Part shown: piece by piece, positions 1 to 64,000 of the stretch
Numbering within the stretch: position 1 is the first letter of the stretch
How the letters are laid out: each line of letters begins with the position of its first letter
DNA from: Lucinisca nassula
Taxonomy: Eukaryota > Mollusca > Bivalvia > Lucinida > Lucinidae
DNA: 64,000 nt
Reading direction: 5' to 3'
Assembly: GCA_963580285.1 (NCBI GenBank)
Contig: OY757021.1
Span: forward strand, 94,785,221 to 94,849,220
Made by a program: the position numbers and the translations under genes
Notes under the pieces: model-generated
Told to the model about the DNA's origin: nothing
Databases searched by the model: none
What the model saw: the letters and a program-made list of their open reading frames with translations, nothing else

Positions 1-75
1 GTCTTTAAACCGAGGTCCCGTCTCCAAATGACCTTAGCTGTTGGTGGGACGTAAAACGCAAACACTCACCCACCC
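1..75 (+). repeat. 3' end of a tRNA-headed SINE
   Basis: The segment gives the body and tail of the SINE that is complete at 27744-27905: accgaggtcccgtct, then gaccttagctgttggtggg, then acgtaaaacgcaaacactcac. The tRNA head lies outside the window. A reversed fragment of the same tail is at 36431-36485. Confidence 0.75.
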
Positions 76-319
76 ATGATATGGTTCATGCTGCTGTGAT
101 GTTTCTTGAAAATATTCCGTAGGGTTTATGAGTTTTGGCGCCCAGGTCGCGAACAAAGGCCATCAGCAATACCGTAAAACTCCTAAGATTTTGGACACCA
201 GAAAATGCCCTTATGCTATTCCTTGTAGGGGCATAATCACCTGTTGCTTTCTAGTACAACCAAGCAGAAGTATTTTTAACAACAGTTTTGTGTTAGCATT
301 GTTTGAAATACTTCTGCTG

Positions 320-495
320 ATTCAAGAAAGGCAGTTGTCAATTTGTGGCGAAAGAATGCACTGTACTGGTTGACAGCTTACGTATAAGCCTGCCCCTGAA
401 AAGTGTGGATAGGTAAACTGACCGGCTCAAAAATGACCTAAAATAGTGTTGACTGAGCCATTAAACTCCAGTACAAACAAACAAACAAACAAGTT
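320..495 (+). repeat. 3' half of a tRNA-headed SINE
   Basis: It matches, in the opposite orientation, the body of the SINE at 12305-12612: gattcaagaaaggcagttgtc, gcgaaagaatgca, a gcctgcccctg block, then gtgttgactgagccattaaac and a (caaa)n tail. No A or B box remains, so this is a 5'-truncated copy. Confidence 0.7.
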
Positions 496-539
496 ACCAC
501 TGAATTGCATTTATTTTCAACTTTGCAGTAGGATAAAAA

Positions 540-800
540 TGAATGCAATACTGTTGTATCTGTTGAGTTACCGCAGTCTTGCATTCAAGTTTCTTGCTGG
601 AAAGGCAAACATAAAAATGCAATACAGTTGTATGTAGAGTTACTGCAGTGTTGCATTATCTGAAAAGAACTATATGTGAATGCAATACTGTTGTATCTAG
701 AGTTACTGCAGTGTTGCAAAAAATAAAAAATAGAAAAATAAAAAATAAATAAATGCAATAGTGTTGTATCTACAGATACTGCAGTATTGCATTCCGAAAT
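540..800. repeat. Four tandem copies of a small imperfect hairpin
   Basis: A unit of about 70 bases recurs near 545, 607, 683 and 754. Each starts tgcaatactgttgtatc and ends ctgcagtgttgca. The two ends are imperfect inverted complements, so every unit can fold back. A fifth half-unit (gagttactgcagtcttgc) lies at 938-958. No protein is supported here. Confidence 0.6.
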
Positions 801-2177
801 ACTGGTCGTTGAGATACAACTTTTTTTCAATTTCAAATATCTTGAAAATGGTTTATCAAAGGACCACAAGATTTTTACAGGATGTGTATGATTAACAATT
901 ATTTTCATTTCTGCAAAAAACTCATTTTCACCAAAACACGGAGTTACTGCAGTCTTGCGCTGAGGGGACGACATGTGGAGACTGATTGTCAGCTACATAA
1001 AGACAGACGGGACACTTTTCTCAAGACACAAGCTGCAAGGGAAGCCACAGTTCAAGATTGGAGACACTGAAATAAACTACAACAGTACTCCCAAGATTCT
1101 CGGAATCACCCTAGATGAGCAGCTGAACTTCGATGCCCATACACAAATCATGACTAAGAAAACCAGCAATGCATTGAAGATCATCAGGGAGGTGAAAGGA
1201 ATCGGGAAAGTATCCACAAGAAAACTGCTTCACTTGTATGTCTCCATGGTGCGTCCTATCATGCCGTATGGATCAGTTATCTGGCAGGGTAGCAAGTTCA
1301 CCAGCAGGCTATCAACCATACAGCGAAAGGCACTATGTTTATGCCTTGGGTTGCCCGGGACCGCTGGAACAGAAGCTGTGGAAGTAGCATCAGGCATACC
1401 TCCCCTGGACTTGCACTTTAGACAGACAAGCATACGAGAACTAGCTAGCATACAAGCTAAATCAACAAGACAGCCCATAAAGATGCTGCTAAACAGCATG
1501 ACAGAAAACGACAACTCCCAAAGCACAGTGCAACTCATTACCTCACCACTCAGACTGGCTCTTACATACGCCAGTGAGATAAAAAAGGAGACAGGAGTCA
1601 ATATCCAGCTCATGGAGGAGGAACCTGAGTATGAAGAGGGAAACATAGGAATGACAGCCAGCGCCCCGCAATATTGAGGTAGGTTAGGCTCATCCAAGAC
1701 TCGCACAAGCGACCAACAGGAGCAAGGAAAAGAACTTCTACTGGACTTTATGATGGAATCCCCAGAAGGAACAACTTTTGCCTTCACAGATGGTAGCTGC
1801 CTCACAAATCCAGGCCCATGTGGGGCAGTTATCTTCGATGACCATCTACAGCCAGTACGTCTGAAAAGACCAGTGACCAGAAGAGGATCAATATTGCTGG
1901 GTGAACTGGTTGCAGTCCTCATTACCCTTGAATATATGGTACAACAACTGACAACCACCACAAGCAGCCTTCTAAAGACTTCAGCGACAGCCAGTCCACA
2001 GTCGGTATTCTCACCCTGAACTGGAAGGACACCAGTTACAGATCTGTTACCAGAGACATCAGAACTGCTATTGATATTCTGCAGCAAGCTGGTACACAAG
2101 GGTAGAAATCAACTGGGCCCCAGGACACAACTCTATAGCTGGAAAGGAGGAGGCGGACCAGGCAATTTTCTACTATT

Positions 2178-2516
2178 CCTCAGGGGCCGAAAAAGTGCCC
2201 CATTCCCAAATGAAAATAGCTTTTATTTTTCCCAATTTAATTAAAAAATTCCCAAATTGATGAGAGAAAAAAATCAACACAAAGAAACATCTTCTGAGAC
2301 ACTGCATTGCTAACTGAAACTTCAAACAGTCATTTCTGAAACATTAGACCAGTAAACAGTCACAGAAGAAAGATATGGTTGCTTGAATGAAGCAGTAATT
2401 CTTGTTCCCAAGTTCACCACTTTTGTCTGTAATTTCCCAAATTTAATAATTTTCTTGCTATTTTCCTCAATTTAAGTCCGGGGCCTTTTCCCAAAATACC
2501 TGGATAAAGCCCTGCG
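2178..2516. mobile_element. Possible small TIR element inside the LINE relic
   Basis: The LINE is interrupted by a segment beginning caggggccgaaaaagtgccc and ending, on the other strand, cagggctttatccagg. CAGGG ends suggest a hAT-type miniature element. I see no convincing 8-bp duplication, so the call is weak. Confidence 0.35.
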
Positions 2517-2519
2517 GAC

Positions 2520-2790
2520 AGGCTTGTCCACTGACCGTTCCAAGGCGGCTCTTTTGTGGCAATTTATTTATGTTGTTGTTTGTTACTTACTGTGTGTATC
2601 ACTTGTGTCTTTTGGTTTTGGATGGCCATATGGCCATTTTGTGGGAAAGTAACTGTCCTTATGGCCTTCCTTTGTTTAGGTTTCCATTATGGTCTGGTCG
2701 CTTAATGTTTGTATTTCTTTCCCTTTGGTGTCTTTTATGGGTGGAGTAAGTTAATTGTATCAATTCCTGATCTTTGTTTTACTTCTACTT
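2520..2790 (+). repeat. Dispersed repeat shared with 22095-22265
   Basis: Words such as ggccattttgtgggaaagt and ccctttggtgtct recur as reverse complements at 22095-22265 in bora intron 1. It fills the rest of the gap in the LINE relic. No coding potential is supported. Confidence 0.5.
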
Positions 2791-3872
2791 TGCTAAGGAG
2801 GCTGCATAAGAGGCCAGTAACTTTCCAGAAGGAAGCGCATCAGCATCACCTGCTGACGTTTAAGTGGCAAGCCAAGCCCACTTAAAGACACTGTGGCAAC
2901 AACGATGGGACATGACAGATGTGGGGAGGGTCTTTCATCAGTACTGTCCATCAGTAGAGACCAAGAGACCCTTTGACCAGCCATCCAGAGAATCCTTTGG
3001 TATGATTCTACAGCTACAAACCGGCTATAGTCAACTCAATGATTACAAATCCAAGCTTGGGCAAACTCAAACCAACCTCTGCCAGTGTGGTCAAGTTGAG
3101 GACACAGATCACTTTCTATTACACTGTCCACTTCAAGAGACCCATCGAAAGATCATGGAGCGCAACCTTGGACAGAGACTCGGCTTATACCACCTAGACA
3201 TGCAGGAGCTGCTTGGATCCAGTGACAATGAGAACATTCCAGAATACAGAGACACCATCAGATGGGAGCTAGTTGAATACATCAGGGCCACAGGAAGATT
3301 CACCTTTGCCCCGGCGCCTCCCTCAAGTCCGTGACGGATATTCTGTCATCCATGAACATTACATTTGAGAACAGTTACCCTAGTGAAGAAGAATTACAAC
3401 AGAGATGCAGTACATTGGAGACCTTTGTGCCATAGAGGCCTTGAATAGCGGATAGGGGAACCAGACGCCACGCTGTCAATTTATCCGAAATTGCCAAAAT
3501 GAACCGGAAGTTCCGAAAATGATTTTTGTGGCCCGGAAACCTGAAAAAAAGTAAGATTGGGTTTGGCGGTAAACTATTAGAGCCGGAAACACAGGCTATA
3601 AGTCAGAAACCGATCGGCCAGAAAGTCTCGAAATGGACCACAATGTGTGAAAAAAAAAAAGGACCGAACGACACAAAATGCGAAAAAAAATCCACTGTGT
3701 GATTTTTTTCTCGCCCCTTGAATTTTGATGAGTCATCTTGCCAAAAAAATGCGAGAATATCGTGAAATTGCCCCAGAAAATGATACCTGCATTGAGGGAC
3801 AGGGCTTGAGATGTCACTTCATCTCAGTGTCGGGTAAAAGTCCACCAAAATTGGAAGCAAAGTCTCTAAAAT

Positions 3873-5477
3873 GGTCGGGTATAAAAGCCAAGGCCGCGCC
3901 GGGCCGGGCCTGCCAAAAATTTTATTTTTAGTCTCTAGGTACAAGTAAGATATATATTTTGGTGAATGTCGGATTAAATTGTTATAAATTAGATATGTTA
4001 TAACTACAAGTAGTTTCACTTATCTACATTGCTTATTTATCTTTTAATAACTGTTTTCCGAAACCCAGGGGTATAAAAGCCAAGGCGGCGAAAAGGTATT
4101 GGCAATTCCGAATTTCTTTCAAATTCATCGGTTAAATTACTTCTTTTTGGCCTTATGATATTTGAATTTGATTATACTTATTATGTGTTCGTGATTAAAT
4201 CATATATATTCACCAGAATCACCTTAATTGATCGAATTTCTTATTTTATTTTTGTTTCTATTTTTAGAATTACCTTATTACAGGAAACGACCGAAAAGGA
4301 CCGAAAAGGAGGGCACACAACGACCGAAATGATCCGAATCGAATGGCGACCCATGTTGTTAAGTGACATCAGACCGTTATCCCAGTGGACAAAGTTTGTA
4401 TATGCGACGTTGTTTCAATGATTGGTCAAGGACTCCAGGGTTTTACGACGTTGATTCGATGTCGTTAAAACGACACTGGGATACTTTGTAAGGGAAATAA
4501 ACAATCTTGTCCACCAAACTTTTTTTCTAGAAAAAAAGTTTCATAAAAAATGTTCCCAGCAGGCACTCCACGTTGAATCAAGGTTTAAACAACGTTGTGT
4601 GCCTGCATGGTTCTGTTTACTTTTTTACTGCCAGTAGGAGCTCTGTACTGACTGATGTTCAGGAGGACGCGGGTTCGATACCTGCTGAGGTCGGCAGCCT
4701 TCTTTCGTGGAGATTGAACATGAAATATTTTCTTCAGTCATTCACTCCCTTCCACTGATTCAAGAAGGGCAGTGGTCAGTTTTTTGCGAAAGAATGTGCA
4801 CACTCATTTATAAGGAAACAATGGACCAGGACAACTCGTTCTAATTTTTAATTTCTACATCCATCACACATCCACAGTAAGCTGTCTGAATGAAGCATAT
4901 TAATAAGCAATAATAATACAATAGGTAAGTATCAAAACATAATTAATGTCTAAAACATGATTAAGAAATGTGATGAGTTTCATAAAGCTCTATCTTTAGT
5001 TCCTACCATTCAGATAGTATATTTAAATGCCCTTATCATTTATCTGACATTGCCATCCGTTGCGGTTCATTACGACGTGGCGTACATAAAACCACCAAAA
5101 TACAATTATTACAGATACTAAAGGGAATTGACTGGAATTATAACAATAAAAGGTTTAGAAAAATTTTTTTGGGGGTTGTCATGTACATTTTTTCACACAT
5201 CCATGTCTATTTCATTCAAATTCGATCAAAACATACGATAAAAACCGCCTTGGCTTTTATACCCCTAAAAAATTGCAAAATTGCAATAAAACAAAAATTA
5301 GGGCACCAAAAAGAACAAAAACTATGCTGAGTATCACATTTGATATAATTAACATTATCATATTATAATTTACCACTAACATTTCTTCTTCGGTTAGAAT
5401 TCCAAAAAATAAAATCTTCGAATCGGCAATTTTTGGCTCGGCCCAGCCCGGCGCGGCCTTGGCTTTTATACCCGACC
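3873..5477. mobile_element. 1.6 kb TIR element with perfect 9-bp target duplication
   Basis: The left end reads GGTCGGGTATAAAAGCC and the right end is its reverse complement. The inverted match continues imperfectly for about 50 bases through a GC-rich ccgcgccgggc block into an AT-rich stretch. Both sides are flanked by ctctaaaat (3864-3872 and 5478-5486), inside a SINE whose intact sequence is known from other copies, so the borders are secure. A second inner inverted pair (gggtataaaagccaaggcgg near 4069 and its complement near 5249) lies within. Nothing encodes a transposase. Nine-base duplications are typical of Mutator-like elements, so non-autonomous MULE is the best guess. Confidence 0.85.
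4620..4800 (+). repeat. Degraded tRNA-headed SINE inside the 1.6 kb element
   Basis: A B-box-like gcgggttcgatacc follows a decayed A-box region. Then come gtcggcagccttctttcgtgg, tgattcaagaagggcagtgg and gcgaaagaatgtg, as in the copy at 12305-12612. The tail is lost. Confidence 0.65.
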
Positions 5478-5535
5478 CTCTAAAATGACCTATACAGTGT
5501 TTACGGGGACGTTAAACCTCAAATCAAACAAAATT

Positions 5536-6265
5536 TAATACAGAACTACAGAGGCCGAATATTGTTGGGGCGAAACAAATTGCAGATTCAAAACGAATAA
5601 AAAGTCATCTTCAATCATTTTCAAATCTGATACTGACGTTAATATTGAGCCAGATTATTTACTCTGTAAGATTTCAATTTCTAGATAGGGAAATATTTCA
5701 TGCAGCCTCACTTTCCATCGTTTCTTTCGCCGAGGACGCTTTTTGTTTTCCACCGTCGGCCATTTTCCTTTCTTTGATGCACAACTGCTGATTTTAATAA
5801 AATAAAATAATAAGATAATTAAAGCATATAAAATTACTTTTTGAAGTCATATGCTTAAATGAAAAATTTCTAACATTATATATGTGTCATTATAGTTTGA
5901 AAATATGTATCTAATTTTTTTTATTCGCTCTTTTACAAAAATAATTTTGAGGCGGACATTATGCTAAGTAGGGGAAGCCAAAGCGATTGGACAAACTTCG
6001 AAGCGGGCATTCAAATAGTCTAAGAAAATAAACAAGTCTAGACACATTGTTGCTTTCAAAGCTCATGTAAACTCTTCAATGACTTTTAAATCATTGAGTT
6101 TTAATGGTCAACTAAGGCAGTAAATAACAACAGACTGGTAGAAAAAGTAAGAAAAGATGAAGAAAACTGAAATATAAAAAAGAAGAAAAAATAATAGAAA
6201 AAAGACAGGCAAGGTATTCCACCCCATCCAGTGACTATTCTATTCTTTTTTTTTTTTCAGCTATT
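5536..6265. other. AT-rich stretch with nothing recognised
   Basis: Low-complexity AT-rich DNA ending in poly-T at about 6245-6275. I see no exon, RNA gene or repeat border here. Confidence 0.5.
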
Positions 6266-7182
6266 TTTTTTTTCAGCTTAGTTTAGCCACCCAATCAACT
6301 GAGATAATGGGGTCTCACTATAAAGCGACAAGAAGCGTCAAGAAGCGACTAGAAGCGTCAAGAAGCGACAAGAAGCGTCATGATCATATTCCATTCGAAA
6401 TATACATTCCTATATTAGATTTTTTATGAATTCATAAATAAATTAAGTATTTCAAAGGATCAGGTTTGAATAGTTCCAGAAATATTGCATTTTCTTGTGT
6501 AAAATAAAAAATAAAAATCGCGTGCGTAACCACGTTCGGTTGAGAAAAAGCGACAAGAAAATGTTGTGACTGACAAAGAGTAAATGTCATATATAAGTCT
6601 TGTTTTTCTCGAATTGAAGTCATATATATTTATGTCTCTTATATGCAATATGTATTAAAGGCATTGAAATATGTAGAAGACTAACATGATGCAAGAAGAA
6701 AGGCAAACCGCACAAGCATCTTGAGTGGTGAAAAAGCGACATGAAGAAATTACGGTGCGATTTGAGTGCTAGAAAAAGCGACAAGAAGATTTTTCACAGT
6801 TGAAGCGATAACAAGAAGCGTCATGAAGTGTATGGAACATATTATGGTATGCATTTTATGCATAAAATCCGTAGTAGACGCACCATGGGGTACGAAAGCA
6901 TGCAAACCGCCCGATAAAATAAGTTCTGAATAAGCGACACGAAACTTCATGAGTCCATGAAAAAGCGACAAGAAGGTTAAATGGCGACTACACAAAGATG
7001 AAGAACCATCAAAATCATATATCCATTTCAGGCATTAAATTGCAAAGTAGATAATCAGCTGGTAAGAAAAAAAATGAAAAAAAAAAAAAAAAAAAACGCA
7101 CAATAACGTCGAGAGCTGAAACACGGTCCCCGAGCTAAAAAGGCGACAAGCATCACGAAAACACGCCTATATAATTTTGACC

Positions 7183-7352
7183 TGAGCCTCGCTCGGCTCA
7201 CATGTGAGACGCTAAGTTCTGCAACGGACAGGGCTTGAGATGTCATTTCATCTCAATCTCGGGTAAAAATCCCACAAAATTGGAAGCAACGTCTCCAAAA
7301 TGACCTATACAGTGTTGACGGGGACGTTAAACCTCAAATCAAACAAACAAAA
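7183..7352 (+). repeat. Chimeric SINE fragment
   Basis: Bases 7183-7225 match the body next to the tRNA head of the SINE at 15203-15430 (gagcctcgctcggctcac, gtgagacgct, agttctgcaacgg). They run straight into the family-A SINE body at 7226 (acagggcttgagatgtcat) and its gacgttaaacctcaaatc tail. A piece of the cacgaaaacacgcctata TIR element sits just before it at about 7155-7178. Confidence 0.65.
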
Positions 7353-8194
7353 CCCACAACAAATCTTTTTAGGAAAAAAAAGAAAGAAATATCTCAAATT
7401 AGTGCACTTATTTGTTACTATATAAGAAAGAGAAAAAAGAGAGGAACGAAAGAAAGAAATAAAGAAAATGAAAATAAAGGAAGGAAAAGAAAGAAATTGG
7501 CGGTGCCATGAAGAAATACACGCTAATTGATTTTATCAGTTTCATAGCCCGCAAGCCATTGAGTAATTCAACTTAAATTACTCAAACTGAGTAAAAGTAA
7601 TTAACGATTTCGGCCGTGATATATTTTCGGGTCAGTATAAAACGCAGCACTTTAGTGCAGCTATATTAAAAATATAGGAAAATGCAGCCAATAAGGAAAT
7701 CATAGGTAATGCAGCTATTATAGAAAACAGTATAAAATGCAGCTGCATATGCAGCCAATATTTAATATATAGTGTAGAATTCACTTTTCGCTTTTCAGTT
7801 AAAATTATCTTATATTTTCATACATCTGCTCAAAACATAGATTGTGAGAACCGCCTCGGCGAGGCTGTTCTAACCAGTACCCACAATCTATGTTTTACCC
7901 ACAATCTATGTTTTTGAGCAGAAATATGAAGACTAATGTACACATCTGAAAACCATTTTAGCTATATAAATGTTGGGTTTAATGGGATCAAAATTAAATA
8001 GACATGTTCTTGTTATGTCTTGATGAACCTGGGACTCTCCATCTTTGTGTTGTTTGAATAAAGATCGCGGTTTAAACTGATGCCTAAGCCCCAGTTTATA
8101 TTGAGAAAACGGGGGTTTAGTGTAGGGATATAATATTATTTTTCTTATATCTGCTCCTAGACATAGGTTGTGAGTCCTTAATAGAACCGCCTCA

Positions 8195-8495
8195 ATGGTA
8201 TGTTTGTTTGTTAATGTTTGTTTAATTTGAGGTTTAACGTCCCCATCAACACTGTATAGGTCATTTTGGAGACATTGCTTCCAATTTTGTGGGACTTTTA
8301 TCCGACTCTGAGATGAAATATGACATCCCAAGCCCTGCCGCCCAATGAAACCAATAGGGATGTGCTGCTTTGCCTGGACAGGCTTACACGTAGATCCACT
8401 AAGTGGTTTACCAGTACTCCGGTTTCATATCTGCGTGGAAACATCATGCAGCCGATCTATTTCTTCAAGCACTGTTGAGCGGGGGTCGAGCGTAA
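8195..8495 (-). repeat. Family-A SINE, left arm of foldback
   Basis: Reverse copy: tail taatttgaggtttaacgtcc, body block gtgggacttttatccgac, and 5' end near ttgagcgggggtcgag. Its mirror at 11955-12245 lies at the matching place in the other arm, so the arms were duplicated after this SINE inserted. Confidence 0.8.
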
Positions 8496-9419
8496 CGGTA
8501 TATAACGTCAAACAAGAATGCTCTCAAACTGGACGTATCTTGGCAATAAGAATAAGAAATAGAAAAGAACAAAATAAAGAGAACATATCAACTTCATTTT
8601 TAGCTTGTAAATACAAAAATGCATAATATGAGAAAACATATGGAAAAAACCTAACAGTTACATTTGAGCAATCACACAAGATTATATCCTCTAAGCGGTT
8701 GTCAGTACTCGTTTGCGGCCGGTTTCAGCTCTGCGTGGATACATCATGCAGCCCCATCTATTTCTTCAAGCCCCAATTATATAAATCCATGTACCAGAAA
8801 CCCCAAAACGGGTATTTGGCAAACAATATAGGCCCAGATCAGATGCCGCAGAACATGGCCTCTGATCAGGTCTTACATTGTTTGCAAAAAGGAAAGGCCC
8901 ATCACGTGAACAAGTCTGTGAAATATAGACCCCACTAAACCCCATTTTATATAGAGAAAACTGGGGTTTATGGGGTATACATTATTTGCCTTACTTCTGC
9001 TCCAATACATAGGTTGTGAGTACGCGTTAGAACCGCCTCAATGAGGCAGTTCGAATGAGCACCCAAAACCTATGTTTGGAGTTTAAATAAGAAAATTATC
9101 ACAAATTTTCATCAGAAAAATTACCTTTTTTGAGGTTCAAACATTGCACTATATCACACGGATGTTTTCTCGTAATGCATTTTTCTAATAAATTTTGAAG
9201 AAAACACAACCTGACACCCCTGAATTTTGACATGTACTCTTGCTATATATAAGAAGTAAGATTCCATTTGGTACCAGAAGGGTTAAAGTTGTAAATACAA
9301 TATATACAAATATACATGTATAATTTGAGTTAATTTGTATCTCTCAATGCATTGGTCAGTTATAAATTTATTCTGGATTCTTCAACATTCCAAAACCTCT
9401 TGGTTATGAGCAGTTTACT

Positions 9420-9690
9420 GTTCACACACATCCCTAAAGGTGTGAAAAACAGAAGTTTACCTGTACTAATCTGTGTTATGTTTTAACAAGATCACTACTG
9501 TTCACACACATCCCTAAAGGTGTGAAAAACAGAAGTTTACCTGTAGTAATCTGTGTGATGTTTTAACAAGATCGCTGAATAGAGAGTTTTAATAATTTGG
9601 TAATGTGCAGCTCGATTTTCTTCAGATATTTAAGAAGATAATTGGTAATGTGCAGCTCGATTTTCTTCAGATATTTAAGAAGATAATTTT
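9420..9690. repeat. Two adjacent direct duplications in the foldback loop
   Basis: A 76-base unit (gttcacacacatccctaaagg to about gatcactact) occurs twice at about 9420-9570. A 47-base unit (ggtaatgtgcagctcgattt) occurs twice at 9598-9690. The copies are nearly identical, so both duplications look recent. Confidence 0.8.
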
Positions 9691-9927
9691 GGAAAAATTG
9701 AATATGATGTAAAGCAGCATTACGTCCATTCTGTAATCATTAATGTGATTTTTATTGCCTATAATTAATAATGAAAATAGAAATGCAAGATAACATGAGA
9801 ATCAGGAAAGTTAAAGACAAGAGAGAATTACTAAATACCTTCTAGCAAGAATAAAAAAAAAAAGGCACAATACTGATAGACTACGAATTTAAATCAATCT
9901 TGCCAAAAATATTTTATTCACCAATTC

Positions 9928-10077
9928 CATTATTAGGACCACCCCGCTAATAAGACCACTTTTTTAGAAGTCTGGAAAGTGGTCTTAATAGTGGAATTAT
10001 TAGGACCACTCCGCTAATAAGACCACTTTTTAGAAGTCTGGAAAGTGGTCTTAATAGTGGAATTGCACTGTACTTCG
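9928..10077. repeat. Tandem pair of foldback units (AAGACCAC family)
   Basis: Two copies of a unit of about 70 bases, each with aataagaccactttt and its inverted partner gaaagtggtcttaa, end in a cactgta border. The same hairpin family occurs at 31052-31237 and 40396-40512. Confidence 0.65.
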
Positions 10078-10250
10078 GATGAAAATTTCTGATATTTTTT
10101 CATATATCTGCTCAAACATAGATTGTGGAAACTCGCTAGAATCGCCTCGGCAAGTTTGTTCTAATGAGTACCCACAATCTTTGTTTTTTATCTGAAATAA
10201 GAAAAATAATGAATACGTCTGTAAACCCTGAAAGTCAATGCGCGGAAACA

Positions 10251-11172
10251 CTAAGATTTAGTTTTGCATGCCTTGCACAGGAATTTAACATTTGACATAG
10301 ATATATCAAATGGTGCTTTTACAAAGAATTTGTGTAACCAATTTTCGCATCTGTCACACTGAACCATATCATCAAAACATTCTGGTAAATTGCATATACA
10401 ATAATTCTGAATTTTGATTATTTTGTCTTTCTTCTTCCTTCGCCGTCTTATCGTTTTAGATGTAAGCGGAAATTCTGAAATTTTGTTATTTTCATTGTAA
10501 AAGATGGGTCCTTAGTTTATTTGAATCAAATATCAGCTCAAAGCATAATTTCTGTCTAAAACAAAATAAGTTACAAATGCTATGGCTTACCGGCCCCGAT
10601 AGATCAGTTGGTAGAGTGTCCGCTCCGGGGAACGGGAGGTCTCGGGTTCGATCCCGGGCCGCGACATACCAAAGTCGTTAAAAATGGTACTAGCTGCTCC
10701 TCGTTTGGCACTCAGATTTACGGGGTAGAGCTAGGACTGGTCGATCCAGTGTCAGGATAATGTGACTGGGTGTGGTATCATGTAATGTGTCTGGGGCATG
10801 ATACTTCAGTGAGGCAGCACTATAAACGTGAGCATCGAGCTCCCTGTCGCAACCAGACACCGTCGTGATATGACTGAAAAATTGTTGAAAGCGACGTTAA
10901 ACCCGAATTCACACACACACACACACACAAATGCTATGGCATACAGCCCACAGTCAACGCTATTATTTTGCTTCATTACTTCATTACTGAAATTTCATTT
11001 TTTCCCGGCCATAAATTTGAGAAAGCTGGATTTTTAAACCATCTGGTATTATACGTTCATCCTTTCGTTCCGACCCTAAACTATCTAGTAAATAAATATT
11101 GCCCCTTTGATAAATTGTGGCTACCCAATGATCATTATGTATATGGTGAACTTGACAGGCTGGTGAAACCAC
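10251..11172 (-). pseudogene. Broken Ulp1-type cysteine protease with C-terminal PHD-like finger
   Basis: Read on the - strand, 11172-10984 gives N-D-H-W-V-A-T-I-Y and N-I-Y-L-L-D-S-L-G-S, the His and Asp blocks of C48 (Ulp1/SENP-type) peptidases. Around 10975-10930 comes Q-N-N-S-V-D-C-G-L-Y-A-I-A-F, with the oxyanion Gln and the catalytic Cys. All four active-site positions are thus recognisable. An 8-base tandem duplication (gtaatgaa twice) throws the frame between the Asp and Cys blocks. A SINE at 10587-10926 then cuts the gene just after A-I-A-F. Beyond it, 10450-10251 gives a basic R-R-R-R-K-K-K-D-K stretch and a PHD-like finger: C-I-C, M-V-Q-C-D-R-C-E-N-W-L-H-K-F-F, F-L-C-K-A-C, then a stop at 10251. 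The Cys expected after the His is Phe. Ulp1 domains are carried by some plant MULEs. Here the gene is dead and lies in a foldback loop, so a transposon accessory protein is the likely origin; the substrate is unknown. Confidence 0.8.
10587..10926 (+). mobile_element. Complete tRNA-headed SINE with 14-bp target duplication
   Basis: The A box is within tagatcagttggtagagtg and the B box is gggttcgatcccg. A 210-base body follows, with the tail gcgacgttaaacccgaattc and an (ac)n end. The target duplication acaaatgctatggc is at 10573-10586 and 10927-10940. It interrupts the protease relic within its A-I-A-F codons. Confidence 0.93.
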
Positions 11173-11954
11173 TGGGTCTATTTACTTAACTCTAAATATG
11201 CATGTATATTTGTATATATTGTATTTACAACTTTAACCCTTCTGGTACCAAATGGAATCTTACTTCTTATATATAGCAAGAGTACATTTCAAAATTCAGG
11301 GGTGTCAGGTTGTGTTGTCTTCAAAATTTATTAGAAAAATGCATTACGAGAAAACATCCGTGTGACATAGTGCAATTTTCAAACCTCAAAAACGTAATTT
11401 TTCTGATGAAAATTTGTGATAATTTTCTTATTTATACTCCAAACATAGGTTTTGTGTGCTCGTTAGAACTGCCTCGTTGAGGCGGTTCTAACGCGTACCC
11501 ACAACCTAAGTCTTGGAGCAGAAGTAAGGCAAATAATGTATACCCCCATAAACCCCAGTTTTCTCTATATAAAGTGGGGTTTAGGGGGGGGGGGGTCTAT
11601 ACTTGTTCACGTGATGGGCCTTTCCTTTTTGCAAACAGTGTATGCCCTAATCAGAGGCCATGTTCTGCGGCATCCGATTGGGGCCTGAAGAAATAGTTGG
11701 GGCTGCATGATCCATCCGCGCAGAGCTGAAACCGGCCGCAAACGAGTACTGCGTCCGCTTAGAGGATATAATCTTGTGTGATTGCTCAAATGTAACTGTT
11801 AGGCTGTTTTCCATATGTTTTCTCATATTATACATTTTTGTATTTACAAGCTAAAAATGAAGTTAATATGTTCTCTTTATTTTGTTCTTTTCTATGTCTT
11901 ATTCATATTGCCAAGATACGTCCAGTTTGAGAGCATTCTTGTTTGACGTTATAT

Positions 11955-12245
11955 ACCGTTACGCTCGACCCCCGCCCAACAGGGCTTGAAGAAATAGATC
12001 GGCTGCATGATGTTTCCACGCAGAGATGAAACCGGAGTTCTGGTAAACCACTTAGAGGATCTAAGCCTGTCCAGTCAAAGCAGTGCTTATAAACCCTATT
12101 GGTTTCATTGGGCGGCAGGGCTTGGGATGTCATATTTCATCTCAATGTCGGATAAAAGTCCCACAAAATTGGAAGCAACGTCTCCAAAGTGACATATACA
12201 GTGTTGATGGGGACGTTAAACCTCAAATTAAACAAACATAAACAA
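11955..12245 (+). repeat. Family-A SINE, right arm of foldback
   Basis: It starts near cgacccccgcccaac, then cttgaagaaatagatcggc, cctattggtttcattggg, gtcccacaaaattggaagc and the tail ggggacgttaaacctcaaat. It mirrors 8195-8495. Confidence 0.85.
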
Positions 12246-12304
12246 ACATAGCATTACGATAACACACCCTTGCGACATAGTGCTTTTCTTCTTCTTAATA
12301 CTGT

Positions 12305-12612
12305 TTGTTTGTTTGTTTTGGAGTTTAACGGCCCAGTCAACACTATTTAGGTCATTTTTGAGCCGGTCAGTTTACCTATCCACACTTTCCTGGGCAGGCT
12401 TATACGTAAGCGGTTAACCAGTACAGTGCACATTCTTTCGCCAGAAACTGACAACTGCCCTTCTTGAATCAGCGGAAGGGAGAGAATGACCGTAGAAAAG
12501 ATTTCATGATCAATCTCCACGAAAGAATGTTGCCGACCCCGGCGGGAGTCGAACCCGCGTCCTCCTGATCACCAGTCAGACGCGCATCCGACTGAGCTAC
12601 CGAGGCCGGCTT
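12305..12612 (-). mobile_element. tRNA-headed SINE (complete)
   Basis: Reverse copy. The - strand starts gccggcctcggtagctcagtc (A box) with B box gggttcgactcccgcc. The body has gcgaaagaatgtgc, and the tail has gtgttgactgggccgttaaac and (caaa)n. It lies only in the right foldback arm, so it arrived after the arms formed. Confidence 0.88.
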
Positions 12613-13052
12613 CTTAATACTGCAAACAAAGGTTGTAGTGCTCGTAGGCGGTTCTATTGAGGACTCACAACCTATGTATAAGAGCATCCAGTGCCTCTCT
12701 CTCTCTCTCTTTTCCAGCTAAATTCTAAATTAAGCCACCCAATCAACTGAGGTAATGGCCAGATATGACCGACTCAGTATAAGAAGATTGTGGGTACTGG
12801 TTAGAACAGCCTCGCCGAGGCGGTTCTCACAATCTATGTTTTGAGCAGATGTATGAAAATATAAGATAATTTTAACTGAAAAGCGAAAAGTGAATTCTAC
12901 ACTATATATTAAATATTGGCTGCATATGCAGCTGCATTTTATAGTTTTCTATAATAGCTGCATTACCTATGATTTCCTTATTGGCTGCATTTTCCTATAT
13001 TTTTAATATAGCTGCACTAAAGTGCTGCGTTTTATACTGACCCTATATTTTC

Positions 13053-13854
13053 TTGTCGCTTTTTCCTGGTAAGCAAACAACCGGCAGAAGGTGGAACTTT
13101 TCCTTTAACCATAAGGGTCCGACGTAGATTTATTTTCCTCAGAAGTATTATAAATGAGCAAATTGAACCCATAATGATATGTGGATCTTTGCATATGTCA
13201 GAAATCCAGAAAAAATACGTGTGGAAATCGTCATTTTTTTTCTTGACGCTTTCTTGTTTCCAGATACTTGGCCGGCACCGTTTTTGCATAATAAAGCCTT
13301 AAAAACATTAACAAAACAAAAAAAAAAACAAAAAAAAAAAACAGAATTATTAGTAAATCTGTTTCTCTCTATATTAATGCTTATGTATAGATATAAATAT
13401 CTTATTAAATCTATCACATGTAGGCTAGTATCTAGCGAAACAAAAGTTAAAATCCCTTCATGACGCTTTTTCATCAGTCGATAAAGCTAGACGACAGGTC
13501 TGATATGCATTTATGGGCTTCTAAAGGAACTTGTATGGACACAAAATTACACGTTTAAGTTTGCCAATGTCTGGTCTTATCTGATTACCAGAAAGATTGA
13601 ATACAAGTGTTAAAATATGTTCTTGACGCTTTCTTGTCGCTCAATACTTGTCTTTAGAAGCTTTTCAGAGTCGGGATTACACAGTTGTTCGGAGCAAACT
13701 TTAAGGGCATCTAATGAACTTGTGTTGGCAAAAATATACCAGGAAGCATAGAAAATGTTATAAAAGATCAAATCTGCCTTAGATGTAGATAAAAAATGTT
13801 TAAAAACGTTCTTGTCGCTTCTTGACGCTTCTTGTCGCTTCTTGACACTTCTTG
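13053..13854. other. Right flank of the outer element, no gene
   Basis: AT-rich DNA with spaced complements of the aagcgacaagaa motif and a poly-A-like run at about 13318-13342. The open frames here are short and have no recognisable motif. I see no coding function. Confidence 0.55.
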
Positions 13855-13984
13855 TCGCTTTATAGTGAGACCGGAGATAATGGCCAAATATTTTATTGCG
13901 ACAAAGTATCCTTAGACAAATACTTACCTGCCTTCATTTATCTTCCTAGGACTACCCCTGATAATGCGAGCATCAGCCAAATGA

Positions 13985-14092
13985 GCTCCTTGTACCATTT
14001 TTCACGCCTTTGGTATGACGCCGCCGGGAATCGAACCCGTGACCTCCCATTCCTGAAGTGGTCACTCTACAATTAAGCTATCAGGGCCGGCC
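13985..14092 (-). repeat. tRNA-derived SINE head
   Basis: The - strand reads cggccctgatagcttaattg (A box) and B box gggttcgattcccggc, next to a (gata)n tract at 14090-14106. It resembles a tRNA but sits in the SINE setting of this window. The anticodon arm is imperfect, so I do not call a functional tRNA. Confidence 0.7.
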
Positions 14093-14106
14093 GATAGATA
14101 GATAGC

Positions 14107-14520
14107 ACAAAGTCATCACCCAGTCATACTATTTGCCGGTTGTTGACAAAAGAAAAAACATCCTTTGTCATTTATTGCCATTGTAAACACTGTTTTTATG
14201 TAAGCATGCCTTTTGTTTGATTTGAAACGATGATCTTTACCTTAAAACAAAGTAGAAATGCTTATGCTTGTAATTAATGATTTCTAGAAGAATCAGGATT
14301 ATTTTGATGATATTTTACTTGTCATATTTACGGTGGTTATTACAAGGCGGAATGGTCTGTTTTAATAAAAATACATGTAACAAATCCAGGTTGTTTCGCC
14401 CTGAATGGCCTGATTTAGCGGTGGGTCGATTTGCCCTTATTTCTCCAGACTCCTGTGAGTGTTTTTTGCTCAAGGACTAAATTTATGCATGTTTTATTTA
14501 GACAGTTGATCATACAAGCA
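14107..14520. other. Unassigned spacer
   Basis: A 67-codon open frame at 14277-14480 has no recognisable motif and no splice context I trust. Nothing else was seen. Confidence 0.4.
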
Positions 14521-14539
14521 GGAGGACGTTAACTGGAGG

Positions 14540-14705
14540 CCCCCTGTGCAGGAAGAACCATCACCTGTGCAGGTTAAAGATCCCTACCGTAATCACATGA
14601 TTACTGTGTAGGCTTTCATCCTGCAAACCTGGAGTGTATGTAATGTACACCTGCGGTAATGGTCAAATGTGACCAACGCAGTACCGGTAGATAGATAGAT
14701 AGAGG
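14540..14705 (+). repeat. GATA-tailed SINE fragment
   Basis: The 3' body (taatggtcaaatgtgaccaac, gcagtaccg) ends in gatagatagatagag. The same body occurs at 12712-12785, 19055-19152 and, split by the 7.6 kb element, at 6270-6309 plus 13874-13900. Confidence 0.6.
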
Positions 14706-14741
14706 AACTACTGTGATCTGGTAGCTAGTGTTTTATCATTT

Positions 14742-15045
14742 TTGTTGTTTGATTTGAGGTTTAACATCCCCGTCAACACTGTAAAGGTCATTTTGGAGAC
14801 GTTGCTTCCAATTTTGTGGGACTTTTACCCGACTCTGAGATGAAATGACATCTCAAGCCCTGTCGCCCAATGAAACCAATAGGGTTTATAAGCATGGACG
14901 GTCTGCCTCGCGCCGCGGTTCCTGGACAGGCTTAGATCCTCTAAGCGGTTTACCAGTACTAGTGTGCGGGCCAGATTCAGCTCTGCGTTGAAGCATCATG
15001 CAGCCCATATATTTCTTCAAGCCCCTGTGGGCGGGGGCGAATGTT
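14742..15045 (-). repeat. Family-A SINE
   Basis: Reverse copy: tail tttgatttgaggtttaacat, body gtgggacttttacccgactc, and 5' end cctgtgggcgggggcgaa. It is nearly full length. Confidence 0.85.
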
Positions 15046-15202
15046 TTATCAGTTATCAGTTAATCACATTCTTCAAGTATTAATGACAATGTTCAAAATG
15101 CCTTATTTTAAAGGGGCTGTCTTAACACAGGTATAAGCAGTGAAAGCCAAAAGAAAGTCCAAGGTTTTTACTTTTACATTTCAGGAGGTGGAATTTTTTT
15201 TT

Positions 15203-15430
15203 TTTTTTTTTGGTTTGGGTTTTACGGCCCTTTCAAGATTATTTCACTCATATCGAGCCGATCGTTAATCATAGGTGGGCGAAAACCGGAGTACCCGGAG
15301 AAAAACCACCTGACCTTCCGTTGCAGAACTTGGCGTCTCACACGTGATCCGAGCGAGGCTCGAACCCACGGTGGTGAGAGACCTAATGACTAAGAGTCAG
15401 CGCTCTTATCCATTAGGCCACGGAGGCCCG
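15203..15430 (-). repeat. tRNA-headed SINE (Lys-like head)
   Basis: The - strand starts gggcctccgtggcctaatgg (A box) with B box gggttcgagcctcgc. The body reads gagacgccaagttctgc and the tail is taaaacccaaaccaaaaa. The anticodon region gactcttagtc looks Lys-like. The body and poly-A tail show it is a SINE, not a tRNA gene. Confidence 0.82.
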
Positions 15431-15639
15431 TAGGAGGTGGAATTAAAGAATGACTCCATTAATAAGCCCCTATACATGACACAAATTTTTCAGATTTAAG
15501 GGAAAAAAAAAAGGATGACTCCTGTCTCCTTTTTCATCTCACTTGATATGAATACAATCATTGATAGTCAATATACACGGCAAATGCATGAACACATCAA
15601 CAGGGTAGGCCCCCCCCCACCCACACACACACACACACT

Positions 15640-15910
15640 GGGGCTGTCAGAAATAGATTAGATTGGGCTGCAAGGTGCTTCCACGCAGAGATGAAACCAA
15701 CTGCACATGAGTACTGGTAAACCACTTAGAAGGTGTAAGCCTGTCCAGGAAAAGTTGTGCTAGTCGAGACGACCAGTTTCATTGGGCAGCAGGGCTTGAG
15801 ATGTCATTTCATCTCAATGTCGGGTAAAAGTCCCACAAAATTGGAAGCAACATTTCCAACATGACCTAAATAGCATTGATGGGGACGTTAAACCTCAATT
15901 CAAACAAATA
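15640..15910 (+). repeat. Family-A SINE preceded by (ac)n
   Basis: The body runs from ggggctgtcagaaatagatt through ttccacgcagagatgaaacc to the tail ggggacgttaaacctcaatt. A CCCACAC microsatellite at 15609-15640 precedes it. Confidence 0.82.
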
Positions 15911-16261
15911 ATAGGCTAGGTCGAGAAGTTTCTGCTGAACCTTACCCAAACCCAAGAGTCACACACCATTGTCACCTCTGAACATTTAGGTCTACTAATG
16001 ATTAACATTATAATAGAGTGGGATTTACAGTGTTTGTTTGTGTGTTTTAATGTTGAGTTTAACGACCAAGTCAACACTATTTTGGTGAAGTCGAGCTGAT
16101 CATTTTACCTGACTAAGCTTTTCCTGGAAAGAATTCTTCAGGGCATCACTATAGGCCTGGTACCTACGATATTGACTGTTGTTTAATTTTGATGCCCTTG
16201 TTTGAGTTGAAGTACATGCAGTCACAGGGGTCAAGTATTTATCTTTATTAAGACAGTTCTC

Positions 16262-16815
16262 GTTAACTCCAAATTTGGAGTGATTACCGGGTATGCCCCC
16301 AACTTTGAAGAAGTTGGAGCGGCATATTGCTTCTGCCCTGTCCGTCCGTCCATTACGCTTTAAGTACCTAGGTAAAATACAGAATGGCTTGAGCTAGGAT
16401 CTTGAAATCATATATCATGGCATGATCATGAAAAATAAGCAGACCCATATTGTTTTCTTTTCCGTCGGACTTGTCCTTGCGGAGTTATGCCCCTTTTTTG
16501 ACTTATGCATTGTGGCTATAGGGAAACCTTGTGAACAAAATATCTGGAGAACCGCTTGAGCTAGGCTAATGATATTTGGTATACAGTTTGGGTCTAATGT
16601 GTAGATGACCTGATTAACTTTTGACGGAATTCTGAAAATATTTAATGGAGTTATGCCCCTTTTTGGACTTATATATTTTGGCTATAGTGAAACCTTGTGA
16701 ACAAAATAACTGGAGAACCACTTGAGCTAGGCTCATGATATTTGGCAGTCTGTTTGCTACTAAGGCATAGATGACCTGAATTGTTTAAAATCTGTTAATA
16801 TTTGACGGTTTATTT
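16262..16815 (+). repeat. Pearl-like repeat
   Basis: It has a hairpin-like head (gcccccaactttgaagaagt), a tgtccgtccgtcc tract, then two units of about 170 bases (ggctatagggaaaccttgtga, repeated near 16675) with gagaaccacttgagctaggc. No CTAGTT-type 3' end is seen. Confidence 0.55.
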
Positions 16816-16828
16816 TTAATGCAAATGA

Positions 16829-18000
16829 TCATGTGGTACTGTTTACTGTCCCATTTAGGGACAAGCATATGGTTGGGGCATAGTGTTTCAGAAACACAAT
16901 TTCTGTGTACTCCAGCTTTTCATTTCTGATTCCAACTCTTTGGAAAGTCTCAATAGAAAGGTATGGTAAAACCACTGTATCCGAGTGTATCTTATAAAAG
17001 AAGGTTAAAGAGGACTGCTCACGACGGGCCTCCAGCCATTCCAGCTCATTGAGCATTTCCCCAACACTACTTCTGTTCTGCCATCACCTGCAAGTCCATC
17101 AGGCAGCCGTCCTCTGAACCTTCTCAACCTGTTGAATCTGAGTTTTAACATGGGTGTGCCAAACAGGTGATGCATACATAGTTGAGGTCGAACCAATGTT
17201 TTGTATGCAACATCCTTTGTCTGACTAGGAGCAAAAGCCAAATTGCGTCTAAGAGATCCTAATGTCCTAGTTAACTTGGATGTACATGTAATCTCAGAAA
17301 TATGTTGACCTCAATCCAGATTATCAGTGATGGTGATGCCAAGATATTTTGCGGATTGGACATGCTCCAATGTGTGCTGATGTTCATGTAGTGAGTAGTC
17401 AAATTTAATCTGATTGTCTGGAGGGTGCCGTGACACATGGATACAGACTAACAGGCTCCCAGTCGCCAAGATGCCTGAATTTTTGCCTGGGCGCCTAAGT
17501 TTTAAATAAAAATGCGTATAAACTTAATGTAAAATTTAGATTCATGGCAGTCTGGGCGCCTAAAGCAAATTGCTTAGTCTGTTTCTGTGTGACACCCTCA
17601 ATGAATGACATTTGGCCACATTGAACTTCATTTGCAAATCAACCTGCCAACTTGCTAGTCTATCCAGGTCATCTTTTAAAGATAAGGCAGTCAGAAATAC
17701 AAAACACAGTCATCAGCAAACAAACGAACAGATGACCTGATGTTATCGTAAGATCATTGATAAATACCAAGAAAAGGACCGGTCCAAGTACCGAACCTTG
17801 TTTTGTTTTTGTTTTATTTGAGGTTAAACGTCCCCTTGTGGGACACCAGATAAAACAGGGACTGGATCCGACGCTTGGCCATCAAGTACAACTTGTTGTC
17901 AGTGTCCAGAGAGGCATGAGCTAATCCACTTCACTGTGAATCCTCTTACATGTATCATCCCATAATGATCCAGTTTATACAATAGCCTCCTGTGAGGAAC
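16829..18000 (-). pseudogene. Eroded LINE reverse transcriptase
   Basis: On the - strand, RT blocks appear in order but in different frames. They are a finger block with L-D-H-Y-G-M-I-H-V-R-G-F (about 17975-17930), then Q-G-S-V-L-G-P-V-L-F-L-V-F-I-N-D-L (about 17800-17750). The catalytic F-A-D-D-C-V-L-Y follows (about 17725). Finally comes the thumb block A-P-S-Q-T-K-D-V-A-Y-K-T-L-V-R-P-Q-L (17220-17165). A fragment of family-A SINE tail (17815-17845) sits inside the G-V-P-Q-G loop. The layout fits a CR1/Jockey-type LINE. It has many stops and shifts and is inactive. Confidence 0.78.
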
Positions 18001-18420
18001 TTTTGTGACATACATGTATTATACACTTATTCAAATACTATCTCTGATAATAGTTGTCAACTTGGGCCTCATTCTGAAATGCATGTGCAGGCTGCAGAAA
18101 TACATTACACAGACAGGATTTTTGGAGTTTCGTCAGAAAAATGCTACAATGTTGCATTAACCTGTGACATAAGGTCAAATTCTATTTTTCTATTAAATAC
18201 ACACAATATCATAGGTACCTGGCCTATAGTGATGCCCTAAAGCATTCTTTTTTCCCAGAACTATACTTCAATGGAATAGTCTTCCCTCATCTGCGGTAGT
18301 CCGCAGAGGAGTTCAAAGCCTGTACAGTGTAGATTGGGACTCAGAGGTATGCGTTTTAGTATACCTCTGTTATTTAGATTGTAAATAGTTTTAAGGACTC
18401 ATCCAGTGTCCTCTCCTTTT

Positions 18421-19060
18421 TTATCCCCCCAGAATCTTTGATTCGGGGGTGGGGGCATATAGTATTTGTCCTATTTGTCTGTCTGTCCATGTCTGTTTGT
18501 TTGTCTGTCTGTCAGTCACAAAAACTTTAACCTTGATCATAACTTCAAAAGTATTTGACCTAGCCTCGGCCCCCGCCCATAAGGGGCTTGAAGAAATATA
18601 TGGGCTGCATGATGCTTCCACGCAGAGCTGAATTCGGCCCGCACACTAGTACTGGTAAACCGCTTAGAAGATCTAAGCCTGTCCAGGAACGGCGGTGCGA
18701 GGCAGACCGTCCATGCTAATAAACCCTATTGGTTTCATTGGGCGACAGGGCTTGAAATGTCATTTCATCTCAATGTCGGGTAAAAGTCCCACAAAATTGG
18801 AAGCAATGTCTCCAAAATGACCTTTACAGTGTTGACGGGGACGTTTAACCTCAAATCAAACAAAACAAAAAAACAAACAAATTTGACCTAGCCCCATGAA
18901 ACTTCACACTCTTATTCACATCACAAGGGCTACATCCTGACCAAGGGCCATAACTCTGTTGTCATTTTTGGCTGAATTATCTCCCCTTGAAATTTCACAA
19001 AATCTCAGAAATTGGCTCCCACGGGGGGCATTGGTCACCTATAGTGACAGCTCTTGTTTT
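18421..19060 (+). mobile_element. Pearl/Helitron-like element carrying a SINE
   Basis: The head hairpin is ccccccagaatctttgattc with gggggcatatag, followed by a tgtctgtctgtcc tract. The body has gaccatttgacctagcc-type text, and the end is acggggggcattggtcacct plus the hairpin tcacctatagtgac. The family-A SINE at 18566-18880 splits it. Confidence 0.65.
18566..18880 (+). mobile_element. Reference copy of family-A SINE, 13-bp target duplication
   Basis: atttgacctagcc lies at 18553-18565 and again at 18881-18893, so the borders are exact. The 315-base SINE opens tcggcccccgcccataagg. It carries gcttccacgcagagctgaat, cctattggtttcattggg and gtcccacaaaattggaagc, and ends in gacgtttaacctcaaatc and (caaa)n. 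I see no clear tRNA A/B boxes, so its promoter type is unclear. Confidence 0.92.
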
Positions 19061-19616
19061 TTTTAAGCTAAATTCTAAATTTAGCCTCCCACCCAGCTGA
19101 GTTAATGGCCAAATATGACCGACTCAGTATATGAAGATAGATAGATAGATGTGGGAAAGGTTTCTGATGACACCGATCCTTCATCATTGCAATAAAATTC
19201 AATAGGAGATTGGCGTTCATCCTCGCCCTCATTTCTACCAACTTTGTCTGAAGAAATGGATACAGAATTGTGGTTGACTGAAAAGGCGTTTTAACGCTGG
19301 TTTGGACCGAGCAGAAATATTTTGTGGTGGCACAATCAGAGTTTCTTCATTGAAATGAAATCAAAAGTCAGCCGACCAGGAACGGATGCACGGGAAGTGT
19401 AAACGGCAACAAGGTTGGTCTAAAAAGAGCAAAGCAGTATAACGGAAAACTGGAAAAGGGCGGGGTGCGCATGCATCCAACACTGGTGCGTTGTACAACA
19501 TTTTAATGCGCATATCGGTGCAGACATTGGTTTCTGTTGCGCCATATTGGATTTTAACATGCGAATGGCACATGGCATGGCCCCAAAATAATCCCTGTTA
19601 AACTTCCGTCTTTCAT

Positions 19617-19932
19617 CACGAAAACACGCCTATATAAATTGGACCCCTTGAATCCCACTTTCATATAGTAAAACTGGACCGTAAAACCCAAACCAAAAAA
19701 AAAAAAAAAAAAAAAAAAAATAGTAAAACTGGAGTTTACAGGGGTAAACCTTATTTTTCTTATTTCTGCTCTATAATATAGATTGTGGGTACTCGTTAGA
19801 AGTTCTAATGAGTACCCGCAATCTATATTTTGAGCAGAAATAAGAAAAATATCACAATTTTGAGCAGGGATAAGAAAAATATCATGCCCCTGATTAAAGT
19901 TTACAATGCATTTGTATAGGCGTGTTTTCGTA
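19617..19932. mobile_element. Miniature TIR element, ends CAT(C/T)ACGAAAACACGCC
   Basis: Ends catcacgaaaacacgcctat and ataggcgtgttttcgtaatg are inverted partners. Inside are taaaactggagtttacaggg, the palindrome ttctgctctataatatagat with its partner, and an inserted poly-A SINE tail (19680-19722). Other copies: 30530-30745, 42238-42482, and one split at 56446-56489 and 59388-59575. Confidence 0.8.
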
Positions 19933-19994
19933 ATGGGACCCTAATCTTTGTCTTTGCTGGTTGTACAGTTTGTGTTACATCAAGTTAACAAGTT

Positions 19995-20240
19995 TGTGTA
20001 ATGAACACCCATGTATACTCCACTTTATATAGAGAAAACTGGGGTTTACAGGGATGAATATACAATATTTTTCTTACTTTTGCTCCAAGACATAGGTTTT
20101 GGGTACTTGTCAGAACCACCCCTTTAAGGCAGTTCTGATGAGCACCCACAATCTATGTATAAAGTTAAATAAGAAATTTATTACAAATATTTCATCAGAA
20201 AATAATGGGTTTTGGAGATTTAGAGAATGTATAGTAGCAG
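19995..20240. mobile_element. Variant of the same TIR family (GGGGTTTA subtype)
   Basis: tagagaaaactggggtttac and the palindrome around aaccacccctttaaggcagtt match the copies in the foldback arms (8900-9178, 11343-11618) and at 44135-44397. The left end begins taatgaacacccatg. Confidence 0.6.
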
Positions 20241-20960
20241 GGTTCGACATTAACCCAAGACCGAAGGACATTGTCTAGTGAAAAGTCGGTCAGGTCAAGT
20301 TAAGTCCATGGCTAGCTGTTCCGAATGGTCCAGTTGAAAAACTGCCACCACAGTTATTAAAATTCCATTTTAAACTCCGCTTTATTTCTTTTTCAATTTG
20401 TTGCTGTAGTGTTTACTATCTATATGAATAAGTAGTAATAGAATATAATCATATGACTTGAACTAATGTATCACTTTATTATGATTTTCATTATTTCTTC
20501 GGGCCAGTTGAACTTAGATCAGGTCCAGTGCATCTCAAGATTTACAGGACACCTTGTCCAGTTATTTAAAAAGTTAATGTTGAATCCTGAGCAGTTGCAG
20601 TTAGATTGACTAGGGGGAGCTATTCAGGTGTTGTCAAATTCGCTGATTCCACCCAAAGATTCGGTAGAGTGCCTTTCGCATGCTTTCTGTAAACGGACAA
20701 AATGGTCATATTCGCTATAGCTTTGTTTGTGTTATACATGTAGCTGAATTCACGCAATCTGCTGACTTGGTTTACCTTTTTGTCAATAGAACATTCCAAA
20801 GGCAGATGCAGACAATAGCTCTGCCTAGTCAATCTTATCTGCGACTACTGCATGTATGCACATGTATGATGTGTAATGTAATGGTACGTCTTATCATGCC
20901 CTGATTAAAGTATCAATGCTTATACAGACAGAAAGGGTGAATAACTTGCTGAATGAGCTG
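20241..20960. other. Upstream region of bora
   Basis: Single-copy-looking DNA. A possible 3' splice site (cttatacag) near 20923 could start the 5'-UTR part of the first coding exon. No TATA box or CpG-rich promoter could be identified with confidence. Confidence 0.35.
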
Positions 20961-20979
20961 ACTGTTGATTCTGCTGGAC

Positions 20980-21107
20980 ATGGATGAAGGGGCAGCTTCT
21001 GGTATTCCAGTGACTGCCACTACCCCAAAGAGTTTTCCATACAGATATGCAGCAACACCAGGAAGTTCTGTCAAGAGGGAGGCAGGCCTTGTCGACCCTT
21101 TGTGCAG
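20980..21107 (+). CDS. bora: bora exon 1 (residues 1-42)
   Basis: Starts M-D-E-G-A-A-S-G-I-P and ends in tgcag before gtaaat, leaving two bases of a codon. It has a Ser/Thr-Pro-rich character (T-P-K-S-F-P, A-T-P-G-S-S) like the rest of the N-terminal extension. An in-frame stop 21 bases upstream supports this ATG. Confidence 0.8.
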
Positions 21108-24100
21108 GTAAATGCTCCTGTTTTACCTAATGATGCTAAGTACAGTCGAACTCCAATGGCTCGTAACGCCTTTGGGACCTCGAAAATCTGTCGAGACATG
21201 GGTAGTTTGAGCCACTGAGGGTTACTGTCAGGTGGCATAACGAGATACTTTTGGACATTTTTTCGGTGTTCTATAGTGAAAATGTATGCTGTGTGTGTTC
21301 ATTAGAATCACCTCGATGAGGCGATTCTAATGAGTTCACACAGCACAGATTTGCAAGATAAAAGACTAAAATCTTCTAAATTATCCCCCACTATTTCTAA
21401 TGTAGAGGATTTCCCTTGGGGCTCAAGAACAGGTTCGACTCAGACATGGTAAACGAACCATCAGTGTTCTAGCCATCGAAGTTCTACTGTATTGGGACAG
21501 ACAGGCCAAAGCAAACATTGCAGACCCAGATCAGACTGCTCCTTCAGGAGCAGTCTGATCAGGGCCTACATTGTTTGCCATTCCATCTGCACCTTTTGGA
21601 CTTCTTGCTCGATTGTGAAACAAATTTGTTAAAATTTTAGGGAGGAGTAGGGAAGTCGTCAAAGTGTCCAAATTTTTATGATTTTTTAGGTATGCCTCCT
21701 GCCCCAGTGATATGATTTGCCCTCAGGGACTCAAACTCCTCTATCAGGATCTAATCTTCATGGTCCAAAGGGTGTTTGAGCCATTGAAAAATAGAAGTGA
21801 AGGCAATGATCAGGGGCCAGTTGTTCAAAACTAACGACGTCGACTAACGACGTCGTTAGTTAACGTATCGTTAAAACTTTGATCATTTATTATGGCAAAT
21901 ATGCTAATTTTTTTGCTGAAAAAAAAATGTGAGCAGCTTTTGCGGATGCAAAAGCTGCTCACATTTTTTCAGCAAAATACCAAAATTTTAGATATTGAAC
22001 TTGCTAGAACACTTAACAATATGACCACTAACAAGCTCGTTAAGCTAACGATGCTTTGGACAACTGGCCCCAGGAGTCAACATAATCAACCCACACCTCC
22101 CACCAGAGACACCAAAGGGAAAGAAACACAAACATGAATTAGCTAGACCCCAATGGACACATCAATAGCAGAAATCCAAAAGGACAGTCACTTTCCCACA
22201 AAATGGCCAATTAATTGGCTATCCAAAACGAAAAGATATAAGCGATAAGAACATTCATAGATGAACTATAACAAAAAATAAAACTGCCATTGTACGTTCT
22301 GTAAAAATCCCAAAAAATTCGGACACCTTGGGGACTTGCTGTAATTCTCCTAAAATTTTAACAAATTTTTTAACAATCCAGCAAGGTGTCCAAAAAGTAC
22401 AGACAGAATGACAAACCGTGTATACCCTGATCAGACTGCTTCCTGATCTGGGTCTGCACTGTTTGCTTTGGCTTGTCTGTGTGTGTGTGGGGGGGGTGAG
22501 AGTGAATTAGGCTTGTCTGTAATGCTCAATGTAATGTCTCAATGCTTAGGATTATTTCAGTAATGAGAAAATTTACTGCATGTCATAGCTGTACTGCAGC
22601 AAATGAACAGAAAAACTGTTAAACATGTGAAAGTAATTTGAGTGTTATAAATGATAAAATTGTGTATAAATCTTATACATGTACCTCGAAGTTATGCTCC
22701 TGACGTGAGCTATTAACCCTTATCCTGCTGACTATTCAATTAAGCCACACCCATATCTGACTTTAAACCAATCAGATTACTTGATGTAATTTTTTCTTAC
22801 AAATCCATAAACTGTATGTCAAACAGTTTCTTCAGAAGCCATCTGATCTGGATCTACACTGTTTACAAAGAAAAGGGTTGTCGTGAACAGCAGGATAAGA
22901 GTTAAGACCAGCTCAAATTTTTCTTTGTGTTTTCTATTCCAACTGACCTCTAGTAAGAAAGCATTTTGGGACTATTTGGGGCTGTTCGAAAGTGGTCTTA
23001 AAGACCACTTTGAAGAAGCCCAAGGGTGGTCCAATTCCTGTTCTATGCTGTATTTTTCTTGCTAGAACATTTGTTTTGAAACTGAGCTGAAGAGGCTTTG
23101 AACAACTGAGCCCAGTCCGTAAAATTTAACCCTTATCCTGCTCCATAATTTAGCCACACCCATTTACATTTCAACCAATCAAATTACTTGATTTAATTTA
23201 TTCATTAAAATTTAAAACTGAGTGACAAACGGTGTAGATTCTGATCAGACGGCTTCTTTAGAAACCAGACGACCACTTCTGGATCTACACTGTTTGCAAA
23301 GGTTGGGTTTGTCATGAACAGCAGGATAAGGATTAACTGACCCTTCTTGACAAAATGCTTTTGAAACAGCCTACTATTTCTGGGATGGGCCCGAGCCATT
23401 TTATGAGAAAACTATTAGCTATAGACTGAATCTGATTTATTTCTTGGTTGGGCCGCATATATAAGCTATTCAAATCTGATGTTGTTTTTGCTGTAAGATG
23501 TGCATTAACCCATAAGATGCCAATCAAGACAAAAGTCCTTTTTTGCAAACAATGTGGCCTCAGATCAGACTTCGCATGTAGAAGCAGTCTGATCTGGGTC
23601 CACACTGTTTTCCTGTATGCAAAAATGTTTTTAAAAAGGTTTGCTAGAAGATTCTGAAAACGACATAAGCAGACAACAAATGGCCCATGAAAATTCAAAA
23701 TGGTCCAACAAAATCTTGATTTTCTCATGTAAATGAATGGGAAATGGGCCTTTGGCTGATTTTTTGGACCCATCAATATATTGAGCCAAAAATATCCTGA
23801 TAAGATTAACCCATTTCGTACCAGAAACCCCAAAACGGGTACCTTGGCCAACAGTGCAGGCCCAGATCAGACGCCGCAGAACGCGGCATCTGATCAGTGC
23901 CTACACTGTTTGCAAAAAGTTCAGCTATTTTCTGAATAGTTTTTGAAGAAAACGTACCCTGACACCCCTAAATTTTGACAAGGACTCATGCTAAATATAA
24001 GGTGGAAGATTCCATTTGGTACAAAAAGGGTTAATGTTGTAGAATTTGACATTGTTTAATTTCACAAAAAATGATGAATGTGGATATGATAAATACTGAG

Positions 24101-27100
24101 TGATGAATGTGGATATGGAAAAGGAGTTCTATAAAAGTGGCATTGAGGCCCTTAAACACTGTTGGCAAAAGTGTACAGATACTGAAGGGGATTACGTTGA
24201 AAATTAATACAATATGTCTGACAAAATTCAAATCCATCAACATATCAATCAGCCCTGGTATGAACCATGATTCTGGTTTGCCTACTTTTGGAGTAATTGA
24301 ACATAGCCATTTCTACCATGTACTCTTGGCTGTTCTATAAGTTGAAAACCATTCGAGATATTTTCATGAAATTTCTCATAAATGTAAAACACAGTGAGAA
24401 GACGTGCAGAGCATAAGAACTGTTACTCTGGCTGAACTACTGTAAGAGTTACAGCCCTTTGAACACAGTAAATATTGACAATAGCCATTTCTGCCAATTG
24501 TACTTGTGTCCGCTGTATAAATTGGAAACCGTTGCAGATATTTTGATGAAACTAGTATTCGTATTGGCCGGCTTTTTGCCAACCATGTACATGTACAGTC
24601 TATTGATATGCTACCGTAATCTTCCAGCCCTATTGCTCGCCATGGTGATCGGATACCAGCAAGCCCGAGAGGACCGCCAACCCCAAGTCCAGCCAGCAAG
24701 AGGTTTGTGGGGTTCTCCAGTAATGCCCGGAATGACATTTACCTTAAAACATTGCTCAACAGCCCATACCACAAGACTTTCACACCTCTGTCAGCAACCC
24801 CAGGGTACAGCGCAGCATACCAGACTCCGGTCAGAACTCAGGCTCAGAGCCCAGGGCCTGGGGTCACCTCAACACCTCAAGGCCCCAGTCAACCAGGAAG
24901 TGGAAGGAAATATGTGACGCCCAAGAATATTATTACGAATCCCTTTGATGTTGGGTTAGATGACCTTCACCTTCCAGCTTACATGAGTCCAGGGCTGTTT
25001 GCAGTTTCCTCAACACCTGCATCTGAGGAAAAGGTAATTACATGTACATGTAACCATAGCAACAGATAAGGTAAATATTTTGTGGCAATTGAAGGATAGT
25101 TTCCTTATTTCTCCATAAAAACCCATGTTGTGGGTAATCATTAGAACCGCCTCAGTTTTATGGTTCTAATGAATACCCACAACATGTTTTTATGGAGAAT
25201 TGACAAGAACTGTTCTCTAATTATCACAAAATACTTACCTTATCTGTTGCTATGTGATTTACCATTGCCCCAGATAAGGAGGAATAACTAGGATGCAATG
25301 CAATTTAATTAATTTTCCTTATTCCTTGTTAGAAACATATTACTTTTTAGGGTCACTATATTTAAGCAATTCTGGCAAGTACATGTACACACAACATATG
25401 TTTTAATGGAAAAACGAGAAAAATAATCTCCAAATCATATTCAGTACCACATGTAGTTCCAGAAAAGGAAGAGGTTATAAGCATAGCTCTAGATGAGGCA
25501 TTTTTTTCATCCGAAAAGTACTGATATTTTTAGCTCACCATCACGTAGTGACGAGGTGAGCATTTGGGATCACTTTGTCTGTCGTCCATGCGTAAACAAT
25601 TTCTTTAAACGACATCTCCTCCTAAATCGCTGATCGGATTTTGACCAAACTTCACAGGAATGATCCTTAGGGGGTCCCCTTTCAAAGTTGTTCAAATGGT
25701 TCCGGTCTGCTGCACATCAAGGTCACAGGAGCCAAAAATAATTTTTTTGATGAAAACTTAAAAAATCTTCTCTGAAACTGCAAGGCCCAGGTCTTCAATA
25801 TTTGGTGTGTAGTTTCATCTAGTGGACCTCTACCAAGATTGTTCAAATTATAGCCCTCATCATCATCATCAAAGGATTTTTTATTAACGTGCAGGTACAG
25901 GGGCAACGTCCACATAAGTGGGCCCCCTTCCAGGTGGCTGGCTTGCTGCACGCATGGCAGATCTTACACCAGATCTCCAGGCTTGTCTATCATGAGGATC
26001 GATAGCAGAGAGCTTCCATTCCCTGCAATCTCTTTCTGTTAGCTGCTTCCAGGTCATCTTGGGCCTTCCTGGCCCCAGCTTTCCACCTACCTGTATGTCA
26101 CAGGCAGTCTTGACTGCGCCGTTGGAGCGTTCCACATGTCCATACCAGCGCAGCCTTCTCTTTTTCAGGATGAGGTCCAGGTCCTCAATGCCAAGACGAT
26201 CAAGTAACTCACTGGACCTGATGGTGACAGTGTCCTGTGGCTTGACATTGCAGATCTGTCTGATCATTGCCCTGTCATTTCGCTGTAGACGTTGAAGGTT
26301 TGGGTTTGTCAATGGCCATGTCTCACTGGCATGGAGCATTGCGCTCTGCACACAAGAGCTATACACACGGCCACGTGTCTTGAACGAGAGGTGGCGGGAA
26401 GAGAGAACTGGTAGCAGCTCCTTGAATTTCTTCCAGGCTGTTTTCACACGTGATGTTGTTGAAAGGTCGCAACCACCTGCTGCAGAGAGCATATCACCTA
26501 GGTAGCAAAAGGAAGCTACAACCTCCAGCTTGTCGGATCCGACTTGGACTTCCCTCTGTGGTCTGCCATCTAAGGGGCTTGCAGTTCCTTGGCACCGTGT
26601 ACACCTGTAATCAGGGTCCTCTATCAAGCGTTTGAGCCCACTGCATTTCTTGTGCACCCAGAACTTGCAGCCATTGCAAAAGATACTGTTGCTGCCCACT
26701 CCAGTGCGACATACAGCACATCTTAACTGGCCTGTACTCTGCAGGAGGTCCAGACCTGTACCACAGATCATGATCTTTGTCTTTCCTGCATTCACTCTAA
26801 GCCCTTTTGCCTCCATTGCGTCTTTCAAAGTTAAGAGCCTCCTGACACATTCCTCAAGGGATCCAGCTATGATGACAAGGTCATCAGCATACAGGTCCTC
26901 CCAGGGGACTCGCATGACAGGGCTTCAAGCACAATGATGAAAAGCAGTGGGCTGAGAACAGAGTCTTGATGAACACCCACCTTCACCTCGAATTCTTCAC
27001 TGTAACCATCACCAACGCGGACACGGCTCCGAGCATTAGCATACATCCCTTGGACCAGTTTCACAATCCACTCGTCCACTCCAAGTTATCTTAGTGCCCA

Positions 27101-30100
27101 CCAGATGACTTTCCAAGGCACTCGGTCAAATGCTTTCTTCAGGTCTACAAAAGCCATGTAGAGTCTCCTGTTGGCCGCCAGATACTTCTCTTGCAGCTGC
27201 CGTACAACAAAAATTGCGTCTGTTATGCCTCTTCCTGGGACGAAGCCCTGGGGCCAAAAATGTCCCCACTCATGAGCCCTTAGGTTTTACATAGACTTAC
27301 GTAGGTAGCTTATCTAGTGGACCTCTACCAAGATTGTTCAAATTATAGCCCTGGGCCACAAATGCCTCCCCCCCCCCACTCTGAGGCCCTTTGGTTTTAC
27401 ATTGACTTATACAGGAAAAATCTTAATCTTCTCCTGAAACCGCAAGGCCCAGGTCTTTGATATTTGGTGTGCAGCTTCATCTAGTGGACCTCTATCAAGT
27501 TTGTTCAAATTATAACTCAGGGTCATTTGGTTATACATAGACTTATATTGAAAAAAATCTTAAAAAACCTTCTTCTCTGAAACTGCAAGGCGGAGGTCTT
27601 TGATTGTTGGTGTGGAGCGTCATCTAGTGGACCTCTACCAATATTGTTCAAATAGTAGCCATTGCACCCAAAATTCCCACACCCCAGGGCCCTTTGGTTT
27701 TACATTGACTTATGTAGGAAAAATCTTTAACCAATTTTCCAGAAGCCTCCATGGTGTAGTGGTTACGCTACTCGCCTTGTAAACCAGGGATCGCAGGATC
27801 GATCCCGGGCTTCTCCAGACTTTCGGATGAGTCTTTAGGCCGAGGTCCCATCTGCGTATGACCTTAGCTGTTGGTGGGACGTAAAACTCAAACACTCACT
27901 CACTTCACCAATCTTCTTCTCTGAAACTGCAAGGCCCTGATATTTAATATTTGGTTTGAAGCTTCATCTAGTGGACCTCTACCAAGATTGTCCAAATTAG
28001 AGCCCTCGGGCCAAAAATGCCCCCGTCCTTGGGCCCTTTGATTTTACATTGACTAATATAAGGAAAACCTTTAAAAATCTTCTTGTCTGAAACCAGAAGG
28101 CTCAGGTGTTTGATATTTGGTATGAAGCTTTGTCTTGTGGACCTCTATCAAGATTGTTCAAATTATAGCCCTGGGGCCAAAAATGTTCCCGCCCAGGGGT
28201 CCTTTGGTTTTACATTGACTTATATAGAAAAAATCTTAAAAATCTTCTCCTCTGGAACCCCAAGGCCTAGGTCTTTGATATTTGGTGTTTCGCTTCATCT
28301 ATTGGACCTCTACCAAGATGGTTCAAATTATAGCCCTGGGGCCAAAAATGCGCCCGCTCTAGGGCCCTTTGGATTTACATTGACTAGGGAAAATCTTAAA
28401 AATCTTTGCATCTGAAACTGCAAGGCACAGGTCTTTGATATTTGGTGTGTAGCTTCATCTAGTAGACCTCTACCAAAACTGTTCAAATTATAGCCCTTGT
28501 GCCAAAAATCCCCCCCCCCCCCCACATCTATGTTGGGTAAAAGTTCCACAAAACTGGAATCAGTTTATCCAAAATGACCTAAATAGTGTTGACAGAGGAC
28601 ATATAACTAAAACACATCCACCTTATTCAACTGATCTCGCTCCATCCGACTTTCATTTATTTCCAAAATTGAAAAAGGCTATTTCAGGTGCCCACTTTCA
28701 GTCCGATGATGATGTCATATATGCAGTGGATGATTTTCTGAACAGCCAAGAATAGGAGTTTTATAAAAGTGGCATTGAGGCCCTTAAACACTGCTGGCAA
28801 AAGTGTATAGATACTGAAGGAGATAACATTGAAAAAAATACAATAGGTCCAACAAAATTCAAATCCTGCAATATGAAGCTCACAACATATGAATCAGCCG
28901 TCGTAGCAAGCTGATTTGAGTTTTTGCAGCGTGTACTCGCTTAGACACATTTTTCACTAAAATTCCGACACCTTGAGGAACCTGCTGTAATTTTCCTAAT
29001 ATTTTTGTAATTTTTTTTCACGATCCTGCAAGGAGTCCAAAAGGTACAAACAGAATGGCAAGCAGTCCTTGAGGAGCAATCTGATCTGGGTGTGTACCGT
29101 TTGCTTAGGCATATCTCTCCCAATACTGAGAATCAATACGGTTAATCAGCATTTTTGTGTGTGTTCCATAAAGTGTTGAATGAACCCTACTGCGAATAAT
29201 TCTGTCTTTGGGATGACAAGCAGGTAAGCTAAGCTATACAGACTAGCTAGATACTTGATTTTGTTTGATTTCGGGTTTAACATTCCCCTCAACACTGTAT
29301 AGGTCATTTTGGAAACGTTTCCAATTTTGTGGGACTTTGATGAAATGACATCTCAAGCCCTGTCGTCCAATGAAACCAATAGGGTTTATAAGCATGGACC
29401 CTATCTGACTTGCACCGCTTTGCCTGGGCAGGCTTAGATCCTCTTAAGCGATTTACCAGGACTTGTGTGGTTGGTTTCAGCTCTGCCTGGAAGCATCATG
29501 CAGCCCATCTATTTCCTCAAGCCTGGATGGGCAGAGGCCACTAGATTCTTGAAATAATATAGAAACTAGAGGTATTGTACTACTGTGTACGACACACACA
29601 GCGAACATAATCATACTGATCAGACTGCATGGATGTGCAGACTGACCCGTACCTTTGCTGTTCGCAAATGACAAAAACATGTTTTTTTTTCATGATGAGA
29701 TTTATTTCGGTCATCTCTTATTTCTGATCTTACTCTTATCCTGCTGGATAAATCAATTTAGCCTCACCCATTGCCGACTATCAACCAGTCAAATCACTTG
29801 ATATGAGCCCCGCCAAGCGAATTTGTGTCTTCGAGCATTCGATCATGACAAATTTTAATTGCGCATGCCCAGCCATTCAGAGGGGCCAAGAATATGGCTT
29901 TCTGTCTGAAGGTTCCTCTTGATTCACTGCTTGTATGAGCGAGCAGCGAAGGTTCTGGCGAGACTGCGCGGATGCGCAGGCTCGCCTGAACCTTTGCTGC
30001 TCGCATAAGCGGTAAGTACCAAAATCGCTTGACGTGGCCCATATGTTGTATTCATTCATTTCACAAATTGCACGACAAACAGTGTTGATCCTGATCAGAT

Positions 30101-33100
30101 AGTGTAGATCCAGATCAAATGGCTTCTTCAAAAGCCATTTGATCTAGATCTTCACTATTTGCAATGGTAGGGGTTCTCTTGTTCAGCAGGATATCGGTAA
30201 ATTGCTTTCTTTACGTTTCTATTGGTACAGAGAGCATTTTGTTGGGATATTGAGCATATTGCAGAGCTGAACCCTGTTGATATTCCATTGGATGATATAC
30301 CGAAACAGCATTTACACATGATGTGAGTATAGTGTTACCAATCGAACTTTTGACTACAGGTAATCTCTACATAAACCTTTCATCCCTGAGTTTCTTGGGG
30401 AAGACTCTCAACATTGTATTTGGACACATCCATTCTTGTAAATAGCAAGTTTAGACAAATCATAAACAGGCTGGCAAACATTGTAGATCCTGATCAATAT
30501 GAGCCATCTCATCTGGATCTACAGTTTCATTACGAAAACATGCCTATACAAATACATTGTAAATTTTACTGCTGAAAAATGAAAATTTTAAGTTGAAAAA
30601 TTGTGATATTTTTTCTTATTTATGCTTAAAATTTTAGAGCAGAAATTAGAAAAATAAGGGTTTACCCCTGTAAACCCCAGTTTTACTATATAAAAGTGGG
30701 GTTCAAGGGGGTTAGAATTATATAAGTGTGTTTTCGTGATGTGCATAGGTACCTTCAGCGGATTGAAAAGGGTTAAATTATTCTAAAATTCAAATAAGTT
30801 GAACACTCTAAGCATTTTGGTACTGTATTATTTTTGTAGATAAAGCCAAATAAAAAAAAAAAAATCAAACTTGTTTTCTAGCATAACCATTCCTTTTGAA
30901 CCTAACCCGTTGTTATACTGCAAAGAAATTTGTAGCCTTTTAATTTGACAGCGCCCTCTTGCACTGACCTTCGCTGAAATGAGATGTCAGCCATATTGGA
31001 TTCGCTGCACAGCTGATGAGAAATGAAATCAAAATGCAGCAAAATTCCTAAATTAAGACCACCTTTGGGACTGTTCAAAAGTGCACTTTCAAACAGTCCC
31101 AAAGGCCGTCTCTTATTAGGAGACAATGATTGTAGAAAACACAAAGGAAGAATAACAGAAACCTGCTTAATAAGCTTTTTAAAGCAGATTTAATCTTAAT
31201 TTTAGGTGGTCTTAATAGCGGAATTTTACTGTAGCATCATGCATTACAATTATTTCCAGCCAAGAAATAATTAACAATTTTTGATTTTATGTTATAAAAC
31301 TGTGATTCTAACATGACGTTAACATTTTCCTGCCGAGCTCCATGATCAACGCATTGCGTGGAGAAGGGCATGTTTGATGATGTCACATGTAAGCATGTAC
31401 TTCTCATGACGTCTGCTTCAAAAGTGCTCTTTGGAAAACATTGCAACAGTGTAGAATGTGTCGGGATAAAGCTTTGCAGCGTAACAAATTCGTTTATTTT
31501 GATTCTTGACGGTGAACATCCGATCACATTCCCCACCTGAAAGCGATATTTACCCTTGCCTAAAGGGGCTCCCGCAAATGAAGGCTTTGAGAAATAGATT
31601 TGGCTGCATAGTGCTTCCACGATGAGCTGTAACTGACCAAACATGAGTACTGATAAATCGCTTAGAAGACATAAGCCTGCCCAGGCAAAGTGGTGCAAGT
31701 TGAACAGTCCCTGCATATAAACCTTATTGGTTTGTCTAAGTGATGGGTAATAGTCCCACAAAAATTAGAAGCAATGTCTTCAAAATGACCTTAATAGTGT
31801 TGAAAGGGATGTAAAACCTCAATTCAGACAAACAAAACCCTCACAGATATCACTCTCTGGTGGGGAATGTGATCCCATGTTCCCAGTCAAGAATCAAAAT
31901 AACCAACAATATGCTTTATTTGAGATATTGAACAGTGTACAGAAAAATGACAAACAAGATGATTGATTGGTGTTTTACTGTGCATCAGTACAAAGAAGGC
32001 TGTATCACCCCAAAAACAGTGGATTGAGAAAGATGTTGGACAAAAAACATGGTTTACAGACAAGGCAACTAGGTAGTTTTTCTCAGAGTATCCCCATTGT
32101 TGTCAACCATTGATGAGCATTTTACTTGATATTAGAGAAATGTTATAGGCAAGGGCCATAGAATGCCATGAATGCAGCAGTTTGATCATGGTCATAATTT
32201 TTTTTGTTCACTGTTTTCAGCCCTGATCCCGAGACAGAAGAGAGAGCCCAGCGAGCTATTGAGAAGTTCTTTGCCAGCAACATGATAGCCCCTAGTCCCT
32301 GGAGTGATCCTAAACAGAGAAAGAAAACTGTGATAGCCACACCTTCTAGTCAAGCTAGTAAGCAACAGTTACATGTCAACAACATCCAATTCCCAAGTCC
32401 TTGCGCTCGACTTATGATCGAGAGGTTGTGCATTCCAATCCTGCCACTAGTATCGAGGTGTGTCCTTAGGCAAGACACGTAATGACACTGCCCCACTCCA
32501 CCCAGGTGTGAATGGGTAGCAGTGGTGTAAAAGCCACTGCCTCTCTCTTGCGCACGCGTCAAAACACCCGGAATGATGAGTGTTCGAGAGCAATTCAATA
32601 AGCTTGAAGCTTTCATCGCAATCGAACGAAAATAAATTAGTATAAACTATAACAACACCAAGAGCTAGTGTATGACAAAACCTATTGTATTTACCCTAAA
32701 TATTCAGACTCCTTAACAACACTTGCTTGAATATTTACTGCTCTATATTGTGTCTAAAAATAGCTTGATAATCGGCAAATAGTGTTCTGTGACATCTCAG
32801 ATGGGTTTACACTGATTGCTCAGGCCAGTCTGTTCAAACACATATGGTAAATATGGTGCAATAAGACGTTTGTGACCAGCAAATACATGTACTCATATCA
32901 GCCTGCATAGCAAGAGCTTTCACTTGAGATAGTATAGAAACTGCAGAAGGCTGATGAGATCAGTGAAGACGCTGATCAGACTGCACAGATCTGCAAACTG
33001 ATCTGTGTCTTTGCTGGTCACGCAAGCCTTACTGTAAGTTTTGTCGTGTGCATGCTGAGATGTCCTATCAACAACTAAGATCGTATGGAGATGGTGCCTT

Positions 33101-36100
33101 GGTTTAGACTCATCTGAAAGTCTCGAGAAGCCCAGAATCGATACCACAACCCTGGTTTGTAAGGCGAGTAGCTTATCCACTACACCATGGAGGCTTCTGC
33201 TTCTGAGATGTCAAGAGCAACGTTTCAGAAATTGGGAATAAGTCTATTTTTAGCTTACATGTACATAAATCCTGATGAAGAAGAGTAAAAAGGATAATTA
33301 TTGGAAAACAAATTCCTTATTTCTCCACTAAAGCATATGTTGTAAGTGAAGTATTCTTGCAAGATTCATATAACTGACCTAAAATAGATGTAGCGGGACC
33401 CAGTTGTTAATCAGCATTATTGATGCATGTGTATTACTAATACAGTAGAACTTCGATGGCTCGAACACTGATGGCTCGTATACCATGGCTAAGTCGAACC
33501 CATTCTTGAGTCCCTAGGGAATGCCTCTTCAGAAAAAATAATGGGGGATAATTAAGGAGATTTTCGACTTTTATCTTGCCAATGTATGCTGTGTGTACTC
33601 ATTAGAATCGCCTTGATTAGGCGATTCTACTGAATACACACAGCATACTTTTTTTAGCTCACCTGAGCCTAAGGCTCCGGGGGAGCTATTGTGATCGGTC
33701 ATTCGCCCGTCGTCGTCGTCTGTCCGGATGTCCGTCCACAATTCCTTTAAACGACATCTCCTAAACCACTGAACAGATTTTGACCAAACTTGGGTGGTCC
33801 TCTCTCAAAGTTGTTCAAAGAATTCCATTCCATGCAGAACTCTGGTTGCCATGGCAACAAAAGTGGAAAATAAGAAAAAAAACCTTTAAAAATCTTCTTG
33901 TCTGAAACCAGAAGGCCCAGGTCATTGATATTTGGTATGAAGCTTCATCTAGTGGACCTCTACCAAGATTGTTGAAATTATTGCCCTATTTCAATTGCTG
34001 ACAGAATTTTCCATAAAAAATTTGGACATTTTTCTGGCTTTATACAGCTTTGCTACATTGAATGTAAGAAAACGCCAACCACTAAGCCCTGCAGAAATAT
34101 GAGATGTTTGCATCGAGAATGAAGTGGAATGCAGATCTTCTGCTTTTTCAGGGGTCTGGTCTATAAGTGCTCTTGGTAGGTGAAATAGGGGCAGTTTGAG
34201 CTACTGAGGGTAAATCATAATGCCGGGCTGGAGGCATAATGGGGATGACTTAAAGATTTCTTTTGGATCTTCTATTAAATAAAGGTATATTGTGTGTACT
34301 CATTAGAATCACCTCAATGAGGCAATTCTAATTAGTACACACAATTTACCTTTCCAAGCTTAACTCATCCGAAAAGTTCTGATATTTTTTAGCTCACCTG
34401 ACCGGAGGTCATGGTGAGCTTTTGTGACAGTGAGATGTATGGCTATGTCCGTCATGCCTGTGTAAACTTTTCTTGTTAACACTCTAGAGGCCACAGTTTT
34501 GGTCCAATCATCATCAAACTTGTTCAGAATGATCATCATAACATTATCTAGGTCATGTTTGAATTGGGGTCATGTTGTATCAAAAAGTAGATCAGTAGGT
34601 CAGATCATAGAAAAACCTTATTAACACTCTAGAGGCCACAGTTTTGGTCCAATAATCATCAAACTTGCACTCTTTTGGTAGTACCTTGGTCAGGAGGGGT
34701 ATTTTATGAATAGAGTAGTACCTTTCTCACAAAAAAGGGGTTTAGTTGAGTCTAAACCCCTGAAACCTTAGCACATGGCCAATGATCGTAAAGGTTCAAA
34801 TGGAAAATAAGAATGCCTGCAAAATGATGAAGGTCATTATGAGAAAAGGGTTTTATAATATTACAGATAAACAGGAGTTGATGACAGAGTTGCAGGGGTC
34901 AATACAGAAAAGTTTGCCAGCTAAACAAGGCATGGAAGATGGTAAGATTTTATTAAAATCTGTTTCATTATATTAATCATTTAACACTTAAGGGGAATGG
35001 GAGCAGCTGGCAGATTTTTCCGCCATTTTTCAAAGGGAGACAACTTTCGGGACTTCCTGTTCACCTTTTTTTAAACCCTGTCTCATAGAAAAAGGGGTCT
35101 ACTCTTAAAGTAAAGAATTTGCTCCTTAGGAGCAAATTCTTTCCTTTAAGAGTTGACCCCTATTAACATGGGAGACAAAAATAAATTGCAAGAGTTGCCT
35201 CCCCTGAAGGTCTTCCCATTCTCCTTAAGACACCCTGAAAAATTTTCTGTATATGTTGTCTTCTGCATTCTCTTTCAAACTTTTTAAAATATTTATGCAT
35301 ACAGGCAAACGATGTTGTTCCAATTCCCATTTAAGACACTGTGAAAAATTGCATCTGAAAATATTTTCTGTAAATGTTGTCTTCTGCATTCTTTTTCAAA
35401 CTTTTTAAAAATATTTATGCATGCAGGCAAACGATGTGGTTCCAATTCCCATTTAAGACACCTTAAAGAAATTGCATCAGAAAATGTTTTCTGTGTATGT
35501 TGTCTGCTGCATTCTCTTTCAAACTTTTAAAACATATTTATGCATACAGGCAAAAGATGTGGCCCCTGATGAGCAATCTGATCTGGGTCCACACTGTTTG
35601 CAATGATGACGTAAGAGTTACCAACAGAAGCAAAGCAGATGACAATTGTTGTGATTTGCATCTTAAGGGTTTAGAACCTGTTATAACTGGGCCCCGTCAA
35701 GCGATTTTGGTACTTATCGCCTATGCGAGCAGCGAAGGTTCAGGCGAGCCTGCGCATCCGCGCAGTCTCGCCAGAACCTTCGCTGCTCGCTCATACAAGC
35801 AGTGAATCAAGAGGAACCTTCAGGCAGAAAGCCATACCCTGGCCACTCTGAATGGCTGGGCATGCGCAGTTAAAATTTGTCATGACGGAATGCTCGAAGA
35901 CACAAATTCGCTTGGCTGGGCTCAACTATAGCTGACATTTTCCATAGCCCCAGATAAGATGGGGTATCCAAATATTACTTTTCATATTTTGGCACAAAAA
36001 CATTTGTTTGAGTACTCATGAGAAGCGCCATGGCCAGGCTCTTCTAATGAGTATGCATAACATATTTTTCCAAGCAGAAATAAGAAAAATATCAGCCCTT

Positions 36101-39100
36101 TCTGGATGAAAAAAGAGCCTTATCTGGAGCTATGATTTTCTTCTCAGAGAAAATAAAGCCTGACATTTCATGTGAATTGTTTGGTAAGCAGGCAATTCAT
36201 GTGAAATGTCAAGCCAAATTTTCTCTGAAAAAAAAAAAGGAACAACAACAAAAACGACAACTAGAATGCAAAATATGTTCTAGAAAGGGTTATCCTTTGA
36301 AAGCAAGGAATACACCACAGAACTGAAAAATATGGGGTGTACACGTTTTCTGGGCCAGACTAGCTAGTTTCGGCCAGTTAGGCCTCATCATATTTTCAAA
36401 ATTCAACAATGGAATCAATGATCCCAAAGGAGTGAGTGTTTGAGTTTTACGTCCCACCAACAGCGAAGGTCATATGGAGATGGGGATGATCCCAAAGGAC
36501 AAGAAAATATAAACTACCGTATTCGCCCTAATTACCGCACATGCTCCTATAAGCGCACACCAAAGCTATTTTTGAAAAGGAAATGCATAAGCGCACACTT
36601 TACAGTAACCTCCCCTTGAAGCTCTCATAGTAAATCTACAAAAACTTACCATTATTTCTTCCAACAGTGAAGGCAATGCTTAAGTATCTTTTTCCATCCC
36701 ATTAAATATCAGTATGCATCATCTTGGAAGCTGTTGTTTTCGTATCAAGTGTGCGCTAATTAGGTAGATTTTTCACCATGATTTTATGACACGATTTTGA
36801 AAAAACTAAGCGCCCTGTGCTGTAATTAGGGCGAATACGGTACACTATGATGTAGGGCAGGGAGACTTTTTACAGCCGCCACACATTCCCAGACACCAGC
36901 TGTAGTGATGTTAAATATGTTCTAGAAAGGGTTATCCTTTGGAAGCAAGGTAATCTGCTATACAGTTTTGCTGGACAGTATAAGGGTTAACATCTGTGTA
37001 AAGTATACACTTCAAATAGTGAAATTTTCTAGGGTATACTTCCAGTAATGTGAAATTTGCACTTTACTTGTCTACAATCCCAGTAAAAACCACTAAACTC
37101 CGTTCAGAAAATCTGAATCATCGATTTTTTCGTTTCTTCCTTTTAATACTCATTTTAGCCCATACATCACTATGGGAAAGTTTTAGACCTGACTCTCCGC
37201 CGACTTCTCCAGCAAGTCGTATGTCTCTGCGACAGTCAGGAAAGGCTGTGATTATTTGGAGAAAATTGCAAAACAAAGAAATGAGACTACAGACTAAGTC
37301 CATTTGATGATGATTGTCAGGTAAAATAATACATATTCAAATCCATGTGATGCACTTTATGAATAGATTTGCAATTACGACATACCTTTCATTGGAATGG
37401 ATAGATAGAAGCTCACTAGGAACGGTGAGCCACTAGCGCGATGTGCTGTCAACAGTGGTCAAAATGAATTATACCGATATTAGATGTGGTGTCACAGCTG
37501 ATGATTTTCCATGAAGTGATCGTGCAAATAAAATATAGACGCCCTTGTAATTTACATGAGCAGTAACCACTTCTATATATGGTTTAAAAGGGTGTGTCGA
37601 CCCTGTCAGAATGTCTTAGTCTGTAAACGAAAATTTAGATTTGCAATTTTCTCCAAATAATCACAGCCTTTCCTGGCTGTCGCAGAGGCATACGACTTGT
37701 TGGAGAAATCGGCGGAGGGTGAGGTCTACAAATTTCCCCTAGTGATGTATGGGCTAAAATGAGTATTAAAAGGAAGAAACGAAAAAATCGATGATTCAGA
37801 TTTTCTGAACGGAGTTTATACAGAGATGCCAACCATCCCGATTTTTGCGGAATCTAACCGATTTTTAAGCCCAATTTCCGCATTATGATTTTGTTTGCTG
37901 AAATTTTGGCAAACAACGATTTTAAAGTGGTACGGGATAAAATACTGGAAATGGCCCAACCAGAACACCTGTGTACTGCAACACCCGATTGAGTTTCCTC
38001 CCTTGATTTGACATGCGTAGTTCAACTCAAAAACATAACTGCAGCAGGTGTGACCTTGACCTCAACATGACCCCAAGGTCAAAGGTCAAAAAGTATGACT
38101 TTGCCATATCTTCAACACTTTTGGAGTTGCACTTCTGAAACTTGGTTATTGAATGGCCCGTGGAATATAGAATAAATTGGGATACTTTTGGTGGACCTCA
38201 ACATGACCCCAAGGTCAAAGGTCAAAAACTGTGACTTTGCCTTGTCTTCTACATGTAAACTATTGGATTTTCACTTTCGAGATTTTGCTTATCAGTTAGT
38301 GTTCTTTGCAATTTTTTTTAACTTGCATGTAGTTTTGGCTGGCTAATACATAGTCATTAGTGTTATTCGTAGAAAAAGCAGGTATTTGCGATGGTATACC
38401 ATCGACTGCATGATCTAGTCTCTATATGAAGTGAGGTTGTCAGTACAAGCTTGTTATGATTTTAAGATGTACATATTAACTTCCTGTTGCCGTAGGATCT
38501 TGAAACTTTGTATGATGGTTTCATGCGTTGAGAACAGCAGCATTGCTGCAGTGTACATGTACTAGGGGGAGGTAATCACCCGCCAAACATCATGTCTTTT
38601 TAGGTTGCACTTCATGAAAAAAAAAAAAGATATAAAATAATAAAAAAAAACAACCCATAAAACATTTTCTTGTAACTTAAGGTCTTAACCCTTACCCCAC
38701 TGCATAAATTAATTTAGTCACACCCATTTATGTTTCCGCCAATCAAATAACAGTCGAACTTCAATGGCTCGAACACCTTTGGGACCTCGAAAACCTGTTC
38801 GAGACAGGGGTAGTTTGAGCCACTGAGGTTACTGTCAGGAGGCATAACGAGATACTTTTAAACATTTTTTCGGTGGTCTATGATGAATATGTATGCTCTG
38901 TGTACTCATTAGAATCGTCTCATCGAGGCAATTCTAATGCGTACATACAGCATACATTTGCAAGATAAGAGACTAAAATCTCCTTAACTATACCCAACTA
39001 TTTCTTATGTAGAGGATTTCGCTAGGGGCTCAAGAATGGGTTCGACTCATCCATGGTAAATGAGCCATCGGTGTTCGAGCCATCAAAGTTCTACTGTACT

Positions 39101-42100
39101 TGACGTAACATTCATTCAAATTCCCAAACAGAATGACAAACAGTATAGATCCTGATCAGATGGCTTAGAAGCCATCTGATCTGGATCTACACTGTTTGCA
39201 AAGATAGGGGTTGTCGTGAACATCATGATATCAGTTAAGATAATGCATGTGGTATTTTTTGCAGCCTCTTGTCAGACTGTGCTCACATTGCCTGTGAACT
39301 TTGACCTGCAGAAAGTGCTTGGTAAGTTGTTTATGTTCACATTTAAAGTGTTAGTGTCACTATTTATTGGCTTGGCAGTATAATGGTTCTTGTTGTTACC
39401 GGTAATCAATCACAAAATTGTTGTTTACCATTCTTTATCTAGCCCCTGACCATTGGGGCTTGAAGAAATAAATGGGCTGTATGATGCTCCCACGCAGAGC
39501 TAAATCCGACTGCATACGAGTACTGGTAAACCGCTTTGAGGATCTAAGCGTGCCCTGGCAAAGCGGTGCAAGTCTGACCGTCCATGCTTATAAACCCTAT
39601 TGGTTTCATTGGGCGACAGGGCTTGAGATGTCATTTCATCTCAATGTCGGGTAAAAGTCCCACAAAATTGGAAGCAACATCTCCACCTATTTAGTGTTGA
39701 CGGGGACGTTAAACATCAAATCAAGCCAAACAAAACCATTCTTTATCTGTGAATCTAGATAATACTGGCTTACAGTACACATAAATCACTTTGTAACATT
39801 GTTCATTATAGCACAATTTTGAATATAACATAGTTTTTAAGATAGATTACAACAAAATACAGTAAAATTACTATACTAGGGACAAAAAATAAGGGAACCC
39901 CCAAATTCAAGTAAAAAGAAGCGAAACTGCAATGTCACAGGGAAAGTTTATATGCCAAGGGGATCAGTATCTGGTCCATGCACGACGAGCATTGATGCAT
40001 GCACGACACCTGGTCATGCTTGTGATTGTGTGACAGATTATCTCCCTTGGTATCCGTCGCTATTCTTCTTGCAATGCTAGGCCAAGCTGTTGCAGATTCT
40101 TACAACGCTGCGGTGTGTTGCACACGCAGCGACCCAAGACATCCCAAATGTGCTCAATCGGTGACATATCCGTGGATTTGACTGGCCACGGCAGTGTCCT
40201 TACACCTTGACTGGCCAGTATTACGATGACCAAATTTTACGCCCAGTGGTTGTCCCATTAGCCCAGTGCATTGGTGGGTACCCAAGACGACAACGCGCGC
40301 CCACATCGAGCCCGTGTTGCAGTCGAATTTCTGAGAATTTCTAAGAAGGGTGCAGTTACTGTCTTCGTGTTTTCTTTACACAGTGTCCTCCGGTCAGGGA
40401 CCACCTTTGGGACTGTTCAAAAGTGGTCTTAAAGACCACTTTTCAAAAGTGGTCTTAAAGACCACTTTTGAAAAGTCCCAAAGGTGGTCTTGATATTGGA
40501 ATTTTACTGTATAGTCTACCTGATATTGTGTCTGAATACGGTTGGATGAGTGACAAACAGTGTAGACTTTGATCATTGATGAGATGCCACAAAAGGAGGC
40601 AGCTCATCTGTGTTTATACTGTTTGCTAAGGCTTGTCTGTCCAAATGCATACAGTAAACACTGTGATCGATAGAGCGTTGTTTCTGTACAATTTTAATTA
40701 ACATGGATTTAGCTTAAATGGGCCCCGTCAAGCGATTTTGGTACTTATCGCCTTTGCGAGCAGCGACTGTTCAGGCGAGACTGCGCATCCGCGCAGTCTC
40801 ACCAGAACCTTTGCTGCTCGCTCATACAAGCAGTGAATCAAGAGGAACCTTTAGACAGAAAGCCATATCCCTGGCCCCTCTGAATGGCTGGGCATGCGCA
40901 GTTAAAATTTGTCATGAAGGAATGCTCGAAGACACAAAATCGCTTGGTTTAGATGAGGTAACCTTATTACAATTTTACAGGGTCCCAAAGTGAATTTTAT
41001 ATCAGCTTAACCCTCACTATGCTGAATATTTCTATCTGAATCAATACTATAAAGTTATTAACCCTTGTCCTGCTGAATATTTAAATATGCCACACCCACT
41101 ACTGATTACCAGCCAATCAGATTACTTGATGTAAATTATTGCAAAAATTCATAAAGTGAATGGCAAACAATGCAGATCCTGATCAGATGGCTTCTGAAGA
41201 AGCCATCTGATCTGGATCTGCATTGTTTGAACGGCAAGACATATCCGGGCTCGGCAGGACAAGGGTTAATCAAGTAATTTCATATTGGCCCAGTACAGCT
41301 CTGAGGGCCAATACAACTGACAGAGGACCTGTAAGTGGGCCAGTGCGAAATTACTTGATTAATGATAAATTTATTAATTGACATGATTAAAAACATGATT
41401 CTTGATATTTGACCTCAGCCACCTCCGTTTAATATTGGTTGACTTGGTGTTAGTACAGATGACCTCTGATCAAATACAGGATAGTCAATTTATAATGTTT
41501 TGAAAAATGGATATACAGTGTATCTGGTATCAGTAGCGAGAGTTATAATCATTATATAGCTAAACAAGTACATGTATGTTTATGGATAAAATGGCCATTT
41601 TTTTTTATTTGTTAAAACAAACACTTTTCTGCATTATGCAACAAAACAACCATAACATAGTCATGTTTCTATATAGTCTATGTATTCATTGTTTCTGTCA
41701 ATTCAATAATTTTTGGGTCCGAATACATATGTACTATTTCATATTCAACACTAACTATTTCATATGTAAAGCAGAGTAATGAGTTATATAACTCTAGATA
41801 AGGCACTTTTTTTCAAAAAAAAAAGAAGATACTTTTTCTTATTTATGCATGAAAGCCCTCATAAGAAGTGCCTCGACGAGCACTTCTCGACGAGAAGTGC
41901 AGAAATAAGAAAAACAATATTTAGATACCCCTTCTTATCTGGGGCTATGAATTATATGTCTAAAGAGGTTCATTTTAACTTTACATTTTCATGAAGGTGC
42001 TTATATGACATATGAGGCCCATGAAGAGGGAAACCAGCAAGATATGTTAAGCACATCATCTCTAAGGAGAAAATTATTTTTCCATGGTGATACCAGTAGT

Positions 42101-45100
42101 CTGGCTCCCAGTCCAGTCAAGTAAGTTAATCAGATTTGTTTTTGAGAAAGAGATACTCATGTTATCTACAAGAAATTCTGTTTTCTGCTGCAAAGTTGTA
42201 ATTGGTAGATGTAGCATATGATGGTATTTTTGATAAGATTTATCATCCTATTCAAATACATTGCAAATTTTACCGCCAAAAAAAGAAAATTTTCGGATGA
42301 AAAATAACGATATTTTTCTTATTTCTGCTCAAAATATAGATTGTGGGTATCGAGTACCCACAATCTATATTTTTTTTAGAGTAGAAATAGGAAAAATAAG
42401 GTTTACCACTGTAAACCCCAGTTTTACTATATAAAAGTGGGGTTCATTGGGGTCAAAATTATATAGGCGTGTTCTTGTGATGACTTTATACTCCTTGCAA
42501 AGATTTCCATCAAATTAGATAATTACTTTTTTTATAGTCAGACAGTTTGTTATGCATCCCAATGATATATGTCTTTCTGCTCTTCAGAGTTACTGTCACG
42601 GTTTTAATTTTTTTTATAAAACCAAGAGTTGAAATTCAGTCTCCTGAAACTTTACATTTAAGGGGAATGGGAACACCTGGAAGTTTTTTTCCCCTGCCAT
42701 TTTTCAAAGGGAGACAACTTTCGGGACTTCCCGTTCGTTTTTCTATAAGCCCTGTCCCAATGAAAAAGGGGTCTACTCTACAAGGAAAGAATTTGCTCCT
42801 CTGGAGCAAATTCTTTCCTTTAAGAGTTGACCCCTATTGACATGGGATACAAAAATTAGTTTTGCAGGAGTTGCCTCCCCTGAAGGTGTTCCCATTCCCC
42901 TTAAGATGCCAAGAAAAACTGCATCTGAAAATGTCATCTGATTATGCATCTCTTTTCAAACATATTTTTGCATACAGGCAATTAGTGTAGACTAGAGGAG
43001 TGGTCTGATCTTGATCCACACTTTATAACTTTTCAGCAGACCACAAATCATGACAATGTTTTGATTTTCATCTTAAGAATGGTATTAAGTCAAGAAAAAT
43101 TTTGGCAAAATCAGAATCAAGTACTGTCATAATTTTTCACTCAAATAACAAGAAGAAGAAAAAGAACTGTGGTGACCACACTGTCAATTTCATCCCTGGA
43201 TTTTGTCTGCTGTCAAGCACAATGTATCTGTTCTGCACAAAGTGGGAATCAGTACAATTCTGGATTTTTCCTGTGCAAAGTAGGAATTCTCACTTTGTGC
43301 AACAATTCTGGAATTGTACCAGTACAATTCTAGAATTGCACATGGACCCGAATTATTTGGACAAAGTAAGAATCAAATCGATGAAAAGGGTATCTTGTCT
43401 TTATTTTCATACACATTTTATTTGGTACCAGTTTTTGGAAAAAATAAATGATACAAAAATCCGTTAAAATGGATTATATTAATCGAAGAGGCTATAAAAT
43501 TATTGTTTCTGCAAAAAATCAGTATGATAACTCACCAATTTTAAGTTGTCTTTCATGTCTCTAATTTGGAAAGCCCTCTATGAAGCATTTCTTACCATAC
43601 ATACTGTTTTGGTATTTCAGAGGGTCTTCTGATGGAGGGACACAGTCTGAACCTATGTCTCCTAAACTGAATCCTGACTGGAATGCTACTACTCCTCTTA
43701 GAAATACTCCAGCTGTGAGTACCTCCGAATACATGTACAGAGGACTTGCGCTATAACAACAGTTTTTGTTCCCTATTATTGTGTAGTTATAATGAATTTT
43801 CCGTTATAAAGAATCCCAGCTGGGAGTATGATAGGTTACAAAAGGTCTTTTCCACATCATTACTCCAAGAAACAAATGTTATAGACATTTGTTAGAATTG
43901 CCTCGGTGAGGCGATTCTAACAAATATCTAAAACATTTGTTTCTTGGCGTATCAAATTACAAGAATCTTTCATGACTATGGATTTGATTTCGGCATTTCC
44001 AACCCAAGGGAAGCCCATGTACCACGGAATCGAGGCTAATCCTTGAGCTAAAAATTCATTCTATTGAAATTGTCTTATAACGAGTTTTGCCGTTGAAACG
44101 GATGTCGATATAAAGCGGGTTGACTGTACTCTTATGATAACATACCCATGCGATATAGTGCATTTTTTCACATCTCCAAATTGGCTACTTTTCTGCTGAA
44201 AATCCATGATATTTGTCTTATTTGTACTGCAAACATAGGTTGTGGGTGCCAGTTAGAACTATCTCATTGAGGCGGTTCTAACAAGTACCCACAACCGATG
44301 TCTTGGAGCAGAAACAAGAAAAATTAATGTATACCCCCATAAACCCCAGTTTTCTCCATATATAGTGGGGTTTAGGAGGTGTTCATTTCATGGACTTGTT
44401 CATGTTATATTCTCAGACAATGGCCAGTGGTTCCAAACTAACAGTGTGGGGTGGTTGCGTGTGGGCCAAGGTGTCATGTATCTTGCGTCACTGGGGCATC
44501 CAACTGATATTGGCTTATGGTTGGGCAAGGCCTGCTGTTCTTGCAGCATGTAAGTGTAGAGGGGGAATGTTGTTATTTCTTCTGTTTCTACACGTCCATT
44601 CACTTTCCTCTTTCTTCCCTTTACCTCTACTATTTCTTCTATCTCTTTTTATGCCCCCGGAATCTAAGATTCTGGGGGGCATATAGTTTTTGGTCTGTCC
44701 GTCTGTTTGTCCGTTTGTCCGTTTGTCCGTCTGCAAAAACTTTAACATTGGGCATAACTTTTGAATGGTAAGTGGTACAGCTTTCATACTTCACATGTGC
44801 ATTCCTTGTCACAAGACCTTTCAAGAGGTACCATAAATTTTGACCTCGTGACCTTCACCTTGAGATTTGACCTACTTTTGACCTCCTTTTTAAAAACTTC
44901 AACATTGGCTATAACTTTTGATTAGTAACTGATAGAGCTTTAATATTTCACATGTGCATTCCTTGTCGCAAGACCTTTCTATTGGTACTATAATTTTTGA
45001 CCTCGTGACCTTGACATTTGACCTACTTTTGACCTCCTTTTTAAAAACTTTAACATTGGCTATAACTTTTGATTAGTAACTGATAGAGCTTTAATATTTC

Positions 45101-48100
45101 ACATGTGCATTCCTTGTTAAGGCTTGAACTTTGGCCATACCTTTTGATTGCTTAGTGATACTGCTTTCATATTTAACATGCGCTGTCCGGGGGCATCAGT
45201 GTTTCACAAAAACATCTTGTTCTCCCTTTCTCTGGGAGATGACACAAAATGACCCACAAGGATTGATATGTTGTTAAACTCCAAAAAATCAGTCAATCAA
45301 AGCTAATAAGGTCATTAATTACCATTTCACAGAATCACTAAAAAGTTTATCTTTTTGTTATGCCCCCGCCATTCGAAGAATGGTGGAAGGGCATATAGCA
45401 TTGCCCCTGTCCGTCCGTTCGTTCGTCCGTCAGTCCGTTCGTCCGTCCGAAACTTAAACGCAGTCAATAACTTCCTTATTTCTGGATGGATTTTTAAATT
45501 ATTTTGTAGACATGTTAACCATCATGAGTCGATGTGTCCAGTGCAAACCCAGGTCCGTACCTCCAAGGTCAAGGTCATACTTAGAGGTCAAAGGTCAAAA
45601 AAGGGTCCGAAACTTCAAGACAGTCAATAACTTCCTTATTTATGGATGGATTTTGAAATTACTTTGTAGAAATGTTAACCATCATGGGACAATGTGTCAC
45701 ATGCAAAACCCAGGTCTGTATCTCCAAGGTCAAGGTCATACTTAGAGTCAAAGGTCAAAAAAAAGGGTCTGAAACTTAAAAGTAGTCAATAACTTTCTTA
45801 ATTCTGGATGAATTTTGAAATTACTTGGCAGAAATGTTGGCCATCATTAGACAATCTGCCGCACACAAAACCAAAGACCTTTCCTTCAAGGTCAAGGTCA
45901 AACTTGGGGGTCAGATGTGAAAAAAGGGTCCAAAACTTAAACACCGTCAATAACTTTCTATGGATAAATACGAATATAGACATATTTTCAGACGGGGGCA
46001 TCCGTGTCCTATGGATGCATTTGTAGTTATTGCAGATATGCCAATGTTTTTGCTGAAAAAAGTTAGTAGCTTTTCCGAATACAAAAATAATAACATTTTT
46101 CGGCAAAAATATCTGTGTGTTAGATACTGTACTTGGAAGACCATTTCACATTTTGGACACTGATGAGTTTGTTAAACTAAAGATTACTTAACATAGAGTT
46201 TTATAATGTCACTTCGATTGCTGGTGTCCACCATATTTGATGTGACATCAGATATCACGCAGTGATGTCAAACCTGGGTATGATAACATGGATAAGATAA
46301 AAAATTCTATCCCAGGGTAATAATCCTGGATTTCCTTTCCTGAAATGCAAGAAAAGTTCAGTTGTTGTGCAGGCCAATTTGATTATTTGCTGTTTACTTT
46401 TTACTTGTGGCTCATTCTATATGTGTTGTAGTCAGTGAAATTACAGTGAATTTTCAATAACTTGAACACAGTTAGCATGCTTATGATGACTTATTCAAAG
46501 ACTCCTATGTCACTGAAGAATTCTTCATATAGGTCCATGGTGAGGCGAAGATTTCATTTATCTTGCGTCACAGCGGTGTCCAACTGATATTGGCTTTTAG
46601 TTGGGCAAGGCTTGCTGTCCTAGTAGCAGGTATGTGTATCTTGCGTCACAGCGGTGTCTAACTGATATTGGCTTTCAGTTGGGCAAGGCCTGCTGTCCTA
46701 GTAGCAGATACGTGTATCTTGTGTCACAGCGGCGTACAACTGATATTGGCTTTCAGTTGGGCAAGGCCTGCTGTCCTAGTAGCAGGTATGTCTATCTTGT
46801 GTTACAGCGGTGTCCAACTGATATTGGCTTTCAGTTGGGCAAGGCCTGCTGTCTTAGTAGCAGATATGTGTATCTTGTGTCACAGCGGTGTCCAACTGAT
46901 ATTGGCTTTCAGTTGGGCAAGGCCTGCTGTCCTAGTAGTAGGTATGTGTATCTTGTGTCACAGTGGCGTCCAACTGATATTCGCTTTCAGTTGGGCAAGG
47001 CCTGTTGTCCTAGTAGCAGATACGTGTATCTTGCGTCACAGCGGTGTCCAACTGATATTGCCTTTCAGTTGGGCAAGGCCTGCTGTCCTAGTAGCAGGTA
47101 TGTGTATCTTGCATCACAGCGGCGTCCAACTGATATTGCCTTTCATTTTTGCAAGGCCTGTTGTCCTAGTAGCAGGTATGTGTATCTTGCATCACAGCGG
47201 CGTCCAACTGATATTGCCTTTCATTTTGGCAAGGCCTGCTGTCCTAGTATGAGGTATGTGTATCTTGTGTCACAGCGGTGTCCAACTGATATTGCTTTTC
47301 AGTTGGGCAAGGCCTGTTGTCCTAGTAGCAGGTATGTGTATCTTGCATCACAGCGGCGTCCAACTGATATTGCCTTTCATTTTGGCAAGGCCTGCTGTCC
47401 TAGTAGCAGGTATGTGTATCTTGTGTCACAGCGGCGTCCAACTGATATTGGCTTTCATTTTGGCAAGGCCTGCTGTCCTAGTAGCAGGTATGTGTATCTT
47501 GTGTCACAGCTGCGTCCAACTGATATTGCCTTTCATTTTGGCAAGGCCTGCTGTCCTAGTAGCAGGTATGTGTATCTTGTGTCACAGCGGCGTCCAACTG
47601 ATATTGCCTTTCATTTTGGCAAGGCCTGCTGTCCTAGTAGCAGGTATGTGTATCTTGTGTCACAGCGGTGTCCAACTGATATTGCCTTTCATTTTGGCAA
47701 GGCCTGCTGTCCTAGTAGCAGGTATGTGTATCTTGTGTCACAGCGGTGTCCAACTGATATTGCCTTTCATTTTGGCAAAGCCTGCTGTCCTAGTAGCAGG
47801 TATGTGTATCTTGTGTCACAGCGGCATCCAACTGATATTGCCTTTCATTTTGGCAAGGCCTGCTGTCCTAGTAGCAGGTATGTGTATCTTGTGTCACAGC
47901 GGCGTCCAACTGATATTGGCTTTCAGTTGGTCAAGGCCTGCTGTCCTAGTAGCAGGTATGTGTATCTTGCGTCACAGTGGCATCCAACTGATATTGGCTA
48001 CAGTTGGGCAAGCAGCAGGTATGTGTAGAGAGGGAATGTTTTTACTTGTTTTGTTTCTACATTCCATTTATTTTCCTTTTTCTCTTCTGTCTTTCACTTT

Positions 48101-51100
48101 CATCTCCTGTATCATCTCTTCTATCTTTCTCTGGGAGATGGCACAAAATGACCCACATGTTCAACGTCAACACAATCAATCAATACCATAGGTACAGGTA
48201 TCCACATACACCATAACCTCTTTATGACTCTAATAATGGGGTCCAAAGCAGAAATGGTGTTACTTAAAACAACCGTGTTATATCCAAACAAAAAGGTGTA
48301 GATTATATAGAAAAATGACCATTTATGGACATTTTCCTATATTATCTACACATTTTTGGGATCCATCTTGAAACGGTGTTATATCCAAATTGTGTTAAAA
48401 TGAACTGTGTTATAACAAGGTTTTAGTGTAATGTGCTTAAGTCAGGGACTTATTACTGATTTTATCTTCAAAAGATATATTTTGTGCACACATGAGAATA
48501 ACCTAAATGAGGTGATTCTAATGAGCATTCACAACATTCCTTTGTTATCTTGTGTGTACACTTTGGAATAGCCTCACTGAGGAGATTCTAACGAGTACAC
48601 AAAACAATTGTATTGTTCTACTGAAGACCGAAAAGATGTAATTAAGTGGTGTCTCGACTGTTGCTATGATTAACCCTGAATAGTTCAAACTACCCCTATT
48701 TGGAATACATTTTCAGGGTCCTTAAGGGGAATGGGTACAACTCCTGCAGGGGAGGCAACTCCTGCAAAAGTGTTTTTGTCTCCCATGTCAATAGGGGTCA
48801 ACTCTTAACCCTTTTTCGTTGGGACTGAGCCTATAAAAAAGTGAACAGGAAGTCCCTTTGAAACATGGCGGGAACATTATCTGCCAGGTGTTCCCATTCC
48901 CCTTAAGATACACCAGCTATTGGAATGTATTAACTGTATTAACAAAAAACTTCATCTGAAAATGTTGTCTGTTTATGTCGTCTGCTGCATGGTCTTGCAA
49001 ACTTTTCAAACATACTTTCACATGCAGGGAAACAGTGTGGACCCTGATCAGACTGCTCCTGATCAGGGTCCGCACTGTTTGCAACATTTACTTTTATGGT
49101 AACCAGCAGATGACAAAGCAGACGACAATCGTTGTGATTGGCATATTAGTAGTTATTAAACTACATTTATATATGGCTGTGCAGTAGAAACGTGGATATT
49201 GAAACAATAAATTTATTTTTATTTCAGTTTTCATCTAGTCCGATCAAGAAGGGTGTTACGCCCCAACACAGACACAGGCGCTGCTCTTCTGACCCAGAGT
49301 TTGTGGCTTCTCCAGAGTTGTCTCCCATCATAGACAGGACAAAGCCATGTAAGAATTGATTCTGACCTACTTTCAGGATAAATTGCTCCAGATAAGGCTG
49401 AGTAATGAGGATAATTACAGGATAATTTTTGTCACGTCTGCTTTAACCCATTGTAGGCGGGAAACCCCAAAAGGGGTACCTTGGCAAATAGTGCAGGCCC
49501 AGATCAGACGCCGCAGAACGCGGCTTCTGATCAGGGCTTGCACTACAGTCAACGCTCGTTATCTCGAATCTAACAGGACCGTATTAAAAAGTTTGAGTTA
49601 TCCGTAGTACGAGATAACCAAAGTGGGACGTCAAATGTATGTTTGCTGTTCTTCTGGAGTGAAATAGCACTACATTTGCTAGCGGGTATCAGCACTTAAT
49701 CATTCAGAGTCAGCACAAGACAAAGCCTTCTAGAAGGTCATGCAACTGACGAAGACTCGGATCAGCCTGTTCACATAGTCTTTATTTTTCGTGCGAGCCT
49801 GCTGCGGTTTAACTAAGAATTGAGACCTAGCTAGTCGAATGCACTGGGTCATCTGAGTCATCACCTGCCACACAGTTCTTCTTATAGTTTCTGTTGTGCT
49901 CTGGCTCATCTGTGAAATCATTGACACAAGACGGTGTTACAAGATCAAAAATTGAGCACCACATGTCAGTCTTAATTGCACGCATGTGATTTTCATAGTA
50001 GCGGTAAAGGTATTGTTTGCGCTGATTGAAATTTTAAATGCACCAGGACCAATAATAATTTCATTGTGAGCACTGACTTTTTTTAATTGAAAGACCGGCA
50101 GCATTTTTTTTTGTTTCATTCTTTACGTCATGAATTCCAGTTCGAGATGCGCAGTAGTAAAAACAGTGAAAAATTTATTCAGGGACTGACAGTGATGGGC
50201 GAGATAGCCGAAGTGTCGACTTTAAAGTAGTTTGACACATGCGAAGCTAAAATACAATAAATATATAGGAGAAATATACCGGACTTAGAAATGGGTTCGA
50301 TGTAAGTGATAGGGTCGAGATATGCGAGGTTGAGATAACCAGAGTCAACTGTATTTGTTATCAGAATTTACAGCCAAAAATAGAATAAAAGTGAAAAACA
50401 TTGACCTGGCACCCCTTTTATGACAAATGGACTTGTCCAACATACAGCAATGGAAGAGTCCACTAGTATACAATGGGTTAAGCTCGCATGCTATAGGAGT
50501 TTCGTTTTTCATCCATTCTTCTGTCTGTTTGTCAGTCTGTCAACATTGGTGTCAACCCGAATGTTGAAGTCCGTATCTCAAGCACTAGAATAACAGGTTG
50601 TTACAAAGCCTTCAGAGAAGTTCTGGATTTTAGAAAGAGCTGCTTACCTGTGAATTTTCTTTCCTTTCATGCCAACCCTTCAAGCATTACTTTCAGAGCA
50701 GACAACAGTTGATTTTTTTTCAGAGAATTTTCCTTATTTCTCCATATATACCTATGTTGTGGGTATTTATTAGACCAAGGCAGTTCTAATGACTGCCCAC
50801 AGCATTGGTTTTTATCATTAAACACTCCCCAGATTTGTTTCTTGACTACCCACAACATACGTTTTTATTTTTCAATACCCACACAGAGCTGAAACCGACC
50901 GCACACAAGTACTGGTAAACCGCTTTGAGGATCTAAGCCTGCCCAGGCAAAGCGGTGCGAGTTGGCCCGTCCATGCTTATATACCCTATTGGTTTCATTG
51001 GGCGACAGGGTTTTAGATGTCATTTCATCTCACTGTTGGGTAAAAGTCCCACAAAATTGAAAGCAGCGTCTCCAAAATGACCTATACAGTGTTGACGGAG

Positions 51101-54100
51101 TCGTTAAACCTCAAATCAAACAAGCCACCAGATTTGTTGCCCACCAGATCTGTTTCTGTCTCGTTAAGACGTTAATCAGTGTCATGATGAAACACAGATA
51201 AACCTAAACACAATAGATTTATAGAAGTAAACTTGTAAGACAGGTAAAGGGAATTGTCCTCTGACAGTTCTTGTTCTTTCAGACATAACTAAGAAGTCCA
51301 CTTCGAGATCCTCTGGTATGTTTGAACCTAGTCACGCAAGCTTTTGTGTCAGCCCCGTCCATGACCTAGACCATGATGCTCAGCATGGAATAATGTCCCC
51401 TATACCATTTGAAGGGCTTTCTCCTGAAGGGGCAATAGGAGGAGGCGGGCAGCCTAATTTCGCAGAAAGTCCAGGGTTCTCACCAATCCGGGCTCCAAAA
51501 ACACCTATTAGAAAGCTTATGAGGCAGAGCCAAGAAGAGTCCTATATACAAGGTAATATACTTGTAGTGATGCCTGCTTTAAGTTTTCAGTCTGTTTGTC
51601 TGTCTGTCTTGTTGGTCCATCAACTCTAGCATCAACCCATTGTTTAAGGGGAATGGGCACCCCTGGCAGATTTTTCTGCCATTTTTCAAATCAAACTTCA
51701 AACTTTCAGGACTTCCTGTACACATCTCTATAAGCCCTGTCCCACTGAAACAGGGGTCTACTCTTAAAGGAAAGAATTTGCTCCTCAGGAGCAAATTCTT
51801 TCCTTTAAGAGTTGACCCCTATTGACATGGGAGACAAAAATACTTTTGCAAGAGTTGCCTGCCCTGAAGGTGTTCCCATTCCCCTTAAGTCCATTTCTTA
51901 AGAACTACATTAACACATGGTACATAGCCTTCTGGGGAATCTTTGTACTGAATTTCTCTACTTTGGCAAGCCAAGTGCGCAATAAATCTTTAAACCATGG
52001 TTTGAACTTGATACCCCTGTTGGAAGTTTTCAAACTAGGATTTGAAAACAAACTTCATACCATAGTTTCAAAGAAAAAATGCACAATAATTCTTTAAACC
52101 ATGGTTTCAACTTTCAAACTGGCATTTTAAAAGTAGTTTCATAACCTTTGAGCCTGATTTGGGTAAAAACACAGTGTAAAAGTCAATTGTGAACGGTGGG
52201 TAAAAAGACAGTGTCTACTTCAATTGTAATAGTTTAATTTTTGTCATGCTGATTAAAGTAATTTTGCCACACCCATTTCTGACTTTCAACCAATCAGATT
52301 ACTTGATGCTATTTATTTCTATAAATTCACCAATCGAATGACAGTGATGATCCAGGTCATAGCTTCTTTCTTTGCAAAAAATCTGTAACAGGATAGTTTT
52401 CAGCAGTCTTTTATAAAGCATGTTAAATAGTTGTCCTGCTGAACCCGGATACGTCTTAGCTTTCAAACAATGTAGATCCAGATCAGATGACTTCTTTGCT
52501 TTCAAACAATGTAGATCCAGATCAGATGGCTTCTGAAGAAGCCATCTGATCAGGATCTTCATTGTTTGTCATTATACCCCCGGCATACTATGTATGCCGA
52601 AGGGGTATATAGTTTTTGTCTTTTCTGTGTGTGTGTAAACTTTTCTGTGTGTGTGTGTGTAAACTTTTTTTGTGTCAAAGATTTCTCAGGAACTACTATA
52701 CCTAGAAACTTGTTATATTTGCTACTGAGATGTGTATTTTGTGGGTTACCTTAAATTTTGTGTCAAAGATTTCTCAGGAACTACTGTACCTAGACACTCG
52801 AAATTTGGTACAAACAACATGCATAACTAGTTGTATTGTGGGAAAGAAAATTGGGGCTGTGGGTCCAGGTTCTTTAGAGTTATTCCCGTTTGTTATATTT
52901 GCTACTGAGATGTGTATTTTGTGAGTTACCTTAAATTTTGTGTCAAAGATTTCTCAGGAACTACTCTACCTAGAAAATTAAAATTTGGTACAAACGACAT
53001 GCATTACTAGTTGTATTGTGGGAAAGAAAATTGGGGCTGTGGGGCCAGGTTCTTTAGAGTTATTCCCCTTTGTTATATTTGCTTCTGAGATGTGTATTTT
53101 ATGAGTTACCTTAAATTTTGTGTCAAAGATTTCTCAGGAACTACTGTACCTAGAAACTTGAAATTTGGTACAAACAACATGCATAACTAGTTGTATTGTG
53201 GGAAAGAAAATTGGGGCTATGAGGCCAGGTTCTTTAGAGTTATTCCCCTTTGTTATATTTGCTACTGAGATGTGTATTTTGTGAGTTACCTTAAATTTTG
53301 TGTCAAAGATTTCTCAGGAACTACTGTACCTAGACACTCGAAATTTGGTACTAACAACATGCATAACTAGTTGTATTCTGGGAAAGAAAATTGGGGCTGT
53401 GGGGCCAGGTTCTTTAGAGTAATTCCCCTTTGTTATATTTGCTACTGAGATGTGTATTTTGTGAGTTACCTTAAATTTTGTGTCAAAGATTTCTCAGGAA
53501 CTACTGCACCTAGAAACTTGAAATTTGGTACAAACAACATGCATAACAAGTTGTATTGTGGGAAAGAAAATTTGGGCTGTGGGGCCAGGTGCTTTAGAGT
53601 TATTCCTCTTTGTTATATTTGCTACTGAGATGTGTATTTTGTGAGTTACCTTAAATTTTGTGAAGATTTTTCAGGAACTAAGCTACCGATGGCTTTGGCC
53701 GGGGGTATTAGTGAGCATATGCTCACTTCATAGTCTAGTTCAGTTTATGAATTTGTTGCAATGATTTGCATCAAGAAATCTGATTAGTTGATAATTAGTG
53801 GTGGGTGTGGCATATTTAAATATTCAGCCGGTCAAGGGTTAAATACAGTACAACGATATGCTCTTCTGTTGCAAATAGTGCAAGTGTAACTCCAGAGGAG
53901 AAGCCATCTGATCTGGATCTTCACTGTTTGTTAGTCATTTGATGAATTTTGAGAAGTAAATTACATCAAACAATTTGATTGGTTGATAATCAAATATGGG
54001 TGGCAAACTTATTTTATTCAACAGAACAAGGGTTAATGGGTATACATTTGAGCGAGTTTACAACAGAACCTACAAGACTGGTGCAAGCAACAAAGATGGA

Positions 54101-57100
54101 TCAGCCTGCACATCCACACTATCTGAACTGTCTTCGTGGCTTGCATTAGCCTTCTCTGGCCTCTGGGCTATTCAAAGATCAACAAATAAAGACCATAGCA
54201 ATGGATAAGGTAGGGGTGGTTGGGTGAGGCAAAGGTGACATGTATCTTGCATCACTGGGGCATCCAACTGATATTGGATTGCGGTTGGATAAGACCTGCT
54301 GTCCTTGCAGCAGGTAGAGGGGGAGCATTGTTACTTCTTCTGTCTCTACACTTCCATTCATTTTCATCTTTCTCCCTTGTCTCTCACTTTCATCTCTTCT
54401 ACTATCTCTTTTATCCCTTTTCTCCATGACACAAAATGACCCACAAGGGTTGATGTGTCGTTAAACCCAAAACAATCAATGGATAAGGTAAGTATTTTAT
54501 GGAGAGTGGACAAAAACTATCCATCAGTTATCACAAAATACCTTATCTGTTGCTATGAAAGCCTGGTCATACTGGCTTTATGCACAGGCTGGTCGGAAGC
54601 TGCTGGTGCTACATGTCTTATTGTAGGTTTTGTCATGTGCTGCTTCTTTAAAATTACCTGCAACACACTTGGATACAGTTAAGATCCCTAATAATTTGGA
54701 CAGCTTGAGAACTTGGGTTAATTCTCCTAAGATATTAGCAAATTTGTTTCATGATCTAGCAAGGAGTCAAAAAGTGCAGACGGAATGCCAAACAGTGTAG
54801 ACCCTGATCAGAGTTCAGGAGCAGTCTGATCTCGGTTTGCACTGTTTGCTTAGGCCTGCCTGTCTCAATACTTATGATCATTGTGGTATTTCTTAAAAGA
54901 AATAAAGACATTTTCACAGACTATCATAAAATCTTTACCATACTTGTTGCATTTCAGATCCTGTGATTAAATGACTCTGAAAACTTGTATAAAGTAATAT
55001 TCCTGGTTTTATTGTTCTGTGCTTTTTCCCCAGATGATGCAGTTGCTTCAGATGAAGAATCAGGGCCAATAACTCCTGTCACAATCAACTCTGGTGTCTC
55101 AAATAATTCGCTTACCCCAGTGGACTGTCTGTCTCCTATTCACAAAACACCAAAACAAAGAACTTCCACTTTCATCCTGAAGTCATACAGCTGTAACGAC
55201 TTAGAACATACAGCTATGGACTTTGAAACTGCCGCAAAACCAAAAACTGTGCGGCTTCCAGGTGACATAATGATTTCTAGTATGTGTGAAACAAGAGATT
55301 TCTCAATGTCTGATATGGATTATCCAGATGAAACACAACACAGAACAAGTCTATCCAATCAGGATACAGGATATCAGACTTCCAGTTTGCAGTCAACCAA
55401 TCCAGAGTCAGCTTCTCTACACACAAACTTGACCAGTCAATTTGGTTCTTTACCATTAAATTCAACCAATCAGGACTTAGTGTTTCATACTAGTCATTTA
55501 ACAGCAAATCAAGACAGGTCTGCGCCACCAGTTTTGAATCTGACTCAACAAATGAAGGCAATGAAAAGCCAAGAAGAGGTGCACAGAGATAGTCCTAACA
55601 CTTCAGTCAGTAAACAGCTATTCCCAAAGGAAGATAAAATTGCCAAAAATTTATTTTCGAGCCTAGAGGACTCGGATATTGAAGATACTCCTAATCCTAA
55701 ATTACATTCAGAAAACAGGATGAGATTTGACTATAATGATAGTGCTTTGCCTGATGAGTCAGTTAATTTTTCAAACAATTTGCCATTTTCACGCTTTAAG
55801 ACAAGAAACCAGGACTCAGAGTTTCAGGAAGACGTCGTCATATCAAGAGCTAAAGAGACTCTGGCAATGGCGAGCAGTTTTTATCCAAAAGAAAGGCTGG
55901 ATAAGGCAGTTCCGGTAGTTGGGGATAGTATGGATTTTGCAATATCATCACCTCAGAAACAGTTTTGCAGTGCACGACGAACAGAACAGTCAGCAAGTAA
56001 GTAGGTTAGATGTGGCTAAAATGTTGTGGTCTGTCATCAGTCTAGGCATGTGTCCAGTGATGAGTTAAATTGCCAATCATGGTTTGTCGTCTGCTGGTAA
56101 CTTCAAAAGACATTTTTTCAGGAGCAGTCTGATCTGGGACCGTACTGTTTGCCTGTAGGCACAAATATGGTTAGATATGGCTATAATTTTGTGGTCTGTA
56201 ATCAGAGTAGGCATCTGACCAGTGATCAATATAACCCATAAAATGCCAATCATGACAGTTGTCGTCTGCTTTGTCGTCTGCTGGTAACCTGTAAAAGTCA
56301 TTTTTGCAAGACTTAGGAGCAGTCTGATCCAGGTCCACTTTGTTTGCCTGTATGCACAAATGTGTTTGAAAAAGTTTGTAAGAATATGCTGCAGAGGACA
56401 TAAGCAGATGACATTTTTATATGCAGTTTTTCGTGGCATCTCATCACGAAAACATGCCTATCTAATTTTGACCCTTTAAACCCCACTTTTATTATACCCC
56501 CGGCATACGAAGTATGCCATGGGGGTATATAGTTTTTGTCTTTTCCGTCTGTCTGTCTGTCTGTCCGTAAACAATTATTTTGTGTCAAAGATATCTCAGG
56601 AACTGCTTCACATAGAAACTTGAAATTTTGCACACATGATCAGTATGACTACTTGTATTGTGGGAAAGAAAATAAGGGCCAAGGGGTCAGGCCTTTTAGA
56701 GTTATTTCCCTTTGTAGTTCTTGCTGTTTAATAGTGTATATTTTTATTTTGTGTCAAAGATTTCTCAATAACTACTGTACATAGAAACTTGAAATTTTGC
56801 AAACATGATCAGTATGACTAGTTGTATTGTGGGAAAGAAAATAACGGCCAAGGGGTCAGGCCTTTTAGAGATATTTCCCTTTGTAGTTCTTGTTTCAGCT
56901 GAGGTGATGGCACTGGCCAATTATTTTGTGTCAAAGATATCTCAGGAACTGCTTCACATAGAAACTTGAAATTTTGCACACATGATCAGTATGACTACTT
57001 GTATTGTGGGAAAGAAAATAAGGGCTAAGGGGTCAGGCCTTTTAGAGTTATTTCCCTTTGTAGTTCTTGCTGTTTAATAGTGTATATTTTTATTTTGTGT

Positions 57101-59001
57101 CAAAGATTTCTCAATAACTACTGTACATAGAAACTTGAAATTTTGCAAACATGATCAGTATGACTAGTTGTATTGTGGGAAAGAAAATAAGGGCCAAGGG
57201 GTCAGGCCTTTTAGAGTAATTTCCCTTTGTAGTTCTTGTTTCAGCTGAGGTGATGGCACTGGCCAATTATTTTGTGTCAAAGATATCTCAGGAACTGCTT
57301 CACATAGAAACTTGAAATTTTGCACACATGATCAGTATGACTACTTGTATTGTGGGAAAGAAAATAAGGGCCAAGGGGTCAGGCCTTTTAGAGTTATTTC
57401 CCTTTGTAGTCCTTGCTGTTTAATAGTGTATATTTATACCCCCGGCATACGGAGTATGCCATGGGGGTATATAGTTTTCGTCTTTTCTGTGTGTGTGTGT
57501 GTAAACTTTTTTTTGTGTCAAAGATTTCTCAGGAACTACTATACCTAGAAACTTGAAATTTGGTACAAACAACATGCATAACTAGTTGTATTGTGGGAAA
57601 GAAAATTGGGGCTGTGGGGCCAGGTTCTTTAGAGTTATTCCCCTTTGTTATATTTGCTACTGAGATGTGCATTTTGTGACTTACCTTAAATTTTGTGTCA
57701 AAGATTTCTCAAGATCTACTGTACCTAGAAACTTGAAATTTGGTACAAGCAACATGCATAACTAGTTGTATTGTGGGAAAGAAAATTGGGGCTGTGGGGC
57801 CAGGTTCTTTAGAGTTAAACCCCTTTGTTATATTTGCTACTGAGATGTGTATTTTGTGAGTTACCTTAAATTTTGTGTCAAAGATTTCTCAGGAACTACT
57901 GTACCTAGAAACTTGAAATTTGGTACAAACAACATGCATAACTAGTTGTATTGTGGGAAAGAAAATTGGGGCTGTGGGGCCAGGTTCTTTAGAGTTATTC
58001 CCCTTTGTTATTTTTTTTTTATAAAATTTTGTCAGCAAGATATCTCAAAAACTATTGGAGCTAGAGCCTTGAAAGTTGGTGAATAGATTGGTGGTGATGA
58101 GTAGATGAACTGATTAACTTTTGACAAAATTCCGAAAAATACTTTGTGAGTTATGGCCCTTTGTCATTTTGGTAATTTGTGCCATTGTACTGTATGGTAA
58201 AAGTGATGCATAGCATAACTTTAGAACCGTGTATGCTAGGGTTTTGAAATTTCATATATGGATTCCTCATGGAAAATTAGCCGACACGTATTTTTTTTTC
58301 TCGTCCGGATTATGCTCCTTTCAAGAGTTATTGCCCTTTGAAATTTTTTTAATAAAATCTTGTCAGCAAGATATCTCAAAAACTATTGGAGCTAGAGCCT
58401 TGAAAGTTGGTGAATAGATTGGTGGTGATGAGTAGATGAACTGATTAACTTTTGACAATATTACGAATTCCGAAAAATACTTTGTGAGTTATGGCCCTTT
58501 GTCATTTTGGTAATTTGTGCCATTGTACTGTATGGTAAAAGTGATGCATAGCATAACTTTAGAACCGTGTATGCTAGGGTTTTGAAATTTCATATATGGA
58601 TTCCTCATGGAAAATTAGCTGACGCGTATTTTTTTTCTCCTCCGGATTATGCCCCTTTCAAGAGTTATTGCCCTTTGAAATTTTTTTAATAAAATCTTGT
58701 CAGCAAGATATCTCGAAAATTATTGGAGCTAGAGCCTTGAAAGTTGGTGAATAGATTGGTGGTGATGAGTAGATGAACTGATTAACTTTTCCTGGTGAAG
58801 GAATGACTAAAGATGTGTCACCAGTAAACAATTCTGATGGTTACATATCTAAACTATAGAGAGCTTGCTGATGTTTTATGGCTTGGCACAGGAGTTATTA
58901 CTGAATCAGACAATTGGAAGAGAAATAGCCTTTGTTCTAAAAAGACTAAACAGACAACTTGTGATACTGACATTTCAAACATCTGTTCAAGATCTCATTA
59001 G
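20980..59001 (+). CDS. bora: Protein aurora borealis (Bora), 11-12 coding exons
   Basis: Bora is a cytoplasmic cofactor that, after Cdk phosphorylation, helps Aurora A activate Polo-like kinase 1 at mitotic entry. Eleven exons join in phase: 20980-21107, 24628-25033, 30231-30322, 32221-32357, 34867-34941, 39265-39321, 41997-42120, 43621-43714, 49228-49348, 51283-51552 and 55034-55996. All have AG acceptors and GT donors. With the possible exon at 58892-59001 the product is 858 residues; reading on from exon 11 it stops at 56004 with 824. Family blocks: F-C-W-D-I-E-H-I-A-E-L-N-P-V-D-I (181-196), E-K-F-F (223-226), P-S-P-W (233-236), C-Q-T-V-L-T-L-P-V-N-F-D-L (282-294), S-L-R-R-K-L-F (320-326), F-S-S-S-P-I (372-377), D-T-G-Y-Q-T (612-617). 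Vertebrate Bora is nearer 560 residues. The extra length is a Ser/Pro-rich N-terminal part of roughly 130 residues and a long exon 11. The start ATG has G at -3 and +4 and an in-frame TGA at 20959. Confidence 0.93.
21143..21491. mobile_element. Miniature TIR element, ends ACAGTAGAACTTCGATGGC
   Basis: Ends cagtcgaactccaatggctc and gccatcgaagttctactgta are inverted partners. A central palindrome (ctgtgtgtgttcattagaat with its partner) lies between them. Full copy at 38753-39100; half copy at 33441-33650. Confidence 0.78.
22713..22906. mobile_element. Miniature palindromic element, TTAACCCTTATCCTGCTG
   Basis: It opens taacccttatcctgctgact and closes with cagcaggataagagttaa. The centre pairs cagaagccatctgatctgg with its partner. 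The family recurs at 23127-23337, 29734-30196 (split), 38692-39235 (split), 41051-41269 and 52432-53842 (split). Confidence 0.78.
23127..23337. mobile_element. Second copy of the TTAACCCTTATCC element
   Basis: Same ends and the same subterminal ccaatcaaattacttgat block; centre gacggcttctttagaaacca. It lies 220 bases from the first copy. Confidence 0.75.
23815..24027. mobile_element. Miniature TIR element, GGGTTAA ends
   Basis: Opens ttaacccatttcgtaccaga and closes ccatttggtacaaaaagggtt. The centre is gatcagacgccgcagaacg. Related copies lie split in the foldback arms (8785-9292 and its mirror) and at 49443-50480. Confidence 0.72.
24107..24240 (+). pseudogene. Mariner-type transposase C-terminal relic
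   Basis: The frame gives K-E-F-Y-K-S-G-I-E-A-L-K-H-C-W-Q-K-C and then T-E-G-D-Y-V-E. This is the end of mariner transposases and nearly identical to the longer relic at 28600-28860. The catalytic part is absent. Confidence 0.75.
24628..25033 (+). CDS. bora: bora exon 2 (residues 43-178)
   Basis: Acceptor cttccag, donor aaaag before gtaatt. Rich in S-P and T-P sites (P-P-T-P-S-P, T-P-L-S-A-T-P). The back end T-P-K-N-I-I-T-N-P-F-D and S-P-G-L-F, then S-T-P, correspond to the start of vertebrate Bora (N-P-F-E, S-P-S-V-F). The 100 residues before that have no vertebrate counterpart I recognise. Confidence 0.9.
25055..25254. mobile_element. 200-bp miniature TIR element, CATAGCAACAGATAAGGTAA
   Basis: Exact inverted ends catagcaacagataaggtaa and ttaccttatctgttgctatg lie 21 bases past the exon 2 donor. 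The centre is the shared palindrome (attagaaccgcctcag with partner). A second copy at about 54190-54560 was later hit by a SINE. Confidence 0.85.
25858..27243 (-). mobile_element. 5'-truncated RTE-like LINE with zinc finger inside RT
   Basis: Read leftward from 27243: F-V-P-G-R-G-I-T-D-A-I, F-V-D-L-K-K-A-F-D-R-V-P-W (RT block with catalytic Asp), then G-V-H-Q-D-S-V-L-S-P-L-L-F. A small frameshift precedes L-Y-A-D-D-L-V (catalytic YADD) near 26890. Next is a Cys-rich finger, C-A-V-C-R-T-G-V-G, C-N-G-C-K-F-W-V-H-K-K-C, R-C-T-R-C. Then come the thumb F-C-Y-L-G-D-M-L and the tail block R-R-L-R-W-Y-G-H-V-E-R. It is flanked by agccct (25852-25857 and 27244-27249), and its 3' end is a (gat)n tract, as in RTE-type elements. 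One stop (near 27090) and one frameshift make this copy inactive. Confidence 0.87.
27744..27905 (+). mobile_element. tRNA-headed SINE (Thr-like head)
   Basis: The head is gaagcctccatggtgtagtgg with B box ggatcgatcccgggc. The anticodon region cgccttgtaaacc looks Thr(TGT)-like. The body is gtatgaccttagctgttgg and the tail acgtaaaactcaaacactc. Copies at 1-75 (tail) and 33055-33200 (reverse). Confidence 0.82.
28600..28860 (+). pseudogene. Mariner-type transposase C-terminal relic
   Basis: The frame reads H-P-P-Y-S-T-D-L-A-P-S-D-F-H-L-F-P-K-L-K-K, with the third catalytic Asp in A-P-S-D-F. Then S-D-D-D-V and, after a stop, E-F-Y-K-S-G-I-E-A-L-K-H-C-W-Q-K-C-I. The N-terminal two thirds are missing. 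Confidence 0.85.
29265..29545 (-). repeat. Family-A SINE
   Basis: Reverse copy from the tail ttgatttcgggtttaacatt to the 5' end cctggatgggcagaggcc. An internal deletion removes the ttttatccgactctg part. Confidence 0.78.
29803..30045 (-). mobile_element. Miniature element (GGGCCCCGTCAAGCGA) nested in TTAACCC element
   Basis: The - strand opens near ggcc(a)cgtcaagcgattttgg and closes with ttcgcttggcggggctc. The centre is a long palindrome around gcgagcagcgaaggttc. It splits a TTAACCCTTATCC element (29734-29803 and 30046-30196). Copies at 35690-35935 and 40720-40955. Confidence 0.78.
30231..30322 (+). CDS. bora: bora exon 3 (residues 179-208)
   Basis: Acceptor attggtacag, donor at-gtgagt. It encodes R-A-F-C-W-D-I-E-H-I-A-E-L-N-P-V-D-I-P-L and then D-I-P-K-Q, the signature of the Bora N-terminal domain (vertebrate F-R-W-S-I-D, A-x-x-N-P-V-E-I). 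This is the strongest single piece of evidence for the gene name. Confidence 0.95.
30530..30745. mobile_element. CACGAAAACACGCC-type miniature element
   Basis: Ends cattacgaaaacatgcctat and agtgtgttttcgtgatg. The middle tttactatataaaagtgggg is typical of the family. The central palindrome is reduced to cttaaaattttagagcag. Confidence 0.72.
31260..31930. repeat. Foldback element interrupted by family-A SINE
   Basis: ttttgattcttgacggtgaa and gatcacattcccc (31497-31538) are mirrored by ggggaatgtgatc and agtcaagaatcaaaataacc (31862-31905). Between them lies a family-A SINE at about 31560-31835 (tail ggatgtaaaacctcaattc). Confidence 0.65.
32221..32357 (+). CDS. bora: bora exon 4 (residues 209-254)
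   Basis: Acceptor ctgttttcag, donor a-gtaagc. Encodes E-E-R-A-Q-R-A-I-E-K-F-F-A and I-A-P-S-P-W-S-D, the conserved K-A-I-D/E-x-F-F ... V-P-S-P-W block. In vertebrates the Ser-Pro here is a Cdk site reported to help Aurora A act on Plk1. That it is the same site here is inferred from alignment by eye. Confidence 0.95.
33055..33200 (-). repeat. tRNA-headed SINE (Thr-like head), degraded
   Basis: The - strand reads gaagcctccatggtgtagtgg, cgccttacaaaccagggttg and the body agtctaaaccaaggcacc, ending before the tail. Confidence 0.75.
33441..34380. repeat. Cluster of miniature-element fragments and a hairpin-headed repeat
   Basis: 33441-33650 is a half copy of the GTAGAACTTCGATGGC element with palindrome gtgtgtactcattagaatcg. 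33655-34000 has the head hairpin agctcacctgagcctaaggc, cgtcgtcgtctgtccgg and one unit of the 25540-28510 array. 34170-34350 is another fragment of the first family with palindrome tgtgtactcattagaatcac. Confidence 0.6.
34867..34941 (+). CDS. bora: bora exon 5 (residues 255-279)
   Basis: Acceptor ataatattacag, donor gatg-gtaaga. The 75-base exon enters and leaves in phase 1 and encodes N-K-Q-E-L-M-T-E-L-Q-G-S-I-Q, then L-P-A-K-Q-G-M-E-D. It has no motif of its own. It is supported because exons 4 and 6 also end and begin in phase 1 and vertebrate Bora has a similar spacer here. Skipping it would keep the frame, so it could be alternative. Confidence 0.72.
34988..35229. mobile_element. Miniature palindromic element, CTTAAGGGGAATGGG
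   Basis: Opens cttaaggggaatgggagcag, closes ttcccattctccttaag. The centre is an almost perfect hairpin around gaatttgctcctnaggagc. Other copies at 42659-42906, 48720-48906 (internal deletion) and 51646-51889, and an end fragment near 63370-63410. Confidence 0.82.
35690..35935 (+). mobile_element. GGGCCCCGTCAAGCGA miniature element
   Basis: Opens gggccccgtcaagcgatttt, has the palindrome gcgagcagcgaaggttcagg with its partner at 35765-35790, and closes aaattcgcttggctgggctc. Confidence 0.8.
36516..36842. mobile_element. Miniature TIR element, TACCGTATTCGCCCTAATTA
   Basis: Perfect inverted ends taccgtattcgccctaatta and taattagggcgaatacggta, with TA at the borders. The interior is GC-poor with gcgcacac motifs. 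The Tc1/mariner-like TA target is inferred. Confidence 0.85.
37090..37825. mobile_element. 730-bp foldback with 180-bp arms
   Basis: Bases 37090-37275 (gttcagaaaatctgaatcat to gattatttggagaaaattgc) recur as reverse complement at 37640-37822 with few changes. The 360-base loop shows no coding sense. The arms read as small open frames on both strands, but that is a mirror effect. Confidence 0.85.
38040..38260 (+). repeat. Short tandem units with TGACCTTGACC / AAGGTCAAAGGTCAAA
   Basis: Two units of about 130 bases start cctcaacatgaccccaaggt and continue with aaggtcaaaaa and gactttgcc. The motif style is shared with the pearl-like core at 45460-45930. Confidence 0.55.
38753..39100. mobile_element. 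GTAGAACTTCGATGGC element nested in TTAACCC element
   Basis: Opens acagtcgaacttcaatggct, closes gccatcaaagttctactgta, and has a central palindrome around gaatcgtctcatcgagg. It interrupts the TTAACCCTTATCC-type element, whose halves are 38692-38752 and 39101-39235. Confidence 0.82.
39265..39321 (+). CDS. bora: bora exon 6 (residues 280-298)
   Basis: Acceptor attttttgcag, donor g-gtaagt. The 57-base exon encodes A-S-C-Q-T-V-L-T-L-P-V-N-F-D-L-Q-K-V-L, close to vertebrate A-C-Q-T-L-L-S-L-P-V-D-F-N-L. Phase 1 on both sides. Confidence 0.95.
39441..39734 (+). mobile_element. Family-A SINE with 14-bp target duplication
   Basis: accattctttatct at 39427-39440 recurs at 39735-39748. The copy runs from agcccctgaccattggggct to gttaaacatcaaatc and a CAAA-type tail. 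It lacks part of the tctccaaaatgacc block. Confidence 0.9.
39880..40345. pseudogene. Tc1-like transposase relic with halves in opposite orientation
   Basis: On the - strand, 40215-39960 gives L-P-W-P-V-K-S-T-D-M-S-P-I-E-H-I-W-D-V-L-G (catalytic Glu in P-I-E-H), then Q-Q-L-G-L-A-L-Q-E-E, and ends in R-x-R-A-C-I-N-A-R-R-A. On the + strand, 40220-40335 gives Q-I-L-R-P-V-V-V-P-L-A-Q and, shifted, D-D-N-A-R-P-H-R-A-R-V-A-V-E-F-L (second catalytic Asp). In an intact gene these blocks are adjacent on one strand, so an inversion or a collapsed tail-to-tail pair is implied. Confidence 0.82.
40396..40512. repeat. Hairpin of the AAGACCACTTTTGAAAAG family
   Basis: A nearly perfect stem: ggaccacctttgggactgtt pairs with gaaaagtcccaaaggtggtc. 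The border is ggaattttactgta, as at 31237 and 10077. Confidence 0.75.
40720..40955 (+). mobile_element. GGGCCCCGTCAAGCGA miniature element
   Basis: Same structure as 35690-35935: opens gggccccgtcaagcgatttt and has the palindrome around tgcgcatccgcgcagtctc. Confidence 0.8.
41051..41269. mobile_element. TTAACCCTTGTCCTGCTG element
   Basis: Opens ttaacccttgtcctgctgaa and closes ggcaggacaagggttaa. The centre ggcttctgaagaagcc is a perfect palindrome. Confidence 0.8.
41997..42120 (+). CDS. bora: bora exon 7 (residues 299-339)
   Basis: Acceptor tttcatgaag, donor caa-gtaagt. Encodes M-L-S-T-S-S-L-R-R-K-L-F-F and L-A-P-S-P-V-K. S-L-R-R-K-L-F is a hallmark Bora block and has the R-x-L-F form of a cyclin-docking motif. 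That role here is inference. Confidence 0.95.
42238..42482. mobile_element. CACGAAAACACGCC-type miniature element
   Basis: Left end decayed (cctattcaaatacattgcaa). The palindrome centre is ctcaaaatatagattgtggg with partner. The right part is tttactatataaaagtgggg and ataggcgtgttcttgtgatg. Confidence 0.72.
42659..42906. mobile_element. CTTAAGGGGAATGGG miniature element
   Basis: Same ends as 34988-35229, with centre gaatttgctcctctggagc. Confidence 0.82.
43621..43714 (+). CDS. bora: bora exon 8 (residues 340-371)
   Basis: Acceptor ttggtatttcag, donor gct-gtgagt. Encodes S-S-D-G-G-T-Q-S-E-P-M-S-P-K-L-N-P-D-W and T-T-P-L-R-N-T-P-A. Several S/T-P sites. The S-x-G-x-Q-T/S-E-P part fits the vertebrate stretch following R-R-K-L-F. 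Confidence 0.9.
43733..44128. mobile_element. Pogo-like miniature element
   Basis: The right end gatataaagcgggttgactgt is inverted relative to the left end (acagaggacttgcgctataac). The flanks are TA. The middle holds the palindrome aacatttgtttcttgg with partner. The ends are diverged. Confidence 0.6.
44135..44397. mobile_element. GGGGTTTA-subtype TIR miniature element
   Basis: It contains taaaccccagttttctccat and a palindrome near gttagaactatctcattgag. The subtype is shared with the foldback arms and 19995-20240. Confidence 0.6.
44432..45300 (+). repeat. Family-C SINE split by a pearl-like element
   Basis: 44432-44649 carries gtatcttgcgtcactggggc, atccaactgatattggctta and ttcttctgtttctacacg. 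45226-45300 resumes with tctctgggagatgacacaaa and the tail gttaaactcc. Compare the uninterrupted copy at 54205-54485. Confidence 0.8.
44650..45225 (+). mobile_element. Pearl/Helitron-like element
   Basis: The head hairpin is atgcccccggaatctaagat with ggggggcatatag. A gtccgtctgtttgtccg tract and about three units of 154 bases follow (aacattggctataacttttg; spacing 44893 to 45046). The end is gtccgggggcatcagtgttt and cttgt. The inner ccccc/ggggg inverted match fits Helentron-type ends. Confidence 0.72.
45358..46022 (+). mobile_element. Pearl/Helitron-like element
   Basis: Head ttatgcccccgccattcgaa with gggcatatagc, tract gtccgtccgttcgttcgtcc, three units of about 160 bases (cagtcaataacttccttatt, ccaaggtcaaggtcatactt), end gacgggggcatccgtgtcc with a small hairpin. 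Confidence 0.72.
46530..48182 (+). repeat. Family-C SINE with an 18-unit 78-bp tandem array
   Basis: The word tgtcctagtag recurs every 78 bases from 46616 to 47942 without one indel. The unit is the SINE segment gtatcttgcgtcacagcgg to gttgggcaaggcctgctg. After the array the normal SINE body and tail return (48040-48182, gggagatggcacaaaatg). Because 78 is a multiple of three, two frames stay open (46601-48028; 46668-47252 plus 47256-48191). They encode 26-residue repeats (G-K-A-C-C-P-S-S-R-Y-V-Y-L). I regard these as by-products, not genes. Confidence 0.92.
48205..48432. mobile_element. Pogo-like miniature element
   Basis: Left ataacctctttatgactcta and right gtgttataacaaggttttag are decayed inverted ends. 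The middle gtgttatatccaaac repeats in both orientations. Confidence 0.55.
48720..48906. mobile_element. Inverted, deleted CTTAAGGGGAATGGG element
   Basis: Opens cttaaggggaatgggtacaa, closes gttcccattccccttaag. The central gaatttgctcc hairpin is missing. Confidence 0.75.
49228..49348 (+). CDS. bora: bora exon 9 (residues 372-411)
   Basis: Acceptor tttttatttcag, donor cat-gtaaga. Starts F-S-S-S-P-I-K-K-G-V-T-P, matching vertebrate Q-F-S-S-S-P-I-Q. S-S-P is the form bound by the Polo-box domain after Cdk phosphorylation, and the vertebrate site of this kind is reported as the Plk1 dock. Continues R-R-C-S-S-D-P-E-F and S-P-E-L-S-P-I-I-D. Confidence 0.94.
49443..50480. mobile_element. GGGTTAA miniature element split by a pogo-like element
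   Basis: The left part (49443-49553: aacccattgtaggcgggaaa, gatcagacgccgcagaacg) and right part (50352-50480: ttgacctggcacccc, ctagtatacaatgggttaa) make one family copy. The split is at TA. Confidence 0.78.
49554..50351. mobile_element. Pogo-like 0.8 kb element, TA duplication
   Basis: Ends cagtcaacgctcgttatctc and gagataaccagagtcaactg are inverted; TA flanks both sides. The interior matches 62436-63365 in reverse. There is no transposase; the CAGT start and TA target fit the pogo/Tigger type. Confidence 0.8.
50878..51122 (+). repeat. 5'-truncated family-A SINE
   Basis: From cacagagctgaaaccgaccg through cctattggtttcattggg to the tail gtcgttaaacctcaaatc. The preceding 50745-50870 holds degraded palindrome arms (gttgtgggtatttattag). 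Confidence 0.8.
51283..51552 (+). CDS. bora: bora exon 10 (residues 412-501)
   Basis: Acceptor gttctttcag, donor caag-gtaata. Encodes Y-I-T-K-K-S-T-S-R-S-S-G, F-C-V-S-P-V-H-D, G-I-M-S-P-I-P-F, P-G-F-S-P-I-R-A-P-K-T-P-I-R-K. Many S/T-P sites with basic residues after them suit Cdk. The region is low-complexity and probably disordered. Confidence 0.92.
51646..51889. mobile_element. CTTAAGGGGAATGGG miniature element
   Basis: Opens ttaaggggaatgggcacccc, centre gaatttgctcctcaggagc, closes tgttcccattccccttaag. It begins about 95 bases after the exon 10 donor. Confidence 0.82.
52572..53743 (+). mobile_element. Pearl/Helitron-like element with 180-bp core
   Basis: Head tatacccccggcatactatg with its partner, then gtgtgtgtgtaaac. 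About five units of exactly 180 bases follow (aaattttgtgtcaaagattt at 52753, 52933, 53113, 53293, 53473). The end is ggccgggggtattagtgagc, a hairpin gtgagcatatgctcac, and tagtctagtt. It splits a TTAACCC element: tttgtcatt before and cagtttatg after join to the family sequence. Confidence 0.82.
54190..54560. mobile_element. CATAGCAACAGATAAGG element split by family-C SINE
   Basis: catagcaatggataagg at the left and ccttatctgttgctatg at the right are the TIRs. The SINE at about 54205-54485 lies between copies of aatggataaggta, a 13-base target duplication. The SINE has gtatcttgcatcactggggc and tail tcgttaaacccaaaacaatc. Confidence 0.85.
55034..55996 (+). CDS. bora: bora exon 11 (residues 502-822)
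   Basis: Acceptor ctttttccccag, possible donor caa-gtaagt at 55997; without splicing the frame ends S-A-S-K at TAG 56002-56004. The 963-base exon is acidic and Ser/Thr-rich. D-T-G-Y-Q-T at 612-617 (about 55364-55381) aligns in form with the vertebrate D-S-G-Y-N-T degron read by beta-TrCP after Plk1 phosphorylation, with Thr for the first Ser. Early S/T-P sites: G-P-I-T-P, S-L-T-P, C-L-S-P-I, H-K-T-P-K. The open frame extends upstream of the acceptor to 54985, but that ATG lies in intron sequence. Confidence 0.92.
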
Positions 59002-59172
59002 TTATCAGGTGAGTTATTTAGATGTAATGGTATTCTCCTTACTTTTGCAAGATTAATTCTGTGTTCATAATAGGTTTTTGTCAAACTTGATGGCTTTGAA
59101 TTGCCAGAAAGTTACCGATGGCTTTGGCCGGGGGTATTAGTGAGCATATGCTCACTTGATAGTCTAGTTTTA
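57431..59172 (+). mobile_element. Inner pearl/Helitron-like element with foreign segment
   Basis: Head tatacccccggcatacggag, three 180-base units (57517, 57697, 57877), two and a half units of about 330 bases (gtcagcaagatatctcaaaa at 58033, 58362, 58700), then non-repeat DNA 58792-59111. The end is taccgatggctttggccggg, hairpin gtgagcatatgctcac, tagtctagtt. Its 3' end is nearly the same as that at 53682-53743. Confidence 0.78.
58892..59001 (+). CDS. Possible terminal bora exon, or captured exon
   Basis: Acceptor ggcttggcacag. Entered in phase 1 from exon 11 it reads R-V-I-T-E-S-D-N-W-K-R-N-S-L and ends at TAG 58999-59001. In phase 0 the same bases stay open to a good donor (tatcag-gtgagt at 59009): E-L-L-L-N-Q-T-I-G-R-E-I-A-F, an amphipathic-looking 39-residue exon. 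The second reading cannot be joined to exon 11 by a visible donor. Both readings lie in the only non-repeat part of a Helitron-like element, so the exon may be foreign. No polyadenylation signal was found close by. Confidence 0.35.
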
Positions 59173-59575
59173 TTTTGTGTCAAAGATTTCTCAATAACTA
59201 CTGTACATAGAAACTTGAAATTTTGCAAACATGATCAGTATGACTAGTTGTATTGTGGGAAAGAAAATAAGGGCCAAGGGGTCAGGCCTTTTAGAGTTAT
59301 TTCCCTTTGTAGTTCTTGTTTCAGCTGAGGTGATGGCACTGGCCGGGGGTATACGTGCCCCACTGGGCACTTTTGTCTAGTTTTTTCTTATTTCTGCTCT
59401 AAAATATAGATTGTGGGTACTCGTTAGAACCGCCTCGACGAGGCGGTTCTAACGAGTACCCACAATCTATATTATGAGCAGAAATAAGAAAAATATCACA
59501 ATTTTTCATCTTAAATTTTAGTTTTTCGGTGGTAAAGTTTAGAATGTATTTGTATAGGCATGTTTTCATAATGTT

Positions 59576-60025
59576 AAGGGTTAATAGTGAAGAATGAGAC
59601 TGCTAGAGATATTTACAGTGCCTATCTTTATTACATAGTTTGACATTCAGTAGAATTGGGAGCTTGTTGGCATAAATATAAGACCATAAACGGTCATTTT
59701 TATCTCGCCTGCTTAAGTCTATTGCTACTGAGATACATGTTAAAGGTTCATTGGCAATCAGTGCAGACTCTGGATTATGCGATGTCTGGTCTGGGTCTGT
59801 GCTGTTCATAGTTCACTTACTTTGTGAACTGATTGTTCAACCCTAGCTTACACCCTTATGCTCAGGTCCATTTCTTAAGAACAATAAGAGCTACAATAAT
59901 AATACTTAATGCAAACTTGCATCTAGGGTTCGCAATTTTAATGCAGGCATCCTTAATTGACCATTGCCTATATTTCATGGTTCAGTGACTTTGTGAACTA
60001 TTGCGTCAACCGTAGCTTTCACCCT
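59576..60025. other. Spacer without recognised gene
   Basis: Includes gggtctgtgctgttc-type fragments of dispersed hairpins (59755-59815) and a piece (ggtccatttcttaagaaca, cttgcatctagggttcg) that recurs near 63410-63470. Confidence 0.4.
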
Positions 60026-60029
60026 GATA

Positions 60030-62426
60030 TACTACTCAAAGTTTGATAGGGATCAATTTTTATATACCAAATTTTGCACTGAATTTTAAATTTCTTGACA
60101 GAATTTATACTCGGTATATTGATAAATATCTTAAGCAGAAACTCATGTGCAGTTCAGTACTCATAAAAGTGCACACTTTTCACACTTCGCAAATGAGTTC
60201 ATGCACCCCCAAAATCTTGCCTAGCACTGCTTTCCAGCAGACTAATGAAACTTGTCAGTGTTCCTTTACCAAACGTAAAAAGGACTACATTTGATTTGTG
60301 AAACACTAAAATGCCAAGGGGACAATTAAGAAACCGTCTGAAGCCCGAAGAAAAGGAATCGTGGCGTCGGAATGTTGGAATCCGGCGTCTCTCAACGTTG
60401 TGCTGCTGGGATTCTGAATATGTCTCAGAGCGTGGTTTCCCGAATGTGGAGTCTGCGTCTTACCCACGGAAATCCTTCACACAGACACGACGGGGTCGAG
60501 AAATGGCTACAACTCAATGTCAGGTCTGTTTCTTGTTGGTTCAGTCTCGACGTCAACGGTTCCTGAATGCTACGCGTTTGCATAACGAGGTTAGGAACGG
60601 AACTGAAGTACGAATTTCTACACAAACTGTCAGAAACGGGCTCCACAAGTTCGGACTTAATGACATGAGGCCTGCTGCACGTGTTCCGTTGACGAGACAG
60701 CAGGTGCTAGACCGGTTGGACTTTGCCACAACTCACGTCAGGTGGACGGTTCGTGACTTGACGCCAGTACTGTTTACTGAGGAGTCCAGATTCTGTCTAA
60801 ACTTCACTTATAAATGTCAATTAGTGTGGCAAATGTCTTAAGCCATTCGATGACTTGAATGTAGCAGAGCATGATCGCTATGGAAAGGGGTCGGTCATGG
60901 TTTGGGCTGGGAAAGCGTGAACGGTAAAACTGACTTGTGCATCGTTGTAAACGGAACGTTAATGGCAGTGAGGTACTGTAATGAGATTCTTGATGAGTTT
61001 GTGAGACGATATGCAGATGCTATCGGCCAGGACTTTATTCTGATGGACGATAATGCCCGTCCCAACCGTGCCAACGACACTGATTCCATCTGGAACGTGA
61101 GACAATCGTCCGTATGGACTGGCCTGCTCGGTCACCGGACTTAAATCCATTTGAGCATGCGTGGGACATGCTACAACGTGCTGTTTCAGCCCAACCTGTG
61201 CATCCGAGGACTGTAAAGGAGCTCAAAGATGCTTTGGTTGCTGAATGAAAGCCGATTCCACAAAACCGGATACAGACTCGGATTACGTATAGGGGTCAAA
61301 TGGATTTAAGTCCGGTGATCGAGCAGGCCAGTCTATACAAACGATTGTCTCACGTTCCAGATAGGCATCAGTGTAGTGTACACGGTGGGGACGGGCATTA
61401 TCGTCCATCAGAATAAAGTCCGGGCCGATAGCACCGGCATATCGTCTCACAAGATGATCAAGAATCTCATTACTGTACCTCACTGCCGTTTACGTTCCTT
61501 TTCCAACGACGTACAAGTCAGTTTTACTGTTTATGCTTATCCCAGCCAAAACCATGACTGATCCCTTTCCATAGCAATCATGCTCTGCCACATTCAAGTC
61601 ATCGAATCACTCTTTAGACATTCGCCACACTAAATCACGTTTATCAGTGAATTCTAGACAGAATCTGGACTCATCAGTAAACAGTACTGGCGTCCAGTCA
61701 CGAATCGTCCACCTGACGTGAGTTCTGGCAAAGTCCAACAGGTCTGGAACGTGCTGTCTCGTCGACGGAACACGTACAGCAGGCCTCCTGGCATTAAGTC
61801 CGAACTCGTGGAGCCTGTTTCTGACAATTTGTGTAGAAGTTCGTACCCTAGTTCCGTTCCTAAACTCGTCATTCAAGCGCGTAGCATTCAGGAACCGTTG
61901 ACGTCGAGACTGAATCAACAAAAAACGATCCCGATGTTGAGTTGTAGCCCTGTCTCGACTCCCGCCGTATCTGTGTGAAGGATTTCCTTTGGTAAGATGC
62001 CGACTTCACATTTGGGAAACCACGCTCTGAGACACATTCAAAATCCCAGCAACATGACGTTGAGAGACATCAGATTCCAACATTCAGACGCCACGGTTTC
62101 TTTTTTCGGGGCTCGGACGGTTTCTTAACTGTCCCCTAGGCAGTTAAGAGTTTCACAAATCAAATGAAGTCTGTTTTACCCTTAGTAAAGGAACATTGAC
62201 AAGTTTGATTTTTCTGTTGGAATGCAGTGTTGCAAGATTTCTGGTGTGCATGACTTCATTTGTGAAGTGTGAGAAGTGGGCACTTTCGGGAGTTCTGAAT
62301 TGCAGATGAGTTTCTGCTCCAGATAATTATCAATACACAGAGGACAAATTCTGTCATGAAACTTTAAATTTTCAGTGCAAAATTTGGTATATAAAAAGTG
62401 ATCCCTATCAAACTTTGAGTAGTATA
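60030..62426. mobile_element. Tail-to-tail pair of Tc1-like transposons in one TIR pair
   Basis: The outer ends are tactactcaaagtttgatag (60030) and its complement ending at 62425, with TA flanks. Copy 1 (+, 60311-61280) starts M-P-R-G-Q-L and has S-V-V-S-R-M-W-S (HTH), E-S-R-F-C-L, L-M-D-D-N-A-R-P, N-P-F-E-H-A-W-D. Copy 2 (-, about 62139-61283) has L-F-T-D-E-S-R-F-C-L and L-M-D-D-N-A-R-P and breaks off at N-P-F-D at the junction. Copy 1 has frameshifts in its DNA-binding part and Glu for the first catalytic Asp (F-T-E-E-S). Copy 2 lost its start codon, the third catalytic residue and the C-terminus. Neither can make an active enzyme alone. Confidence 0.9.
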
Positions 62427-62435
62427 TTTCAACTT

Positions 62436-63365
62436 TGCATGTGTCGAACTACTTTTAAGTCGTCACTTTGGCTATCCTCTCATCATTTTCAGTCCCTGAA
62501 TATTTTTTTCACTATTTTTACCACTGCGTATCTTGAACCAAAATTCATGATGTAAAGAAGGAAAAAAAAAGATGTTGCCATTTTTTCAGTTAAAGAAAAC
62601 AATAATAGACCTTTACAAAACTGTTCATCAATACTCACAATGTTTTTAATTTTCCAATTTGTCCAGGTGTGTGGTTCGCAATTAAAATTAGCACAAATAA
62701 TACCTTTACCCCTATTGCAAAAATCACGTGCGTGTAATAAAGACTGACCGCGGTGTTCAGCCTTTGATCTTAACGTCGCGTTTCAATGATTTCCAAGATT
62801 TCCGTGATAAAAAGCAGCTCTGATTTGTATTAAAGTACGATTGGGTATGACAAGGCTCTTTAATTGGTTGTTTTAAGTACACGTCACATACAAACAGTGT
62901 AGATCTTAAAAAGATGGCTCATGACCAGCTTTCTCGGCAGGACCTAAACTGTTTAAATCAGTACGAGGGACAACCATATGACGTATCGCATTTACTGCTC
63001 ACCAAAGTGATATAAGCATTGCATTCATAAGCAGGGAACCAGTGCATTTAAGTACATACCAATTTTTAGCTTATCTGGATGCCCAAATTTACAGGAATTT
63101 AAAAGACAACAAAACACATGGGAAATCTTTTATAATCGCTACACTTTGACAAGCTCCATTACTTTCATAAACAAATTTAAAAACTCAATAGGCTGTGCAT
63201 GCAAGTGCTATTACTCTAGAATAACCAAGAATACCAAGCATATCTCGGCAAATAATGGGCTCCGACATGCATGTGACGTCACAGTTTGGTTATCTCGTAC
63301 TACGGATAACTCCAACTTTTTTATGCAGTCCTGTGAGGTTCGCGATAACGAGCGTCGACTGTACT
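62436..63365. mobile_element. Reverse copy of the pogo-like element
   Basis: 62440-62760 and 63275-63365 match 49554-50351 in reverse: gtgtcgaactacttttaagtc, the sequence around caatgtttttaattttcc, ggttatctcgtactacgga, ataacgagcgtcgactgta. 62870-63000 is an inserted hairpin (acagtgtagatcttaaaaag). Confidence 0.72.
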
Positions 63366-63564
63366 TTTGCTGGTGTTGCCTCCCCTGAAGGTGTATCCAA
63401 TCCCTTTAAGAACTTCATTAATGATATTTGATGCAAACCTGCATCTAGGGCTGACAACTTTAATGCAAGCATCTATATTTGACCTTAACCTACATTTTAT
63501 GGTTCACTGACTTTTTGAAGATTTCGGCCCCACTGGCAGAATTCTTGTTCTGTATTATTGTCGC
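63366..63564. other. Repeat fragments
   Basis: An end fragment of the CTTAAGGGGAATGGG family (gttgcctcccctgaaggtgt) is followed by text shared with 59870-59950. No gene. Confidence 0.45.
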
Positions 63565-64000
63565 ACCTGCTTTAGCAGGAAGACATAGGCGTGCAAGTTT
63601 CCGTCCGTCCGTTCGTTCGTCCGTCCGTCCGTCCGTCAACATTTTACACTGGATGTCTTGTCATCGCAACTCCTCCTACACTTTTAGACCGATCATTTGG
63701 AAACTTTGCATGTGCTTTCGCCATGGTATGAGGATGCGCATGTGGTTTGGACTTAATCTTCGAATCAATTTTTGTCACTTTTTCCATATTGTGAACTTAG
63801 TCATTTTTAGGTATGCGATACATACCTCTTGTCATCGCAACTCCTCTTGCAGTTTTATACCGATCATTTTGAAACTTTGCATGTGCTTTCACCATGGTAT
63901 GAGGATGTGCATGTGGTTTGACATAATTTTCAGAATATTTTTTTCCGCTTTTTGCACATAATGAACTTAGCCATTTTTAAGCTTCATTTGATATACGATA
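63565..64000 (+). repeat. Hairpin-headed pearl-like repeat running off the window
   Basis: Head cacctgctttagcaggaag, tract tccgtccgtccgttcgttcg, then two units of about 175 bases (cttgtcatcgcaactcctcc at 63657 and cttgtcatcgcaactcctct at 63830). The 3' end is outside. Confidence 0.6.

Follow-up and report, generated by a model that had tools for sequence, protein, structure and literature searches.

Positions 7629–13043 of the 64,000-nucleotide stretch of Lucinisca nassula DNA analyzed here (the window) very probably hold a dead, non-autonomous foldback derivative of an animal MULE family with a MULE-Ulp1-PHD transposase. An earlier note on this DNA had placed a Ulp1 protease-PHD gene in the loop of this element. 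Judged by other copies, the two domains very probably form the C-terminus of a Mutator-type transposase and are not cargo. The predicted domain order of this enzyme is a CG-1/WRKY-like N-terminus, a MULE DDE domain, a SWIM-like stretch, a linker, Ulp1, and PHD. This assignment ties a repeat family with about 100 exact ends per orientation to a concrete multidomain transposase, and makes the protease and the PHD finger parts of the transposase itself.

The foldback copy

The copy consists of mirrored arms of 1.7–1.9 kb around a loop, with perfect 9-bp duplications on either side and the motif GGGTCAGTATAAAACGC pointing inward at both tips. On duplications, ends, and arms, the description in the earlier note was accurate. 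The features are, in order:

7620–7628, unstranded: target-site duplication, left copy (TATATTTTC, 9 bp)
7629–7779, plus strand: left terminal inverted repeat, 151 bp, common to the family
7629–9333, plus strand: left arm, corresponding to the normal left end of family members (it matches those of L039, L009, L022, and L034) and situated 3' of the transposase gene; inverted repeats I1–I6
10254–10409, minus strand: PHD finger (Pfam PHD, 4.9e-6; 87% to the PHD of the family in a 52-aa alignment)
10410–10590, minus strand: remaining C-terminal part of Ulp1, with the linker that joins it to PHD
10587–10926, unstranded: SINE-like insert of 340 bp inside the Ulp1 fragment, with a tRNA-like head (by eye), flanked by copies of a 14-bp duplication (ACAAATGCTATGGC) that begin at 10573 and 10927
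10927–11182, minus strand: fragment of Ulp1 (Peptidase C48), truncated at the 5' side; the blocks H-W, D, and Q..C are present, and there are indels
11182–11186, unstranded: foldback junction between the end of the gene fragment and the start of the inverted arm
11186–13043, minus strand: right arm, a second, inverted left-end copy in place of the ordinary right end; matches L039 1429–1 reversed
12304–12609, minus strand: SINE-like insert confined to the right arm, with a head of tRNA-Thr type, flanked by copies of a 13-bp duplication (CTTCTTAATACTG) that begin at 12291 and 12610
12893–13043, minus strand: right terminal inverted repeat
13044–13052, unstranded: target-site duplication, right copy (TATATTTTC, 9 bp, identical to the left)

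The arms mirror each other with gaps, and their six longest ungapped blocks (I1–I6) are 90–98% complementary. Directly inside its terminal repeat, the right arm is of the left type by comparison with four of four copies. The window copy shows clearly how a foldback arises when one end of a MULE is exchanged for an inverted copy of its opposite end. By eye, no clear microhomology is seen at the junction. The outer 257 aligned positions of the arms are identical save for one 2-bp indel; two inner blocks share 95.2% (566 positions) and 93.0% (500 positions) identity. With outer ends identical and interiors 5–7% apart, the history of the arms is not simple.

Two other origins of this structure have to be considered. 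Kilobase arms occur in only 1 of 33 paired-end elements, as might be expected of an assembly error. This explanation is nevertheless highly improbable, given the 5–7% divergence inside the arms, the insert with its 13-bp duplication in one arm only, and the perfect target duplications. That two different family copies recombined, instead of one copy undergoing an inverted duplication, is less readily dismissed and we consider it somewhat unlikely. The arms resemble each other (94.2% over 787 positions) about as much as they resemble other copies (left up to 95.5%, right 93.6%), but they group in the tree, as sisters at a support of only 0.874, and have four private sites in common versus 14 and 22 unique to one arm.

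The Ulp1-PHD fragment in the loop

The H-W, D, and Q..C blocks and the PHD finger that the earlier note had assigned to a gene do lie on the minus strand of the loop, but they belong to a broken fragment. The PHD match passes the Pfam cutoff. The Ulp1 match covers residues 68–195 (approximately) of a 200-aa query, with several indels and one stop. Taken alone, the Ulp1 pieces of the window fail in Pfam (a 22-aa piece scores 0.0075, below the cutoff, and a 65-aa piece is unmatched); we identify them as Ulp1 because family copies pass, the frame in L040 at 2.4e-6. Searches of the Ulp1 part against solved structures gave only a weak match to SENP7 (profile search 0.011, single-sequence search 0.052). 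The window copy is dead: an inverted left-end copy stands in for the right end of the element and truncates the protease, and a SINE-like insert interrupts what is left of it.

The repeat family

MULEs are characterized by target-site duplications of commonly 9 bp, long terminal inverted repeats, and a MULE DDE transposase. Exact GGGTCAGTATAAAACGC ends occur genome-wide 102 times in forward and 103 times in reverse orientation, versus 0 and 0 for a control with reversed letters. Perfect 9-bp duplications flank 25 of the 33 paired-end elements, including the window copy; L035 and L047 have perfect 8-bp duplications (by eye), and the remaining six have no perfect one. Terminal repeats of about 130–152 bp with 91–100% identity are present in most of the 33 elements. 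They are longer in L031 and the window copy, and short, shifted, or undetected in L011, L013, L017, L020, L035, and L043. Next to the kilobase arms of the window copy, the longest repeat measures 329 bp (L031), and across the 33 elements long or composite arms are not the general build of the family. An intact autonomous element bounded by these exact ends was not found. Pieces of both Ulp1 and PHD are kept in seven elements and PHD only in four. A MULE remnant is found in L025, where a 134-bp MULE fragment (97% to the C3 copy described below) is joined to the family's 3' region between family ends with a perfect duplication.

The predicted full transposase

A copy on contig C3 contains, on one strand and in this order, a MULE domain (PF10551, 6.9e-8, over cutoff), the SWIM-like stretch, the linker, Ulp1, and PHD; the gene is broken. 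The linker is 96.2 and 98.4% identical to that of L040, an element with family ends and duplication, and the 3' part is 97.5% identical over 2045 bp. On the 3' side the copy was read to its terminal repeat, which matches that of the family at 98% over 280 bp. This end lies 27 bp from the position reckoned from L040, differs from the family by a single base in its tip motif, and is followed by the nine bases CTCATCAGT. The family is MULE-like, as the earlier note had proposed: its target-site duplications measure 9 bp, its terminal repeats 151 bp, and at C3 Ulp1-PHD is colinear with a MULE DDE domain. The note had left open whether protease and finger are linked or fused; in family copies they are fused in one frame. 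Its question whether a MULE DDE transposase shares these ends can be answered with yes: C3 has the MULE domain with the 3' repeat and L025 a MULE fragment inside both ends; an intact gene inside both was not found.

The same arrangement recurs in the genome. Among the best 16 distinct MULE loci, 11 have a same-strand downstream Ulp1 (10 at 1.1–1.8 kb, C3 at 3.9 kb) and five have no scored Ulp1 partner. Five further MULE-Ulp1 pairs were chosen because Ulp1 was near and stand outside this count. At four loci MULE and Ulp1 share a single open frame of 1080–1668 aa. The earlier reading depended on Ulp1-PHD genes lying with such ends and not outside them, which is what we find on contigs C1–C6: 11 of 12 Ulp1 loci with at least 78% identity have an exact family end no more than 5 kb away, where the chance expectation for such an end within 10 kb is about 0.17% per locus. 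The twelfth is the C3 copy, whose terminal family repeat has the altered tip motif.

Could Ulp1-PHD still be host or foreign cargo, caught by a foldback or Pack-type element with an unrelated transposase? The rarity of MULE sequence in the 33 elements (one fragment, versus seven elements with Ulp1 and PHD pieces and four with PHD only) would fit, but the colinear series at C3 runs up to the family repeat, and the same domain order is found again at other genome loci and within individual predicted proteins from bivalves of other genera. We therefore regard cargo as very unlikely, and rejected a Pack-TIR or captured-gene assignment, since Ulp1-PHD appears to be the transposase's own C-terminus. 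Membership in Ginger1 has next to no probability. Ginger1 transposases likewise have Ulp1 and PHD, and the hydra element Ginger1-9_HM carries both C-terminally on a DDE transposase, but its core is of the Gypsy-integrase type, its duplications are of 4 bp, and its ends are TGTNR (PMC2836005). The family has 9-bp duplications, GGGTC ends, and a MULE domain, and differs from Ginger1 in duplication length, ends, and core.

Relatives in other bivalves

Relatives of the MULE-Ulp1-PHD transposase that are predicted to be unbroken occur in Ruditapes and Mytilus. Five of the 17 relatives scanned (of 31) match MULE, C48, and PHD with E values no higher than 0.05, and one (P0023) passes the curated Pfam cutoffs for all three together. 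This uncharacterized predicted protein of Ruditapes philippinarum (LOC132759787, 1177 aa) has CG-1, MULE, C48, and PHD over cutoff, a weak SWIM match, and its catalytic residues kept. It is 51% identical over 66% of the query, and its order of MULE, Ulp1, and PHD is that of the family, a likeness at the level of protein sequence. The D-D-E residues are kept in 15 of 15 aligned MULE proteins. In 11 of these 15 the Ulp1 region is complete, and all 11 keep H-D-Q-C, as do 6 of 6 proteins with Ulp1 only. An aromatic Trp before the W/F-H-x-x-C block is a mark of PHD fingers that read H3K4me3. It is present in 8 of the 11 transposases with complete Ulp1; the position is Ser in P0024 and P0026 and Arg in P0028. 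With these clam and mussel relatives, the question why transposases carry SUMO/ubiquitin-type proteases would become testable in animals.

Comparison with described elements

Mutator transposons of hydra and lancelet encode Ulp1, and the legend to Figure 1e of the same paper lists both Ulp1 and PHD among the domains of Mutator and Ginger1 transposases (PMC2836005). The combination of protease and PHD finger is thus already in print in part, for hydra and lancelet. These elements resemble the family, by description only, as animal Mutators with Ulp1 in other hosts; the accessible text mentions no foldback copy (PMC2836005). Plant Mutator elements of Arabidopsis, maize, rice, and melon likewise have a Ulp1-type protease, a likeness also by description only (PMC2836005). 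Tm1, a Mutator/Foldback family of root-knot nematodes, is like the present family an animal MULE with 9-bp duplications; its ends are foldback-like and composite and vary in length (PMC3169594). Unlike it, Tm1 is Phantom-type with a FLYWCH and MULE transposase of 496 aa, and the accessible part of its description mentions neither Ulp1 nor PHD (PMC3169594). Rehavkus has 9-bp duplications, a PHD finger in the transposase, and animal hosts in common with the family, but occurs in Arthropoda and Annelida, contains a minisatellite, and is listed without Ulp1 in the accessible text (PMC6446971). It was set beside the family by description only, and a PHD finger with a 9-bp duplication does not suffice to decide kinship. 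The earlier note knew of no such animal element; with Mutators bearing Ulp1 (PMC2836005, where the legend adds PHD) and the foldback Tm1 (PMC3169594) in print, this cannot be upheld. Within the open-access literature, no paper was found that joins Ulp1 with a foldback, with a bivalve or mollusc transposon, or with MuDR and PHD.

Proposed mechanism and function

Judging from the family and its duplications, the DDE core would act on the 151-bp terminal repeats with a staggered 9-bp cut. Copies with both exact ends may be internal-deletion derivatives, some retaining Ulp1-PHD, and their shared ends and duplications, next to broken or missing genes, suggest that they were moved in trans. The window copy would have lost its ordinary right end and the 5' part of the gene and acquired an inverted left-end copy in their place, most likely via template switching during break repair. 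As a likely role of the tail, PHD would anchor the enzyme to chromatin, and Ulp1 would strip SUMO-like tags from chromatin proteins or the transposase itself. A more elaborate proposal, which we consider unlikely, is that both domains constitute a built-in anti-silencing module that would dock on active chromatin and remove SUMO from silencing factors or from the transposase's own SUMO-site-like linker, with Ulp1-PHD deletion copies serving all family members in trans. It is weakened because the PHD Trp is absent from 3 of 11 relatives.

Across 13 copies, the Ulp1-PHD tail has a pN/pS of 0.44 relative to the consensus and 0.47 pairwise. Under a simulation of the observed mutation spectrum, silent changes are in weak excess (35 versus 25.3 expected, P 0.02; singletons P 0.054; stops 5 versus 7.8). 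We do not claim that the truncated Ulp1-PHD gene is maintained by selection. We can also exclude a shared frameshift inherited from one broken founder. L055 is unmatched at the A-run in question. The run counts 6 in L040 and L051–L053, 7 in L039, L058, and L060, 8 in L036, and 9 in L009, and is longer in L054; because its length differs among copies, there is no single founder lesion.

Family Ends and the Ulp1-PHD Sequence

Two features of the window are central to the analysis:

7629–13043: foldback element bounded by perfect 9-bp duplications, TATATTTTC
11182 down to 10254, minus strand: Ulp1 fragment (H-W, D and Q..C blocks) and PHD finger

The window (G000:C15:94785221-94849220) is part of a 2.93 Gb assembly in which the end motif of the element, GGGTCAGTATAAAACGC, has 102 forward and 103 reverse exact matches, compared to 0 and 0 for a reversed-letter control. 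A 20-base version of the end with up to two mismatches occurs at 164 + 166 places (control: 1 + 0). Among 100 listed places of the 205 exact ends we found 33 facing pairs. The pair at C5:157414436 was left out, and the other 32 pairs together with the window copy form a set of 33 elements. Perfect 9-bp duplications flank 25 of these, two more show perfect 8-bp duplications by eye, and six show neither kind. The terminal repeats are about 151 bp long in the majority of the set. Kilobase arms occur in the window copy only; the next longest, in L031, measure 329 bp. Two family copies contain nested open frames that we named LINE-type by eye, one of 1291 aa in L009 (element 2215–6087) and one of 1282 aa in L015 (element 3351–7196).

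In the Ulp1 fragment of the window nothing corresponds to the query's first third, indels and one stop are present, and a 340-bp insert flanked by 14-bp duplications interrupts the sequence. In less damaged family copies Ulp1 and PHD are continuous in one frame. The copy L040 has a single uninterrupted frame with Pfam matches to C48 (2.4e-6) and PHD (6.1e-6), both above cut-off. Seven of the 33 elements keep both pieces (L009, L022, L036, L039, L040, L041 and the window copy), and four more keep the PHD piece only (L017, L024, L026 and L034). In all four the match to the Ulp1-PHD reference begins at base 625, and they are perhaps a separate deletion subfamily.

The genome search for Ulp1 scored 150 of 619 candidates, which makes all Ulp1 counts lower bounds. 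Distances to family ends were taken on contigs C1–C6, for which the listing of exact ends is complete. Among the scored matches there, 11 of 12 Ulp1 loci with at least 78% identity have an exact family end no more than 5 kb away. Of the more distant Ulp1 places (up to 50% identity), 0 of 34 scored matches lie within 10 kb of such an end, a distance expected by chance for about 0.17% of loci.

A Transposase Gene Tied to the Family

Judged from its sequence, a locus on contig C3 is the family's own version of the transposase gene. It encodes on one strand, in this order, an N-terminal region, MULE, a SWIM-like stretch, a linker, Ulp1 and PHD. Pfam recognizes the MULE core (6.9e-8); the N-terminal WRKY match is weak (0.008, below cut-off), and the SWIM-like stretch was recognized by eye, with no Pfam score. 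The copy is broken by a SINE-like insert, frame breaks and an insert with a reverse transcriptase that appears Penelope-like by eye. Window positions 2527–2791 are 97% identical to the start of an insert that interrupts this copy (L060 1035–1299).

The linker and the 3′ region tie the C3 copy to the family. Compared with L040, the linker is 96.2 and 98.4% identical and the 3′ part 97.5% (2045 bp). The 3′ terminal repeat lies at about 13103359, versus C3:13103386 as reckoned from the L040 alignment coordinates, and matches the family at 98% identity over 280 bp. Since one base of its tip is changed, this repeat is absent from the exact end search. The only MULE remnant among the 33 elements is found in L025, which is bounded on each side by a family end and flanked by a perfect duplication: a 134-bp MULE fragment, 97% identical to C3, is joined to the family 3′ region.

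Related Proteins and Known Elements

A minority of the protein matches carry a species name. Named matches to the Ulp1-PHD part come from the bivalves Mercenaria mercenaria and Mactra antiquata, and those to the whole transposase from the bivalves Ruditapes philippinarum, Mytilus edulis and Pinctada imbricata, so that the host, too, is probably a bivalve. A protein search with ordered pieces of the C3 protein returned 31 relatives, 17 of which were scanned with Pfam at E 0.05, a threshold at which several matches fall below the curated cut-offs. At this threshold MULE is combined with both C48 and PHD in five proteins (P0023, P0028, P0029, P0030, P0032), with PHD but not C48 in four (P0024, P0025, P0027, P0033) and with C48 but not PHD in three (P0035, P0038, P0047); three have MULE without either (P0022, P0036, P0037). 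Only P0023 (LOC132759787 of R. philippinarum) passes the curated cut-offs for all three domains, and it is also the only one with CG-1 above cut-off (4.7e-7). P0028 is filed under Candidatus Thiodiazotropha taylori as a Ulp1 family isopeptidase; perhaps it is host DNA contaminating a bacterial symbiont bin.

Alignment A2 combines 15 of the 31 relatives with six proteins from the Ulp1-PHD search. The catalytic D, D, E of the MULE core are kept in 15/15 MULE proteins, and H, D, Q, C of Ulp1 in all 11 with a complete Ulp1 region. The conserved PHD tryptophan is present in eight of these 11, replaced by Ser in two and Arg in one. The remaining two of the 17 scanned relatives are MULE-type proteins of the same lineage that contain a Macro domain: P0041 (1015 aa, 1.4e-33), which also has C48 and PHD and a MULE core without a Pfam match, and P0042 (733 aa, 9.3e-31), with a weak MULE match (0.029). 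It would be remarkable for one transposase to bring together modules for ADP-ribose, SUMO/ubiquitin and histones.

Excerpts of the 2010 Ginger paper describe Mutator transposons of hydra and lancelet that encode Ulp1 (PMC2836005). The Figure 1e legend names Ulp1 and PHD domains jointly for Ginger1 and Mutator transposases, and the animal Mutator transposases of that paper may thus have the PHD as well. Rehavkus, in excerpts of a 2019 MULE survey, shares a PHD finger and 9-bp duplications with the window element; the same excerpts list two Mollusca MULE groups and give no further motifs for them (PMC6446971). Tm1, from an excerpt of PMC3169594, is likewise an animal MULE foldback family. Because animal Ulp1 Mutators, Rehavkus and Tm1 are published, the element belongs to an already known kind. 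In the literature searched we found no description of this bivalve family, nor of the order CG-1, MULE, SWIM, Ulp1, PHD as such.

Possible Roles of the Transposase and its Tail

Shared ends, duplications, domain order and conserved catalytic residues are direct observations. In the mechanism we propose, the DDE core would move the element by cut-and-paste, broken copies would be moved in trans, and the Ulp1-PHD tail may have a chromatin and SUMO role. The linker contains three IKEE/IKQE motifs that by eye resemble SUMO sites and are not clearly common to more distant relatives. Among solved structures, a profile search with the finger ranks the PHD fingers of CFP1, SHORT LIFE and EBS best, and a single-sequence search those of Polycomb-like (Pcl), EBS and CFP1; PHF2, DIDO1, SPP1 and BPTF follow. 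Several of these fingers are H3K4me3 readers. H3K4me3 binding by the family's finger is putative: the absence of the tryptophan in 3/11 relatives and the match to Pcl speak against regarding it as established.

Origin of the Foldback

Bases 1–3554 of the window element are colinear with L039, beginning at the left end and continuing into the gene, and bases 3558–5415 repeat that left end in inverted orientation. Immediately internal to the 151-bp repeat, both window ends are 97–98% identical to the left ends and 37–51% to the right ends of four copies (L039, L034, L009, L022). Both ends are thus left-type, and the right end and the 5′ part of the gene have therefore been replaced. By analogy with animal Pack-TIRs, as far as excerpts of PMC8277862 describe them, template switching in break repair would be the likeliest route; no clear microhomology is seen at the junction. 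Recombination between two family copies would give a foldback as well, and we consider it the less likely route. A tree of the two arms plus 22 of the 32 other elements (24 sequences in all; the remaining elements matched only in part or not at all) groups the arms as sisters, with a support value of 0.874. Their inner blocks are 95.2% and 93.0% identical to each other, whereas the outer 257 aligned positions are identical except for a 2-bp indel. This difference probably reflects later homogenization of the outer ends, for example by gene conversion.

MULE Loci in the Genome

A genome search with PF10551 gave at least 130 matches (150 of 295 candidates scored), and the C3 MULE domain as query gave 124. 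We examined pairing with Ulp1 at 21 MULE loci. Among the 16 distinct loci with the highest scores, 11 are followed on the same strand by a downstream Ulp1 match, at 1.1–1.8 kb in ten cases and at 3.9 kb in C3; the other five have no partner among the scored Ulp1 places. Five weaker loci were added for their nearby Ulp1 match (0.9–1.3 kb), which biases the overall count of 16/21. Some loci resemble near-identical duplicates (C15, C20 and C638; C1:48.8 Mb and C3:68.9 Mb). MULE and Ulp1 share a single open frame at four loci, on C18 (1404 aa), C15 (1668 aa), C20 (1080 aa) and C638 (1506 aa).

The locus G000:C20:2096764-2101422 is possibly an inverted duplicate: two Ulp1 matches of the related lineage, separated by about 3.6 kb, are oriented divergently, a single MULE match lies in the interval, and the open frames measure 1080 and 617 aa. 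At G000:C6:155057844-155089512, MULE matches occur four times at intervals of about 10.5 kb, first two forward and then two reverse, with open frames of 993 aa.
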